A DNA stretch of 55,088 nucleotides. It comes from an uncultured Lachnospiraceae bacterium (lineage in GTDB: Bacteria; Bacillota; Clostridia; Lachnospirales; Lachnospiraceae). The DNA lies in contig CAMWKB010000006.1 in assembly GCA_947174705.1 (NCBI GenBank), positions 1 through 55,088 on the forward strand, given 5' to 3'. The position numbers and the translations under genes were made by a program. The notes beneath the pieces were generated by a model. The model was given only the letters and a program-made list of their open reading frames with translations. It did no database searches and was not told the origin of the DNA. Positions 1-55,088 of the stretch are shown here, in pieces; the first letter of the stretch is position 1, and each line of letters opens with the position of its first letter.

Positions 1-781
1 GTGTATATCGACTATCATGGTCAATCCAGTATAATTCTTCATCGTTTAAAACCCAGCCGTTAAATTCTTCAACCTCCATTTTATCCGTACAAAAGGACAT
101 AAGCAGTTCACTGACAAACTCAGCATCTACTTCATCGGATGTCCACTTACTTTCCCATGAATAAAAAACTCCATCCTTCACAACCATTTTCCTGCCACCC
201 GCCCTTGAAAAGCAATAAGAGTCGCCATTTTCATCGAGCGTAAGGGGATAAAGCGGATTATCATCGTCTGTTTCGTCAGCATAACGCTCCTGTAAAAAGT
301 TATTAATATCAAGAGCGTGAACATCGTCTTCAAGCTGATACCTGTAGTAGGATAATTCCATTATGTATTCCGCATTTTTAGATGCGCTTTCTTCATTCTC
401 TCTGGCTGCAAGATACTCTTGAAATTCTTCAGCAGTTTGAAATATATCCCATGAAATATCTGCACTTCCGTCCACACCATAATCTGAATAGAAATCAGCC
501 TTTGCATCGGAATCAGTGTCTGATGCAGCTTCAGGCTCTGCCTTAATCAGAATCCGGGCATAGGCATAAGGCACTTCGGCAACCGTATCCAGATATCCGG
601 ACAATTCCCTAATAGGGCAGTCATTTTTGTCTTCTATTTGTGTTACAGGCGGCTCAGAAAGAGTGATATCTCCTATGGTTTCTACGCTGTTACGACAACT
701 TATAAGCGCTACAGCGATAACTAAAGGAATGCCTATTACTATGATTTTTCTAATTAAGTTTTTAAACGCTACTATACACAT
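1..781 (-). CDS. Putative lipoprotein, 3' end outside the window
   Basis: An open frame of 260 codons runs off the left edge on the minus strand. The ATG at 781 follows a GAGG ribosome-binding site with a 5-base gap. The protein starts with a short basic segment and a hydrophobic stretch ending in A-L-I-S-C (residues about 25-29), an acceptable lipobox, so an exported, lipid-anchored protein is likely. The rest is acidic and soluble-looking, rich in Asp, Glu and Tyr, with no motif I recognise. The C-terminus is missing. Function is unknown; a single N-terminal membrane anchor instead of a lipoprotein is the alternative. Confidence 0.75.
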   Translation of the reverse strand, partial: MCIVAFKNLIRKIIVIGIPLVIAVALISCRNSVETIGDITLSEPPVTQIEDKNDCPIRELSGYLDTVAEVPYAYARILIKAEPEAASDTDSDAKADFYSDYGVDGSADISWDIFQTAEEFQEYLAARENEESASKNAEYIMELSYYRYQLEDDVHALDINNFLQERYADETDDDNPLYPLTLDENGDSYCFSRAGGRKMVVKDGVFYSWESKWTSDEVDAEFVSELLMSFCTDKMEVEEFNGWVLNDEELYWIDHDSRYT

Positions 782-839
782 TTTTTCCTCATCTTATAAG
801 CTTTTATTTGGTGATTGCAAAAGTCATATTCGATAACCA

Positions 840-921
840 GACCTCAGGCAATATAAATAAAAACGGGGCGACCTTCGCTCCCGCGGTTCGAGCCCCGTTT
901 TTATTTATATTGCCTGAGGTC
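840..921. repeat. Perfect 30-bp inverted repeat, 22-bp loop
   Basis: Arms 840-869 and 892-921 are exact reverse complements. The inner part (ACGGGGC against GCCCCGT, flanked by runs of A and T) resembles a bidirectional terminator core, while the outer 20 bp extend the stem far beyond a normal terminator. The loop and right arm contain GGTTCGAGCCCC, which resembles a tRNA T-arm. It lies between the start of the leftward lipoprotein gene and the tRNA promoter. Confidence 0.8.
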
Positions 922-987
922 GTCACTGGAATAGCACTTTCCCATTCATCTAATATTATACAATATAGGAAAAAATAAAAAAACCCC

Positions 988-1017
988 TTGACAAACCCAT
1001 GTCATAAATTGTATACT
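988..1017 (+). promoter_or_regulatory. Promoter of the tRNA-Val/tRNA-Met unit
   Basis: TTGACA (988-993) and TATACT (1012-1017) are separated by 18 bases, with the first tRNA starting 39 bases after the -10 box. This is a near-consensus housekeeping-sigma promoter. Confidence 0.8.
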
Positions 1018-1055
1018 AGCAAAGCGGGCTGTAAACAACCAGTCCAATACTTAAC

Positions 1056-1128
1056 GGGATCTTAGCTCAGCTGGGAGAGCATCTGCCTTACAAGCAGAGG
1101 GTCATAGGTTCGAGCCCTATAGGTCCCA
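1056..1128 (+). tRNA. tRNA-Val (anticodon TAC)
   Basis: A full cloverleaf can be drawn. The acceptor GGGATCT pairs with AGGTCCC (one T-G pair). The anticodon stem TCTGC/GCAGA encloses the loop CTTACAA with anticodon TAC, and the T-arm carries GGTTCGAGCCC. The discriminator is A1128 and CCA is not encoded. It is transcribed with the tRNA-Met six bases downstream. Confidence 0.95.
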
Positions 1129-1134
1129 TTATAT

Positions 1135-1208
1135 GGCGAGATAGCTCAGTTGGCTAGAGCACACGGTTCATACCCGTGGTGTCGAGGGTTCAAATCCCCC
1201 TCTCGCTA
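1135..1208 (+). tRNA. tRNA-Met (anticodon CAT)
   Basis: Acceptor GGCGAGA pairs with TCTCGCT (G1-T72 wobble). The anticodon stem CACGG/CCGTG holds the loop TTCATAC, anticodon CAT. The T-arm is GAGGG TTCAAAT CCCCC-like, the discriminator is A1208, and no CCA is encoded. The paired acceptor end suggests elongator tRNA-Met; a CAT tRNA modified to read isoleucine cannot be excluded from sequence alone. Confidence 0.93.
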
Positions 1209-1223
1209 TTAATAATAAGACTG

Positions 1224-1251
1224 CGGAAAGCCGATAGGCTTTCCGTTTTTT
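1224..1251 (+). terminator. Terminator after tRNA-Met
   Basis: Stem CGGAAAGCC/GGCTTTCCG with loop GATA, followed by six T. Typical intrinsic terminator closing the tRNA unit. Confidence 0.9.
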
Positions 1252-1320
1252 GTTTAAAGTGTGAGAATATGATATAATAAATCAATCAGAATTGCTCATG
1301 CAAAGTGCAGGAGGCGCATA

Positions 1321-1704
1321 ATGAGAGTTGAACATATAGCAATGTATGTAAATGACCTTGAAAAAGCAAGGGATTTTTTTATTAAATACTTTAATGCGGC
1401 GTCGAATGATGGTTATCATAATAAAACCACAAACTTTCGTTCTTATTTCCTGACTTTTGACGACGGTGCCAGAATTGAACTGATGTATCATCCAGATATG
1501 CAGGATGTGGAAAAGGGAATCAGAAGAACGGGTCTTACTCATATAGCGTTCAGCGTTGGTTCAAAGGAAAAAGTGGATGAATTGACGCGGAGGCTCAAAA
1601 ATGAAGGATACGAGGTTTTATCCGGTCCAAGAACAACCGGTGACGGATATTATGAAAGCTGTATTGTAGGAATTGAGGGTAATCAGATAGAAATAACAAT
1701 TTAG
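1321..1704 (+). CDS. VOC (glyoxalase/bleomycin-resistance fold) protein
   Basis: This 127-residue protein has the two-module VOC pattern: V-E-H-I-A near the N-terminus (His5), an acidic position in R-I-E-L-M-Y (about residue 55), L-T-H-I-A-F in the second module (about 73-78), and a final Q-I-E-I-T-I. His, Glu, His, Glu at these places are the usual metal ligands of glyoxalase I-like enzymes. An AGGAGG site precedes the ATG. The family includes lactoylglutathione lyase-like and epimerase-like enzymes, and the substrate is not readable here. The GNAT gene that follows starts 16 bases later and is probably co-transcribed. Confidence 0.85.
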   Translation: MRVEHIAMYVNDLEKARDFFIKYFNAASNDGYHNKTTNFRSYFLTFDDGARIELMYHPDMQDVEKGIRRTGLTHIAFSVGSKEKVDELTRRLKNEGYEVLSGPRTTGDGYYESCIVGIEGNQIEITI

Positions 1705-1720
1705 CGGAGATATTATCAAT

Positions 1721-2125
1721 ATGATTCGGTATGCTGCTGAGAAGGATTTTGAATTATTAAGCAAATATGATAAGCATATTTGTGAAACGGAATTAAGAAA
1801 TTGTATAAAGACAGAAAGAATTTTAACCATGTTCAATGATGATATCTTTATCGGATGGTTACGATTTAACTTGTTTTGGGATAACATTCCTTTTATGAAT
1901 ATGCTGTATTTGTTAGAAGATTACAGAGGAAAAGGATATGGCAGCCGGTTAGTCAGCTTTTGGGAACAGGAAATGATTAAAAGTAAATATAAAATGGTTT
2001 TGACTTCCACACAATCCAATGAGCAGGCACAATTTTTTTATAGAAAAATCGGATATGTAGATTGCGGTTCTTTATTGCTGCCTGATGAACCTTTGGAGAT
2101 TATCTTATTAAAAAAATTAGTATAG
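1721..2125 (+). CDS. GNAT-family N-acetyltransferase
   Basis: The 134-residue protein carries the acetyl-CoA pyrophosphate loop R-G-K-G-Y-G-S (about residues 67-73), preceded by the beta-strand N-M-L-Y-L and followed by a helix. The typical ending A-Q-x-F-Y-R-K-I-G-Y is also present. It should acetylate an amine with acetyl-CoA, and the substrate is unknown. It sits 16 bases downstream of the VOC gene on the same strand with a distant GGAG site. Confidence 0.85.
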   Translation: MIRYAAEKDFELLSKYDKHICETELRNCIKTERILTMFNDDIFIGWLRFNLFWDNIPFMNMLYLLEDYRGKGYGSRLVSFWEQEMIKSKYKMVLTSTQSNEQAQFFYRKIGYVDCGSLLLPDEPLEIILLKKLV

Positions 2126-2232
2126 TTATAAATCCTCAAACCTACCTTGATAATTGGATAGACTATATATTTTGTTTATGATATACTTATATTGTAGCAA
2201 TATATGCCACACTATAGAAAGCAGGTGATCAT

Positions 2233-2424
2233 ATGCCATCAGGTATTGAAGTAACTAAAGCAGCTCTTGATGATTTTAAAAAAATTCAAGATTATATGAT
2301 TTCGGCAAAGAAAGAAAATGCTGTCGAAACATATGCAAAGCTAAAAAAAGAGTATCTGACAATAAAAGCATTATTAAATGTTTCCGGTGTGAATCTCACA
2401 GACATAGACGAAATAAAAGAGTAA
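2233..2424 (+). CDS. Small helical protein of unknown function
   Basis: A 63-codon frame with an AGGTGAT ribosome-binding site seven bases before the ATG. The product is strongly charged (many Lys, Glu, Asp) and predicted by eye to be two helices, with no Cys, no membrane segment and no recognisable motif. It has its own terminator downstream and a gap of about 107 bases upstream, so it is probably a single-gene unit. The good ribosome site and terminator support a real gene. Confidence 0.55.
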   Translation: MPSGIEVTKAALDDFKKIQDYMISAKKENAVETYAKLKKEYLTIKALLNVSGVNLTDIDEIKE

Positions 2425-2451
2425 TCTTATATCTGAATAACAACTGTAGTC

Positions 2452-2493
2452 AGGTGTAAAGTCTATTGAATTATTAAGGCTTTGCACCTTTTT
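2452..2493 (+). terminator. Terminator after the small gene
   Basis: AGGTGTAAAG (2452-2461) pairs with CTTTGCACCT (2480-2489), one wobble, with an 18-base loop and a T-run. The remaining 2494-2633 holds only the leader of the next gene, with no gene seen. Confidence 0.75.
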
Positions 2494-2633
2494 AATTTTG
2501 GTTTAATGCTCTGACTGTACATTGATAATTCGGTCTTGAAAGGAAAAAATAATTTGCGCTGAGTAATGCAGAAAACAAGACAGAATCCAAAGAAAGAAGG
2601 AGAACAATACATCATAATCAGAGGTGTTGATTT

Positions 2634-3356
2634 ATGAATAATAAAAATAAATATATGGTTTATTTACTCCCCATTCGTTGTGTGATTTTTGCTTTCATAT
2701 TCGTGGCAGGAGCAATTATTACAAAGCAAAAAATAGATGATATAAGCAATTGGTGGTCGATTGCAGCCAGCATAGTAAATATTATTATAATTTTATTGCT
2801 CTTTTTTATCGCAAAGAACAATAAAAGCAGCTATCAGGAATTAATCAATTATCAAAAAGGTAAGACAAAGGCCGGACAAATAATAGGAATATCGCTTTTG
2901 GTTTTAGCAGTCGGAATGACAGGAATGTATGCGGCGGGATATATTTGCTACGGAATCATTCCATACGCCGCGCCAATGATGATTGCGCCTATACCGGTGT
3001 GGTTAGCCGTTATAAATACGGCCATATTACCGGTAACAACTGCGTTTGCAGAAGAGGGATTATATTTGGGGTGTGGCGTTAATCAGATACAAAATAAGTT
3101 TTTGGCAATAACTGTTCCTGCTTTCTTTTTTGCTTTACAGCATAGTTTTATCCCGACACTGTTTGATTTAAGATACATTGTTTATCGTTTTATTTCGTTT
3201 TTACCGCTGACACTGATTTTGTGCTGGTATTATTATAAAAAAAGAAATCCGCTGCCTATAATTGTGGGCCATGCAATTATTGATGTTGCAACGGCGCTGC
3301 AGATTTTAGCAACATCGGCAATTCCGGGATTATATGAGATGATATGTGCAATGTAG
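2634..3356 (+). CDS. CPBP-family (CAAX protease/bacteriocin-processing-like) membrane protein
   Basis: 240 residues with about six to seven hydrophobic segments. The family motifs are visible: E-E-G-L-Y-L-G (motif 1, normally EExxxR), F-F-A-L-Q-H-S (FxxxH) and G-H-A-I-I-D (HxxxD/N). The conserved Arg of motif 1 is absent here, so the catalytic Glu pair and both His are present but the site is not fully canonical. Members act as intramembrane glutamic proteases or in bacteriocin self-immunity. GAGGTG precedes the ATG. No bacteriocin gene is visible nearby, so the role is open. Confidence 0.85.
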   Translation: MNNKNKYMVYLLPIRCVIFAFIFVAGAIITKQKIDDISNWWSIAASIVNIIIILLLFFIAKNNKSSYQELINYQKGKTKAGQIIGISLLVLAVGMTGMYAAGYICYGIIPYAAPMMIAPIPVWLAVINTAILPVTTAFAEEGLYLGCGVNQIQNKFLAITVPAFFFALQHSFIPTLFDLRYIVYRFISFLPLTLILCWYYYKKRNPLPIIVGHAIIDVATALQILATSAIPGLYEMICAM

Positions 3357-3405
3357 GTGGATAAGTTCTGCATTGTAAAATTTATCAACGAAACTCATGT
3401 TCTGT

Positions 3406-4074
3406 TTATTGCAATTTAGTCATTGTTTTCTGGCACCACAAGAACAGCTTTTCAAATGCCTGCTTAAAATTATATTCTTCATTTGAGTTTATTTCCAAAG
3501 ACAGCATCATGACTTCTTTATCAAATTCATCAAGTTTACATAATAATTCTTTCTTGGTAAGGCAGAAAATGCCAGTTTTTAAGTAATATATATTCTGCAG
3601 AATGAAAAATACATTTTTATATGTCATGATAAGCTGCTGATAGTTCTGTATTCTATCGGCATGCAGATATCTATGACACATTTCATGATACATATTGCCG
3701 AGACTTATCTTTATATAATTGATTATATCCTCCTCGCTGTATTCAGGCACTAGCAAGGAGAGCTTGCCGTAATAATCCTTTGTACTATGTAAAATGTGGC
3801 ATAATTCCAGTGGATTCCATTTAGAAAACTCATCCATTCCGCAAATAAAACCACAGGATTTATCATAATGCTCCATTTGGGTAATAATTTCCCTGTACGA
3901 ATCCAAATCCTGTACGGAAAACTTATCTATGATTACCATAATATCTATATCACTGTTTTCTGTTGCTTCTTCGCGAAGATAACTGCCCTGCAGCCCTACA
4001 TATAAGAGTCTGTCGCCAAATACATCCTTCATCGAAATAATTAATTTATTTAAATATTCATCTACTCTAAACAT
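3406..4074 (-). CDS. Nucleotidyltransferase-domain protein
   Basis: The N-terminal part carries the polymerase-beta-fold signature G-S-Y-L-R-E...S-D-I-D-I-M-V-I (about residues 30-48), with both catalytic Asp present. The C-terminal two thirds are helical and rich in Tyr, His and Leu, as in aminoglycoside nucleotidyltransferase-like or substrate-binding domains. It probably transfers a nucleotide to a small molecule, protein or tRNA. A GGAGGAAGG site precedes the start. It ends 50 bases from the convergent CPBP gene. The substrate is not known. Confidence 0.8.
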   Translation of the reverse strand: MFRVDEYLNKLIISMKDVFGDRLLYVGLQGSYLREEATENSDIDIMVIIDKFSVQDLDSYREIITQMEHYDKSCGFICGMDEFSKWNPLELCHILHSTKDYYGKLSLLVPEYSEEDIINYIKISLGNMYHEMCHRYLHADRIQNYQQLIMTYKNVFFILQNIYYLKTGIFCLTKKELLCKLDEFDKEVMMLSLEINSNEEYNFKQAFEKLFLWCQKTMTKLQ

Positions 4075-4202
4075 TCCGTATTACCTTCCTCCACTTTTCT
4101 TAGGTATGCATGCAATACTTTTTGATACAAAAATTCTAGTATTTTCTAGTCAGAATGTATAGACTTGAAATAGAAAATTTGATATACTGTATAATGAGCT
4201 GT

Positions 4203-4227
4203 GCCCAAAGAAATTTGGGCATTTTTT
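4203..4227 (+). terminator. Intrinsic terminator upstream of the antitoxin gene
   Basis: GCCCAAA (4203-4209) pairs with TTTGGGC (4214-4220) around GAAA, followed by A and six T. A TATAAT at 4190-4195 with TTGAAA at 4165-4170 (19-base gap) lies directly upstream, so any transcript from there would stop within about 30 bases. It may insulate the toxin-antitoxin promoter that follows. Confidence 0.75.
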
Positions 4228-4247
4228 ATATTTATTAAATAATTCAA

Positions 4248-4276
4248 TTGAGAAAAAGGGATAATTATGGTATAAT
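4248..4276 (+). promoter_or_regulatory. Promoter of the antitoxin gene
   Basis: TTGAGA (4248-4253), a 17-base gap and TATAAT (4271-4276). The predicted start of transcription is only about 18 bases before the antitoxin ATG. Confidence 0.75.
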
Positions 4277-4300
4277 TAACCCGCAGAAAGGGGGATGAAA

Positions 4301-4561
4301 ATGCCGCATATTATTCCTATTAAAGATTTGAAAAATACTTCGGAGATTTCCGAGCTATGTCATAAGTCAGATGAACCTATTTATATTACTAAAAACGGAT
4401 ATGGTGATATGGTAATCATGAGTATGGAAATATTTGAAAGTACCATGAAGCATCTTTCTATGTATCGAGATATCGGAATATCAGAGAAACAGATAGAAAA
4501 AGGTCAAATAAAAGATGCGAGAACTGCTCTGGCAGACATGAGGACAAAATATGGCTTATAA
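4301..4561 (+). CDS. Phd/YefM-type antitoxin
   Basis: 86 residues, starting M-P-H-I-I-P-I-K-D-L-K-N-T. The pattern includes E-P-I-Y-I-T-K-N-G-Y-G-D-M-V-I-M-S, the DNA-binding N-terminal fold typical of Phd/YefM/RelB antitoxins, and then a helical C-terminal tail that would wrap the toxin. The ATG at 4301 is chosen over the one at 4295 because the GGGGG ribosome site lies six bases before it. It overlaps the toxin start by 11 bases, the normal coupling for such pairs. The toxin is truncated, so this is probably an orphan antitoxin that may still repress its own promoter. Confidence 0.85.
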   Translation: MPHIIPIKDLKNTSEISELCHKSDEPIYITKNGYGDMVIMSMEIFESTMKHLSMYRDIGISEKQIEKGQIKDARTALADMRTKYGL

Positions 4562-4670
4562 ACTGATTATTACAGAACGTGCTGATGAACTGCTTGATAA
4601 TCTTATACATCATTTAATATATCGGTTAAAAAATGAACAAGCTGCCCGACATTTGTTGGATGGAATAAAT
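4551..4670 (+). pseudogene. Truncated RelE/ParE-type toxin
   Basis: The first 39 or so codons match a RelE/ParE toxin start (A-Y-K-L-I-I-T, then A-D-E-L-L-D-N-L, then A-A-R-H-L-L-D-G-I). After about 4667 the resemblance stops abruptly. The frame stays open to 4865, but the added residues look unrelated to toxin and run antisense through the 3' end of the convergent hydrolase gene. The core beta-sheet and catalytic C-terminal residues of the toxin are missing. The gene is therefore best read as a deletion remnant. Confidence 0.75.
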
Positions 4671-4756
4671 ATAAATGAACACCAGGGGCATATCCATAAT
4701 CCTGCCCCTATTCATTTTGAAAAAACAGTGAAATCAAGCGGTAAGCAAAAGAAAAT

Positions 4757-5740
4757 TTACAATATCAATTCCCAGTACCTCTCCAATAAATCCGTCCCGG
4801 AATTGAATATTTCATGTTTAGTTCCGGGAACCTTAATCATCTTAGCATTTCCGGGCTTATTATGATTCAATTTGTCTACGAACTGTACCTGTTCTTCCTG
4901 AGAGACATAATTTTCGTTATCAGCCTGAAAAACAAGCACAGGACAGTCAATTAGGCGCCAAGCCTTATTCTTAAGATAACTGTTTAGCCGTGCAGTCTGC
5001 CAAAGCCATCCGTAGGATGCCGCGCTCATCTGGTACAAAGGTTCTTTACATCTTTTTTGATTATAAAAGTTAAATCTTGCTTCTGAGACAGAGGCGCTGT
5101 CTGCAAATAATTCGGGTCCTTCATAGGGATGGTTTCCGTTTACATAACATTCCGCTTTTCCGGCCATACAAAATAATCTGGCGATAAGGCGGGCCAAGGG
5201 CCAGGGAACGGGAGCGCTGCTTGGACGTATCATCGGTGAAGAGAGTACGAGCCTGGAAAATAATTCGGGTGCGCGTGCAGCCGCGGCAGCCGCGATACCG
5301 CCGCCCATAGAGTGCCCGTACAAAAGTACGGGCAGGTTAGGGAATTCCTTTGCTGCACTGCGTGCTATAAACAATAAATCTTCTACATATCTTGTATAAT
5401 CATCAACATGTACCAGAGATAAGTCTTTTGTATCGCTGCACATCCGGTAGCTTCGCCCGTGTCCGCAATGCTCCGCCATAAAGACATGATATCCCCCGCA
5501 AAGAAAATAGTAGATATTTTCCAGATGTTTCTCTATAGTCTCCGTATACCCATGCGATATTACCGCGATACCTTTCGGATTATCGGCAAGACACCGTATA
5601 TAAAAAATCTTTTTGCCTTCCTCACGTTCGCAATACTGCTCCGTTTTCCTCTGCTCAAGATATGGAAGGACCACTGTTTTCATTGTCTCATCGTATTTTT
5701 CTTCACGTAATATCATATTTTGAATTGCTTCTTTATTCAT
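4757..5740 (-). CDS. Alpha/beta hydrolase (monoglyceride lipase/lysophospholipase-like)
   Basis: 327 residues. The nucleophile elbow is G-H-S-M-G-G (Ser144), the oxyanion-side motif is I-S-H-G-Y-T-E (about 61-67), the acid is the Asp in F-Q-A-D-N-E, and the base is the His in G-T-K-H-E-I-F. This is the serine hydrolase_4 group that includes PldB and monoacylglycerol lipases. No signal peptide is seen, so it should act in the cytoplasm on a lipid or carboxyl ester. It lies 17 bases downstream of the MFS gene in the TetR operon. A weak hairpin (AGGGGCA/TGCCCCT, 4685-4710) beyond the stop may end the operon. Confidence 0.88.
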   Translation of the reverse strand: MNKEAIQNMILREEKYDETMKTVVLPYLEQRKTEQYCEREEGKKIFYIRCLADNPKGIAVISHGYTETIEKHLENIYYFLCGGYHVFMAEHCGHGRSYRMCSDTKDLSLVHVDDYTRYVEDLLFIARSAAKEFPNLPVLLYGHSMGGGIAAAAAARAPELFSRLVLSSPMIRPSSAPVPWPLARLIARLFCMAGKAECYVNGNHPYEGPELFADSASVSEARFNFYNQKRCKEPLYQMSAASYGWLWQTARLNSYLKNKAWRLIDCPVLVFQADNENYVSQEEQVQFVDKLNHNKPGNAKMIKVPGTKHEIFNSGTDLLERYWELIL

Positions 5741-5757
5741 TTTATATTAATTCCTTT

Positions 5758-7104
5758 TTATATACTCTCATTTATTTTGCGCTCATTATAGAACAGGAAC
5801 ACCAGCCCGCCAAGCACGCAGAACGAAGCTGCCCCAAAAGCCGCAATACGATACCCCACGCCGGATGAGGTTCCAATCGTGGAAACCGCCGTAAACAGCA
5901 GCATAGAAAGACTCTGTCCAAGTTTAAAAGCAAAGGTTCTGGCCGCATAGAACATTCCTTCGCGGTTGCTTCCCGTGCGTTTTGCATCGCTTTGGGCGAT
6001 ATCGGCAACAACTGCCTGGGGAAGAATTCCGAATACAGCCATTGGAAGCGAAGCCACAACCATCAGGATAAAACCTTGTATATTGGAAGGAATCGGTAAG
6101 AAGCTGCCGAGAAATCCTGTATACAGATAAGATAGTGCAAATATTACAAAGGCTGTCAGTATAAGTTTCTTTTTCCCAAATTTAGGAGCAAGTTTGTTTA
6201 TCGGAATATAAAAGACTAACGACAGGGCGGTCATTCCGACAAAATAAATGGTTGTCATCGTTTCAGGCAGCTTTAAGAGACTGGTTACAAAGAAGGGAAG
6301 TCCTGTCTGGAACATGGTGATGGCAATCCAGTATAAAATATCGGAAGCTACAAATTTCCTGAATTCTTTATTCCTAAACGTAGCTGCAAGGGATGAAAAC
6401 GCCGTATCCTGTGAAGGAACCGTATTAACATATTCTTTTTCGTTGATAGACCAGACCGGTACCTGCATACAGATAAACGCTATTATTGCCATAACCGCAA
6501 ACGTTACACGGATTGCATTTACACGCCCGAATGAGGGAATCAGAGTTCCCCATATTACAGGAGCCAGATAAGCTACGGCAGTTCCTGCAATAAATGTAAA
6601 AGAGATTATTGTAGAAATATTTAAGCGTTCCTGCTGGTCGTGACCGAGTTCCGGTATTAAAGCGTTATATGGCGTACAATATGCCGTAATTGACAGATAG
6701 TATGTCATTACCATCAAGAATAGAAAAATTGCGTTTATCCAGCTGTTTTGGTTTACCGGAGACCAGAATACAAGAACGGTGGATAAAGCTAACGGCAGGG
6801 ATGCCCATTTTAAGAACGGAATTCGTCTGCCTTTTTCGGAAGTACAGCGATCCGACAAAGATGCGATCCAGGGATCGGTAATAGCATCAAAAAGCCGTCC
6901 GAAAGCCGTAATGCCGCCGATTATTGTAAAAATTCCCAAGATAACAAGTCCCTGCGGAACAAAAACAATCTGTCCCTGTGCGATAGATGCTTCATCGGGC
7001 TGATAGAAATAAACCAGCCAGTTTGAAATTAAGCCGGACAACAGCGACCAACCGAACTGTCCGGTGGCAAAAAGCCATATTTTTTGTGTAGATAGTGATT
7101 TCAT
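5758..7104 (-). CDS. GPH-family (MelB-like) sugar:cation symporter
   Basis: 448 residues with twelve hydrophobic segments. The N-terminal signature F-G-R-L-F-D-A-I-T-D-P-W-I-A and S-E-K-G-R-R-I-P-F-L matches the glycoside-pentoside-hexuronide:cation symporters (MelB, YicJ types), where the Asp residues of helix II bind the coupling cation. It should import a glycoside or a related solute across the plasma membrane. Its ATG overlaps the TetR stop codon (ATGA), so it is translationally coupled to its probable repressor. No glycosidase is linked; the neighbour is an ester hydrolase, so an unusual substrate is possible. Confidence 0.88.
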   Translation of the reverse strand: MKSLSTQKIWLFATGQFGWSLLSGLISNWLVYFYQPDEASIAQGQIVFVPQGLVILGIFTIIGGITAFGRLFDAITDPWIASLSDRCTSEKGRRIPFLKWASLPLALSTVLVFWSPVNQNSWINAIFLFLMVMTYYLSITAYCTPYNALIPELGHDQQERLNISTIISFTFIAGTAVAYLAPVIWGTLIPSFGRVNAIRVTFAVMAIIAFICMQVPVWSINEKEYVNTVPSQDTAFSSLAATFRNKEFRKFVASDILYWIAITMFQTGLPFFVTSLLKLPETMTTIYFVGMTALSLVFYIPINKLAPKFGKKKLILTAFVIFALSYLYTGFLGSFLPIPSNIQGFILMVVASLPMAVFGILPQAVVADIAQSDAKRTGSNREGMFYAARTFAFKLGQSLSMLLFTAVSTIGTSSGVGYRIAAFGAASFCVLGGLVFLFYNERKINESI

Positions 7105-7778
7105 AGTGTACCTCCATTCTCAGTGTTATTTTTTCCTGCAAGCCCTTTTAATAGTAGATTTCCGGTAATGCGTACCTGCAATACCAGTTCGATCCTCTCA
7201 TCTGAAGAAAGGATGTATCCGTTATAGGATAGTTTTTGCATCAGGCTCAGCAGGGTATGCATGATTGAAAAATATACTTCTTCGACCGTATATGGGAAAT
7301 CAAGACTTCCATCCTTTAGACCTTTTTCTAAAGCGTCTGTTACATAAGGTTTAAGATTCAGGATACATTCTTCATATTCTGTCAGCCGTTCTTTGGGAAT
7401 ATTATATCTGCGGACAAAAATGTCAAACTCCTGAAGGAATTTTAAAAACTTAAATTCTTCTTCAAAAATTCTTATAAAAATTTGAAAAATACAGTGCATT
7501 TGGCAATATCCATTCTTTTCAATGTATTTTTCCTCTGATAAGGTGCATACATATTTTTCTGCGATTTTCTGCCAATAAGCAATCCCTGCTGAAATCGCAA
7601 GCTCTGCCTTGGTCTCAAAATAGCGGTAAATCGTAGCCGGTCCCACGCCTGCGGCCTTGGCAGCTTCTTCCACGGATGTATCTTCTATGCCCTTTTCACA
7701 GAACAGTTCCAGTGCCGCATTAAGAATTTGCCGGGTGCGTTGTTCCATCTGTTGTTTTCTTATTACGGACTCTCCCAA
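7101..7778 (-). CDS. TetR/AcrR-family repressor
   Basis: The N-terminal helix-turn-helix is clear: R-Q-I-L-N-A-A-L-E-L-F, then G-I-E-D-T-S-V-E-E-A-A-K-A-A-G-V-G-P-A-T-I-Y-R-Y-F (broken here at the turn, about residues 20-60). The C-terminal ligand domain has no recognisable motif. I place the start at the TTG at 7778, since it has a GGGAGG site seven bases upstream. The upstream GTG at 7802 has none and lies only about a dozen bases from the predicted transcription start. It is the first gene of a three-gene operon with the MFS transporter and hydrolase, and probably represses all three through the palindrome at 7813-7829. Confidence 0.87.
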   Translation of the reverse strand: MGESVIRKQQMEQRTRQILNAALELFCEKGIEDTSVEEAAKAAGVGPATIYRYFETKAELAISAGIAYWQKIAEKYVCTLSEEKYIEKNGYCQMHCIFQIFIRIFEEEFKFLKFLQEFDIFVRRYNIPKERLTEYEECILNLKPYVTDALEKGLKDGSLDFPYTVEEVYFSIMHTLLSLMQKLSYNGYILSSDERIELVLQVRITGNLLLKGLAGKNNTENGGTL

Positions 7779-7812
7779 TTTTGCACCTCCCGGTTTTATC
7801 ACAGCGATTTTA

Positions 7813-7850
7813 TGATAGTAATACTATCACGTTTTTCTCCTGTATGTCAA
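7813..7850 (-). promoter_or_regulatory. Promoter and palindromic operator of the TetR operon
   Basis: Read on the minus strand: TTGACA (7850-7845), an 18-base gap, TAGTAT (7826-7821). The -10 box lies inside a perfect 17-bp palindrome, TGATAGTA-A-TACTATCA (7813-7829). This is the expected place for an autoregulatory TetR operator blocking RNA polymerase. Confidence 0.8.
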
Positions 7851-7970
7851 TACAAGACTTGATAAAACAGTATGTTTCTTCTATAATATAGAAGATATTT
7901 TTGATTAAATATATGAAAGATCATCATATATGTTTCTTGGGCTGTAACTATAATTTGGAGGTTGTACATA

Positions 7971-8459
7971 GTGCGTTTTAAATACTGTCCACACTGCGGA
8001 AATAAATTAACAAAAAAAGAAATAGGCGATGAAGGTCTGATACCGTTTTGTGAAAAATGTAACGTACCTTTATGGGATATGTTTACTACAAGTATTATAG
8101 CTGCTGTTGTGAATGAAGAAAATGAGATTGCTTTGTTGCGGCAGAATTACGTCTCAACATCAAGCTATGTGTGCGTAGCCGGTATAATGAAAATCGGAGA
8201 GTCTGCAGAAGACACAGTTGTTCGTGAAGTTAAAGAGGAAATCGGACAGGATGTGATTGAACTAAACTTCATACAGAGTTACCCATATGAGAAAAAAGAA
8301 ATGCTTATGTTAGGATATAAGGCTGTCGTTAAAAAGTCTGATTTTATAATCTCAAAGGAAGTTGATTCTGTTAAATGGGTAAAATATGAAGATGCACTGA
8401 GTCTGTTGCGTGAAGGGAGTATAGCGTGGCAATTAGTAAAAAGTGTAATAGAAACATGA
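7971..8459 (+). CDS. Nudix hydrolase with N-terminal zinc ribbon
   Basis: The Nudix box is intact: G-E-S-A-E-D-T-V-V-R-E-V-K-E-E-I-G (about residues 78-94), with the R-E-V-K-E-E catalytic core. Ahead of it is a zinc ribbon C-P-H-C-G...F-C-E-K-C (residues 6-9 and about 28-31), as in NudC-like NADH/ADP-ribose pyrophosphatases of the short type. It should cleave a nucleoside diphosphate linked to another moiety. I use the GTG at 7971: TTTGGAGG lies nine bases upstream, while the TTG at 7962 would directly abut that site. Single gene, 162 residues. Confidence 0.85.
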   Translation: MRFKYCPHCGNKLTKKEIGDEGLIPFCEKCNVPLWDMFTTSIIAAVVNEENEIALLRQNYVSTSSYVCVAGIMKIGESAEDTVVREVKEEIGQDVIELNFIQSYPYEKKEMLMLGYKAVVKKSDFIISKEVDSVKWVKYEDALSLLREGSIAWQLVKSVIET

Positions 8460-8551
8460 AAATTATCTTACAAGAAGAACGAGAATTCGTAAAAGTATAC
8501 ATATTAAACAATTTTTGAACAAATCTTGAACAAACTTTGAAAAATTTGTAG

Positions 8552-8580
8552 TTGACAAATAAAAAAAACTGTCCTAATAT
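8552..8580 (+). promoter_or_regulatory. Promoter of the liv operon
   Basis: TTGACA (8552-8557), 17 bases, TAATAT (8575-8580). The livJ start codon is 171 bases further, so the transcript has a leader of about 160 bases that contains the palindrome and hairpin listed next. Weaker -10-like sequences near 8607-8622 could give a second start. Confidence 0.8.
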
Positions 8581-8642
8581 ACACAGTATATAAATATTAT
8601 CTTATAATGTTATACTGGTATACAATAGATGAGAAAAGCATG

Positions 8643-8659
8643 GTTTACATAATGTAAAC
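8643..8659. promoter_or_regulatory. Perfect 17-bp palindrome in the liv leader
   Basis: GTTTACAT-A-ATGTAAAC reads the same on both strands. It lies about 60 bases downstream of the predicted transcription start. It could be an operator for a dimeric regulator acting as a roadblock, or a small RNA hairpin. The protein that would bind it is not identified. Confidence 0.55.
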
Positions 8660-8688
8660 AGCGTTCTTATTTATTTGATGGGTCAAAG

Positions 8689-8721
8689 ATGACTTTCTCC
8701 AAGCCGGGAAGGTCATTTTTT
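8689..8721 (+). terminator. Attenuator-like hairpin before livJ
   Basis: ATGACTTTCTC pairs with GGGAAGGTCAT (11 bp with T-G pairs) around a short loop, followed by TTTTTT. This is a complete intrinsic terminator 30 bases ahead of the livJ start, inside the liv transcript. It implies control by attenuation. No T-box or known riboswitch core is visible upstream of it. Confidence 0.7.
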
Positions 8722-8750
8722 ATAAAAATATATACATGGAGGAGATTATT

Positions 8751-10061
8751 ATGAAAAAGAAGTTACTTGCAATCTTATTGACAACTGCAATGGTTTGTTC
8801 ATTGACGGCATGTGGCGGCGATTCAGCAGGAAGCACTGCTGATACAGGCAGCAATACTGCAGCAGATACAAATGCAGCTGCTCCGGCAGACACAAATGCA
8901 GCCGCTCCGGCAGACAATGCAGCAGACACAAATGCAGCCGCTCCGGCAGATAATGCCGGTGGTTCAGGTTCCCTTACAGGAACTCTTAACCTTGGAGTTA
9001 TCGGACCACTCACAGGTCCTGCTGCACTCTATGGTAATGCTGTAGATAACGGTGCAGCTATCGCAGTAGAGGAAATTAATGCATTAAGCTCAGATTTCAA
9101 GATTGAGCTTAACTCACAGGATGATGAGCATGATGCTGAAAAATCAGTAAATGCTTATAATAACCTGAAAGACTGGGGAGCACAGGCAATTGTTGGATGT
9201 GTTACAACAACTCCTTGTGTGGCAGTTTCTTCTGAGGCATATTCAGACCGTATGTTCATGCTTACACCTTCAGCATCCGCAACTTCAGTTACTGAAGGCA
9301 AGGACAATATGTTCCAGTTATGTTTCTCAGATCCTAACCAGGGTTCAGCATCCGCAACTTACATTTCTGAAAACAACCTTGCAGAAAAGGTCGCAGTTAT
9401 TTACAATAACTCAGATGCTTATTCAACAGGTATTTATCAGACTTTCCAGGCTGAAGCTGATTCAATCGGACTTGACGTTGTTTCTGTAACAACATTTACA
9501 GATGATACTGCTAATGACTTCTCTGTACAGCTTACAGAAGCTCAGAACGCAGAAGCAGATTTGATTTTCCTTCCAATCTACTATACACCTGCATCTTTGA
9601 TCATGCAGCAGGCTGCATCTATGAACTATGCTCCCACAATGTTTGGTGTAGACGGTATGGATGGTATCCTTTCACTTGAAGGTTTCGATACTTCTCTTGC
9701 AGAGGGCGTTATGCTTCTTACACCATTCTCTGCAGATGCTAAGGATGATGCTACAGTTTCATTTGTTTCCAAGTATCAGGCTAAAGCAGGCGAGATTCCT
9801 TCACAGTTCGCTGCTGACGCTTATGACTGCGCATATGCAATCTACGCTGCATTATCTTACTATGCTGATAATAACGGCGGTTATAATGTAGACGGAGTTG
9901 ATTATACAGAGTTATGTGAAATTCTTATTTCCGTATTCTCAGATTCTAATTTCTCAGTAGACGGTATTACCGGTGCAGGAATGACATGGACTGCAAACGG
10001 AGAAGTTAACAAGGCTCCAAGAGCAGTTGTTATTGAAAACGGTGAATATGTAGGTCTGTAA
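8751..10061 (+). CDS. livJ: Branched-chain amino acid ABC transporter, substrate-binding lipoprotein
   Basis: Signal peptide with lipobox L-T-A-C (Cys21), then a low-complexity spacer (about residues 25-65) built of repeated D-T-N-A-A-A-P-A units that holds the receptor away from the membrane. The mature periplasmic-binding fold type I begins at L-N-L-G-V-I-G-P-L-T-G and continues through the Leu/Ile/Val-binding signature. The ATG at 8751 is chosen over the one at 8736 because GGAGGAG lies between them. It should capture branched-chain or related amino acids outside the cell for LivHMGF. A hairpin directly after the gene probably lowers expression of the downstream membrane genes relative to this receptor. 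Confidence 0.93.
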   Translation: MKKKLLAILLTTAMVCSLTACGGDSAGSTADTGSNTAADTNAAAPADTNAAAPADNAADTNAAAPADNAGGSGSLTGTLNLGVIGPLTGPAALYGNAVDNGAAIAVEEINALSSDFKIELNSQDDEHDAEKSVNAYNNLKDWGAQAIVGCVTTTPCVAVSSEAYSDRMFMLTPSASATSVTEGKDNMFQLCFSDPNQGSASATYISENNLAEKVAVIYNNSDAYSTGIYQTFQAEADSIGLDVVSVTTFTDDTANDFSVQLTEAQNAEADLIFLPIYYTPASLIMQQAASMNYAPTMFGVDGMDGILSLEGFDTSLAEGVMLLTPFSADAKDDATVSFVSKYQAKAGEIPSQFAADAYDCAYAIYAALSYYADNNGGYNVDGVDYTELCEILISVFSDSNFSVDGITGAGMTWTANGEVNKAPRAVVIENGEYVGL

Positions 10062-10085
10062 GTTTTACAGCATTAATGTAGCTTT

Positions 10086-10119
10086 AAGGGGCTGTCTTCT
10101 GATGGCAGCCCCTTGTTTT
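10086..10119 (+). terminator. Intercistronic hairpin between livJ and livH
   Basis: AAGGGGCTG (10086-10094) pairs with CAGCCCCTT (10106-10114), 11-base loop, then G and TTTT. It is a moderate terminator or 3'-end stabiliser. Partial read-through would explain a high receptor-to-permease ratio. Confidence 0.7.
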
Positions 10120-10147
10120 GTAATTACTGGAGGAGAGGGTTGTTAGT

Positions 10148-11017
10148 ATGTTAAACTATCTGATAAACGGTATAAGTCTTGGTAGTGTTTATGCCATTAT
10201 TGCACTGGGTTATACTATGGTTTATGGTATTGCCAAGATGTTGAATTTTGCTCATGGAGATGTAATTATGGTAGGCGGCTATGTGGCGTTTTGTACTACC
10301 AGTTATCTTGGATGGCCGGTCATTCCTGCTGTCCTGTTGTCAATATTCGTCTGCATGGTGCTTGGCATAGTTATTGAGAGACTTGCATATAAGCCGCTTA
10401 GGGCAGCAACGTCTTTAGCAGTGCTTATTACTGCAATCGGCGTTTCATACTTTTTACAAAATGTGGCATTGTTGATTTGGACTTCCAATCCTAAGGTATT
10501 TCCGAATATGGTGACACTTCCGTCACTTGTTATCGGCGACCTTCAGATATCCTCAGTGGCGCTTGTTACAATTATAGCTTGTATTATTATTATGATCGTA
10601 CTTACATTGTTTACTAATAAGACCAAGATGGGCAAAGCGATGAGGGCGGTATCGGAAGATAAAGATGCAGCCCAGCTTATGGGAATCAATGTAAATGCGA
10701 CGATTTCCTTAACGTTTGCCATTGGTTCAGGCCTTGCGGCTATTGCGGGAGTGCTGCTTTGTTCGGCATATCCTACACTGATGCCTACAACGGGTTCAAT
10801 GCCCGGTATCAAGGCGTTTACCGCTGCGGTATTCGGCGGTATAGGCTCTATTCCGGGAGCTATGCTGGGCGGAATTCTGCTTGGAATAATTGAAATATTC
10901 GGTAAAGCGTATATTTCCACACAGTTATCAGATGCAATCGTATTTTCAGTATTGATTATTATCTTGCTTGTGAAACCTACGGGACTTCTGGGCAAAAAAG
11001 TCAATGAGAAAGTGTAG
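10148..11017 (+). CDS. livH: Branched-chain amino acid ABC transporter permease LivH
   Basis: 289 residues, about eight hydrophobic segments. The N-terminus N-Y-L-I-N-G-I-S-L-G-S-V-Y-A and A-L-G-Y-T-M-V-Y-G are characteristic of LivH. The cytoplasmic coupling loop M-R-A-V-S-E-D-K-D-A-A-Q-L-M-G-I (about residues 160-175) contacts the ATPases. It forms the membrane channel with LivM. A GGAGGAGAGGG ribosome site precedes the ATG. Eight bases separate it from livM. Confidence 0.95.
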   Translation: MLNYLINGISLGSVYAIIALGYTMVYGIAKMLNFAHGDVIMVGGYVAFCTTSYLGWPVIPAVLLSIFVCMVLGIVIERLAYKPLRAATSLAVLITAIGVSYFLQNVALLIWTSNPKVFPNMVTLPSLVIGDLQISSVALVTIIACIIIMIVLTLFTNKTKMGKAMRAVSEDKDAAQLMGINVNATISLTFAIGSGLAAIAGVLLCSAYPTLMPTTGSMPGIKAFTAAVFGGIGSIPGAMLGGILLGIIEIFGKAYISTQLSDAIVFSVLIIILLVKPTGLLGKKVNEKV

Positions 11018-11025
11018 GTGGACAT

Positions 11026-12081
11026 ATGAAAAAAATTTCCAAAAGCGCACGAAGCAGTTTTATCAATTACGGAATTGTGCTTATATTCTTTTTATTTTTT
11101 CAAATTATGCTTTCTACGGGAAAACTTAGCAACTCACTTTCGGGTCAGCTTATTCCCATTTGTACTTATGTGATTATGGCTCTGGCACTGAATCTGGTAG
11201 TAGGAATTTCGGGTGAACTCAGCCTTGGACATGCGGGATTCATGAGCGTAGGCGCATTCAGCGGAGTTGTAGTGGCTACTGCTCTGAAAGATGTTATTAC
11301 CGTATCACCGATTCGCCTAATTCTGGCAATTGTGATAGGTGCGGTGCTTGCGGCGGTTGCCGGTACGATTATTGGTATTCCGGTACTTCGTCTTCAGGGA
11401 GACTATCTTGCCATTGTTACACTGGCATTTGGTGAAATTATTAAAAACGTATTGAATTGCCTTTATATAGGAGCAGACTCTAAGGGGCTGCACTTTAGTA
11501 TGAAAGACGGCAATTCACTTAATATGGAAACAGGTGGAACGGTTATTATAAACGGACCTCAGGGGGCGCTTGGAATACAGAAGATTTCTACATTCGCTGC
11601 GGCCATCATTCTGGTCCTTATCGTTCTTTTTATCATACAGAATCTTGTAAACAGCCGTGCGGGACGCGCAATTAAGGCAATTAGGGATAACAGGATTGCA
11701 GCGGAGTCCTGCGGTCTTAATATTATGAAATACAAGATGATGGCATTTGTGCTTTCTGCGGCTATTGCAGGCGCGGCGGGAGCGCTGTATGCTTTGAACT
11801 ACTCAACCGTAGTTCCTAAGAAGTTTGACTTTAATACATCTATATTAGTTCTGGTGTTTGTAGTACTTGGAGGAATCGGAAACCTTCGCGGCTCCATGAT
11901 AGCGGCGGCAATCCTTACCGTACTTCCGGAGCTCCTTAGACAATTCCAGGATTACAGAATGTTAGTATACGCAATTGTGTTAATTCTTGTCATGATAATT
12001 ACTAATAACAGTAAGGCAAAAGATTTGCTTGGCAGGGTCGGCGCAAAAATCTTTAAAAAATCAGCGGTGCAAAAGGGCTGA
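11026..12081 (+). CDS. livM: Branched-chain amino acid ABC transporter permease LivM
   Basis: 351 residues with about nine hydrophobic segments. A-L-A-L-N-L-V-V-G-I-S-G-E-L-S-L-G-H-A-G-F is the family signature near residues 52-72, and the coupling loop I-K-A-I-R-D-N-R-I-A-A-E-S-C-G-L is near 215-230. It pairs with LivH as the transmembrane dimer. It is in the same operon, with livG starting 32 bases after its stop behind an AAGGAG site. Confidence 0.95.
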   Translation: MKKISKSARSSFINYGIVLIFFLFFQIMLSTGKLSNSLSGQLIPICTYVIMALALNLVVGISGELSLGHAGFMSVGAFSGVVVATALKDVITVSPIRLILAIVIGAVLAAVAGTIIGIPVLRLQGDYLAIVTLAFGEIIKNVLNCLYIGADSKGLHFSMKDGNSLNMETGGTVIINGPQGALGIQKISTFAAAIILVLIVLFIIQNLVNSRAGRAIKAIRDNRIAAESCGLNIMKYKMMAFVLSAAIAGAAGALYALNYSTVVPKKFDFNTSILVLVFVVLGGIGNLRGSMIAAAILTVLPELLRQFQDYRMLVYAIVLILVMIITNNSKAKDLLGRVGAKIFKKSAVQKG

Positions 12082-12113
12082 TGTAAATTCTCAGACTGGA
12101 AAGGAGTTTGGTT

Positions 12114-12905
12114 ATGAGTGAAAAAGATAATAGACCTATACTTGAGGTCTCTCATTTGGGAATAGATTTTGGTGGTCTGACTGCTGTTGACGATTTTAAT
12201 ATATCTCTTGCCAAGACGGAAATTGCAGGTTTAATCGGACCTAACGGTGCAGGCAAAACAACTATTTTTAATCTTTTAACTAAGGTGTATCAGCCGTCAA
12301 GGGGAAAGATTGTCTTAGACGACAAGGATACTAACGGAATGAATACAATTCAGGTAAACAGAGCGGGAATAGCCCGTACCTTTCAGAATATCAGGCTTTT
12401 CGATAAGTTGACCGTAGAGGACAATGTTAAGATTGGTTTACATAACCATACGGAATACAATATGTGGAGCGGTATATTCAGACTGCCGAAGTATTGGAAT
12501 GAAGAAAAGAGAAGCCACGAGAAAGCGCTTGAGCTTTTATCTATTTTTGATATGCAGGATTTAGCTGATGCGACGGCGGGTTCGCTTCCTTACGGTGCGC
12601 AGAGGCGTCTTGAAATAGTGCGTGCGCTTGCAACTGAGCCTAAGGTGCTGCTTTTGGATGAGCCGGCAGCCGGTATGAATCCTTCGGAAACCGCGGAACT
12701 TATGGAAAATATCCGTAAAATAAGGGATAAGTTCCAGATTGCGGTTCTTCTTATAGAGCATGATATGAATCTGGTTATGGGAATCTGCGAAGGTATAGCG
12801 GTGCTTAATTTTGGTAAGATCATAGCAAAAGGAACACCGTCACAGATACAGAATAATCCTCAGGTTATCGAAGCATATCTGGGTAAGAAGAAGGAGGCTA
12901 AGTAA
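12114..12905 (+). CDS. livG: Branched-chain amino acid ABC transporter ATPase LivG
   Basis: The nucleotide-binding domain is complete: Walker A G-P-N-G-A-G-K-T-T, Q-loop R-T-F-Q-N-I-R-L-F, a signature in the form L-P-Y-G-A-Q-R-R-L-E (instead of LSGGQ, as usual in LivG), Walker B L-L-L-D-E-P-A-A-G, and the H-loop I-E-H-D-M. 263 residues from the ATG at 12114, preferred over a TTG at 12108 because AAGGAG needs the extra spacing. It drives transport together with LivF at the inner face of the membrane. Confidence 0.95.
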   Translation: MSEKDNRPILEVSHLGIDFGGLTAVDDFNISLAKTEIAGLIGPNGAGKTTIFNLLTKVYQPSRGKIVLDDKDTNGMNTIQVNRAGIARTFQNIRLFDKLTVEDNVKIGLHNHTEYNMWSGIFRLPKYWNEEKRSHEKALELLSIFDMQDLADATAGSLPYGAQRRLEIVRALATEPKVLLLDEPAAGMNPSETAELMENIRKIRDKFQIAVLLIEHDMNLVMGICEGIAVLNFGKIIAKGTPSQIQNNPQVIEAYLGKKKEAK

Positions 12906-12908
12906 GCC

Positions 12909-13616
12909 ATGAGCATGCTGAAAGTAGATGATATTAATGTTTATTACGGAAATATTCATGCAATAAAAGGCATTTCCTTTGAGGTAAACGAGGGAGAAAT
13001 TGTAACATTAATAGGCGCTAACGGGGCAGGTAAATCCACAACCCTGAATACTGTTGCCGGACTTCTTAAACCTACTACCGGAAATGTTGAATTTGAAGGC
13101 AGCTCATTACTTGGAGTGCCTGCACATAAAATAGTTAATAAGGGGATGGCGCTTTGTCCGGAAGGAAGAAGAATCTTTTTGCAGCTTTCCGTACAGGAAA
13201 ACCTTGAAATGGGTGCATATACCCGTTCTTCTGCGGAAGTTGCCGATTTAATCGCAAGTGTATATGAGCGTTTTCCGCGACTTAAGGAAAGATATAAGCA
13301 GGTAGCCGGAACTTTGTCAGGCGGAGAACAGCAGATGCTTGCCATGGGACGTGCGCTTATGTCCAAGCCCAAACTTATGATGTTGGATGAACCTTCTATG
13401 GGTCTGGCGCCTATTTTGGTTGAAAAGATTTTTCAGATAATAGAAGAACTTAACAAGGCGGGAACAACTATCCTTCTTGTAGAGCAGAATGCGCAGATGG
13501 CTCTTTCTATAGCCCACAGAAGTTATGTTCTTGAGACCGGACGTATCGTTAATTCCGGAACCGGTGAAGAACTGCTTCATAATGACGCTGTCCGCAAGGC
13601 ATATCTGGGCGGCTAA
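12909..13616 (+). CDS. livF: Branched-chain amino acid ABC transporter ATPase LivF
   Basis: 235 residues with Walker A G-A-N-G-A-G-K-S-T-T, signature L-S-G-G-E-Q-Q-M-L-A, Walker B L-M-M-L-D-E-P-S-M-G-L-A-P and the LivF-specific C-P-E-G-R-R-I-F. It starts three bases after the livG stop. It is the last gene of the operon, which ends at the terminator at 13630. Confidence 0.95.
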   Translation: MSMLKVDDINVYYGNIHAIKGISFEVNEGEIVTLIGANGAGKSTTLNTVAGLLKPTTGNVEFEGSSLLGVPAHKIVNKGMALCPEGRRIFLQLSVQENLEMGAYTRSSAEVADLIASVYERFPRLKERYKQVAGTLSGGEQQMLAMGRALMSKPKLMMLDEPSMGLAPILVEKIFQIIEELNKAGTTILLVEQNAQMALSIAHRSYVLETGRIVNSGTGEELLHNDAVRKAYLGG

Positions 13617-13629
13617 GTTAAACAATCTT

Positions 13630-13663
13630 GAAAGAAAGAATTTATTCTTTCTTTCTTTTTTTT
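13630..13663 (+). terminator. Terminator of the liv operon
   Basis: GAAAGAAAGAA (13630-13640) pairs with TTCTTTCTTTC (13645-13655), loop TTTA, followed by eight T. A strong U-tract compensates for the A/T-rich stem. Confidence 0.85.
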
Positions 13664-13731
13664 GGTTAATATGGTATCATAATATTGTATTGTATCTCAT
13701 TTTAGAGAATAATAACAGGAGGAAATGTACC

Positions 13732-14589
13732 ATGAAAAATGAAAAGACTTATGAACTTGTGCTTACGGCACTGTTCACCGCCATTATTATAATAATGGCA
13801 TTCACACCACTGGGATATATCCCGTTAGTTGTTATCAACGCAACGATAATACACATCCCGGTTATCCTTGGAGCGCTATTTCTCGGACCGAAGAAAGGTG
13901 CATTTTTAGGATTCGTATTTGGACTGACAAGCTTTATAAACAACACATTCAAGGCAGTTACGCCCTCGGCATTTGTATTTTCGCCTGTACTTGCTGTTAA
14001 TGTAGTAGGTATTTCCGGAATTTTCAAAAGCCTTTATATCTGTTTTGTACCAAGAATACTGGTCGGAGTTGTTCCGTACTATGTTTATCTTCTGATTCGT
14101 ATGCTCCTTAGAAGCGGACAGAAGGTGTGGCGTATTGTTGTGAATCTTGCAGCTTCCCTCATTTTAATGATATCCTTATACGCATTATTAAACCGTATGC
14201 TGCAGGATAAACTAAGCGGCGGGTCTATGACAGTTAGTCTGACAGCAGCCATTCTGGCTGGTGCGGTTCTTTTTATAATATTGACAATAGTAGGGCAAAA
14301 GAAAGCTACGGCCAATATAGCCCTTGCTTATGCAGGTCTTTGCGGAGCCTTTACCAACACACTTTTTGTAATGAGCGGTATATTTATTTTATATAAGGAC
14401 GCTTATGCACAGAAACTTGGCATTGCAGGAGAAGCAGTGTTTGACACAATTATGGGAATTATCACTTTTAACGGTGTTATAGAAGCGGTTGTTGCCGCAA
14501 TTATAGTTGCGGGCGTGGGGCTTGCTTTAACAAGGATTAAACCTGTCAAAGAACTGAAAAATGACAAAAAACAAACGCAAAACAGTTAA
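13732..14589 (+). CDS. ECF transporter S component, probably for pantothenate
   Basis: 285 residues and very hydrophobic. The start M-K-N-E-K-T-Y-E-L-V-L-T-A-L-F-T-A-I and the G-A-L-F-L-G-P-K-K-G-A-F-L-G-F motif (about residues 48-62) match the energy-coupling-factor S-component family, whose Lys/Gly-rich loop contacts the shared EcfAAT module (genes not in this window). The next two genes make CoA from pantothenate, so PanT is the likely role. The protein is longer than most S components because of an extra middle segment (about 95-150). GGAGG precedes the ATG at 13732; an upstream in-frame extension to 13525 runs through livF and its terminator and is not real. Confidence 0.82.
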   Translation: MKNEKTYELVLTALFTAIIIIMAFTPLGYIPLVVINATIIHIPVILGALFLGPKKGAFLGFVFGLTSFINNTFKAVTPSAFVFSPVLAVNVVGISGIFKSLYICFVPRILVGVVPYYVYLLIRMLLRSGQKVWRIVVNLAASLILMISLYALLNRMLQDKLSGGSMTVSLTAAILAGAVLFIILTIVGQKKATANIALAYAGLCGAFTNTLFVMSGIFILYKDAYAQKLGIAGEAVFDTIMGIITFNGVIEAVVAAIIVAGVGLALTRIKPVKELKNDKKQTQNS

Positions 14590-14622
14590 TTGCGGCTGAG
14601 AGAGGAGCATGGTTATAAAAAT

Positions 14623-15411
14623 ATGATTCTGGCAGTTGATATCGGAAATACAAACATAGTCATAGGCTGTATCGAGCAGGAGAAAATCTACTTTGTGGAA
14701 AGGGTGTCAACCAATATTTCCAAAACAGAGCTTGAGTATGTGGTGGAATTCAAGACCCTTTTAGACCTCTATAATATAAATATGCAGGACATCAAAGGCT
14801 GTATCATAGCCTCAGTAGTGCCGCCGCTTAATAATATAGTAAGGGCTTCTATGGAAAAGCTGCTGCACATATCCCCATTGTTAGTGGGACCGGGGGTAAA
14901 AACCGGTCTCAATATACTTATGGACAATCCGGGGCAGGTGGGCGCAGACCTTATTGTAAATGCCGTTGCGGGACTTAGATATTACGGCGCTCCCATCATA
15001 ATGATAGATATGGGAACCGCCACTACTATCAGTGTAGTTGACGATAAGAAAAACTACATCGGCGGCCAGATTCTCCCGGGAGTCAAAGTATCCTTGGAAT
15101 CTCTGGTAAACCGCACCTCACAGCTTCCAAGAATCAGCCTTGAAGCTCCCAAGAAGGTAATAGGCAGAAATACAATAGACTGTATGAAAAGCGGAATAGT
15201 AATAGCCCAGGCAGCCTGTATAGACGGCATGCTTGACAGAATATGGGAAGAACTCGGCTACCAGACCAAAGTAGTAGCTACAGGCGGGCTCGCGGGAAGT
15301 ATAGTTCCGTACTGTAAAAAAGATATTATTTACGACAACGAACTTACCTTAAAAGGGCTGTATGTAATATACAATAAAAATATAGACGATTACGCAACTC
15401 ATTCACGATAA
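14623..15411 (+). CDS. coaX: Type III pantothenate kinase
   Basis: The start M-I-L-A-V-D-I-G-N-T-N-I-V-I-G is the phosphate-binding motif of the ASKHA-fold CoaX. D-N-P-G-Q-V-G-A-D-L-I-V-N-A and D-M-G-T-A-T-T-I-S-V-V carry the catalytic Asp and pantothenate pocket. It phosphorylates pantothenate with ATP, the first step to CoA, and needs a monovalent cation. The ATG at 14623 is chosen because the family begins exactly there, although its AGAGGAG site is 15 bases away, which is long. It lies between the pantothenate transporter and coaBC. Confidence 0.93.
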   Translation: MILAVDIGNTNIVIGCIEQEKIYFVERVSTNISKTELEYVVEFKTLLDLYNINMQDIKGCIIASVVPPLNNIVRASMEKLLHISPLLVGPGVKTGLNILMDNPGQVGADLIVNAVAGLRYYGAPIIMIDMGTATTISVVDDKKNYIGGQILPGVKVSLESLVNRTSQLPRISLEAPKKVIGRNTIDCMKSGIVIAQAACIDGMLDRIWEELGYQTKVVATGGLAGSIVPYCKKDIIYDNELTLKGLYVIYNKNIDDYATHSR

Positions 15412-15454
15412 CCAGAGTTTGAACAAAATAACCATTCATTGAAAGGAACCCACC

Positions 15455-16666
15455 ATGCTACAAGGAAAGCACATAGTCTTAGGCGTTACCGGCGGCATAG
15501 CGGCATATAAAATAGCGTCCTTAGCCAGTATGCTTAAAAAACAAAAAGCTGACATTACTGTCATAATGACTCCAAACGCCGCTAACTTTATAAATCCAAT
15601 CACTTTTGAGACTCTCACCGGCAACAAGTGCCTTATAGATACGTTTGACAGGAGTTTTCAGCATAATGTGGAACATGTATCGCTTGCGAAGCAGACAGAC
15701 GCAGTTCTTGTTGCACCGGCGTCTGCGGATATTATTGCCAAGGCGGCGCATGGAATTGCGGACAATATGCTTACAACAACGCTGCTTGCCTGTGAATGTC
15801 CTAAAATCTTTGCTCCGGCAATGAATACACGTATGTACAACAATCCGATTGTGCAGGACAACATGAATATTCTGGAAAACTACGGAATGGAAGTAATAAA
15901 GCCGGCAACAGGCTATCTTGCATGTGGTGACACAGGAGAGGGCAAGATGCCGGAACCCGAACTTTTAATGGAATATATAATAAAAGCTTTAACTCCTAAG
16001 AATATGAAAGGTATCAGGCTTTTGGTGACTGCAGGGCCGACAATGGAAAAAATAGACCCGGTACGTTATATAAGCAACCACTCTACGGGTAAAATGGGGT
16101 ATGCCATTGCAAGAGCAGCCATGCTACGCGGGGCAGATGTGACACTTGTGTCAGGAAAGACGGATATTACGCCGCCGCCTGGCGTTCATACTATAGATGT
16201 TATATCGGCCGCCGATATGGCAGAGGCGGTAAAAGAACATGCAGATGAGCAGGATATAATCATCAAGGCGGCAGCGGTAGCGGATTACCGGCCCAAATAT
16301 ACCGCGGATGAAAAAATAAAGAAAAAAGACGACGAACTTACGATAGAGCTTGAGCGTACCGAAGATATTCTTGCATTTCTCGGGAAACATAAGAAAGAAG
16401 GGCAGTTTTTGTGCGGCTTTTCGATGGAAACCGAAGATATGATAGAGAACTCAAGGAAGAAATTAGAAAAGAAGAATCTTGACCTTATTGTAGCAAATAA
16501 TCTCAAGCAGTCGGGAGCCGGATTCGGCGTCGATACCAATATTGTGACATTGCTGTCACAAAATGATACCGTACAGCTTCAAATTATGAGCAAAAGCGAA
16601 GTGGCAGATAAGCTGCTTGACTATATAATGGAGCATAGAGTGAAAGGCATGGTTATTGGGGGATAA
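15455..16666 (+). CDS. coaBC: Bifunctional phosphopantothenoylcysteine decarboxylase / phosphopantothenate-cysteine ligase
   Basis: The N-terminal CoaC half has the flavin motif G-G-I-A-A-Y-K, the catalytic His74 in H-V-S-L, the P-A-M-N-T-R-M-Y motif and the active Cys in L-A-C-G-D-T-G-E-G (about 155). The C-terminal CoaB half has T-A-G-P-T-M-E-K-I-D-P-V-R-Y-I and S-T-G-K-M-G for CTP binding and dimerisation. It converts 4'-phosphopantothenate plus Cys to 4'-phosphopantetheine in two steps. 403 residues is the usual length. AAAGGAA precedes the ATG. Confidence 0.95.
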   Translation: MLQGKHIVLGVTGGIAAYKIASLASMLKKQKADITVIMTPNAANFINPITFETLTGNKCLIDTFDRSFQHNVEHVSLAKQTDAVLVAPASADIIAKAAHGIADNMLTTTLLACECPKIFAPAMNTRMYNNPIVQDNMNILENYGMEVIKPATGYLACGDTGEGKMPEPELLMEYIIKALTPKNMKGIRLLVTAGPTMEKIDPVRYISNHSTGKMGYAIARAAMLRGADVTLVSGKTDITPPPGVHTIDVISAADMAEAVKEHADEQDIIIKAAAVADYRPKYTADEKIKKKDDELTIELERTEDILAFLGKHKKEGQFLCGFSMETEDMIENSRKKLEKKNLDLIVANNLKQSGAGFGVDTNIVTLLSQNDTVQLQIMSKSEVADKLLDYIMEHRVKGMVIGG

Positions 16667-16678
16667 GGAGGTATCTGT

Positions 16679-17314
16679 ATGAAAAATTATGTTATTACAA
16701 TTTCAAGGGGTTACGGGAGCGGCGGCAGCCATGTTGCAAGAAAAATTTCATCGGAGCTTGGAATTAAATATTATGATGAAGAAATTCTTCAGATGGCGGC
16801 TGACCTTAGCGGAATTAACGAGAGGTACTTTTTTGAAACTAATGAAAAGATAAGAAAGAACATCATTGCGATTAATTCATCCAAGGGAGCGTATGACGGA
16901 AAAGTATATCAGGTAAGCGATAAGAAATATCTTTCTGATGAGAGCTTTTTCAGTTTTAATGCGCAGGTAATAAAAGAGCTTGCCGCTCCGGGAAAGGAAT
17001 CCTGCATCATTATAGGCAAGGCTGCCAATTATGTTCTCAGGGATTTTGATAATGTAGTAAGGATAGATATTCAGGCGCCTAAGGATTTGTGTATTTCAAA
17101 TATTATGGAAAGACTGCAGAAGTCACAGAGCGAGGCCGAGGCTGTAATTGCGAAAACGAATAAGTACCGCTCCAATTATTATAAATATTTTACGGGACAT
17201 AACTGGCTTGACCCTGCACAGTATGATCTGTCCATTAATACCAAAGCGCTGGGTGAAGATTATGCGGTCAAACTTATTATACAGCTTGTAAAGGATAGGG
17301 GGCTCCTTGACTGA
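16679..17314 (+). CDS. Cytidylate-kinase-like protein
   Basis: 211 residues. The P-loop-like start [16 protein letters not shown] (residues 8-23) and Y-Y-D-E-E-I-L match the cytidylate kinase-like family common in Clostridia. A lid region and [10 protein letters not shown] follow. These proteins are a separate branch from true Cmk, and their substrate is not established. An AAGGAGG site precedes the ATG. Its TGA overlaps the ispF ATG (TGATG), so the two are translationally coupled. Confidence 0.85.
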
Positions 17315-17868
17315 TGAGGATAGGAATGGGATATGATGTGCACCGCCTTGTAAATGACAGGAAATTAATCCTCGGTGGCGTTGAAATTCCTTATGAAAAG
17401 GGATTATTGGGACACTCCGATGCGGATGTTTTGCTGCATGCCATTATGGATGCTCTTCTTGGGGCGGCAGCGCTTGGCGATATAGGTAAGCATTTTCCGG
17501 ATACGGATGAGAAATACAAGGGGATTTCTTCACTAAAGCTGCTTGAACACGTAGGCAGTCTGTTGGAAGAACATTTGTTCCTGATTGAAAATATTGATGC
17601 GGTCATTATAGCGCAGAGTCCTAAAATGCGCCCATATATTGATTCCATGAGGAATAATATTGCAGATACTTTGAAAATAGACATAACCCAGGTAAATGTA
17701 AAGGCAACGACAGAGGAAGGTCTTGGCTTTACGGGAAACGGAGAAGGAATTTCCGCGCAGGCCATTTGTATGCTTACAAGCCCTATGGAATTATACGATA
17801 AGGATGTGATGTCCGATAGGAAATGCGAGGGCTGCGGGGGTTGTTCAATGTTGCCAAAATCTGAGTAA
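17314..17868 (+). CDS. ispF: 2-C-methyl-D-erythritol 2,4-cyclodiphosphate synthase with Cys-rich tail
   Basis: G-Y-D-V-H (Asp8, His10) and L-L-H-A-I-M-D (His42) are the metal ligands, and [11 protein letters not shown] closes the CDP pocket. The enzyme cyclises CDP-methylerythritol 2-phosphate in the non-mevalonate isoprenoid pathway and works as a trimer. The family normally ends near residue 155-160. Here about 30 residues follow, with three cysteines as C-E-G-C-G-G-C (171, 174, 177). That tail is unusual and could bind a metal or Fe-S cluster. The core is intact, so activity is expected. Confidence 0.93.
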
Positions 17869-17918
17869 TGTGCTAATATAAGGCGAAAAATAGTAATGTC
17901 AAATATAGGAGGTTTGTG

Positions 17919-18875
17919 ATGAAGTACAAGACATTGGTTATGGGAAAGAGTAATTCTGTTATAGATGATTTCTTTATCCATATGGATGATAGTTTTGATG
18001 TGATTTCCTGTTCTACGCGTTATGGAGATATTATCAGACATCTTAAATATTTTGCACCTGATGTTTTGGTATATTGTCTATATAATGAGTCTCAGGAAAG
18101 CATCAGGCAGATGATCACTATTAAACCTTTGATGCAGAAATCCAGAACACCGTTTATAATAATCGGTTCCAAAGAAGATTGTGACGACTTTGAAAGAATG
18201 GCGGTTAATACGGCAGACATGACGTTGACAAAGCCGTTTACGGTTAACTCAATTAAAGAGAAAATTGTAAAGTTCCTGGATGAGAGACAGCCTTATGTGG
18301 AAGCATACAGGGAGAAAAACGGTATATCTGATATAAACGGTTCGGATAATAAGGAGATTGAGGAAGTAGATATTTCTTCGCTTAAAAATGCGCTTTCATC
18401 ACTTGAAGCAGCGCTTAACTCAACGGATGGGGTTCCCGGACAAAATACTGTCCAAAACTCTCAAGTTGATTCAGAACATGAAACGAAAACGGAAGCTGAA
18501 ACCGTATCGAATGAACGCAAGCACATTTTGGTTGTAGATGATGATCCCATTATGTTAAAGACCGTAAAAGAGCAGCTTCATGATGAATATGATGTCGGGA
18601 TGGCAATAAACGGCAAAATTGCAATGAAGTTTTTGGAGCGTAAACGGACGGATTTAGTATTATTGGATTATGAAATGCCGGGAGAAAACGGACCTGCAGT
18701 TTTAGCCAAAATACGTGAAAATGATGAACTCAAGGATATACCGGTAGTCTTTTTGACCGGGGTTTCTGACAGGGATAAAATTAAAGAGGCAATAGCTTTA
18801 AGACCACAGGGCTATTTATTAAAGCCCATTGACCACAATAAGTTAATGGAGACTATAAATAATTTCGTTCGGTAA
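17919..18875 (+). CDS. Response regulator with two receiver-like domains
   Basis: 318 residues. The N-terminal 120 residues look like a receiver fold without the acidic pocket (a pseudo-receiver ending in the T-K-P-F switch). An acidic linker of about 50 residues follows. The C-terminal receiver is complete: V-V-D-D-D near residue 205, phospho-acceptor Asp250 in L-L-D-Y-E-M-P-G, T-G near 275 and the Lys in L-L-K-P-I. There is no output domain, so it probably passes phosphate or acts by protein contact. ATG 17919 is preferred over GTG 17916, since AGGAGG is six bases before it. It is 26 bases upstream of the hybrid kinase, its obvious partner. Confidence 0.85.
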   Translation: MKYKTLVMGKSNSVIDDFFIHMDDSFDVISCSTRYGDIIRHLKYFAPDVLVYCLYNESQESIRQMITIKPLMQKSRTPFIIIGSKEDCDDFERMAVNTADMTLTKPFTVNSIKEKIVKFLDERQPYVEAYREKNGISDINGSDNKEIEEVDISSLKNALSSLEAALNSTDGVPGQNTVQNSQVDSEHETKTEAETVSNERKHILVVDDDPIMLKTVKEQLHDEYDVGMAINGKIAMKFLERKRTDLVLLDYEMPGENGPAVLAKIRENDELKDIPVVFLTGVSDRDKIKEAIALRPQGYLLKPIDHNKLMETINNFVR

Positions 18876-18901
18876 AATTTTACATAGAATAGGTGATTTT
18901 T

Positions 18902-21598
18902 ATGGATAGGGATTATGAATTATATTTAACAGATTTAATAGACAGGGATGTACTTCAGAGACTGCAGGACGCCTTTGCCAAGCAGACGGGCATTGCGGCG
19001 CTGACAACGGATAGAAACGGTATTCCGGTTACCGAAGGTACTAATTTTTCGGATTTTTGTACAAAATATACCAGAAATTCACCGGTTGGCTGTATGCATT
19101 GTACCCAGTGCGACAAAGAAGGTGCAGAACAGGCAATGAGAAGGGGAAAGGCAACGGCTTACTATTGCCATGCCGGACTTGTGGATTTCGCTGCCCCAAT
19201 TGTTGCAAACGGTAAGATGGTGGGCTGTTTTATCGGCGGACAGGTACTTACTACCCCGCCGGATGAAGAACAGATTAAAAAAATAGCCAGGGAAATAGAT
19301 GTGGATCCTGACGAATACTACGAGGCCGCATGCAAGGTTAAAATTGTGGATAAGGAATCCATAGATAACGCCACCGATTTCCTTGGCACAATTGCCGGCG
19401 TACTGTCGGATATGGCATATAATGAATACTGCGTACAGCGTGCCAATCTGGACCTGGAAAGAACCTCTAATATGAAGTCTGATTTTCTTGCCAATATGAG
19501 CCATGAGATCAGGACGCCTATGAATGCGGTTATAGGTATGGCGGAAATGGCGCTGCGTGAGGAACTTCCGCCCGCTGCGAAAGAATATATCTTACAGATT
19601 AAGGAATCGGGTAAGGCATTACTAACCATTATCAATGACATTTTAGACTTTTCTAAGATTGAATCGGGTAAGATGGATATAAACGTCATTGATTACGAGC
19701 CTATGTCAGTGATAAGCGATGTTACCAATATTGTTATGACAAGGCTTAAGGGTAAAGAGGTTGAATTGATACTGGATATTTCGCCCAGTTTGCCCAATAA
19801 ACTTTTAGGAGATAATATAAGAATTAAGCAGGTTCTTCTTAATATAGCAAATAATGCGGCGAAATTTACCAACATGGGCAGAATTTTGATAAAAATGGAT
19901 TATATGAATTCGGCGCCTGATGAGATTGAACTGCAGGTTTCTGTAGAGGATACGGGAATTGGTATTAAAAAAGAAGATATGGATAAGCTGTTTAAGTCTT
20001 TCCAGCAGGTTGATAGTAAACGGAACCGTAATATTGAAGGAACCGGGCTTGGACTTGCCATATCACAACAGCTTTTGGAATTGATGAAGGGAAATATATG
20101 GGTAGAGAGCGAGTATGAAAAGGGAAGTAAGTTTTCTTTCACAATTCCGCAGAAAATAGTTGACGATACACCGTCAATCACAGTAAAAGATTCAGAAAAC
20201 ATTATGGCTGCAGGTATTATTTCCAACCAGTATGTAAAAGAGCGTCTAAGCTCGGACATGAACAGACTGGGCGTGGAATATATGGAGTTGGGTTCAAATA
20301 CCGATTTCGGGGGATTTCAGGGAGATAAGCAGATTTTTCTTTTTATAGAGCAACCGGCTTTGTCTGAGCCTCTCGAGGAATTTATAAAGAATAATCCGCA
20401 GATTACGGCGGTGCTCTTAGTTGACTTTTTTGATCATAATGAGTATGAGGACATACCGAATATGCTTATAGTAAAAAAGCCTCTTTCAATATTAACTATT
20501 GCCATGATACTTAATAATGAAGAAGTTAGTATTTCCGATAATGAGGGGGCAATGCTTGAATTTGAATTTGTGGCTCCGGATGCCAAAGTACTTATAGTGG
20601 ATGATAACGAAGTTAACCTTACCGTAGCGGAGGGGCTTTTAAGACCGCTTAATATGAAGGTTGACAGGGCAAGCAGCGGTATGGAAGCAATAGATAAAAT
20701 CGGAAGAATACACTATGATATTATATTCATGGATCATATGATGCCGGAGCTTGACGGCGTGGAAACCACACGTATTATCAGGCGGCTGCATCCGGATTAT
20801 GACGATGTTCCGATCATTGCCCTTACAGCCAATGCAGTAGAGGGAACCAAGGAAAAATTCTGTGAAGAAGGAATGAATGACTTCGTTGCCAAACCGATTG
20901 AGCTGCGTATACTGATATCTAAATTAAGACAGTGGCTGCCCATAGAAAAGATACATAAGGTATATAAAAGCCAGAGCAGCGAACCCAAAGATAAAAAGGA
21001 TATTAATATTTCAGTGGGTGATCTGGACGTGGAATTTGCTTTGAAGTTCCTCGGCAGTGAAGATTTATTCTGGACTATCCTAAAGGCATATTACCGTACA
21101 ATTGAGAAAAAAGCCAATCTTATTAAGTCTTATGAGGAAAATAATGACTGGCCGGCTTATACCATAGAGGTTCATGCACTGAAAAGTTCGTCTAAGCAGA
21201 TAGGCGCCGTGAAGCTTTCCGATGAAGCAGCAGAGCTTGAAAAAGCAGGAAATGCAAGGAATTCCGATTTTATACACAGTAAGACCGACGAAATGCTTGA
21301 GCATTACAGAAGCTACATAAAAATACTTGCTCCGTTCTGCGCGGAAGAGGAAGTCAGCAAAGATGATAAGAAGAATGTTTCTTTCTCAATACTGATTGAA
21401 AATTTCGCAAATATGAGAACTGCCATTGAGAATCTTGACTTTGACGAGATGGAGAGGGTGCTTAAAAAAATGGACGAATACAAGTATATAGCATGGCAGC
21501 AGAAGTTTTTTGACCGGCTCAAAGAGGCGGTGGAAGAGATTGATGTGGACAGATGCGAAGAAGTAATTAAGGAATGGGGAAACACGTTGGTTAAGTAA
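18902..21598 (+). CDS. PocR-domain hybrid histidine kinase with receiver and Hpt domains
   Basis: About 898 residues and no membrane segment. Domains in order: PocR sensory domain (about 5-180, with Cys-rich C-M-H-C-T-Q-C and C-H-A-G-L-V-D-F); HisKA with His201 in M-S-H-E-I-R-T-P; HATPase with N-box N-N-A-A-K-F and D-T-G-I-G, G-T-G-L-G-L; a degenerate receiver (about 440-545); a true receiver with Asp611 in M-D-H-M-M-P-E-L-D-G; and Hpt with His758 in V-H-A-L-K-S. PocR domains sense small hydrocarbon derivatives. The multi-step relay probably ends on the neighbouring two-receiver protein. ATG 18902 is chosen with AGGTGAT upstream. Confidence 0.9.
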   Translation: MDRDYELYLTDLIDRDVLQRLQDAFAKQTGIAALTTDRNGIPVTEGTNFSDFCTKYTRNSPVGCMHCTQCDKEGAEQAMRRGKATAYYCHAGLVDFAAPIVANGKMVGCFIGGQVLTTPPDEEQIKKIAREIDVDPDEYYEAACKVKIVDKESIDNATDFLGTIAGVLSDMAYNEYCVQRANLDLERTSNMKSDFLANMSHEIRTPMNAVIGMAEMALREELPPAAKEYILQIKESGKALLTIINDILDFSKIESGKMDINVIDYEPMSVISDVTNIVMTRLKGKEVELILDISPSLPNKLLGDNIRIKQVLLNIANNAAKFTNMGRILIKMDYMNSAPDEIELQVSVEDTGIGIKKEDMDKLFKSFQQVDSKRNRNIEGTGLGLAISQQLLELMKGNIWVESEYEKGSKFSFTIPQKIVDDTPSITVKDSENIMAAGIISNQYVKERLSSDMNRLGVEYMELGSNTDFGGFQGDKQIFLFIEQPALSEPLEEFIKNNPQITAVLLVDFFDHNEYEDIPNMLIVKKPLSILTIAMILNNEEVSISDNEGAMLEFEFVAPDAKVLIVDDNEVNLTVAEGLLRPLNMKVDRASSGMEAIDKIGRIHYDIIFMDHMMPELDGVETTRIIRRLHPDYDDVPIIALTANAVEGTKEKFCEEGMNDFVAKPIELRILISKLRQWLPIEKIHKVYKSQSSEPKDKKDINISVGDLDVEFALKFLGSEDLFWTILKAYYRTIEKKANLIKSYEENNDWPAYTIEVHALKSSSKQIGAVKLSDEAAELEKAGNARNSDFIHSKTDEMLEHYRSYIKILAPFCAEEEVSKDDKKNVSFSILIENFANMRTAIENLDFDEMERVLKKMDEYKYIAWQQKFFDRLKEAVEEIDVDRCEEVIKEWGNTLVK

Positions 21599-21604
21599 TC
21601 CCGC

Positions 21605-21633
21605 TTGACAAAAAAATATATTTTGCATATTCT
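21605..21633 (+). promoter_or_regulatory. Promoter of the cysE-cysS operon
   Basis: TTGACA (21605-21610), 17 bases, TATTCT (21628-21633). It lies directly after the hybrid-kinase stop codon and leaves a leader of about 100 bases before cysE. Confidence 0.65.
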
Positions 21634-21653
21634 GATAGTAATAGAGTAAAACG

Positions 21654-21702
21654 GCGGATAATTTCGTTCCTCATATTGCAGGAGACAGGTTATCCGCTTT
21701 TT
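21654..21702 (+). terminator. Terminator-like hairpin in the cysE leader
   Basis: GCGGATAA (21654-21661) pairs exactly with TTATCCGC (21690-21697) around a 28-base loop, followed by five T. As it lies between the promoter and cysE it can act as an attenuator; it could also terminate the upstream kinase transcript. No T-box core is visible. Confidence 0.6.
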
Positions 21703-21737
21703 ACCTAATTTAATATGAAGGAGTATGATGATAGGAA

Positions 21738-22415
21738 ATGGGTCTTATTAGTCACATACGTGAAGAGATAAAGGTTATAAAAGAACGTGACCCTGCAATC
21801 CATTCTAATTTAGAGGTCTTTCTTTATCCGAGTTTCAAGGTAATGATATACTACCGCATAGCTCACCGGATGTATGAGAAAAAGCATTATTTTCTCGCCA
21901 GATGGATATCCCAGAAGGGAGCGCGTAAAACCGGTATAGAAATTCACCCCGGAGCAAAGATTGGCAAGGGTTTCTTTATAGATCATGGAAATGGCGTTAT
22001 AATAGGTGAGACGACTATAATCGGAGATAACGTAACCCTTTATCAGGGCGTGACTCTTGGAGGTACGGGTAAAGAGCACGGAAAGAGGCATCCGACTGTA
22101 GGAAACAATGTAATGATAAGTACGGGAGCTAAGGTACTTGGTTCTTTTACAATAGGAGATAACAGTAAGATTGGCGCGGGAAGCGTAGTGCTTAAAGAGG
22201 TTCCGCCAAACTCTACGGTAGTCGGCGTGCCGGGACGTGTAGTGAAGCGGGGAAATATTACGTTTCCACAGGAAGAAATGGACCAGATTAATCTGCCCGA
22301 CCCTGTTATGGAAGATTTAGCCGTATTACAGCATGAGAACGAAGAGCTGACTAACCGCCTGATTGACTTAGAGAGGCAGGTAAGGACGCTTCTAAAAAAT
22401 AAAGACATGGAATGA
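21738..22415 (+). CDS. cysE: Serine O-acetyltransferase
   Basis: 225 residues with the short EpsC/CysE-type N-terminus (R-D-P-A-I-H-S-N-L-E), then the left-handed beta-helix of hexapeptide repeats: I-E-I-H-P-G-A-K-I-G, the catalytic I-D-H-G-N-G-V-I-I-G-E, and T-L-G-G-T-G-K-E-H-G-K-R-H-P. It makes O-acetylserine from serine and acetyl-CoA for cysteine synthesis. The C-terminal 40 residues are a charged coiled coil. The ATG at 21738 has only a distant GAAGGAG (14 bases), and an eight-codon frame starting at 21725 overlaps it. It is in one operon with cysS, which needs the cysteine it helps make. Confidence 0.93.
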   Translation: MGLISHIREEIKVIKERDPAIHSNLEVFLYPSFKVMIYYRIAHRMYEKKHYFLARWISQKGARKTGIEIHPGAKIGKGFFIDHGNGVIIGETTIIGDNVTLYQGVTLGGTGKEHGKRHPTVGNNVMISTGAKVLGSFTIGDNSKIGAGSVVLKEVPPNSTVVGVPGRVVKRGNITFPQEEMDQINLPDPVMEDLAVLQHENEELTNRLIDLERQVRTLLKNKDME

Positions 22416-22424
22416 GGGATTATT

Positions 22425-23843
22425 ATGAAAATATACAATACATTATCTAAGAGAAAAGAAGAATTCGAGCCTATCTGCGAAGGAAAGGTAAGAATGTATG
22501 TATGCGGGCCTACGGTCTACAACCTTATTCATATAGGAAATGCCAGACCAATGATAGTGTTTGATACGGTTAGAAGATACATGGAGTATAAGGGGCTGGA
22601 TGTAAATTATGTGTCCAATTTTACGGACGTGGATGACAAAATTATCAAGAAAGCGAATGAGGAAGGCGTTGAGCCGTCCGTAATTTCGGAGCGTTATATT
22701 GAAGAGTGTAAAAAAGACATGAAGGCGCTTAATGTAAAGCCCGCGACCACTCACCCCTTGGCTACCAATGAAATAGATGGTATGTTAGAAATGATAGAGA
22801 CACTTTTAGAAAAAGGTCACGCTTATGTGGCATCAGACGGTACGGTATATTATAAGACAAGAAGTTTTAAGGACTATGGTAAACTCTCGCACAAGAATCT
22901 TGACGATTTGCGCGGCGGTAACCGTTCGCTTCTGGTATCCGGCGAGGACCAGAAAGAAGACCCGCTTGACTTCGTGCTTTGGAAGCCCAAGAAAGAAGGG
23001 GAGCCATACTGGGAGGCACCCTGGTGTGACGGCCGTCCGGGCTGGCATATAGAATGTTCGGTTATGAGCAAGAGATATCTTGGAGATGAAATTGATATCC
23101 ATGCCGGCGGGGAAGATTTGATTTTCCCACATCATGAGAACGAAATTGCACAGTCCGAGGCAGCAAACGAAAAACCGTTTGCGAAATACTGGATGCACAA
23201 CGGATTTTTGAATATAGACAATAAGAAGATGTCCAAATCCGCAGGAAACTTTTTCACAGTAAGGGATATTAGTGAGAAGTACGATTTACAGGTACTTCGT
23301 TTCTTCATGCTCTCTGCACATTACAGAAGCCCCTTGAATTTCAGCGAGGAGCTTATGGAAGCGGCCAAGAACGGGTACGAGAGGATTGTCACCTGCGTTT
23401 CTAACTTGAATTACCTTATAGAGAAGGCTGAAATAAACGAAATAGATGCAGCTGGAGATAATGAGCGTTCATATCTTGAAGAGGCAAAAAGCTATATAGC
23501 TAAGTTTGAAGAGGCAATGGAGGATGACTTTAATACGGCAGACGCTATTTCGTCAATTTTTGAACTTGTAAAGTATGCTAATACAAAGGCTTCGGAAAAC
23601 AGCAGTAAAGAATTTTTGACGCAGCTTAAGAAAGAGATACTCATGCTTTCTGATATATGCGGCTTGATTGTGGAAAAAGAAGATGAGATTCTGGATGATG
23701 AAATAGAGGCTCTTATTCAGGAAAGACAGGATGCAAGAAAGGCAAAGAATTTTGCAAGAGCAGATGAGATACGTGATAATCTGCTTAAACAGGGAATTAT
23801 TCTGGAAGATACACGAGAAGGCGTAAAATGGAAGAGGGCATAA
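22425..23843 (+). CDS. cysS: Cysteinyl-tRNA synthetase
   Basis: 472 residues. Class I signatures H-I-G-N-A-R (about residues 38-43) and K-M-S-K-S (about 269-273) are present. The zinc ligands appear as C-G-P-T-V near 28, C-S in W-H-I-E-C-S, and H-H-E-N-E. It charges tRNA-Cys. It starts 10 bases after cysE. Its 3' end overlaps mrnC by 16 bases, giving the classic Firmicutes order cysE-cysS-mrnC-rlmB. Confidence 0.96.
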   Translation: MKIYNTLSKRKEEFEPICEGKVRMYVCGPTVYNLIHIGNARPMIVFDTVRRYMEYKGLDVNYVSNFTDVDDKIIKKANEEGVEPSVISERYIEECKKDMKALNVKPATTHPLATNEIDGMLEMIETLLEKGHAYVASDGTVYYKTRSFKDYGKLSHKNLDDLRGGNRSLLVSGEDQKEDPLDFVLWKPKKEGEPYWEAPWCDGRPGWHIECSVMSKRYLGDEIDIHAGGEDLIFPHHENEIAQSEAANEKPFAKYWMHNGFLNIDNKKMSKSAGNFFTVRDISEKYDLQVLRFFMLSAHYRSPLNFSEELMEAAKNGYERIVTCVSNLNYLIEKAEINEIDAAGDNERSYLEEAKSYIAKFEEAMEDDFNTADAISSIFELVKYANTKASENSSKEFLTQLKKEILMLSDICGLIVEKEDEILDDEIEALIQERQDARKAKNFARADEIRDNLLKQGIILEDTREGVKWKRA

Positions 23844-24268
23844 CTTTTTTAGATGAAATTAAGAGAAAATTTGATTGTAAGGCGGCGGATATAAGGACTT
23901 ATTCGCCCCTTACATTAGCTTATATCGGGGATGCGGTTTATGACTTGATTATCCGCAGCGTAATTGTGGAAAGGGCTAATATGCAGCCCGCTAAACTCCA
24001 CAAAACGGTAATACGTTATGTCAATGCCAAAACGCAGGCAAAGATGATTGAAGCAATCGAGGATGAATTAAGCGAAGAAGAAACCGCAGTATACCACCGC
24101 GGACGGAATGCAAAATCCTACACTACCGCAAAGAATGCGTCTGTTGCAGACTACCGTAAGGCAACCGGATTGGAAGCATTATTCGGGTATCTTTATTTAA
24201 AAGACGAGACGGACAGGCTGCTTTCACTGATAAGTATGGCTTTTGATAAGATGGGGACAACAATATGA
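23828..24268 (+). CDS. mrnC: Mini-ribonuclease III
   Basis: 146 residues, an RNase III catalytic domain without the double-stranded-RNA-binding domain. Y-I-G-D-A-V-Y-D-L is the RNase III signature and holds the catalytic Asp; a second acidic site lies in the C-terminal third. The family matures the 23S rRNA ends. Its ATG lies inside the last codons of cysS (16-base overlap), so translation is coupled. Confidence 0.92.
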   Translation: MEEGITFLDEIKRKFDCKAADIRTYSPLTLAYIGDAVYDLIIRSVIVERANMQPAKLHKTVIRYVNAKTQAKMIEAIEDELSEEETAVYHRGRNAKSYTTAKNASVADYRKATGLEALFGYLYLKDETDRLLSLISMAFDKMGTTI

Positions 24269-24308
24269 GGTTTGTGAACGGTTGTTCGTAGGCATGAAAG
24301 GAGCAACA

Positions 24309-25049
24309 ATGGGATATACGGAATCGAAGATAGAGGGACGGAATGCCGTGATTGAGGCATTTCGCTCAGGAAAGACTATTGATAAGCTATATATACTTGA
24401 TAATTGTCAGGATGGGCCGATCATGACGATAAAGAGAGAGGCTAAGAAGCAGGATTGTCTGGTTAAGTATGTAAAAAGGGAGAAACTCGATCAACTTTCA
24501 GAGACGGGAAAACATCAGGGAGTAGTCGCAATAACGTCGGCTTATGAGTACGCCAGTGTAGAGGATATATTGGAAAATGCGAGAAAGAAGGGGGAAGACC
24601 CTTTTATTTTGTTGTTGGACAGTATTGAAGACCCTCACAATCTTGGGGCTATAATAAGGACTGCAAACCAGGCAGGCGCGCATGGAGTCATTATTCCCAA
24701 AAACCGCGCGGTCGGTTTGACGGCGGCAGTTGCAAGAACTTCTGCGGGGGCGCTAAATTATACTCCGGTTGCAAAAGTGACTAATTTAGGCAAAACAATA
24801 GAAGAACTGAAGAAGGAAGGTTTGTGGTTCGTTTGTGCCGATATGTCCGGTACGACGATGTATCAGCTTGATTTGAAAGGTCCAATCGGACTTGTGGTAG
24901 GCAGTGAAGGCGAAGGCGTAGGAAGATTAGTAAAGGAGAAATGTGATTTCACTGCATCCATCCCCATGAAAGGAGATATTGATTCTCTGAATGTTTCGGT
25001 AGCGGCCGGGGTGCTTGCATATGAAATCGTAAGACAAAGGTTGGCATAA
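24309..25049 (+). CDS. rlmB: 23S rRNA (guanosine-2'-O)-methyltransferase RlmB
   Basis: 246 residues in the SpoU (SPOUT) family. The N-terminal substrate domain begins I-E-G-R-N-A-V-I-E-A-F. The knotted methyltransferase domain shows D-P-H-N-L-G-A-I-I-R-T-A (motif 1), V-V-G-S-E-G-E-G-V (motif 2) and I-P-M-K-G...S-L-N-V-S-V-A (motif 3). It should methylate G2251 (E. coli numbering) in the ribosomal P-loop. The ATG at 24309 has AAAGGAG six bases upstream; the longer in-frame start at 24243 does not match the family. Confidence 0.93.
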   Translation: MGYTESKIEGRNAVIEAFRSGKTIDKLYILDNCQDGPIMTIKREAKKQDCLVKYVKREKLDQLSETGKHQGVVAITSAYEYASVEDILENARKKGEDPFILLLDSIEDPHNLGAIIRTANQAGAHGVIIPKNRAVGLTAAVARTSAGALNYTPVAKVTNLGKTIEELKKEGLWFVCADMSGTTMYQLDLKGPIGLVVGSEGEGVGRLVKEKCDFTASIPMKGDIDSLNVSVAAGVLAYEIVRQRLA

Positions 25050-26590
25050 TGAAAAAATCACATGATTATTTATTTATAGCTACATTAATAATGATGGCAT
25101 TTCTTGTGGCAGCAGCGGCATTCAAGGCTTATGACAACTATGTCATAAATAAAGAAGAACAAGAGTTTGAAAGTCAGGAAATGGCAGCAATTATGGCAAG
25201 AAATGCCGAATCCCAGAGACGCGTTACGGAAATGGAAGCTGAAATTGCACAAATGGTAGATGATTTGGAGAGTTTACAGACATTTATCAATGATACCGTT
25301 ACTGCTGCGAACGAGGTGCAGATCAGAAAGAGTACGCTCAGTGTGTCAGAAAATGTCGTCTCTGTTTTATCGGGTGAAACTTTGAAAGACTCAGTTTCCG
25401 ATAATATGCCGGTTTATGGTGCAATGACGGTGTCGGGGAATTATACAGTATCGGGGGATTATACGGTTTCAGGAGATTATGTGGTTTCCGGGAACGGATT
25501 GTATATTGATGGAACGGCTGTTTCGGGTAATGAGGCGGTGCCTGCGCTCAGTGGGGCTGTCTTGTCCGGAAATGGTGCATTTGGTATGGGTATTTTAAGT
25601 AACAGTATTTCCGGAAATGGAGCTTTTGGAAGTGGCGTTTCAGGGAATGGGGCTTTTGATAGTGGAATTTCGGGAAATGAAGGTTTTGTAATTGATATTT
25701 CAGGGAATAGTGTTTCGGGGAATGGTATATCTGGGAATGATATCTCGGGAAATAGCATTTCAGATAATAGTGTTTCTGGGAATTTGACCAGTTTAGTCAA
25801 TGCATCGGGTAATGGTTATTACGGTACATGGCAGTATGAACCGCCTGAGATGAGTCTGGAAGAGAGAAGGACTTTAAAAACCTCTTATGAAGAAACTTTG
25901 GAAGTAAATAATGCGGATAGAGAAATTATTGCCTCTAATCAGTACGATTTTTCACAGATGAAAATTGCCTGTCTGGGAGATAGTATTACGGCAGCCGCAA
26001 ATCTGGAAAATGAAGAGAATTATACCCAGTATTCTTATCCTTCTGTCCTTGGGGAAATATTAGGTGCGGGCGAGGTCGTAAATCTTGGCATCGGAGGTTC
26101 GTCAATCGGCAGATACTGGGCAGATGCTTATGTTGAGCGTTATATGCAGATTCCTGAGGATACGGACATAATTATAGTTATGGGCGGTACGAATGACGGT
26201 TTTTGTGTATCCGATAATGAGTTTGGAAATCTCAATGAAAGGACTCCGCGTACTTTTTGCGGAGATTTGAACGAGCTTATGAAGGGGCTTAGGGAGAATT
26301 ATCCCCATGCAGCTATCTTTTTTGCGACGCCGCTTCCGAATGTATTGCATGATTATCTTATGAGTGAAAAAGAATATCTTTTGCCGCAGAGATACTTTGC
26401 GGATGCAATACGGACGATTGCAAGGGAATACGGTATCGAGACGATTGATTTATACAATTCAAATATTCTGGACTCCCATGACGCAAATATTGTTGCGCAG
26501 TATATGCCGGACGGCGTACATGGAAACCACGAGGGATACCGGATAATAGCAGAGCATTTTGCGGCCGGGATTGTAGAGTATTATAAATGA
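25049..26590 (+). CDS. Membrane-anchored SGNH/GDSL hydrolase with VSGN repeats
   Basis: 513 residues in three parts. A signal-anchor helix (about residues 8-26) is followed by a coiled-coil segment (35-85). Residues 127-255 form a low-complexity stalk of about 17 four-residue units V/I/L-S-G-N/D, often spaced by G-A-F. The SGNH hydrolase domain begins near 303: C-L-G-D-S-I-T (Ser312), N-L-G-I-G-G-S, G-G-T-N-D and D-G-V-H-G-N-H. It should be an extracellular esterase or deacetylase held off the membrane by the stalk. ATG overlaps the rlmB stop (TAATG), and sigH follows directly. The substrate is unknown, with cell-wall or polysaccharide acetyl groups most plausible. Confidence 0.85.
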   Translation: MKKSHDYLFIATLIMMAFLVAAAAFKAYDNYVINKEEQEFESQEMAAIMARNAESQRRVTEMEAEIAQMVDDLESLQTFINDTVTAANEVQIRKSTLSVSENVVSVLSGETLKDSVSDNMPVYGAMTVSGNYTVSGDYTVSGDYVVSGNGLYIDGTAVSGNEAVPALSGAVLSGNGAFGMGILSNSISGNGAFGSGVSGNGAFDSGISGNEGFVIDISGNSVSGNGISGNDISGNSISDNSVSGNLTSLVNASGNGYYGTWQYEPPEMSLEERRTLKTSYEETLEVNNADREIIASNQYDFSQMKIACLGDSITAAANLENEENYTQYSYPSVLGEILGAGEVVNLGIGGSSIGRYWADAYVERYMQIPEDTDIIIVMGGTNDGFCVSDNEFGNLNERTPRTFCGDLNELMKGLRENYPHAAIFFATPLPNVLHDYLMSEKEYLLPQRYFADAIRTIAREYGIETIDLYNSNILDSHDANIVAQYMPDGVHGNHEGYRIIAEHFAAGIVEYYK

Positions 26591-26601
26591 GGAAAGAACG
26601 T

Positions 26602-27225
26602 ATGAAGGAAGATTATCAGCAATACAGTGATGAAGAACTTATGATACAGCTGCGCGACGGGGATGACGGGATTATTGACTTTATTATGAATAAATACAAG
26701 AATCTTGTGCGCAGCAAGGCTAAGTCCATGTACATTTTAGGAGCGGACGGCGACGATTTGATTCAAGAGGGTATGATAGGGCTTTTTAAGGCGGTTCGTG
26801 ACTTTGACAGTGGCAGGGATGCAAGCTTTTTTACATTTGCGGATTTGTGCATATCCAGGCAGATTTATACCGCGGTGCAGGCTTCGAGACGGCAGAAACA
26901 CATACCGCTCAATACCTATATTTCCCTATATGCAACGGCAAGGGAGCAATCGGGTCAAAGCGAGGAAGATACGGCGCTTGTGGATATTCTTGCACTGGGT
27001 TCGGGGAAGAGCCCGGAGGAAATGGTAATCGACAAGGAAAACGTAGAGCAGCTTGAACGGACTATCGAGAAGGAACTTAGCAGTTTTGAAAAACAGGTAC
27101 TTGATCTGTACCTGACAGGCATGAGTTATACTCAGATTGCCAAAGTGCTTGGCCGGGATGAAAAGTCTACCGACAATGCCTTGCAGCGCATTAAAACTAA
27201 GCTCCGCAAGGCCATTTATTCATAA
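26602..27225 (+). CDS. sigH: RNA polymerase sigma factor SigH
   Basis: 207 residues. Region 2 includes D-D-L-I-Q-E-G-M-I-G-L-F-K-A-V-R-D-F-D (about 52-70) and F-F-T-F-A-D-L-C-I-S-R-Q-I. Region 4 has F-E-K-Q-V-L-D-L-Y-L-T-G-M-S-Y-T-Q-I-A near the C-terminus. The sequence and its place after rlmB match SigH, the early sporulation and transition-state sigma factor. ATG 26602 is preferred because GAGGAAAG is five bases before it; ATG 26587 overlaps the hydrolase stop but has no ribosome site. Its stop codon is 13 bases from the tRNA-Thr fragment where the island begins. Confidence 0.92.
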   Translation: MKEDYQQYSDEELMIQLRDGDDGIIDFIMNKYKNLVRSKAKSMYILGADGDDLIQEGMIGLFKAVRDFDSGRDASFFTFADLCISRQIYTAVQASRRQKHIPLNTYISLYATAREQSGQSEEDTALVDILALGSGKSPEEMVIDKENVEQLERTIEKELSSFEKQVLDLYLTGMSYTQIAKVLGRDEKSTDNALQRIKTKLRKAIYS

Positions 27226-27238
27226 CTTATAATAAAAA

Positions 27239-27275
27239 AGCTGCTGACGGGAATCGGACCCGTGACCTCCGCACT
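27239..27275 (-). repeat. Displaced 3' end of tRNA-Thr (att duplication)
   Basis: These 37 bases are identical to 34792-34828. On the minus strand they encode the anticodon 3' stem, variable loop, T-arm and acceptor 3' strand of tRNA-Thr, but no 5' half exists here, so no tRNA can be made. Similarity continues four bases past a single mismatch (27276). The T-run just beyond it (minus strand, 27238 downward) is probably the original end of the host tRNA gene. Confidence 0.9.
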
Positions 27276-27436
27276 GCCAACAATATATTTTTCATTTGAT
27301 ATTTATTGGTAGTGTTGCGGAAGTATTGATTTCATTAGATTTTTCTTTCAATCCTATGCTTATCTCATTTATCTCAATTATACTTGCCAAAAACTTTAAC
27401 ATTATACTGTGCTATTTCCATTCTGGCGGTTTTCAA

Positions 27437-27607
27437 CTATGCATACATCAAACGACCTTTAGGTTGTGGTATTTCCTGTCCTATCTCCTTGGCTGTTTCA
27501 ATCCATTCAGAAATGTTTTCGTTACTCGAACATAATCCGACCATCCTCTCGAATTTGGTTTTAGTAAACCAGGGCCTAAAATCGTTACTCAGACTAACTT
27601 GTATTTA
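27437..27607 (-). pseudogene. Remnant resembling the C-terminus of a HicB antitoxin
   Basis: A 56-codon minus-strand frame with no proper start ends in W-I-E-T-A-K-E-I-G-Q-E-I-P-Q-P-K-G-R-L-M-Y-A, broken here into W-I-E-T-A-K-E-I-G and I-P-Q-P-K-G-R-L-M-Y-A. That ending is typical of HicB-type antitoxins. The upstream half of the frame does not look like HicB and no HicA is visible. It is probably a fragment left by recombination in the island's left end. Confidence 0.45.
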
Positions 27608-27730
27608 GTTTCACAACTGGAAACAATAAGTCTGAGCCAACTAAAAGAAAAGATGAACAGTTCAAAGAGGAAAAGTGGTCTCACCGCTTAACGATTGATC
27701 AATCACCGAACAATCGGCACCGTTCTTTAA

Positions 27731-27838
27731 ATGAAAATGGAAACATACACCATGCGCGTATTAATTGACGGACAAATCAACTATTATGACGTGGCAGACG
27801 TGACCCGGATAATGAACGCACTCCGAATTAGCGGTTGA
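27731..27838 (+). CDS. Possible 35-codon ORF in the island's left end
   Basis: The frame opens at ATG 27731 and encodes a short peptide with T-M-R-V-L-I-D-G-Q-I-N-Y-Y-D-V-A-D-V. There is no ribosome-binding site and it resembles no family I know. The composition is protein-like, so it may be a remnant. The rest of 27285-27874 shows no intact gene, only short open frames in AT-rich sequence. Confidence 0.2.
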   Translation: MKMETYTMRVLIDGQINYYDVADVTRIMNALRISG

Positions 27839-27874
27839 ACGTTTTCGCTTGATCATGTGGATATTTTTCGGGAC

Positions 27875-27903
27875 TTGATAATGTAGTCGTTTTGTACTAC
27901 AAT
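27875..27903 (+). promoter_or_regulatory. Promoter of the lipid operon
   Basis: TTGATA (27875-27880), 17 bases, TACAAT (27898-27903). The first gene starts 27 bases later. An inverted repeat TGTAGT...ACTACA (27882-27887 and 27896-27901) overlaps the spacer and -10 box and could be an operator. Confidence 0.7.
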
Positions 27904-27930
27904 TTAATAGGTATAGTGGGGACTTGAATT

Positions 27931-28284
27931 ATGAAAAACAACAGCTTTCTGCAAAGCGTGAAGTGTGCCGTCAAGGGCGTGGCAAGCGGATTTCACGCGG
28001 AGCGTAATTTTAAGATATACACGGTCATCGCACTTATTTTTCTCGCGCTGAATATTATCACATCGTCTGGTTTTTATGATTATATTATCCTGCTTGTTCT
28101 GACTTGCGGGGCTTTCTCCGCCGAATACATCAATACCGCGATAGAGCGTCTGTGCGACAGTTTTTGCCCCAAGATTGACAAAAACGTTAGCTTCATCAAG
28201 GATGTGGCGGCAGCCGCGGTGTGTGTCACGGGAATTGCTTTTTTTGGCGCTGAAGGTGCGATACTGATCTCAAATCTGCTATGA
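27931..28284 (+). CDS. dgkA: DgkA-type membrane lipid kinase (diacylglycerol or undecaprenol kinase)
   Basis: 117 residues, the family's normal length, with three membrane helices. H-A-E-R-N-F-K-I (about 23-30), E-Y-I-N-T-A-I-E-R-L (about 70-79) and K-D-V-A-A-A-A-V are the conserved active-site features. It phosphorylates a lipid alcohol with ATP. In Gram-positive bacteria the substrate is often undecaprenol. Here it heads a phospholipid operon, so it may make a phosphatidate-like precursor for the CDP-lipid synthase, with which it overlaps by four bases (ATGA). Confidence 0.9.
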   Translation: MKNNSFLQSVKCAVKGVASGFHAERNFKIYTVIALIFLALNIITSSGFYDYIILLVLTCGAFSAEYINTAIERLCDSFCPKIDKNVSFIKDVAAAAVCVTGIAFFGAEGAILISNLL

Positions 28285-28856
28285 TTATTTTGAAAATGTA
28301 CATAACAATGTTTCCTGTGATCATCGCGGGAATACTGAATATGATGTTCGTGAAAACGCCTATGTATAAACACGTTAACCGTCCGATTGACGGCGGCGGG
28401 ACGCTTCGCGACGGCAAGCGGGTTTTCGGGGAAAACAAGACGTGGGCGGGATTTTTCGGGATGATCGTTTTCGGAGCGGCGGCGCAGGTGCTGTGGGGGC
28501 TTGTGTGCACGGGATTTCCCGAGCTCTGCCGGATCTATTCGCGTTTCGGGAATACTCCGCTGTTCAATCTTGCGGCGGGCGCGGCAATGGGTTTCGTGTA
28601 TGTTCTTTTCGAGCTTCCGAACAGTTTTGTCAAGCGCCGTCTTGATATTCCGAGTGGTAAAACGGCGCGCGGTTTAAAAGGCGCGGTGTTCTTTGTCATA
28701 GATCAGGTGGACTCGCTTTTCGGAGTTGCGGGAGTGTTCGCGGTACTGTTTCCAATGACGGTTTGGGAATATTTTGCGTATATTCTCCTCGGTGCGGGAA
28801 CGCACATCGCCGTCAACTCAATACTATATGCCACACGAATTCGCAAAAACTTGTGA
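28281..28856 (+). CDS. CarS-like CDP-lipid synthase (CDP-archaeol synthase family)
   Basis: 191 residues with about five membrane helices. The family signature is clear: R-P-I-D-G-G-G-T-L-R-D-G-K-R-V-F-G and N-K-T-W-A-G-F-F-G (about 33-61), L-P-N-S-F-V-K-R-R-L-D-I-P-S-G (about 113-127) and F-F-V-I-D-Q-V-D-S-L-F-G (about 137-148), whose Asp residues bind Mg and CTP. CarS activates archaeal unsaturated archaetidic acid, and bacterial members are poorly characterised. Here it should turn a phosphatidate-type lipid into its CDP form for the next enzyme. It is distinct from ordinary CdsA. Confidence 0.85.
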   Translation: MIILKMYITMFPVIIAGILNMMFVKTPMYKHVNRPIDGGGTLRDGKRVFGENKTWAGFFGMIVFGAAAQVLWGLVCTGFPELCRIYSRFGNTPLFNLAAGAAMGFVYVLFELPNSFVKRRLDIPSGKTARGLKGAVFFVIDQVDSLFGVAGVFAVLFPMTVWEYFAYILLGAGTHIAVNSILYATRIRKNL

Positions 28857-28863
28857 GGGAAAA

Positions 28864-29478
28864 ATGTTTATTGGGAAATACAACAAATCTGTGATTTTAA
28901 CATACATCGGCGTTGCAGCGGCGTTCGCGGGTATAGCTTTCACTGTCGAGACTATGCTCGCGCCAGCGATGATCGCGCTTGCCGCTGCCGGAATATGTGA
29001 TCTCTTTGACGGAGTTATTGCGCGGCGGTGCAAGCGCGACGAAACTGAAAAAGAATTCGGCGTGCAGATAGACAGTCTCGCGGACGTTGTGGGATTTCTG
29101 GCGCTGCCCGCGGTTCTGGGCATGAGGCTTGCCGATGGCATTGGTATCGTGAAATATCCGCTTCTTTTCTGCTATGTGCTATGCGGGATCATACGGCTTG
29201 CATGGTTCAATACCTCCGCGGCGACAGAGGGTGTACTGACGCATTACGATGGGCTTCCCGTAACTTATGCGGCATTGATCCTTCCCGTAACATATGCGGT
29301 TTTGGGATTTTTCCCCGAATTTAACGCCGCGTTGATATGGGCGGCGGAATATGCGGTCATTGCGGTGCTGTTTATCCTGAAAGTGAAGATCGTCAAGCCG
29401 CGCGGAGTATGGTACATTATTTTCGGCGCGCTTGCTGTTGGGATCATCACGTTGATCTTGGTGAGAGATATTTTATGA
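28864..29478 (+). CDS. pssA: CDP-alcohol phosphatidyltransferase, PssA (phosphatidylserine synthase) type
   Basis: 204 residues with about six hydrophobic helices. The catalytic motif is present as D-G-V-I-A-R, then R-C-K-R-D-E-T-E-K-E-F-G, then V-Q-I-D-S-L-A-D (about 40-68), with all four Asp. The K-E-F-G-V-Q-I-D-S-L form is typical of Gram-positive PssA, which joins L-serine to CDP-diacylglycerol. The decarboxylase next door supports serine as head group. GAGGGA precedes ATG 28864, eight bases after the previous stop. Confidence 0.85.
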   Translation: MFIGKYNKSVILTYIGVAAAFAGIAFTVETMLAPAMIALAAAGICDLFDGVIARRCKRDETEKEFGVQIDSLADVVGFLALPAVLGMRLADGIGIVKYPLLFCYVLCGIIRLAWFNTSAATEGVLTHYDGLPVTYAALILPVTYAVLGFFPEFNAALIWAAEYAVIAVLFILKVKIVKPRGVWYIIFGALAVGIITLILVRDIL

Positions 29479-30332
29479 TGATTTATGACAGAGCCGCGGG
29501 AGAGCTTCGCGAGGAGCTTGAGTACGGCGCGGGGAGCCTTGATTTTCTCTATAACACAGCGTTCGGAAGGGTGCTGCTGAAAGCGTTTTTCTGCCGCGGT
29601 ATATATTCCCGAATAAACGGGGCGTTTATGAGGAGCAGACTTTCGGTAAGAAAGATCAACCCCTTTATCAAAAAATACGGAATTGATCTTTCACTGTGCG
29701 AACACACCGAATTCAAAAGCTTCGACGATTTTTTCACGCGCCGATGCCGCTTCACAACATACTGTTCCGCTGATGAACTGATAGCGCCGTGCTGCGGGAG
29801 GCTCGTTGCGTATCCGATAGCCGACGAGCTCACACTGAAGATCAAACGCAGTGTATACACACTGTCGGAGCTCACGGGCGGAATTGACGTTTCAGGCTTT
29901 GGCGATGGGGTTTGCCTTGTTTACCGTCTCGCCGTTGAAGATTGTCATAGATACGTCTTTTGTGACGACGGCGAGCTTATCCGCACGGAGGAGCTTCGCG
30001 GAGAGCTTCACACGGTGCGCCCAATCTCGGAAAAGTACCGCGTTTTCTCACGCAATCACCGCATTTGCTCCCTGCTCAGAACCAAACATTTCGGGGAAAT
30101 GATACAGATAGAGGTAGGGGCTTTGCAGATCGGAAAGATCACCAATCACGCTGTCACCGGTTTTTCGCGAATGGACGAAAAGGGATATTTCGGCTTTGGA
30201 GGTTCGACGATAATACAGCTCTTCAAAAGCGGTGTGGCAGAGCTCGACGACGACATACGCTTGAATTCCGAAAACGGCACGGAAACACTTGTTAAAACGG
30301 GAGAGAGAGTAGCGAGGAGGTTAAAATGCTAA
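29475..30332 (+). CDS. psd: Phosphatidylserine decarboxylase
   Basis: 285 residues. Family hallmarks: F-K-S-F-D-D-F-F-T-R-R (about 78-88), F-S-R-N-H-R-I (the catalytic His region), V-G-A-L-Q-I-G-K-I and the self-cleavage motif G-G-S-T near residue 237, which yields the pyruvoyl cofactor on the small alpha subunit. G-G-S-T replaces the commoner L-G-S-T, as in type II enzymes. It converts phosphatidylserine to phosphatidylethanolamine at the membrane. ATG 29475 overlaps the pssA stop (ATGA). Confidence 0.9.
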   Translation: MMIYDRAAGELREELEYGAGSLDFLYNTAFGRVLLKAFFCRGIYSRINGAFMRSRLSVRKINPFIKKYGIDLSLCEHTEFKSFDDFFTRRCRFTTYCSADELIAPCCGRLVAYPIADELTLKIKRSVYTLSELTGGIDVSGFGDGVCLVYRLAVEDCHRYVFCDDGELIRTEELRGELHTVRPISEKYRVFSRNHRICSLLRTKHFGEMIQIEVGALQIGKITNHAVTGFSRMDEKGYFGFGGSTIIQLFKSGVAELDDDIRLNSENGTETLVKTGERVARRLKC

Positions 30333-31225
30333 AGCGTCTTAATATTTATTTCAAGGAAATGTATCCGATAATTCCGCGTCTTTTGCTTGGAATTATCGTA
30401 TTCGGTGAGATATATTTCATTGTGCTGCTCAACAACGGCGTGACGGAATTCAAGATCAATTATCAGGAATTTATTGGCGGATTTACGGTGTTCAGCTTTC
30501 TTCTTTGGCTCCGTATCGCGGACGACTTCAAGGATTATGAGCTTGACTGTCGCCTGTTCTCGAGCAGACCGCTTCCGTCGGGTCGCGTAAAAAAGCGCGA
30601 TCTCGGTATTTTCGTGGGAATTCTCATCGCCGTGACGGTGACGCTGAATGCTGTTTTTATGAACAACTTTTGGTTTTTCCTGTTTCTGTATGTTTACGGA
30701 ACGCTGATGTCTATGTGGTTTTTCAGCAGAAAAAAGATACAGAAAAGCCTGCCTTTGGCGCTCGTAACGCACAATCCCGTGCAGATGATAATGAACATTT
30801 ACATCATCTCGTTCACCTGCATAAAATACGGTCTTTCCGCGTGGACTCTTACAAACTTTCTTGCTGCTTGGACGCTCTATTTCCCTGCGCTTATCTGGGA
30901 GGTCTCGCGGAAGATACGCGCTCCGAAGGACGAGACGGAATACGTTACATATTCCAGTCTGTTCGGTTACAAAAAATCAACCGTGTTCGTACTTGTTCTC
31001 ACTTGGGTGGACATTCTTACAAACGTGCTCCTTGTTTGGAACCTTAACAAGATATCCGTTGCGGCACTGTTGCTCAACACAGGTTGGATGACGTTTAAAT
31101 TTGTGCAGTTCATAAAAGACCCGACACGCTTTAAGATCGTTGATAAAGTGGAGCGATACACGTACATTCAGGAAACGATGATGCTCATTACGGTAGCGGC
31201 GTTCCTGATTTTCGGAAAGGTGTAA
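30326..31225 (+). CDS. UbiA-superfamily prenyltransferase-like membrane protein
   Basis: 299 residues, about eight to nine membrane helices. The first Asp-rich motif, R-I-A-D-D-F-K-D-Y-E-L-D, followed by S-S-R-P-L-P-S-G-R-V (about 60-85), matches the ND-x-x-D-x-x-x-D site of UbiA enzymes. The second, R-K-I-R-A-P-K-D-E-T-E-Y (about 190-201), matches the other diphosphate-binding loop. Such enzymes transfer a prenyl chain to an aromatic or, in archaea (DGGGP synthase), to a glycerol ether. The acceptor is unknown; in this operon a lipid or head group is likely. GAGGAGG precedes the ATG, which overlaps psd by seven bases. Confidence 0.75.
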   Translation: MLKRLNIYFKEMYPIIPRLLLGIIVFGEIYFIVLLNNGVTEFKINYQEFIGGFTVFSFLLWLRIADDFKDYELDCRLFSSRPLPSGRVKKRDLGIFVGILIAVTVTLNAVFMNNFWFFLFLYVYGTLMSMWFFSRKKIQKSLPLALVTHNPVQMIMNIYIISFTCIKYGLSAWTLTNFLAAWTLYFPALIWEVSRKIRAPKDETEYVTYSSLFGYKKSTVFVLVLTWVDILTNVLLVWNLNKISVAALLLNTGWMTFKFVQFIKDPTRFKIVDKVERYTYIQETMMLITVAAFLIFGKV

Positions 31226-31227
31226 GT

Positions 31228-33567
31228 ATGATAATCGATGATGAAAATTATAAGGAACAGCCCATTGGCGCAAAGGCGAGAAATCTCTTTAAACTGCGGG
31301 AAAACGGCTTTAACGTCCCGCCGTTTTTCTGCGTTTTAGGGGATGAAAAATGTGATCCGGAGAGATGTGCGTCTGATTTTTTCGGGGAGGACAAGCTCGT
31401 TTCGGTGCGCTCGTCGGCGAGTGCTGAGGACGGCGCAAGTGTGTCGTATGCAGGACAATTCCACACGGAGCTGGAGATTCGCATGAATGAGATCAATTCA
31501 GCTGTGGAACGCGTATGCTCCGTGCCGAAAAGCAAAGGGTTTTTCGAATACTGCAAAACGAATGGGATCGCTCCCGAAGAAATCACTGTCTGTGCCATTG
31601 TCCAGGAAATGATATCCGCCGATCTGTCGGGAGTGATCTTCACCGCAAATCCGCAAGGTATCCTAAATGAAACAGTAGCGGTCATCGGAAGCGGAACGGG
31701 CGACAATGTAGTCGAGGACAAATCCCCGACGAGCACATATTACTACAACACCACGGACGGGCTCTATTACAGCGAACAGACGGAGAATTCTCCGAAGATA
31801 TCCGAAACTGTTCTTAAAGAGCTTGTTGAGGTCTCGGAGAAAATAAAAAATCTTTTCGGGCATGAGTGCGACATTGAGTTCGCGATAAAAAACGACGAGA
31901 TCTTTATTCTGCAGGCGCGTCCGATAACCTCGCTGAAATGCGGTTCTCCGATCGTTCTCGACAACAGCAACATCGTCGAAAGCTATCCGGGAATTACGCT
32001 GCCGCTTACGCAGAGTTTTATCCGCACGGCATATTACCGCGTTTTCCGCTCCGTTCTGCTTCGTTTGACGCATGAGCCGAAAACCGTTGCCATGATCGAC
32101 GACATTCTCCGAAACATGGTAGACGCGGCGAGCGGACGGATATACTACCGTATCAGCAATTGGTATGATGTTATTTTGTTCCTGCCGTTCAGCCGGAAAA
32201 TAATCCCCGTGTGGCAGGAAATGCTTGGCGTGAAGAACAAAAATGTAACGTCTCACCTTAACCGTAAGATCGGCTTGGTAACTCACGTTAAGGTCACACT
32301 GTCGTTTGTTTGGCTGATACTCGCGTGTCCGAGGCTAATGGAGAAGCTAGACGTTGAGTTTAAGGAAATGATACGTTTTTTCAAGTCCGTTGATCTTAAT
32401 TCCGCGGGAGCGGAGGAGATACTTTCGCATTATCGGAACATTCTTGACAAGGTTACAGCAAAGTGGGATCTGACCTTGGTGAACGATATGTACACGTTCA
32501 TTTTCACGGGGCTGTTGAAATCCCGGTTAAAATCTGATCCCGCAGAAGCCAATCGCCTTATTTCGGGGCTTAACGGAATAGAGAGCATGAAGCCCGTGAC
32601 AGAGCTTGTAAAGCTTTCGCGGCTTGCAAAAGAGAGCGGCGAGCTTTCGCGGCTTGAGAGAATACATAACGCAGCGGATTTCCGCGCGTACATGAAAAAC
32701 GGCAAGCTCGCGCAAAGGCTCGCAGCGTACATCGAGCATTACGGAGATCGCAACGCTGAGGAACTCAAGCTCGAAAGCCTGACGTTCCGCACGAACCCCG
32801 AGCTTCTAGCTCAAAAGATCGTTCAATACGCGGGAGCGGGCGCGGAAGTACCAAACGGCTTCGAACAAAAAACTGAGCCGAAGGGCTTGTGCAAAGCATT
32901 CGCGAAAAGGGCGGCAGTCGGGATAAAGAACCGCGAAAAGTCCCGATTGAACCGTTCGAGACTTTACGGAATGATGCGTTCGATGATGCTTAAGGTCGGC
33001 GAGGAGCTTAGCGCCGTAGATGTGATCTCTGCGCCGCGTGACATTTTTTATCTTGAATATTCTGAGGTCGAAACGGCGGTGAAAAGCGGAAAGGATATGC
33101 GAAGCCTCGTTGAACAGCGCCGCGAGATGTATCGGCGCTTTGAAAAGCTCCCCGCGTACACACGATTGATCTTCGCGGAAAAGGTCTTTGACAGAGCTCC
33201 GAAAAATGTCGACGGACCGGAAACGAAACGAACCACAAACACGCTTGAGGGCACGCCGTGCTCTATGGGAAAAGCGCGGGGTGAGGTGATCGTTATCACC
33301 GATCCGACCTCAAGTCACGACACAGTGGGAAAGATAATCGTCGCTAAAATGACCGATCCGGGCTGGGTCTTTCTCATCGTTGGCGCGGCGGGAATAATCA
33401 CGGAAAAGGGCTCGCTGTTGTCTCACACGGCGATAATTTCGCGGGAACTGAAAAAGCCTGCGGTCGTCGGGGTTGACGGCGCGGCGAGTATCCTCAGAAA
33501 CGGCGATACGGTCGAGGTCGACGGAGCTTCGGGGCGGATAACGGTGATAGAGAGGTGTTTGAAATGA
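31228..33567 (+). CDS. PEP-synthase/rifampin-phosphotransferase-like dikinase
   Basis: 779 residues. The N-terminal ATP-grasp domain (1-235) has S-V-R-S-S-A-S-A-E-D (Arg61), G-V-I-F-T-A-N-P and the closing Q-A-R-P-I-T. A long middle region (240-690) is unlike known substrate domains. The C-terminal swivelling domain carries the phospho-His in S-L-L-S-H-T-A-I-I (His733). The PEP/pyruvate barrel of PpsA and PpdK is absent. This plan equals rifampin phosphotransferase, which moves a phosphate from ATP to an alcohol. It probably phosphorylates a small molecule or lipid alcohol in this pathway. It starts two bases after the UbiA stop and overlaps the next gene (ATGA). Confidence 0.8.
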   Translation: MIIDDENYKEQPIGAKARNLFKLRENGFNVPPFFCVLGDEKCDPERCASDFFGEDKLVSVRSSASAEDGASVSYAGQFHTELEIRMNEINSAVERVCSVPKSKGFFEYCKTNGIAPEEITVCAIVQEMISADLSGVIFTANPQGILNETVAVIGSGTGDNVVEDKSPTSTYYYNTTDGLYYSEQTENSPKISETVLKELVEVSEKIKNLFGHECDIEFAIKNDEIFILQARPITSLKCGSPIVLDNSNIVESYPGITLPLTQSFIRTAYYRVFRSVLLRLTHEPKTVAMIDDILRNMVDAASGRIYYRISNWYDVILFLPFSRKIIPVWQEMLGVKNKNVTSHLNRKIGLVTHVKVTLSFVWLILACPRLMEKLDVEFKEMIRFFKSVDLNSAGAEEILSHYRNILDKVTAKWDLTLVNDMYTFIFTGLLKSRLKSDPAEANRLISGLNGIESMKPVTELVKLSRLAKESGELSRLERIHNAADFRAYMKNGKLAQRLAAYIEHYGDRNAEELKLESLTFRTNPELLAQKIVQYAGAGAEVPNGFEQKTEPKGLCKAFAKRAAVGIKNREKSRLNRSRLYGMMRSMMLKVGEELSAVDVISAPRDIFYLEYSEVETAVKSGKDMRSLVEQRREMYRRFEKLPAYTRLIFAEKVFDRAPKNVDGPETKRTTNTLEGTPCSMGKARGEVIVITDPTSSHDTVGKIIVAKMTDPGWVFLIVGAAGIITEKGSLLSHTAIISRELKKPAVVGVDGAASILRNGDTVEVDGASGRITVIERCLK

Positions 33568-34646
33568 GCTTAACGGCAGTCGTTATTGACGGCGGTGACA
33601 AAAAAAGAACGCGTGATTTTCTCGCGCTCCCAAGAAGAATTTATTCGGCAGACGAGCTCATGCAAAGTCCCGCGGACGAGCTTGCGCTCTTGAACGGCAC
33701 ACATACCCTGAGCCGATATTTTACCGTTACGCCTATCCTGATCTACCGCGGGAACCGTGCTGTAAGCCGTGCTGCAGTCACGCTCTACCCGAATGACAAC
33801 ACCGCATATGTCGGCTTTTTCGAGAGCGAAAACGACAGCGAAGCTGCAGCGCTTCTGTTTAAAACAGCGGGTGAAATAGCCGCAAAAAACGGCTGCGTAA
33901 AACTGACGGGACCCGTTGACTGTTCTTTTTGGATAAAGTACAGACTGAAAACCAACCGCTTCGGTTCGCCTTATACCGGTGAGCCCTACAACAAGGAGTA
34001 TTACGCCGATTTGTGGTATGAAAACGGATTTGAGGTGATCAAGCGTTATTCCTCAAATCACTACAAGATCGTGGAGAATGACGACGGCTGTGAAAAATAC
34101 GCCGCGCGGCTCGCGGAAAGGCTGAACGAGGGTTACACGATCAAATGTCCCGATAACGGGACATTTGACAAGACGCTGCGAGAGGTATATTCTTTGCTGA
34201 TAGATCTGTACAGTAATTTTCCGGTGTACAAGCGTATAACAGAGGAGGAGTTTTGCCGGATGTATGGTTACCTGCGGCATATTCTTAATTACAGCATGGT
34301 GAAAATGGCGTATTTTGATGGAGCGCCCGTGGGATTTTTCATTTCCGTACCAAATTTCGGAAACCGCGTTTACGGCAGACTTGATCCGCTGAAAATGCTC
34401 CGAATTCTCTTGGAAAAACGCAAGCCGCGTTCTTATGTAATGCTCTATATGGGGGTTGATAATAAACACCTCGGTTTGGGAAGGGCGCTTGCCGAAGCCG
34501 TCCGCGAGGAGCTGAAAACGCAATGTGTACCGTCCATCGGAGCACTTATTCGTGAGGGCAGCTACAGCAAGAGTTATATGGTTCAGTTCAGAGATTTTGA
34601 ATATGAGTACGTTCTTCTTGAAAAAACGATAGGTGAAGGCTTTTAA
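33564..34646 (+). CDS. GNAT-fold acyltransferase-like protein (YghO type)
   Basis: 360 residues. The N-terminal half shows R-D-F-L-A-L-P-R-R-I-Y near residue 17, then L-T-G-P-V-D-C-S-F-W and a P-Y-N-K-E-Y-Y-A-D-L-W segment. These resemble YghO-like proteins, which occur near lipid genes in other bacteria. The C-terminal half is a GNAT domain with M-G-V-D-N-K-H-L-G-L-G-R-A-L (acyl-CoA loop). It may acylate the amine made by the decarboxylase or another intermediate. It is the last gene of the operon. The acyl donor and acceptor cannot be read from sequence. Confidence 0.65.
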   Translation: MSLTAVVIDGGDKKRTRDFLALPRRIYSADELMQSPADELALLNGTHTLSRYFTVTPILIYRGNRAVSRAAVTLYPNDNTAYVGFFESENDSEAAALLFKTAGEIAAKNGCVKLTGPVDCSFWIKYRLKTNRFGSPYTGEPYNKEYYADLWYENGFEVIKRYSSNHYKIVENDDGCEKYAARLAERLNEGYTIKCPDNGTFDKTLREVYSLLIDLYSNFPVYKRITEEEFCRMYGYLRHILNYSMVKMAYFDGAPVGFFISVPNFGNRVYGRLDPLKMLRILLEKRKPRSYVMLYMGVDNKHLGLGRALAEAVREELKTQCVPSIGALIREGSYSKSYMVQFRDFEYEYVLLEKTIGEGF

Positions 34647-34739
34647 GATCGCGTTCCCACATATGAATTGATACTTGCCAACGGCTTCTTTGACTGATCT
34701 TTGGACTCTTATGATACGCTCATGGGTTCAATCTTACAC

Positions 34740-34785
34740 AAAAAAAATATTGACCTTAAAACCTCAAAAGCCTTTAAAGTCAATA
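34740..34785 (-). terminator. Terminator of tRNA-Thr (minus strand)
   Basis: On the minus strand TATTGAC...GTCAATA (34785-34779 and 34754-34748) forms a hairpin, extended by weaker A-T pairs, and is followed by eight T. It lies inside the island next to the tRNA, so the element supplied a new terminator to the tRNA it invaded. 34647-34739 shows nothing else. Confidence 0.75.
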
Positions 34786-34791
34786 CTTGCG

Positions 34792-34864
34792 AGCTGCTGA
34801 CGGGAATCGGACCCGTGACCTCCGCACTACCAATGCGACGCACTACCGACTGTGCTACAGCAGC
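34792..34864 (-). tRNA. tRNA-Thr (anticodon GGT)
   Basis: A complete cloverleaf on the minus strand. Acceptor GCTGCTG/CAGCAGC is perfect, the D-stem is GCAC/GTGC, the anticodon stem TCGCA/TGCGG holds loop TTGGTAG with anticodon GGT, and the T-arm is ACGGG-TCCGATT-CCCGT. The discriminator is T and no CCA is encoded. Its 3' half is duplicated at 27239-27275, marking it as the island's attachment site. Its function is preserved. Confidence 0.93.
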
Positions 34865-34905
34865 TTATTACCTGATAAACAACTATTTGCTGTTTACCGA
34901 TGTGT

Positions 34906-34935
34906 ATTGTATCATATGTTATTTTACTTTGTCAA
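34906..34935 (-). promoter_or_regulatory. Promoter of tRNA-Thr
   Basis: On the minus strand TTGACA (34935-34930), 18 bases, TACAAT (34911-34906), with the tRNA 42 bases downstream. The rest of 34936-35102 is very AT-rich and shows two TTTTGTATAA copies, possibly part of the promoter of the divergent EAL-HDOD gene. Confidence 0.75.
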
Positions 34936-35102
34936 TATATTTAATGTTCTCTTTTGCATAAATACCAAAAATCGTTAGGAAAATTTTGTATAATTTTTGT
35001 ATAATTTTTAACAAAAAATCTATCAATATTTTAGAAAATATAGTATTATTAAATAGTAGTAAAATATAAATCTATCTTTGATACTTGATAGGAGAAGAAA
35101 TT

Positions 35103-36323
35103 ATGCTTGCAACATTAGTACCATTATTTGATGAAAATATGGCGGTAAGCGCCTATTCTTTATTTGCACAGAAGTCAAATTATCTTTTGAATCCAAGATT
35201 TCTTGGAACAGGAAGCAATGACGGAGCTACGAATATAGCAGGGCTTGAGATTATTGAGAGTATGGGAATTGAAACCTTGTCAAACGATAAGGAGGTCTTT
35301 GTAGAAGTGAATAATATTTCTGTTTTTGCAGATATTAGCTCACTATGCAGTGCGCCTCATGACAGAATAGTTCTTTTGGCGGATCAGAGCATTACTCCGG
35401 ACGCTATGTATGTGGCGCGTTTTAAGGAACTGAAGAAGATGGGGTATAGAATAGCTATAAGAAAACTCACTGATGAGAAAATTGAGGAATATCATGAGCT
35501 GTTGCTTCTGATGGAGTTTATACTGTTAGACCACAAGAAACATGATATGGATAAGACAAAGCAATATTTTAGCAGTGCTTATCCTGATATGAAGCTGTGT
35601 GCCGTAAACGTTGATTCGAAGGAAGAATTTGACGAGCTTAAGGCAAGCGGGGGATATACGCTTTACGAAGGTGATTTTTTCAGGCTGCCTGTTACCAAAG
35701 GGGAAGAGGAGGTAACGCCTCTTAAGGTGAATTATATAAATCTTCTTAATATGGTTAACGACAGTGATTTTGAGTTAACGAAGGCGGCTGATGTCATCGG
35801 CAGGGATACGGCGCTTGTTATTTCATTGCTGAAAATGGTAAACAGAATGGCTGTGAATTCAGAGATAACGTCAATCAGACACGCGGCTGCCATGCTTGGA
35901 CAGAAGGAACTTAGAAAGTGGATTAACACTGCTGTTACCAATGAGCTGTGTGCCGATAAGCCTAATGAGGTAACAAGAATCTCACTGCTCAGGGCTAAAT
36001 TTGCAGAGAATCTGGCTCCGACATTTGGTATGGAAGTACATTCTTCGGAACTGTTCCTTATGGGTCTTTTCTCGGTAATCGATCTGATTCTTGGAAAACC
36101 TATGAAAGAAGCTCTGGAGATGGTTAAGCTGTCAAAGAGTATCAATGAAGCGCTTGTTGACAACAAGGGCGAGTTTGCACCTGTGCTTGATTTCATAATT
36201 CATTACGAGAGGGCTTCATGGCAGGAAGTTTCAAGGCAGATGCTGCTTTTAAAAATTGATATAGACAGTGTTTATGATGCTTATATAAAATCGCTTAAGT
36301 GGTATCGCGATCTGTTTGAATAG
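35103..36323 (+). CDS. EAL-HDOD (YuxH-type) signalling protein
   Basis: 406 residues. The N-terminal half follows the EAL fold but lacks the E-A-L and other metal-binding residues, so it is unlikely to cleave cyclic-di-GMP. The C-terminal half is an HDOD domain (about 200-400): L-L-N-M-V-N, then A-A-D-V-I-G-R-D and S-L-L-K-M-V-N...S-I-R-H-A-A-A-M-L-G. Such proteins act as c-di-GMP receptors or signalling scaffolds. ATG 35103 has AGGAG nine bases upstream. It is monocistronic with a hairpin after the stop. Confidence 0.85.
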   Translation: MLATLVPLFDENMAVSAYSLFAQKSNYLLNPRFLGTGSNDGATNIAGLEIIESMGIETLSNDKEVFVEVNNISVFADISSLCSAPHDRIVLLADQSITPDAMYVARFKELKKMGYRIAIRKLTDEKIEEYHELLLLMEFILLDHKKHDMDKTKQYFSSAYPDMKLCAVNVDSKEEFDELKASGGYTLYEGDFFRLPVTKGEEEVTPLKVNYINLLNMVNDSDFELTKAADVIGRDTALVISLLKMVNRMAVNSEITSIRHAAAMLGQKELRKWINTAVTNELCADKPNEVTRISLLRAKFAENLAPTFGMEVHSSELFLMGLFSVIDLILGKPMKEALEMVKLSKSINEALVDNKGEFAPVLDFIIHYERASWQEVSRQMLLLKIDIDSVYDAYIKSLKWYRDLFE

Positions 36324-36324
36324 A

Positions 36325-36344
36325 GTGAAAAATAAATTTTTCAC
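36325..36344. terminator. Short palindromic hairpin after the EAL-HDOD gene
   Basis: GTGAAAAAT and ATTTTTCAC are perfect complements with a two-base gap, three bases after the stop codon. There is no T-run beyond it on the plus strand, so it is a weak terminator at most. Confidence 0.4.
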
Positions 36345-36450
36345 CCTGGACAAAGCATGAGAGTTAGTAATAATCTTGGGAATGTGGCATATTAAATTAT
36401 ATATCATAATATATAATTTATTTATATAATGTATTAAGGAGGGTAGCATT

Positions 36451-37659
36451 ATGGCTAAAGAAATGATAGCAATGCTTCTTGCCGGCGGACAAGGCTCCCG
36501 TCTGTATGCGCTGACAGAAAAGCTTGCGAAACCAGCAGTACCATTTGGCGGGAAATACCGTATTATCGATTTTCCGCTGTCTAACTGTGTCAATTCCGGA
36601 ATTGATACGGTTGGTATTTTAACTCAGTATCAGCCGCTGGTGCTGAATGAGTATATAGGAAACGGACAGCCTTGGGATTTGGACCGTCTCTACGGGGGTG
36701 TACATGTTCTGCCGCCTTATCAGAAGGCAAGCGGTTCGGATTGGTATAAAGGAACCGCCAATGCAATTTATCAAAATCTTTCATTTATTGAAAGATATGA
36801 CCCTGAGTACGTTATAATACTTTCAGGTGACCAGATCTGTAAACAGGACTACAGTGATTTCCTTAGATTCCATAAGGAAAAAGATGCGGAGTTCAGCGTG
36901 GCGGTTATGGAAGTGCCTTGGGAAGAAGCACCGCGTTTCGGCCTTATGGTTGCTGATGAAAACGACAGAATTACAGAGTTTCAGGAGAAACCGAAGAATC
37001 CTAAGTCTAATCTGGCTTCTATGGGTATTTATATTTTTAACTGGGATATTTTAAAGAAGTATCTTGAGGAAGATGAAGCAGATCCGAATTCTGAGAACGA
37101 TTTCGGTAATAACATTATTCCTAATTTGTTAAGAGATAACCGTAAAATGTATGCTTACCACTTCAGCGGATACTGGAAGGATGTAGGAACCATTTCTTCT
37201 TTATGGGAAGCTAATATGGAGGTTCTTGACCCTGAACACAGCGGAATCAATCTGTTTGATGAAGATTGGAAGATATACAGCCGCAAGAGCGCTCTTACCG
37301 GACACAAGGTAAGTGCAGGCGCTATAGTAGAGAATTCTATGGTTACCGACGGATGTAGTATAAAAGGAACTGTAAAACATTCAATTCTTTTTGAAGGGGT
37401 TAAAGTAGAACAGGGCGCAATTATAGAGGATGCCGTTATTATGGGTAATTCCGTAGTTAAGAGAGGCGCTGTTGTTAAGCACTGTATTGTTGCCGAGAAT
37501 GTAACCATTGGTGAAAATGCCGTAGTAGGCGAGATGCCAACCGGTGATGAAAACAATGTTGCAACTATCGGAGCAGGGATTACTATTGGCGACAATGCCA
37601 AAGTAGGTCCTAAAGCCATGGTAAATAAAAATGTGGAAGGCGGTGAAGAACAATGGTAA
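36451..37659 (+). CDS. glgC: Glucose-1-phosphate adenylyltransferase, catalytic subunit
   Basis: 402 residues. [10 protein letters not shown] is the nucleotide-binding start, followed by [25 protein letters not shown] is the catalytic Asp site, F-Q-E-K-P the glucose-1-phosphate Lys, and the C-terminal left-handed beta-helix follows. It makes ADP-glucose, the committed step of glycogen synthesis. AAGGAGG precedes the ATG. It overlaps glgD by seven bases, so the two subunits are made together. Confidence 0.95.
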
Positions 37660-38795
37660 ATTCTAATACGAGTGCCCTTGGCATTATTTTCCCAAATAGC
37701 TATGATATGCTGATTCCGGAACTGGTCAATGTGCGCCTGATGGCTTCCATTCCGTTTGCCAGCCGTTATCGTTTGATTGATTTTATTTTATCCAGCATGA
37801 CTCATAGTGATATTGGAAATGTTTCCATAATGGTAAATAATAATTATCATTCCCTGATGGATCATCTCGGCTCAGGCCGTGAATGGGATTTGGTACGTAA
37901 AAACGGCGGATTGCATATCTTCCCTCCTTTTGCAGAGAAGGCATCCAAACAATATACCGGACGTGTTGATGCATTAGCGGGTATTCTGGACTTTATAAGG
38001 GACCAGAAAGAGAAATATGTTGTTCTGACAGATACTAATGTTGCAATTAATTTTGATTTTAAGGCTATGATTCAGGCACATATTGAGAGCGGCGCGGATG
38101 TTACCATTGCATATAACGAGCAGGAAATCCCTAAGGGATTCATGAAATCCGGACCTAAGGATAAGTGTTTATATTATACCCTTGATATTGAGGACGGCAG
38201 GATAAATAAGATTTATCTTAACTCCAAAGAGGCGGGCGTGAAGAACCTTTCCATGAATTTATATGTTGTTGAGCGTGAATTGTTAATAAACCTGATTGAG
38301 GCAGCAGCAATTCAGGGACATGTTTATTTTGAACGCGACGTTTTGATGCCGATACTTAACAAGATGAATATACGTGGATATAAGTATGATGGATATATAG
38401 CCCGCATTACGGATATGAAGAGTTACTTTGATGAGAATATGAAGCTGCTGGATGATTACAACCTTGAAGCTCTTTTCTCAAGGGCTCCGATTTATACCAA
38501 GCTTCATGGCGGTGACCCGACCAGATATCTTGAGGATGCTAAGGTAAGCGAGGTTATGGCTGCCGATGGCTGCGTTATCGAAGGTAATGTAGAAAACAGT
38601 ATTCTTTTCCGTGGTGTAAAAATTGCAAAAGGAGCAACAGTCAAGAATTGTATCCTGATGCAGGGCACCGTTGTAGAACCGGGAGCTGAAATTGAATATT
38701 TGGTTACAGACAAAAATGTTACCGTTTCAGCCGGAAAAGCAATGAAAGGAACGGATTCGTTCCCTGTGTATATCGGCAAATTCCAGACCGTATAG
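37653..38795 (+). CDS. glgD: GlgD subunit of glucose-1-phosphate adenylyltransferase
   Basis: 380 residues, homologous to GlgC ([14 protein letters not shown] near residue 37, beta-helix at the end). The catalytic start is altered: no L-A-G-G-x-G-S-R-L, and the D-T-N-V site replaces G-D-Q-I. This is the regulatory, non-catalytic subunit of Firmicutes, which forms a heterotetramer with GlgC and raises its activity. The glycogen synthase and phosphorylase genes are not in this window. Confidence 0.93.
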
Positions 38796-38833
38796 AAATT
38801 TACGGTGTGGCGTGAATTATATTGTAATGATTA

Positions 38834-38867
38834 AGGGGCTGCCGCGTTTTGTTGATGCGGCGCCCCT
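38834..38867. terminator. GC-rich hairpin between glgD and greA
   Basis: AGGGGC-T-GCCGC (38834-38845) pairs with GCGGC-GCCCCT (38857-38867) with one bulged T. The next bases are AATTAATT, not a T-run. It probably ends the glgCD transcript and protects its 3' end. The octamer ATTGTAAT flanks it on both sides (38821-38828 and 38873-38880). Confidence 0.55.
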
Positions 38868-38899
38868 AATTAATTGTAATAATTTAAGGAGCAGACGAA

Positions 38900-39403
38900 A
38901 TGAACAATGAATTGACGCAGAAAGATATTGAAAAAATGCGGGAAGAGATAGAGTATCGTAAGATTGTGGTGAGGCAGGAGGCCTTAGCGGATGTGAAAGA
39001 AGCAAGGGCGCACGGAGATTTAAGTGAAAACTTTGAGTACCATGCGGCTAAAAAAGTCAAGAATCAGAATGAAAGCCGTATCCGCTACTTGGAGAGAATG
39101 ATAAAGACGGCTGTAATTGTTTCGGACGAGTCGGCAGAGGATGAAGTAGGTATGAATAATACGGTTGAAGTCTTTTTTGAGGAAGATGGCATAACCGAAA
39201 AATACAAACTTGTCACCACAGTGCGCGGTAATTCGCTTGAAGGATTGATTAGCACAGAATCACCGCTCGGCAAAGCCTTACTGGGTCATAAGGTCGGTGA
39301 CAGGGTCTATGTTGAAGTTAATTCCGGATATGGATATCATGTCACTATTAAATCCATTGAAAACACCACAGACGACGGCAGTGACAAGATAAGAAGCTTT
39401 TAA
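38900..39403 (+). CDS. greA: Transcript cleavage factor GreA
   Basis: 167 residues: an N-terminal coiled coil (about 1-75) with A-R-A-H-G-D-L-S-E-N-F-E-Y at its tip, where the acidic D and E reach the polymerase active site, then a C-terminal FKBP-like domain (E-S-P-L-G-K-A-L-L-G-H-K-V-G-D is the signature). It rescues backtracked RNA polymerase. AAGGAGC precedes the ATG. The large inverted repeat starts ten bases after the stop. Confidence 0.93.
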   Translation: MNNELTQKDIEKMREEIEYRKIVVRQEALADVKEARAHGDLSENFEYHAAKKVKNQNESRIRYLERMIKTAVIVSDESAEDEVGMNNTVEVFFEEDGITEKYKLVTTVRGNSLEGLISTESPLGKALLGHKVGDRVYVEVNSGYGYHVTIKSIENTTDDGSDKIRSF

Positions 39404-39412
39404 GCTTATCAA

Positions 39413-39582
39413 GGACAAATGCCGAACGGCCGGGCAGCTATATGTTACTGGGTTGGGGGCCTTTGAAAACGCCGGACCTTAGACCGCGTATTGTGCGGTC
39501 TTAGTTCCGCTGTGTTTTCAGCGGAGCGAGAGCGTCCCCCATCACAGTAACATATAGCTGCCCGGCCGTTCGGCATTTGTCC
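39413..39582. repeat. Large inverted repeat with branched interior
   Basis: Arms 39413-39450 and 39545-39582 are exact 38-bp reverse complements, and five more G-C pairs (39455-39459 with 39536-39540) extend the stem across a mismatched bulge. The 76-base interior contains two own hairpins, AGACCGC/GCGGTCT (39481-39501) and TCCGCTG/CAGCGGA (39506-39525). There is no T-run at either end and no open frame. It would fold as a cruciform DNA or a three-way-branched RNA. It lies between greA and the P-ATPase gene. Confidence 0.85.
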
Positions 39583-39690
39583 CCCAATCTTCAACAAAAC
39601 ATCATGCATATCTTTTTTTGAACAAGCATATTGTATAGAAACAGCAATGTGTGACAAGCTGTTAGGAACTGCTTGGGGAGGAAAATGGTT

Positions 39691-42480
39691 ATGTATGAAA
39701 TGAAGACAGCGGCAGAGACGATCAGATTACTTAAATCCGACAGAGAAAAAGGCTTGGGAAACAGGGAGGCTATGGCAAGAAGCAGCACTCAGGGGCCAAA
39801 CAGGCTGAGGGAGCAGGAAGCAAAGAGCGTCTGGCAGATGATACTCGGGCAGCTTAACGACCCGCTTATACTGATACTTATTGTGGCGATGGCAATATCT
39901 ATTCTTCTTGGTGAAGTGGGTGATGCCGGCATAATAATAACAGTTGTTATACTTAATGCGGCAATAGGCGTGATTCAGGAGGGAAAAGCCGGTAAGGCAG
40001 TGGAGGCTCTTAAACAGATATCTGCACCCCGCGCAGTTGTGATCCGTGACGGAAAGACGATGAAAATATCTGCCGAAAATCTGGTTATAGGGGATATTGT
40101 ATTATTAGAAGCCGGAAATATGGTTCCGGCCGATTTACGTTTGATTGAGACACAGGGAATTCAAATTGAAGAATCAACCTTAACAGGTGAGTCTGCGCCT
40201 GTAGATAAAAGCGCAGATCATGTGGAAATGGTGCAGGGAGATAACAGTCACGAAAATATGGCGTACATGTCCACTTTTGTCACCAAAGGCAGGGGAAAGG
40301 GGATTGTAACCGCGATAGGTATGGATACCAGAATAGGTCATATAGCAGACCTGCTTCATGAGAGTAAGGAGAAACTAACTCCCTTGCAGATAAAACTCGG
40401 AGAGCTCGGAAAGGCGCTTAGTATTCTGGCAGTCGGTATCTGCGCGCTGCTTTTTGTAATAGCGGTACTTCAGAAACGTAACATCGGGGAGATGCTGCTT
40501 ACTTCCGTATCTTTAACCGTTGCGGCAGTACCGGAGGGACTTCCGGCGATTGTTACGATTGTGCTGGCACTCAGCGTATCACGTATGGTAAGGGCCAAGA
40601 CGATTGTAAGAAAATTGTCCTCAGTAGAGACTTTAGGGGCCGTAGATGTTGTCTGCTCCGACAAGACCGGAACGCTTACGCAGAATAAAATGACGGTCAT
40701 GGAGTGTTATATTGATGGTAAAATGATAAACAGCGAGGCTTTTTCACAGACTTTTACCAAGGAGCTGTGGGAAGGCGGCGTAGATATGAGAAGCGCTAAG
40801 GGGCACTTTATATTGGGCTGCATACTTTGTAATGATGCGGTGGTATCGGGTGAAGGCGATTTGGGCGACCCGACGGAGCTTGCGCTTATACATATGGCGA
40901 GGGAGTGCGCGGTCCCGATAGAGGAGCTTAGGGACAAGTATTGCAGGCGGGATGAAAAGAGTTTTGATTCAAACCGGAAAATGATGTCTACAGCCCATAT
41001 CCTTGCAGGCAGTGAAGGGAAAAAGGCAGTTTCGTATTCTAAGGGTGCGGCGGAAAAAATATTAGAGGGCTGTGATTTCTTTTATCAGAACGGGCGTAAG
41101 TGTGCAATGAGTGAAGCAGACAGGCTCTCACTACAGCGTATGTTAGAGCGTATTATGGATGATGGCAGAAGGGTTCTGGCACTTGCTATGGAGCCTGACG
41201 GAGAGATGCATGAGAAAAATATGGTTTTCTTAGGTTTTGTGTGCATGCAGGACCCTGTAAGGCCGGAAGCGGTAGAAGCAGTAGGGGAGTTTAGGAAAGC
41301 GGGAGTGGAAACCGTAATGATTACCGGAGACCATAGAAATACTGCTTTTTCTATTGCCAAAGAGCTTAATATTGCGGTACATCCCGATGAGTGTATTTCA
41401 GGCAGGGAACTTGACTCTATGGATGAACATGTCTTTTTAAAAAGACTTCCTAAGCTGAAAGTTTTCGCGCGCGTCACCCCTGAGCATAAAGTAAGGATAG
41501 TTGAGGGTTTTAAGAAGCTTGACAAGACTGTGGCAATGACCGGCGACGGCGTAAATGACGCGCCTTCGCTGCAGGCGGCGGATATAGGCATCGCAATGGG
41601 TATGAACGGAACGGATGTGGCAAGAAACGCCGCGGATTTTGTTCTGATGGATGATAATTTTGCCACCATACATCTTGCCATAAAAGAGGGCAGGGGGATT
41701 TATGAAAATATCAGAAAATCGGTACTTTTCCTGCTTTCTTCTAATCTTGGCGAAATTATGACTATGCTTGTTACTATTATAGCAGGTTTTCCGAGCCCCT
41801 TAAAAGCGAGCTTCATTCTCTGGATAAATCTTATTACGGATTCGCTTCCGGCGCTTGCGCTTGGAGTGGATGATAACGAGACTGAGCTTTTGATGGAAGA
41901 GGCGCCGAGGAAAAAGGGCGAATCGCTTTTTGCCAAAGGGGGGCTTATGTGCGTTATTTGCTATGGGCTTGTTATAGGCGGTGTGAGCCTTGCGGCGTTT
42001 CTCAAGGTACCCTACGACAGGCTGATTGCGGAAGGACTGCCTGTTAGTTTACATAACATAGTTGAAAGCTATCAGATTGCTGCGGTTTTGGCAAAGGCGC
42101 AGACCCATGCGTTTATGGTGCTTGGCATGAGTCAGCTCTTCCATGCGATAGGGATGCGGGATGTAAATAAATCAATTTTTAAGATGAATCATAAAAAGAA
42201 CCCGTTTATGCTTCTGGCACTGGGACTGGGTCTTGCTTTACAGTTTGTAGTAACCGAAATAGAACCTCTTATTGTGCTCTTTGGAACGGTCAGACTGGAT
42301 CTGACTGAGTGGATTCAGCTGCTTGCGCTTTCTCTTACGCCGGTAATAGTGCATGAGCTTCTGGTTGCTGTATACAGGGGACGCAGTGAGAAGTATAGCG
42401 GTTTACATAATGATGAAGCATATGAGGATGCGCTTACGCAAGAGTGTATAACGCCAGCAGTAGAAGAAACAGCCCGCTGA
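39691..42480 (+). CDS. P-type calcium-transporting-like ATPase (P2 type)
   Basis: 929 residues. The N-terminal cation ATPase domain, E1-E2 actuator T-G-E-S-A-P-V, the transport-site helix P-E-G-L-P-A-I-V-T, the phosphorylation site S-D-K-T-G-T-L-T (Asp324), and the hinge T-G-D-G-V-N-D-A-P are all present, with ten membrane segments. It resembles PacL/SERCA/PMCA-type pumps and should export Ca2+ (or Mn2+). ATG 39691 is chosen because GGGGAGG is nine bases before it; the ATG at 39685 would have only three. Its last 47 bases overlap the convergent ytaF gene. Confidence 0.9.
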   Translation: MYEMKTAAETIRLLKSDREKGLGNREAMARSSTQGPNRLREQEAKSVWQMILGQLNDPLILILIVAMAISILLGEVGDAGIIITVVILNAAIGVIQEGKAGKAVEALKQISAPRAVVIRDGKTMKISAENLVIGDIVLLEAGNMVPADLRLIETQGIQIEESTLTGESAPVDKSADHVEMVQGDNSHENMAYMSTFVTKGRGKGIVTAIGMDTRIGHIADLLHESKEKLTPLQIKLGELGKALSILAVGICALLFVIAVLQKRNIGEMLLTSVSLTVAAVPEGLPAIVTIVLALSVSRMVRAKTIVRKLSSVETLGAVDVVCSDKTGTLTQNKMTVMECYIDGKMINSEAFSQTFTKELWEGGVDMRSAKGHFILGCILCNDAVVSGEGDLGDPTELALIHMARECAVPIEELRDKYCRRDEKSFDSNRKMMSTAHILAGSEGKKAVSYSKGAAEKILEGCDFFYQNGRKCAMSEADRLSLQRMLERIMDDGRRVLALAMEPDGEMHEKNMVFLGFVCMQDPVRPEAVEAVGEFRKAGVETVMITGDHRNTAFSIAKELNIAVHPDECISGRELDSMDEHVFLKRLPKLKVFARVTPEHKVRIVEGFKKLDKTVAMTGDGVNDAPSLQAADIGIAMGMNGTDVARNAADFVLMDDNFATIHLAIKEGRGIYENIRKSVLFLLSSNLGEIMTMLVTIIAGFPSPLKASFILWINLITDSLPALALGVDDNETELLMEEAPRKKGESLFAKGGLMCVICYGLVIGGVSLAAFLKVPYDRLIAEGLPVSLHNIVESYQIAAVLAKAQTHAFMVLGMSQLFHAIGMRDVNKSIFKMNHKKNPFMLLALGLGLALQFVVTEIEPLIVLFGTVRLDLTEWIQLLALSLTPVIVHELLVAVYRGRSEKYSGLHNDEAYEDALTQECITPAVEETAR

Positions 42481-43069
42481 GCCACGACAGATCTATGGAG
42501 AATTTCTTCGATACAAGACTGCCGAGAAACAGGCCTAAGATAAACAGGAGAAAATGAAAGATGACTGCTGACAGGAAGAATAGCATGAGAGAGGATACCT
42601 GGTAAGAGAATGCCATACTTGCAAAGATACTGTCTAATGACAGGGCAAGGCTTAAAAATAAAGCTTCTTTGGCGCTTAGTACCTGGGTATCCTGTTTGTT
42701 GGCGTCCTCAGGTGAGAAATAAATCGTAAAAATAATATTCAGCTGCTTGATTTTACATGCCCAGTTGCCTATTATATCCGGATATCTGGCTGCGAGATGG
42801 CGGATCAGACTTTCGATAAGCTTCTCACAGCCAAGGAAAAATAAAAGTAAAAATGAGAGTGTGGAAAAAAGCCATGTGGGAAAAAGTGAGAAAATCAAAG
42901 AGCCGAGCTGTGTCATCAGCGTAATTGTTATAGACGGGATAAATGCGAGGAAAACCGCGGCAAGCGGCTTGACCCGCACTCTGGAGGTTCCGTAGGCAAA
43001 ACCTGCGCTCAGCGAATCAATCGAGACTGCGAGCATAAAAATCAATATGGGTGTAATTTCCGGTAACAT
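42434..43069 (-). CDS. ytaF: YtaF-type membrane protein (MntP/LysE-superfamily-like)
   Basis: 211 residues, six hydrophobic helices. The repeated motif A-V-S-I-D-S-L-S-A-G-F-A-Y-G (about 13-26) and L-A-L-S-L-D-S-I-F-A-S-M-A (about 140-152) gives one Asp in each half, as in the MntP manganese exporters. YtaF proteins are conserved in spore formers. A function in metal efflux or sporulation is inferred. GAGGTGTC precedes the ATG. It is convergent with, and overlaps by 47 bases, the P-ATPase gene. Confidence 0.83.
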   Translation of the reverse strand: MLPEITPILIFMLAVSIDSLSAGFAYGTSRVRVKPLAAVFLAFIPSITITLMTQLGSLIFSLFPTWLFSTLSFLLLFFLGCEKLIESLIRHLAARYPDIIGNWACKIKQLNIIFTIYFSPEDANKQDTQVLSAKEALFLSLALSLDSIFASMAFSYQVSSLMLFFLSAVIFHFLLFILGLFLGSLVSKKFSIDLSWLSGLFLLLLALYTLA

Positions 43070-43172
43070 AATGACACCTCATAAAACATTTACTTTATCA
43101 TATGTAAATCTTTGTAAATTGACTGTACTCATTCCGCGAAAAATGTTATGATATATAAAAGGAGGTCTGTTT

Positions 43173-44771
43173 ATGGAGTTAATGTTTATCGGGGCAGATC
43201 ACGAGGTGACCGGAAGCTGCCATTATCTTTGTGTAAATGAGAAAAATATTTTGGTTGATTACGGAATGCAGCAGGGTATACAGGCGTTTGAAAGCTGTGA
43301 ACTTCCGGTAGAACCTGCGAGAATAGATTATATTCTTTTGACACATGCCCATATTGACCACTCCGGTATGCTGCCTTTCTTATATTCGAGAGGTTTCAGG
43401 GGAAGCATATATACAACGGATGCAACGGCAGACCTCTGTAGTATAATGTTAAGGGACAGTGCGCATATTCAGATGCAGGAGGCGGAATGGAAGAACCGCA
43501 AGGCCAAAAGAAGTGTGGATAATGCGCTTATAGAACCTCTTTATACAATGGAAGACGCCGACGGGGTAATAAAACGGCTGATTCCCTGTGATTATGAAAA
43601 AGAGATAAATGTATGTGACGGCTTAGTCATACGCTTTACGGATATAGGACATCTGCTTGGTTCGGCAAGCATTGAGGTCTGGGCGACAGAAGAAGGGATT
43701 ACGAAGAAAATTGTTTTTTCAGGCGATATCGGAAATATGGACCAGCCGCTTATTAAAGATCCGAAGCTTACAAAAGAAGCCGATTATGTTATAATGGAAT
43801 CTACATATGGTAACCGTTATCATTCCGATGAGAAACCGGATTATATCGGCAGACTTGTAGAAATTATTAAATCTACATTTGATAAAGGCGGCAACGTAGT
43901 TATTCCGTCTTTTGCGGTAGGCAGGACACAGGAAATTCTGTATTTCCTTCGTAAGATTAAGGAAGACAGACTGATTAAGGGATATGAAGATTTTCCGGTA
44001 TATGTGGACAGTCCGCTTGCCGTAGAGGCTACAGGCATTTTTCAGAGAAACAGCGGGGAATGTTTTGACGAGGAAGCTATGGAGCTTATAAGAAAAGGAA
44101 TTAATCCTCTTACGTTTCCGGGACTGCATCTTGCAATTACAAGTGACGAGTCAAGGGCGATAAATTTTGAAAATACGCCGAAGGTAATTATTTCGGCATC
44201 GGGTATGTGTGAAGCCGGACGTATCAGGCACCACCTTAAGCATAATCTGTGGCGGCCGGAATGTACGATTCTTTTTGTCGGTTATCAGGCCAACGGTACG
44301 CTCGGAAGGGCAATTGTTGACGGTATTAATGAGGTTAAGCTCTTTGGCGAAACAATCGAAATCCGCGCTAAAATCGAAAAACTGATAGGTATGAGCGGAC
44401 ATGCGGATAAGGCAGGGCTTATACGTTTTATAGAAGGGTTTGAGAGAAAACCTGACAAGGTATTTGTGGTGCATGGTGAGGACAGTATCTGTAAAATTTT
44501 TACCGAATGTCTTAAAATAGAGCATGGATTAAACGCCTATGCGCCATACAGCGGCACGAGGTATGATTTGCTCCGGAATAAATTTATTTATGAAGCAGCG
44601 CCTGTTACCGTTAAGAAGAAAGCCCATATTATGTCTGACGTATTTGCAAGGCTTGTTGCAGCAGGACAGAGACTTGTTGCGGTCATTTACAAGAATGAGG
44701 GCAGTGCAAATAAGGATTTGGCGAAGTTTGCGGACCAGATAAATTCCTTGTGTGATAAATACGACAGATAA
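43173..44771 (+). CDS. Metallo-beta-lactamase / beta-CASP RNA-processing-type exonuclease
   Basis: 532 residues. T-H-A-H-I-D-H-S-G (about 56-64) is the zinc-binding H-x-H-x-D-H. G-H-L-L-G-S-A and S-G-D-I-G hold the further ligands. The beta-CASP domain includes P-S-F-A-V-G-R-T-Q-E and S-A-S-G-M-C-E-A-G-R, and G-M-S-G-H-A-D is the C-terminal His motif. The group comprises CPSF73-like RNA nucleases. It probably processes or degrades RNA in the cytoplasm. AAGGAGG precedes the ATG. Confidence 0.88.
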   Translation: MELMFIGADHEVTGSCHYLCVNEKNILVDYGMQQGIQAFESCELPVEPARIDYILLTHAHIDHSGMLPFLYSRGFRGSIYTTDATADLCSIMLRDSAHIQMQEAEWKNRKAKRSVDNALIEPLYTMEDADGVIKRLIPCDYEKEINVCDGLVIRFTDIGHLLGSASIEVWATEEGITKKIVFSGDIGNMDQPLIKDPKLTKEADYVIMESTYGNRYHSDEKPDYIGRLVEIIKSTFDKGGNVVIPSFAVGRTQEILYFLRKIKEDRLIKGYEDFPVYVDSPLAVEATGIFQRNSGECFDEEAMELIRKGINPLTFPGLHLAITSDESRAINFENTPKVIISASGMCEAGRIRHHLKHNLWRPECTILFVGYQANGTLGRAIVDGINEVKLFGETIEIRAKIEKLIGMSGHADKAGLIRFIEGFERKPDKVFVVHGEDSICKIFTECLKIEHGLNAYAPYSGTRYDLLRNKFIYEAAPVTVKKKAHIMSDVFARLVAAGQRLVAVIYKNEGSANKDLAKFADQINSLCDKYDR

Positions 44772-44772
44772 A

Positions 44773-44788
44773 TGACGAAATTTCGTCA
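44773..44788. promoter_or_regulatory. Perfect 16-bp palindrome upstream of thyA
   Basis: TGACGAAATTTCGTCA lies between the nuclease stop codon and thyA, 26 bases before the thyA ATG. It could be an operator or a weak RNA hairpin. No regulator is known for it. Confidence 0.45.
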
Positions 44789-44814
44789 ATCAAAAGCTTT
44801 GGGAGAAAATATTA

Positions 44815-45663
44815 ATGAGTCTTGCAGATAAGATTTTTATAGATATGTGCAAAAATATTTTAAATAACGGCACAAGTACGGAGGGCGAGAAAGTAAGGCC
44901 GCATTGGGAAGACGGTACTCCGGCTTATACTGTGAAATTGTTCGGGGTAGTAAACCGCTATGACCTTTCAAAGGAATTTCCGCTTATTACCCTTAGACGG
45001 ACTGCGCTTAAGAGCGCGACTGACGAGATGCTGTGGATATGGCAGCAAAAATCCAACAATATCAATGATTTACACAGTCATATCTGGGATGAATGGGCGG
45101 ATGAGAACGGTTCCATCGGTAAGGCCTACGGTTATCAGATGGGCGTGAAGCATCAGTACAAAGAAGGCATGATGGATCAGGTGGACAGGGTCATTTATGA
45201 TTTGAAGAACAATCCTTTCAGCAGGCGAATTATGACTAATATCTATGTACATCAGGATTTGCACGAGATGAGGCTTTATCCCTGCGCTTACAGTATGACT
45301 TTTAACGTGACCCAGAAGAAGGGCGACGATAAGCTTACCTTGAACGCCGTACTTAACCAGCGTTCACAGGATGTGCTTGCCGCTAATAACTGGAATGTGG
45401 TTCAATATGCGGTGCTTGTGCATATGCTTGCGCAGGTCTGCGGTATGCAGGTGGGAGAACTTGTACATGTAATTGCCGACGCCCATATTTATGACAGGCA
45501 CATACCCATTATTGAAGAGCTTATCGCAAGGGAGACTTACGACGCCCCCACGTTCTGGCTGAATCCTGAAATTAAAGATTTTTATGAGTTTACCAGAAAT
45601 GACGTTAAGGTAGAAAATTATGTTACGGGACCTCAGATAGAAAATATTCCGATTGCTATATAG
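44815..45663 (+). CDS. thyA: Thymidylate synthase
   Basis: 282 residues. R-R-T-A-L-K-S-A near residue 61 is the folate/nucleotide site, the catalytic Cys is in L-Y-P-C-A-Y-S (Cys157, with the P-C-A-Y form known from part of the Firmicutes instead of P-C-H), Q-R-S-Q-D and N-N-W-N-V-V-Q-Y bind dUMP, and D-A-H-I-Y-D-R-H follows. It converts dUMP to dTMP using methylene-tetrahydrofolate. folA, 23 bases downstream, recycles the dihydrofolate formed. Confidence 0.95.
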   Translation: MSLADKIFIDMCKNILNNGTSTEGEKVRPHWEDGTPAYTVKLFGVVNRYDLSKEFPLITLRRTALKSATDEMLWIWQQKSNNINDLHSHIWDEWADENGSIGKAYGYQMGVKHQYKEGMMDQVDRVIYDLKNNPFSRRIMTNIYVHQDLHEMRLYPCAYSMTFNVTQKKGDDKLTLNAVLNQRSQDVLAANNWNVVQYAVLVHMLAQVCGMQVGELVHVIADAHIYDRHIPIIEELIARETYDAPTFWLNPEIKDFYEFTRNDVKVENYVTGPQIENIPIAI

Positions 45664-45686
45664 TTGTATTAAGAAAGGGTATATGT

Positions 45687-46193
45687 ATGAATTTGATAGT
45701 GGCGGTAGACAATAACTGGGCAATTGGATGCAGGGGCGGGCTGCTTGTACGTATTCCGAATGACCACAAAAATTTCAGAAATAAGACCGTGGGTAAGGTA
45801 GTTGTTTTAGGCAGAAAGACGCTGGAGACTTTTCCGCAGAAAATGCCGCTTGCAGGGCGGACAAATATAATTCTTTCCACCGATACCGGATACAAGGTCA
45901 AGGATGCGGATGTGGTGCATAGTGAGGAAGAATTGCTGGAGGAATTAAAAAAGTATAATGATGAAGAAGTTTACATAATTGGTGGAGAGAGTGTTTATAA
46001 TCTGATGCTTCCCTACTGTGATACGGCGTATGTAACGAAAATAGACCATGATTATGAAGCGGATTCATATTTCCCTAATCTGGACCGGATGGAGGATTGG
46101 GAGATTGTAGATGAGGGCGAAGAGCAAACTTATTTTGACATTGCCTATCAGTTTATAAAATACGAGAGGACAAATAAGAGAGGAGAAGAATAA
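45687..46193 (+). CDS. folA: Dihydrofolate reductase
   Basis: 168 residues. I-V-A-V-D-N-N-W-A-I-G (1-13) is the Met20-loop region. D-H-K-N-F-R-N-K-T with its acidic site, V-V-L-G-R-K-T-L-E-T-F-P and E-V-Y-I-I-G-G-E-S-V-Y bind NADPH. It regenerates tetrahydrofolate for thyA. GGG-rich site eight bases upstream. The next gene begins four bases after the stop. Confidence 0.94.
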   Translation: MNLIVAVDNNWAIGCRGGLLVRIPNDHKNFRNKTVGKVVVLGRKTLETFPQKMPLAGRTNIILSTDTGYKVKDADVVHSEEELLEELKKYNDEEVYIIGGESVYNLMLPYCDTAYVTKIDHDYEADSYFPNLDRMEDWEIVDEGEEQTYFDIAYQFIKYERTNKRGEE

Positions 46194-46197
46194 GCCA

Positions 46198-48195
46198 ATG
46201 AGTGATAAGACCAGTAAAGCAGCAGATGAAAAGAAAATGGATTCAAAAGGCGGATTCACATCCAAACTAGAGAAACAGGCAGTGTCACTGCTTCTTGCCA
46301 AGGATGAACTTGAAAAGAAGAATGTAGAGTTAGAGAATGCCATATTGGATGCAAGAAAAGCCAATAGGGCAAAAGACTTATTTCTATCAAATATGTCTCA
46401 TGAGATCAGAACGCCTATAAATACAATTCTGGGTATGAACGAGTTGATTTTAAGGGAGAGCCAGGATGAGACAATACGCGGATATGCGCTTGACATTAAG
46501 CAGTCGGGGGAAATTCTGGTTTCGCTGATAAGTGATATTTTAGACTTTTCCAAGATTCAGTCCGGAAAGATGGAGATTATGGATGCTCCTTATGATATCA
46601 GTTCTTTTCTTAACGACATTATCAATAGTATTTCTATTCCGTTGCGTAAGAAAAAGCTGCGTCTTACTCTGGATATCGCAAACGATGTGCCCTATAAATT
46701 ATCGGGAGACGAAATTCATTTAAGGCAGGTAGTCGGAAATCTTTTGTCCAACGCCGTAAAATATACTAAGACCGGCACGGTGACGCTGCATCTTTCGTGG
46801 AAAAAGATTGACAAGGAGAATATTACCCTTGAAATCGCGGTCGAAGATACCGGAAAAGGCGTTAAGAAAAAAGATATGCAGAAAATTTTTGAAACCTTCA
46901 CAAGATTGGATATGGAAGCCAGCAGCACTGAGACAGGCTCAGGACTTGGACTTGCCGTATCTAACAGGCTTGTTGATATGATGGGAGGAAAATTATCCGT
47001 TCAAAGCGAGTATGGTAAGGGCTCAATCTTTTCATTTGCGATTCCGCAGAAAGTAATTGATGATAAACCGCTAGGAGATTTTAAGAAACAATATGACAGG
47101 AGTGTCAGTTCGTCGATTGCTTATAGGGAGAAATTTATTGCACCGCTTGGAAAGATACTGGTAGTGGATGATAATGCTATGAATCTTGCCGTAGCTCAGG
47201 ATCTGCTCCGTAAAACCAAGCTGCAGATTGATGTAGCCTCAAGCGGTGAGGAGTGTCTTGAGATGCTTAGACGCAAAGAGTACCATCTTATCTGTATGGA
47301 TCATATGATGCCCGGAATGGACGGCGTTGAGGCACTTCATGCAATCAGGGAACTGGAGGGCAATCCATCAAGGGATATTCCGGTTATTGCACTGACGGCA
47401 AATGCTGTAGTGGGTGCAAAGCAGTTTTATCTGGACTCAGGTTTTGAAGACTATCTGACGAAGCCTATCGAGCCTGAGAAACTCGAAGATATGTTAATAA
47501 AATATCTCCCCAAGGAATTGGTTTACATAACAAACGAAAATGACGCGCAATCAGATGATGATGAAGGAGCGTTGGATGTAGAGAGCCTGACCGATATGGG
47601 AATCAATGCTTCTAACGGACTTAAATATATGGGCGGAAGCCGTGTATTATATAAGAAGATTCTTCAGGACTTCCGGGATGTGCTGGTGGAAAAGGAAGAA
47701 CAGCTTAAGAATATGCTGAAAAAAGAAGATGTATCGGGCTATGCGATTATAGTACATGCGCTTAAGGGAAATGCCCGCAATGTCGGGGCTGACGAGCTGG
47801 CTGAGGAAGCCTTTGAGTTAGAGAAGAAGAGTAAGGCGGGAAGCCTTGAGGAAGTTGAAGTACAGTCTCCGGTTCTTTTTAATATGATGCATACAATGAT
47901 GGAGAATCTGGACAGATATATTAAGCAGAACGGTTTGGAGCCGGAGAAAAAAGAAGGCGGGGAGGCGAAAGAAGAAACCGTACTTTCAGATTCTGAGTGG
48001 AAGGAGAAGTTAAAAATCCTCAATCAGTATCTGGATGATTTTGAAACTGATTCTATAGCGGAAAGCATTGCAGAACTTAAATCCTATAAACTTACGGATT
48101 CGCAGCGTAAGATGTTACGTATGTGTGAAAAGGCGGTCAATGATTTTGCTTATGACGTTGCAATGGAAATTGTGGCAGCGGAATTACAGTCTTGA
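46198..48195 (+). CDS. Soluble hybrid histidine kinase with receiver and Hpt domains
   Basis: 665 residues, no membrane segment. A charged coiled coil (about 20-60) replaces a sensor domain. HisKA has His68 in M-S-H-E-I-R-T-P, the HATPase has L-L-S-N-A-V-K-Y, D-T-G-K-G and G-S-G-L-G-L, the receiver has Asp368 in M-D-H-M-M-P-G-M-D-G and the Hpt has His520 in V-H-A-L-K-G-N. It is close kin of the kinase at 18902 (same module order, without PocR). It sits four bases after folA in the same transcription unit. Its partner and signal are unknown. Confidence 0.88.
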   Translation: MSDKTSKAADEKKMDSKGGFTSKLEKQAVSLLLAKDELEKKNVELENAILDARKANRAKDLFLSNMSHEIRTPINTILGMNELILRESQDETIRGYALDIKQSGEILVSLISDILDFSKIQSGKMEIMDAPYDISSFLNDIINSISIPLRKKKLRLTLDIANDVPYKLSGDEIHLRQVVGNLLSNAVKYTKTGTVTLHLSWKKIDKENITLEIAVEDTGKGVKKKDMQKIFETFTRLDMEASSTETGSGLGLAVSNRLVDMMGGKLSVQSEYGKGSIFSFAIPQKVIDDKPLGDFKKQYDRSVSSSIAYREKFIAPLGKILVVDDNAMNLAVAQDLLRKTKLQIDVASSGEECLEMLRRKEYHLICMDHMMPGMDGVEALHAIRELEGNPSRDIPVIALTANAVVGAKQFYLDSGFEDYLTKPIEPEKLEDMLIKYLPKELVYITNENDAQSDDDEGALDVESLTDMGINASNGLKYMGGSRVLYKKILQDFRDVLVEKEEQLKNMLKKEDVSGYAIIVHALKGNARNVGADELAEEAFELEKKSKAGSLEEVEVQSPVLFNMMHTMMENLDRYIKQNGLEPEKKEGGEAKEETVLSDSEWKEKLKILNQYLDDFETDSIAESIAELKSYKLTDSQRKMLRMCEKAVNDFAYDVAMEIVAAELQS

Positions 48196-48254
48196 CTTTT
48201 TACAATAAAAGTATAATATTTATCGTAGATTATATACATTGAAAAGAGGTAATA

Positions 48255-49286
48255 ATGAACATGGAAAAGAAAAATATTGATTGGGCAAATTTAGGTTTCG
48301 GCTACCACGAGACTGATAAGAGATTTGTAGCAAATTATAAGAATGGCGCATGGGATGACGGAGAGCTTGTTTCGGATGCGAATATAACGATTAACGAGTG
48401 TGCGGGCGTGTTCCAGTATGCGCAGACCTGTTTTGAGGGAATGAAGGCTTATACTACACAGGATGGCCGTATTGTTACATTCCGTCCTGACTTAAATGCA
48501 CAGCGTATGGAGGATTCCTGTAAGAGGCTTGAAATGCCGGTATTTCCTAAGGAACGTTTTGTTGAGGCAGTTATTAAGACGGTAGCTGCAAATGAGGCTT
48601 ATGTACCGCCGTACGGCAGCGGTGCAACATTATATATTCGTCCGTATATGTTCGGAAGTTCTTCGGTAATTGGCGTAAGTCCGGCTAAAGAATATCAGTT
48701 CAGGATTTTTACAACTCCTGTAGGACCGTATTTCAAAGGCGGTGTTAAGCCATTGACTATTAAAGTCAGTGATTTTGACAGGGCAGCCCCGAACGGAACG
48801 GGCCACATTAAAGCAGGACTTAACTACGCAATGAGCCTTCATGCCATTGTTACGGCACATGAAGAAGGTTTTGATGAGAATATGTATCTTGACGCTGCAA
48901 CAAGGACCTACGTGGAAGAGACCGGCGGTGCAAACTTCCTTTTTGTAACTAAGGACAATAAGGTAGTAACGCCTAAATCAAGTAGTATCCTTCCTTCAAT
49001 TACACGCCGTTCGCTTATGGTTGTGGCTAAGGAATATCTTGGTCTGGAAGTGGAAGAGCGACAGGTTCCGTTTGATGAGGTAAAAGATTTTGCGGAATGC
49101 GGACTCTGCGGTACGGCAGCAGTCATTTCACCTGTCGGAAAGATTGTGGACCACGGCAAGGAAATTGTTTTCCCCAGCGGAATGACGCAGATGGGACCGA
49201 TTACGCAGAAATTGTACGATACCCTGACAGGAATCCAGATGGGACGCATAGATGCGCCTGAGGGATGGATTCAGGAAATTAAATAG
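48255..49286 (+). CDS. ilvE: Branched-chain amino acid aminotransferase
   Basis: 343 residues, a fold-type IV PLP enzyme. F-E-G-M-K-A-Y near 55, G-S-G-A-T-L-Y-I-R-P, then N-G-T-G-H-I-K-A-G-L-N-Y with the PLP Lys (about 180), Y-V-E-E-T-G-G-A-N near 215 and L-P-S-I-T-R. It interconverts Leu, Ile, Val and their 2-oxo acids. This is the longer IlvE form (about 340-360 residues). GAGGT precedes the ATG. It is functionally linked to the liv transporter earlier in the window. Confidence 0.95.
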   Translation: MNMEKKNIDWANLGFGYHETDKRFVANYKNGAWDDGELVSDANITINECAGVFQYAQTCFEGMKAYTTQDGRIVTFRPDLNAQRMEDSCKRLEMPVFPKERFVEAVIKTVAANEAYVPPYGSGATLYIRPYMFGSSSVIGVSPAKEYQFRIFTTPVGPYFKGGVKPLTIKVSDFDRAAPNGTGHIKAGLNYAMSLHAIVTAHEEGFDENMYLDAATRTYVEETGGANFLFVTKDNKVVTPKSSSILPSITRRSLMVVAKEYLGLEVEERQVPFDEVKDFAECGLCGTAAVISPVGKIVDHGKEIVFPSGMTQMGPITQKLYDTLTGIQMGRIDAPEGWIQEIK

Positions 49287-49298
49287 TAGGGTGAATGA

Positions 49299-50381
49299 AT
49301 GATAAAAAGTAAAAAAATAATCGTAATATTATTTATGGCCGTATGCCTGATAACCCCCGTGGTTACGGGCTGCGGCATAAATAATACGGACGGCGTAAAA
49401 GTCGTACTTACAACCGGTCTTGGTAAGGATGAAATATTCCGTATTGAGACCGCTTCTTGTACGCTTCCGGAAATTATGGTCTATCTGACTAATATACAAA
49501 ATCAATATGAAAGTGCATATGGAGAAGAAATCTGGAATATTAACCTTGGCGATATGACTTTAGAACAGAATGTCAAGGATATTGCGCTTGCCCAGATTGC
49601 GCAGATTAAGACGATGAACCTGATGGCGTTGCGTGATGAGGTTGAATTAACGCCGGAAGAAAAGGCTCAGGCACAGGCGGCGGCGAAGGTTTACTACGGC
49701 TCGCTTAATGAGACGGAAATAGAGGCAATGGGAGTAAAAGAAGATACGATAATCAGACTCTATTCTGAGTATGCCCTTGCGCAAAAGGTATATCAGTACA
49801 TTATTAAAGATATCAATCCCGAAATCAGTGACGACGAGGCAAGAACAATTACGGTACAGCATGTTCTGTTAAAGACTTATGCGCTTGACGGCACCGGACA
49901 GAAGATTGAGTACACGCAAAAAGCCAGGGAAGACGCCCGTAAAACTGCATATGAGGTTTGGGAAAAGGCTGTGGACGGAGAAGATTTTGACGAGCTTATA
50001 AGGCATTACAGCGAAGATGATAAGAGTAGCTATTCATTCGGAAAAGGAGAAATGGATCCTGAATTTGAAAAAGCAGCTTTTAACCTTGCAACAGGGGAAA
50101 TCAGCGATGTTATAGAATCTGAATACGGATATCATGTGATTAAGTGTATCAGCACATTTGATAAGGAAGAAACCGACAGCAATAAGGTCAAAATTGTGGA
50201 TAAACGAAGGGAAGAGGTTTTTGGCCTTGAGTATGACAGCTTTGTGGATACGTTGACCAGACGACTCAATGAAGAATTGTGGGACAGCGTCAGGTTTATT
50301 CATGATGAAAATGTTAATACTTCAGACTTTTTTGAAGTATATAAAGAGTATTTTGGCGATAAGGATATGAGCTTTTCTTAA
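49299..50381 (+). CDS. prsA: PrsA-like foldase lipoprotein (parvulin-type peptidyl-prolyl isomerase)
   Basis: 360 residues. A signal peptide ends in the lipobox V-T-G-C (Cys25). Residues about 30-170 are a SurA/PrsA-type helical chaperone region, and the parvulin domain follows with T-V-Q-H-V-L-L-K (about 185-192), H-Y-S-E-D near 230, F-G-K-G-E-M-D-P-E-F-E-K-A-A-F and S-E-Y-G-Y-H-V-I-K. It should fold secreted proteins at the outer face of the membrane. It begins 12 bases after ilvE. The CIRCE element of htpG, followed by T6, may also serve as its terminator. Confidence 0.88.
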   Translation: MIKSKKIIVILFMAVCLITPVVTGCGINNTDGVKVVLTTGLGKDEIFRIETASCTLPEIMVYLTNIQNQYESAYGEEIWNINLGDMTLEQNVKDIALAQIAQIKTMNLMALRDEVELTPEEKAQAQAAAKVYYGSLNETEIEAMGVKEDTIIRLYSEYALAQKVYQYIIKDINPEISDDEARTITVQHVLLKTYALDGTGQKIEYTQKAREDARKTAYEVWEKAVDGEDFDELIRHYSEDDKSSYSFGKGEMDPEFEKAAFNLATGEISDVIESEYGYHVIKCISTFDKEETDSNKVKIVDKRREEVFGLEYDSFVDTLTRRLNEELWDSVRFIHDENVNTSDFFEVYKEYFGDKDMSFS

Positions 50382-50453
50382 GTCATTTGAGAAAGTTTAG
50401 AAAAAATTTAGAAATGCGCAAGTATAGGAAAATAAAGGGGTTTAGATGAATTG

Positions 50454-50480
50454 TTAGCACTCGATTGTATTGAGTGCTAA
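50454..50480. promoter_or_regulatory. CIRCE operator (HrcA binding site)
   Basis: TTAGCACTC, nine bases, GAGTGCTAA: an exact match to the CIRCE consensus. It is directly followed by TTTTTT, so the same inverted repeat could also act as an intrinsic terminator for prsA. It lies 73 bases before the htpG start. Confidence 0.92.
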
Positions 50481-50487
50481 TTTTTTC

Positions 50488-50516
50488 TTGACTTTTTATA
50501 ACGAGGGCATTAAACT
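50488..50516 (+). promoter_or_regulatory. Probable htpG promoter
   Basis: TTGACT (50488-50493), 17 bases, TAAACT (50511-50516). It starts seven bases after the CIRCE element, so HrcA bound upstream of the -35 box would have to act by interfering with polymerase binding. Confidence 0.55.
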
Positions 50517-50552
50517 TGATTTTAGATTAAAGCAGAAAGGATTGTGATTATT

Positions 50553-52670
50553 ATGTCAGCAAAGCATGGTAATTTGTCTATTAATAGTGACAACATATTT
50601 CCAATAATTAAGAAGTGGCTGTATTCGGACCACGACATTTTTTTCAGGGAGCTTATTTCAAACGGCTGTGATGCTATTACGAAGCTGAAGAAGCTGGATA
50701 TGATGGGCGAGTATACCCTGCCTGATGATTATAAAGCTAAGATTCAGGTTATTGTTAATCCTGAGGAGAAGACGCTTAAGTTTATTGATAACGGTATCGG
50801 AATGACTGCTGATGAGGTAGAGGAGTATATTAATCAGATTGCCTTTTCGGGAGCTGCCGATTTTATTGAAAAATATAAGGATAAGACAAATGACGACCAA
50901 ATCATAGGTCATTTCGGACTGGGCTTTTATTCGGCGTTTATGGTGGCTGATGAGGTTCATATTGACACACTTTCTTATCGGGACGGCGCTAAAGCGGTTC
51001 ATTGGGAGTGCGACGGCGGTACGGAATTTGATATGGATGAGGGCAGCAGAACTGAGGTAGGAACAGAGATAACCCTTTTCATTAATGAGGACTGTCTTGA
51101 ATTTTGTAACGAATATAAGGCAAGGGAAGTTATCAAGAAGTACTGCTCATTTATGCCGATTGAAATCTATCTTTCCAAGGCAAATACAACGGAAACACAG
51201 ATCATTAAGCAGGATGAGAAGCTTGATACAGATACCGTAGTAGAAGAAATCAAGAAAGAGAAGGAAGAGGACGAGCAGAAGTTAAAAATTAAAAAACGTC
51301 CCGAGCTCCTTAACGAAACACAGCCCCTTTGGGCGAAACATCCCAATGATTGCACCAGAGAGGAATATCTTGAGTTTTACCGCAAAGTATTTCAGGATTA
51401 TAAGGAGCCTTTGTTTTGGATTCATTTGAACATGGATTATCCTTTTAATTTAAAAGGTATTTTGTATTTCCCTAAGATCAATATGGAATATGAGTCCATT
51501 GAAGGAACCATCAAACTCTATAACAATCAGGTATTTATTGCAGATAATATCAAGGAAGTTATTCCGGAGTTCTTAATGCTTCTAAAAGGTGTGATTGACT
51601 GTCCGGATTTGCCGCTTAATGTTTCAAGAAGCGCGCTGCAAAATGACGGCTTTGTAAATAAGATTAACGAATATATTACGAAAAAGGTCGCAGACAAGCT
51701 CTCAGGTATGTGCAAAACCGAGAAAGAAGAGTACGAAAAATACTGGGATGATATCAGTCCGTTTATTAAATTCGGCTGCCTGAAGGATGATAAGTTCTGT
51801 GAAAAGATGACGGATTACATTCTTTTCAAGAATCTGGACGGCAACTATATGACGCTGCCTGAGTGTCTGGAAGTTAACAAGGTGGACCCTGACGAGGTTG
51901 AAGCTTCGGCAACGGACGAGAACGGCAATAAGGTAGAGGCTGAGGTAGTTGATGAGAACGGCGATAAGGTAGAAGCGGAAGTTGTTGAGAATGGCAGCGA
52001 TGCAGATGCCGTAAATGATGAATTGACTGATTCAGTCGATGAAGATGAGAAGAAAGAGAAGGTCATCTACTACGTAACCGATGAGAAGCAGCAGAGCCAG
52101 TATATAAATATGTTTAAGGCCGCTAAGATGGATGCGGTAATCCTTACACACAACATTGACCAGCCGTTTGTGTCGCAGCTGGAGTCTAAGAACCAAGGAA
52201 TTAAGTTCCAGAGAATCGACGCTGATCTGACCGATACCTTTAAGGCTAAGACTTCCAAGAAAGCCGAAAAGGAGATGGAAGAACAGGCAGAAGAAATTGC
52301 CAAGATCATGAAGAAGGCCTTAAAGAAGGATTCCATAACGATCAAGGTAGAAAAGCTCAAGAATAAGAAGATTTCTTCCATGATAACCTTATCCGAGGAA
52401 AGCAGAAGAATGCAGGATATGATGAAGATGTATTCAATGCCCGGAATGGATATGGGAATGTTTGGAAATAAAGAAGGCGAAACACTTATTCTTAATGCAA
52501 ACCATCCGCTTGTACAGTATGTCCTTGAGAATAAAGAGGGTGAGAATGTGAAAATGATCTGTGAGCAGCTTTACGACCTTGCACTGCTGCAGCAGGCTCC
52601 GCTTGAACCCGAGGCAATGACTAAGTTTGTTGCCAGAAGCAATGATATAATGATGATGCTGACTAAGTAA
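50553..52670 (+). CDS. htpG: Hsp90 chaperone HtpG with acidic insertion
   Basis: 705 residues, longer than the usual 610-650. The ATPase domain shows E-L-I-S-N-G-C-D-A (about 29-37), D-N-G-I-G-M and G-H-F-G-L-G-F-Y-S. The middle domain has the catalytic loop with N-V-S-R-S-A-L-Q. A highly acidic stretch (about residues 447-503) of near-repeats D-E-N-G-N/D-K-V-E-A-E-V-V is inserted before the C-terminal domain. ATG 50553 is used since GTG 50544 is too close to AAAGGA. The CIRCE upstream points to HrcA heat-shock control. Confidence 0.93.
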   Translation: MSAKHGNLSINSDNIFPIIKKWLYSDHDIFFRELISNGCDAITKLKKLDMMGEYTLPDDYKAKIQVIVNPEEKTLKFIDNGIGMTADEVEEYINQIAFSGAADFIEKYKDKTNDDQIIGHFGLGFYSAFMVADEVHIDTLSYRDGAKAVHWECDGGTEFDMDEGSRTEVGTEITLFINEDCLEFCNEYKAREVIKKYCSFMPIEIYLSKANTTETQIIKQDEKLDTDTVVEEIKKEKEEDEQKLKIKKRPELLNETQPLWAKHPNDCTREEYLEFYRKVFQDYKEPLFWIHLNMDYPFNLKGILYFPKINMEYESIEGTIKLYNNQVFIADNIKEVIPEFLMLLKGVIDCPDLPLNVSRSALQNDGFVNKINEYITKKVADKLSGMCKTEKEEYEKYWDDISPFIKFGCLKDDKFCEKMTDYILFKNLDGNYMTLPECLEVNKVDPDEVEASATDENGNKVEAEVVDENGDKVEAEVVENGSDADAVNDELTDSVDEDEKKEKVIYYVTDEKQQSQYINMFKAAKMDAVILTHNIDQPFVSQLESKNQGIKFQRIDADLTDTFKAKTSKKAEKEMEEQAEEIAKIMKKALKKDSITIKVEKLKNKKISSMITLSEESRRMQDMMKMYSMPGMDMGMFGNKEGETLILNANHPLVQYVLENKEGENVKMICEQLYDLALLQQAPLEPEAMTKFVARSNDIMMMLTK

Positions 52671-52719
52671 GTATGATTACTTGGCTCGTTGCTCGCGGGA
52701 ATAAAGGAGAAAAGAAACT

Positions 52720-53223
52720 ATGCAGATAAAATTCCGGCCGGCCTGTATGGAAGATATAGGAGAGATATGCCGCTTAGTCACTAACGCAGTAGACAAAATG
52801 ATTGAAAATGATATTCTTCAGTGGGATGAAATATATCCCACTGAAGCTGATTTTAGGGAAGATATTAACAAAAATAATTTGTATGTGGGAGTCGTAGATG
52901 ATCATATAGCCGTTGTTTATGCCATGAATCAGGAATGTGATGATGCGTATAAAGAGGGTAAGTGGAAACACGAGAATATCCCATATTATGTAGTTCATAG
53001 ATTGTGCGTGAATCCTGATTTTCAGAATATGGGAATAGGCAGGCGTACACTTTTACATATTGAAGAACAGCTGTTATCGATTGGAATAAAAGCAATACGC
53101 CTTGATGTATTCACGCAGAACCCATATGCGCTGAGGCTGTATGACGGACTTGGCTATGAGCTGACCGGGTATGCGGATTGGCGTAAGGGAAGGTTTTGTT
53201 TGATGGAGAAGTATTTGGGATAG
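52720..53223 (+). CDS. GNAT-family N-acetyltransferase
   Basis: 167 residues. The first beta-strand R-P-A-C-M-E-D-I, then H-R-L-C-V-N-P-D-F-Q-N-M-G-I-G-R-R-T-L, broken here at the acetyl-CoA loop (Q-N-M-G-I-G), and N-P-Y-A-L-R-L-Y-D-G-L-G-Y mark a complete GNAT domain. It acetylates an unknown amine. AAAGGAG precedes the ATG. It ends at a bidirectional terminator shared with the convergent anti-sigma gene. Confidence 0.87.
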   Translation: MQIKFRPACMEDIGEICRLVTNAVDKMIENDILQWDEIYPTEADFREDINKNNLYVGVVDDHIAVVYAMNQECDDAYKEGKWKHENIPYYVVHRLCVNPDFQNMGIGRRTLLHIEEQLLSIGIKAIRLDVFTQNPYALRLYDGLGYELTGYADWRKGRFCLMEKYLG

Positions 53224-53228
53224 AAGTT

Positions 53229-53273
53229 TTAGGATTAGGGTGTCAAGAGGTACATTTGACACCCTAATCCTAA
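53229..53273. terminator. Bidirectional terminator hairpin
   Basis: Perfect 18-bp stem (53229-53246 with 53256-53273) and nine-base loop, between the stop codons of two convergent genes. It is A/T-flanked on both sides, so it can stop both transcripts. Confidence 0.8.
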
Positions 53274-53292
53274 TATTTAATATTTTTTGATG

Positions 53293-54471
53293 TTAAGTTA
53301 TGGGCTTATAAACAACAAATGTAACTGTCCCATCCTCGTTTAGCGTCATTGTTTCAATCCTCAAACCTTCCAGACCATCTTCGGAATAGCTGTATCCATT
53401 TATAACAAGCTTATTAGCTGCTCCATGCGGGAATACATCATTGATAGATATTCTGCTGGTTCCGCCTGAACCATCTTCAAGAACGTATTCATAATTTACA
53501 ATTCCGTTAGTATCGGGGATGCAGATCATTATTGTGGACTCTATGGGTACCGCATACTCATCAATATTCTCTGCAGTAAGGTTGTTGATGAAATCATCTA
53601 CCGCTAGGTCGGTTTCGTCCTTTTCTATAGGCTCATCAGGAGTATTCCATGAATTTTCCAGTTCTTCAAGATAGGCTTTAGCTGCCTCGGGGTCAGCTTT
53701 ATCTTTATCAATAGGCAGCTCAAACAGGGCGTTTACTCCGTCATAGTCTGGATTCTGCGTCATAACTCCGGTATTTTCATCATAAATATACGCATTTGCG
53801 TCATAAAATGTTCCGGAAGATACACCGACGTAAATACCTTTATCTGCAAACATCTCTATATTGTCCATTTCCATGATTCTGTATTCTACGCCGTCTTTTA
53901 CAACTGCCGAAGAACCGCCGCCCATACTCATAATGCTGTATTTTTTCGGATCAAGTCCGCGGATGTAATGAGATACATAGAAGGCTCCCATGTCATATTC
54001 ATCTGAAGATGTATCAGGCATAGGGGTTCCGTCAGTATGCTCAATCGCTACTACTGTATAAATTCGGTCATCTGCCACAATGCCGTTGCCATCGGTTGAT
54101 AAGTAGTCGCTGATATTCTTACCGGCAACGGTTCCTAAGAGAATTATTCTATAGCCGCCTATTTCCTGCGTTTCATTTATAAAAAGCGCGTTTTCGCTTA
54201 AGAAGGCTGCTTTAAGCGTATCATCCTTCATTTCCGTAGCTATTTCGGAAGGGGTTAAATAATGGCGTGCTGCCAGAACTGTAAATGAGCCGAATATTAA
54301 TGTGCAGACCGCGATAATAGCCGTTGCCGGTATTTTCCTTTTATTTGTCAGGTTATTTGTCATATTTTTTCTCTCCTTTACTGCTGATAGAACCTGATTA
54401 TTCAGCCTTTCATCCGGCACAGCGCTTGGAGCAAGAGCAGTTTTTAATAATTCATCTATATTATTTGTCAT
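53293..54471 (-). CDS. Membrane-anchored putative anti-sigma factor
   Basis: 392 residues. A cytoplasmic N-terminal segment (about 1-45) with an ELLK...LN-type start, one membrane helix (A-T-A-I-I-A-V-C-T-L-I-F, about 48-65) and a large extracellular domain of about 320 residues with a Glu-rich hinge near 280-300. This plan and its position right after an ECF sigma gene, overlapping it by 11 bases, indicate the cognate anti-sigma factor; the outer domain resembles DUF4179-type ectodomains. No zinc-binding H-x3-C-x2-C motif is visible. Confidence 0.75.
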   Translation of the reverse strand: MTNNIDELLKTALAPSAVPDERLNNQVLSAVKERKNMTNNLTNKRKIPATAIIAVCTLIFGSFTVLAARHYLTPSEIATEMKDDTLKAAFLSENALFINETQEIGGYRIILLGTVAGKNISDYLSTDGNGIVADDRIYTVVAIEHTDGTPMPDTSSDEYDMGAFYVSHYIRGLDPKKYSIMSMGGGSSAVVKDGVEYRIMEMDNIEMFADKGIYVGVSSGTFYDANAYIYDENTGVMTQNPDYDGVNALFELPIDKDKADPEAAKAYLEELENSWNTPDEPIEKDETDLAVDDFINNLTAENIDEYAVPIESTIMICIPDTNGIVNYEYVLEDGSGGTSRISINDVFPHGAANKLVINGYSYSEDGLEGLRIETMTLNEDGTVTFVVYKPIT

Positions 54472-54988
54472 AATAACTATCCTCCAATTTCTGTTTTAGA
54501 TTCTTTTTTGCTCTATGGATTCTGGTCTTAACGGTACCGCAGGGCAGTTTCAGAATTTGTGAAATTTCTGTCAAAGACAGACCCTCCATATAAAAGAGCA
54601 GGATTGGAATTTTATACTTGTCCGGCAGCTTATTCACCTCACTGCGCAGCAGCTGACATTCTTCTTTTAGAACAATCTGCTCCTCAATTACGGGCTCTTT
54701 GGAAGGAATATCAAATAAGTTATCTTCCATAGAAATTCTTTTTCCTACTTTTAACTGCCTGAGTGTGGATTTGCGCTTATAATTCCTGTATAAGTTCAGT
54801 GCGACACTCATTATAAAGCTTTTAGGATTTGTTTCTATATGTAGACTTTCTCTTAATTCATATAATTTAAGAAAGGTATCCTGATATAAATCCTCAGCTT
54901 CAAGGCGGCTGTGCGTTACATAACAGCAAAAGGAATATAAATCTTTGCCATAGGCGTAAATAATATTTTCAAGTTCTTCCTGATTCAT
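54461..54988 (-). CDS. ECF-type RNA polymerase sigma factor
   Basis: 175 residues. Region 2: L-E-A-E-D-L-Y-Q-D-T-F-L-K-L-Y-E (about 30-45) and P-K-S-F-I-M-S-V-A-L-N-L-Y-R-N-Y-K-R-K; region 4: L-P-D-K-Y-K-I-P-I-L-L-F-Y-M-E-G-L-S-L-T-E-I and T-V-K-T-R-I-H-R-A-K. This is a group-IV (ECF) sigma factor. ATG 54988 is preferred because GGAGG lies six bases upstream; the frame stays open to 55072 but that part has no ribosome site. It probably controls its own operon with the anti-sigma gene. 54989-55088 shows no promoter I can identify with confidence. Confidence 0.9.
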   Translation of the reverse strand: MNQEELENIIYAYGKDLYSFCCYVTHSRLEAEDLYQDTFLKLYELRESLHIETNPKSFIMSVALNLYRNYKRKSTLRQLKVGKRISMEDNLFDIPSKEPVIEEQIVLKEECQLLRSEVNKLPDKYKIPILLFYMEGLSLTEISQILKLPCGTVKTRIHRAKKNLKQKLEDSYYDK

Positions 54989-55088
54989 TAATAACCTCCG
55001 GAGTCCGACTGCACTTATGAATACAGCCGGATAATAGGATATCCTGTTTTGAAAAGAAAATTCTCTTTTCATTAGTATAGGGTAATAT

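Follow-up and report, generated by a model that had tools for sequence, protein, structure and literature searches.

The stretch of DNA analysed here (the window; 55,088 nt, forward strand positions 1–55,088 of contig CAMWKB010000006.1, assembly GCA_947174705.1) comes from an uncultured Lachnospiraceae bacterium of the gut (Bacillota; Clostridia; Lachnospirales; Lachnospiraceae) and carries a seven-gene lipid operon within a tRNA-Thr island. Our comparisons support that the operon was acquired horizontally and is foreign to the genus. Whereas the island, though real, is a local feature, the operon recurs in modular form elsewhere. We consider it probable that the genes of this horizontally acquired cargo form a modular pathway to an aminophospholipid whose backbone is non-standard, a chemistry predicted from the gene families and their combinations.

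Operon structure, foreign origin and integration site

All seven genes lie on the + strand (27931–34646), their reading frames are open, and they follow one another with overlaps or short gaps (−4, +7, −4, −7, +2 and −4 nt, from gene 1 to gene 7). The proteins were matched to Pfam and NCBIfam profiles using the curated cut-offs of the families, and the start codons of pssA, psd and gnat were placed by alignment with relatives.

27875–27903, + strand: operon promoter TTGATA-17 nt-TACAAT, a −35/−10 pair ahead of dgkA
27931–28284, + strand: dgkA, lipid alcohol kinase (PF01219, 75 bits); other loci have a second dikinase instead
28281–28856, + strand: carS-like CDP-lipid synthase (PF01864, 45.5 bits), extra to the normal CdsA elsewhere in the genome
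28864–29478, + strand: pssA-like CDP-lipid:serine phosphatidyltransferase (PF01066, 47.1 bits)
29475–30332, + strand: psd, phosphatidylserine decarboxylase (PF02666, 109.9 bits), the sole one found in its own genome
30326–31225, + strand: UbiA-superfamily integral membrane transferase (PRK13592, NF010118; NCBIfam 446.4 bits, above the curated cut-off of 443)
31228–33567, + strand: Dik1, dikinase resembling PEP synthase and rifampin phosphotransferase (PPDK_N 117.6 bits, PEP-utilizers 79.8 bits)
33564–34646, + strand: gnat, tandem-GNAT acyltransferase related to the YghO/aca N-acyltransferase of bacterial ceramide clusters

Promoter-like pairs of this kind were found 19 times in the stretch, compared to 10.5 expected by chance. 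The pair ahead of dgkA falls within the part homologous to the related loci L071 and L072, and an equivalent −35/−10 arrangement can be read ahead of dgkA in L071, L072 and L077. The initial annotation of seven abutting genes behind one promoter was confirmed. Its description of the DNA as GC-rich held as well: GC3 was 0.54–0.60 in the operon genes (computed with slightly earlier starts for pssA and gnat), and all seven exceeded every one of the 35 other window ORFs of at least 200 aa (mean 0.411, sd 0.045, maximum 0.507).

An intact UbiA match was found in the window's own genome only among 77 genomes of the genus and was absent from 76/76 others, with a broken 30% match carrying six stops in one of them (G427), in agreement with the proposed foreign origin; such absences are provisional since the window's own genome is a MAG of 84.5% completeness and many of the compared genomes are MAGs too. 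At wider range, a UbiA match was present in 15/397 genomes of the family Lachnospiraceae, own genome included, and at E 0.001 in 6/398 genomes of the phylum, where only the own genome scored above the family cut-off. A scan of species genomes revealed 296 stretches encoding UbiA relatives, of which the best 80 were kept and read, giving 94 loci besides the window (14 plus the best 80 of 296). Among these best 80, the nearest UbiA relatives (97–89%) came from MAGs labelled Oscillospiraceae, Ruminococcaceae and Clostridia, but also Acetatifactor and Lachnospiraceae, and these mixed labels therefore indicate no single donor. DNA homology to L071, L072 and L077 begins at 27859–27912 and stops at 34625–34630, with different flanks on both sides. 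In a three-protein tree of 79 sequences (L131, whose upstream part is missing, was labelled dgkA by default), the window grouped with L072 and L071 (support 1.0) and then with L077 (1.0); outside this group fell all those loci in the tree that came from the search of Lachnospiraceae family genomes. UbiA was not found in plasmids or viral contigs, nor was the island DNA found in plasmids.

The operon is enclosed by the following features:

34791–34864, − strand: tRNA-Thr(GGT), the integration site (tRNA call)
34736–34791, − strand: hairpin and T run immediately following the 3' end of the tRNA, read as its terminator (−19.4 kcal/mol)
27239–27280, − strand: copy of the tRNA-Thr 3' end at the far island end, just after sigH (42 nt, 41/42 identical)
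27281–27858, no strand assigned: relic leader with a HicB-like antitoxin remnant and a 35-aa ORF
27432–27514, − strand: HicB-like antitoxin gene remnant, matching the HicB-like gene of L170
27731–27838, + strand: 35-aa ORF resembling part of a NikA-like mobilization protein

The 41/42-nt copy confirmed that the island lies between duplicated tRNA-Thr ends. No integrase was seen on the island (27281–34791). The 35-aa ORF had no Pfam or NCBIfam match and showed 42% over 33 aa to a protein at L077:4594–5157. The gene for this protein precedes the L077 operon, close to that of a serine recombinase, and the protein itself reached 26.9 bits to the NikA-like family (cut-off 27); the likeness of the ORF to a mobilization protein is suggestive only.

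The site was compared across 29 congener loci at sigH (L009–L037, chosen as the best among 60 genomes searched, with L008 denoting the window). The tRNA-Thr lies 65–456 nt downstream of sigH on the same strand in 16 of the 29 and upstream of sigH on the same strand in two (L027 and L028), and was not called in the other 11, in some of which the contig stops first. Both the window and the sister species G433, whose SigH is 97% identical to that of the window, have the tRNA-Thr with its promoter in the opposite orientation to that in congeners. In place of the lipid genes, G433 carries genes for an HTH protein, a repeat protein and a secreted protein at the site. With this other cargo, and with intact UbiA absent from the 76 other genus genomes, the refuting condition of identical genes at one locus in all close relatives, free of tRNA duplication, failed. 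The G433 site is spread over two contigs whose ends appear to overlap. On one side, its identity with the window restarts precisely where the tRNA has its 3' end; on the other, it breaks off within the tRNA-end copy, after 21 nt. Another congener, G461 (L170), carries toxin-antitoxin genes at the tRNA-Thr site in the order sigH, tRNA-Thr, HicB-like, DUF2281, PIN, tRNA 3' copy and HDOD gene. Over 107 nt starting at 27239, the window shows 88.8% identity to L170:2346–2452 in reverse complement, the far end of the G461 island, and the window leader matches the G461 HicB-like gene at 95% over 83 nt, both matches being in equal order and inverted. G407 (L173) has two copies of the tRNA-Thr end (98% over 45 nt and 86% over 36 nt) on either side of similar DUF2281-PIN genes, with a tyrosine integrase and an HTH_17 protein next to them. 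This region sits on a different contig from the G407 sigH, and the 9 kb read there gave no call of a whole tRNA. Together, these comparisons show that the tRNA-Thr site is a true hotspot of integration and place the lipid operon within an inverted member of this tRNA-Thr island family.

Like other tRNA-associated islands, that of the window has a duplicated tRNA 3' end, foreign composition and variable cargo in relatives; it differs in carrying a lipid pathway as cargo, in the absence of an integrase from the window and in the reversed orientation of tRNA and island with respect to sigH and the HDOD gene. The initial annotation regarded the operon as the sole cargo of an island, which applies to the window; within the stretch fetched, a tRNA was present at six of the 94 other loci (two of them on one contig), and the tRNA 3' end was not duplicated in the two that were checked (L057 and L065).

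Modular gene content and genome-wide enzyme complements

The operon is common to scattered Clostridia, carriers including Lachnoanaerobaculum orale DSM 24553, Pseudobacteroides cellulosolvens DSM 2933 and Lachnospiraceae bacterium KH1P17 according to the record titles. After 26 of the 94 loci with short flanks and then four same-contig duplicates among the remaining 68 had been dropped, 64 distinct, fully covered loci remained, the window itself being left out; the gene set recurs in these loci in modular form. Gene content was counted by tblastn, and kinship among the 64 loci inflates the following counts: ubiA 64, dik1 64, gnat 62, carS 53, dgkA 40, psd 35, pssA 32, acyl-AMP ligase 29 and dik2 13. 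Each of the 53 carS loci has exactly one of dgkA (40) or dik2 (13), a second dikinase gene that comes after carS, while the 11/64 loci without carS also have none of dgkA, dik2, pssA and psd. Across the 64 loci, psd occurs only with carS, and the ligase only with GNAT. The dik2 loci form essentially one clade of the tree, with one dgkA locus (L130) nested inside, so there were few independent kinase swaps. This nested gene content fits a linear pathway of backbone, phosphate, CDP, serine and ethanolamine. Our best reading is that genes 5–7 (UbiA, dikinase and GNAT) are a core that would make a non-standard lipid backbone, to which genes 1–4 would add a phosphoethanolamine head.

In many relatives, an eighth gene, encoding an AMP-binding (acyl-AMP) ligase, stands beside gnat, between the dikinase and GNAT genes. 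In L072, it lies exactly where the window has its dikinase/gnat overlap, and the window operon is without it. Together with the relic state of the leader genes, the absence of the ligase seen in L072 could indicate decayed or silent cargo that travels with the island and yields no product in its present host. We regard this as very improbable given that the seven frames are intact, the UbiA and dikinase of the window keep their invariant residues (see below), the promoter is conserved, and the ligase is missing from 35/64 loci anyway.

Enzyme complements were then read genome by genome. Phosphatidylserine (PS) decarboxylase was found in 2/77 genus genomes, namely G456 and the window's own, which has it through the island; this supported the annotation of a gene set for a phosphoethanolamine-type head group, and ethanolamine head groups seem beyond the reach of nearly all congeners. 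In genomes with a cluster carS but no cluster psd, psd was present elsewhere in 5/5. An ordinary CdsA, separate from CarS, occurred in 18/18 genomes (17 carriers and G433). For the DgkA family, searched in 20 genomes, dgkA-type genomes had a single copy at the cluster's place in 10/10 cases and dik2-type Lachnospiraceae had none in 6/6, while the dik2-type Pseudobacteroides (G879) also had one DgkA elsewhere, and none was found in G433 and two core-only genomes.

An alternative explanation is an ordinary phosphatidylethanolamine (PE) operon with add-ons, in which dgkA, carS, pssA and psd would produce diacyl-PE from host diacylglycerol and UbiA, the dikinase and GNAT would act on this PE once made, perhaps N-acylating it. 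The PssA and Psd of the operon do exceed their Pfam cut-offs, as this explanation would have it, the genus mostly lacks psd, the relatives of GNAT are N-acyltransferases, and 4/9 core-only genomes have psd elsewhere. However, the ubiA-dik1 core occurs without dgkA, carS, pssA and psd in 11/64 loci, and no PS decarboxylase was found in the other 5/9 core-only genomes tested, so the core is seemingly independent of PE. The CdsA present in all 18 genomes would moreover make CarS redundant. We therefore consider an ordinary PE operon unlikely, and N-acyl-PE is disfavoured as a general product because psd is missing from those five core-only genomes. Nor did the findings support the initial view of the last three genes as decorations of ordinary PE; these genes are the most constant part of the operon. 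The operon shares PssA and Psd with the ordinary CdsA-PssA-Psd pathway, but itself has CarS, with CdsA encoded elsewhere in the genome, and either of the two could serve PssA.

Outside the operon, the largest ORF families across the 94 loci were ABC-transporter-like (22 loci) and sigma-factor-like (14 loci) as judged from sequence; their distances from ubiA are scattered (1.7–9.8 kb), and they were not counted as operon partners.

Protein families and the proposed lipid pathway

For the last three genes, family membership suggests prenylation, phosphorylation and acylation. The UbiA-like protein scored 33.4 bits with Pfam UbiA, just below the cut-off of 34.2, and 16.9 bits with PRK12883 (cut-off 353). 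Its residues D66, D67, D70, D74, E192 and E203 are invariant in 15 sequences, including that of the window. Prenylation is predicted from the fold family, and, with its second acidic motif altered (E192...E203, not a clear DxxxD), UbiA may use a donor other than a normal prenyl diphosphate.

Dik1 has intact ATP-grasp and phospho-His (H733) domains, which it shares with rifampin phosphotransferase and PEP synthase, and its active-site residues including H733 are invariant in 14 aligned sequences, again including that of the window. Its best PDB matches (5fbs, 5hv1 and 5hv2) were deposited as PEP synthase; we take them to be rifampin phosphotransferase, and H733 aligns with the active-site His of the entries for this enzyme. 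Among the NCBIfam families listed (25 of 30), Dik1 stayed below every curated cut-off (best 794 vs 850). It differs from both enzymes in lying in a lipid operon, where a second copy can replace dgkA.

GNAT had no Pfam match at 0.001 and no NCBIfam match at 0.1. A single-sequence search of PDB sequences gave no match, and a profile search reached only a designed protein (E 0.4). A profile comparison related it by homology to YghO/aca-type N-acyltransferases (hhalign 99.8%, E 2.8e-28), which suggests N-acylation. Its Foldseek list also holds the aminoacyl transferases FemX and MprF (tandem GNATs), its top VIA matches were small-molecule acetyltransferases, and it could alternatively O-acylate or take another donor.

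The relatives of UbiA, CarS and PssA raise the possibility of an archaeal-type or hybrid ether lipid, in which UbiA would act like DGGGP synthase and CarS like CDP-archaeol synthase, followed by archaetidylserine formation and decarboxylation to an isoprenoid or prenyl/acyl glycerophospholipid. DGGGP synthase is the one PDB relative of UbiA (E 9.3e-5, a weak match over the first half only), and archaeal models gave the highest scores for CarS and PssA, so that all three resemble enzymes of the archaeal phospholipid pathway (GGGPS, DGGGPS, CarS and archaetidylserine synthase). These scores nevertheless lie far under the NCBIfam equivalog cut-offs, with 65 bits vs 148 for CarS, which did pass its Pfam cut-off (45.5 vs 22), and 77 vs 240 for PssA, whose best match was archaetidylserine synthase. 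The first enzyme, GGGP synthase (PF01884), was above cut-off in 0/23 genomes, with three weak partial matches below, and an archaeal pathway as such was rejected on this ground. The operon also adds DgkA or a second dikinase, a dikinase and an acyltransferase to the archaeal scheme, and the dikinase and GNAT stay unexplained unless the product is a mixed prenyl/acyl lipid. Overall, this origin of the lipid appears even less likely than an ordinary PE operon.

We thus return to the aminophospholipid with a non-standard backbone, whose every substrate and product we infer. A first module (UbiA, Dik1 and GNAT, with the acyl-AMP ligase in many relatives) would make a lipid alcohol X. UbiA would transfer a prenyl-type chain onto a small acceptor, a step for which Dik1 would provide a phosphorylated substrate or intermediate, and GNAT would acylate X, most likely on nitrogen like its relatives in ceramide clusters, using an acyl thioester from the ligase or, in the window's organism, from the host. 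In a second module, DgkA, elsewhere Dik2, would phosphorylate X. CarS would then convert X-phosphate to CDP-X, the housekeeping CdsA presumably not accepting X-phosphate, and PssA would add serine, which Psd would decarboxylate to give a phosphoethanolamine lipid. Every genome checked has a CdsA and CarS is kept all the same, which argues that X-phosphate differs from ordinary phosphatidic acid, and the presence of Dik2 in the place of DgkA in Lachnospiraceae without another DgkA argues that Dik2 is a lipid kinase. The DgkA of Escherichia coli phosphorylates ceramide in classical assays, which would fit the role proposed for DgkA on X.

Bacterial ceramide clusters (serine palmitoyltransferase (SPT), ACP, acyl-AMP ligase, epimerase and YghO/aca, i.e., bCerS) are similar in their related GNAT, in the acyl-AMP ligase that stands beside GNAT in many operon relatives and, in a ceramide-type cluster on a K. 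michiganensis plasmid, in a DgkA that adjoins GNAT. In contrast, the operon has UbiA and a dikinase instead, followed by a CDP-lipid/serine/ethanolamine branch. None of the 94 loci held a relative of the SPT-type (three proteins), ACP or epimerase proteins of L166–L168 (E 1e-3). Taken further, and more tentatively, the product could belong to an undescribed class of membrane lipids, with a UbiA- and dikinase-dependent backbone that is N-acylated by a ceramide-synthase relative, its own CDP-lipid branch to phosphoethanolamine and Dik2-type lipid kinases replacing DgkA, a sphingolipid analogue without serine palmitoyltransferase.

Judged from titles and the opening parts of abstracts, searches of the open-licence literature, which includes PMC9386255 and PMC11087976, gave no account of this gene cluster. 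A conserved lipid cluster in scattered Clostridia, named strains included, predicts a lipid that can be sought, and the module pattern further predicts that Dik2 is a lipid kinase replacing DgkA and that CarS serves a backbone that CdsA does not. For a genus mostly without this head group, the operon means that membrane head-group chemistry arrives as a single transferable block. Gut bacterial sphingolipids and related amino lipids affect their hosts, and a new lipid class in common gut families would, if true, be of wide interest.

Beyond cellular genomes, GNAT matched one unannotated faecal phage record (25% identity), and four of the seven operon proteins had no match in PADLOC (anti-phage defence). 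A PHROGs search with all seven proteins was of no help for function: the dikinase scored 74.2 bits with a kinase family, and CarS 28.8 bits with a family whose function is unknown.

The tRNA-Thr gene and copies of its end

In both the window and the sister species, G433, the tRNA-Thr gene is flipped, along with its own promoter and terminator (34791-34935; also seen in locus L164), within the interval that separates sigH from the HDOD gene. It lies on the sigH strand in 18 of the 29 other congener loci, that is, in all those in which a tRNA-Thr was called. Further partial copies of the tRNA-Thr end were found at two congener sigH loci: L014 (region L014:2208-2649) has one of 30 nt roughly 340 nt downstream, and L012 has a truncated tRNA-like copy immediately upstream of tRNA-Thr. 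Immediately upstream of sigH, the window encodes a probable SGNH-hydrolase-like protein (25049-26590; identity judged from sequence), which is rich in VSGN/ISGN-type repeats.

Other island genes and mobility genes

In the congeners G461 (L170) and G407 (L173), the tRNA-Thr end copies enclose HicB-like (in G461) and DUF2281-PIN genes (in both); in G407 these are adjoined by a tyrosine integrase. At the lipid-cluster locus L077, from a MAG labelled Lapin, a NikA-like mobilization protein is encoded together with a large serine recombinase immediately upstream of the lipid operon (L077:4594-7469).

Lipid genes elsewhere

Besides that of the window, the sole PS decarboxylase found among the 77 genus genomes searched was G456:C155:29096-29680. 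In the lipid-cluster locus L138, where gnat was not found, a tRNA-Ser (L138:13349-13435) lies a short distance past dik1, possibly marking another tRNA-bounded break of the lipid cluster. A ceramide-type cluster, comprising a class I/II aminotransferase, an ACP, an epimerase, a fatty acyl-AMP ligase, an N-acetyltransferase and a diacylglycerol kinase, is carried by a conjugative IncFIB plasmid of Klebsiella michiganensis (L168; NZ_CP106839.1).
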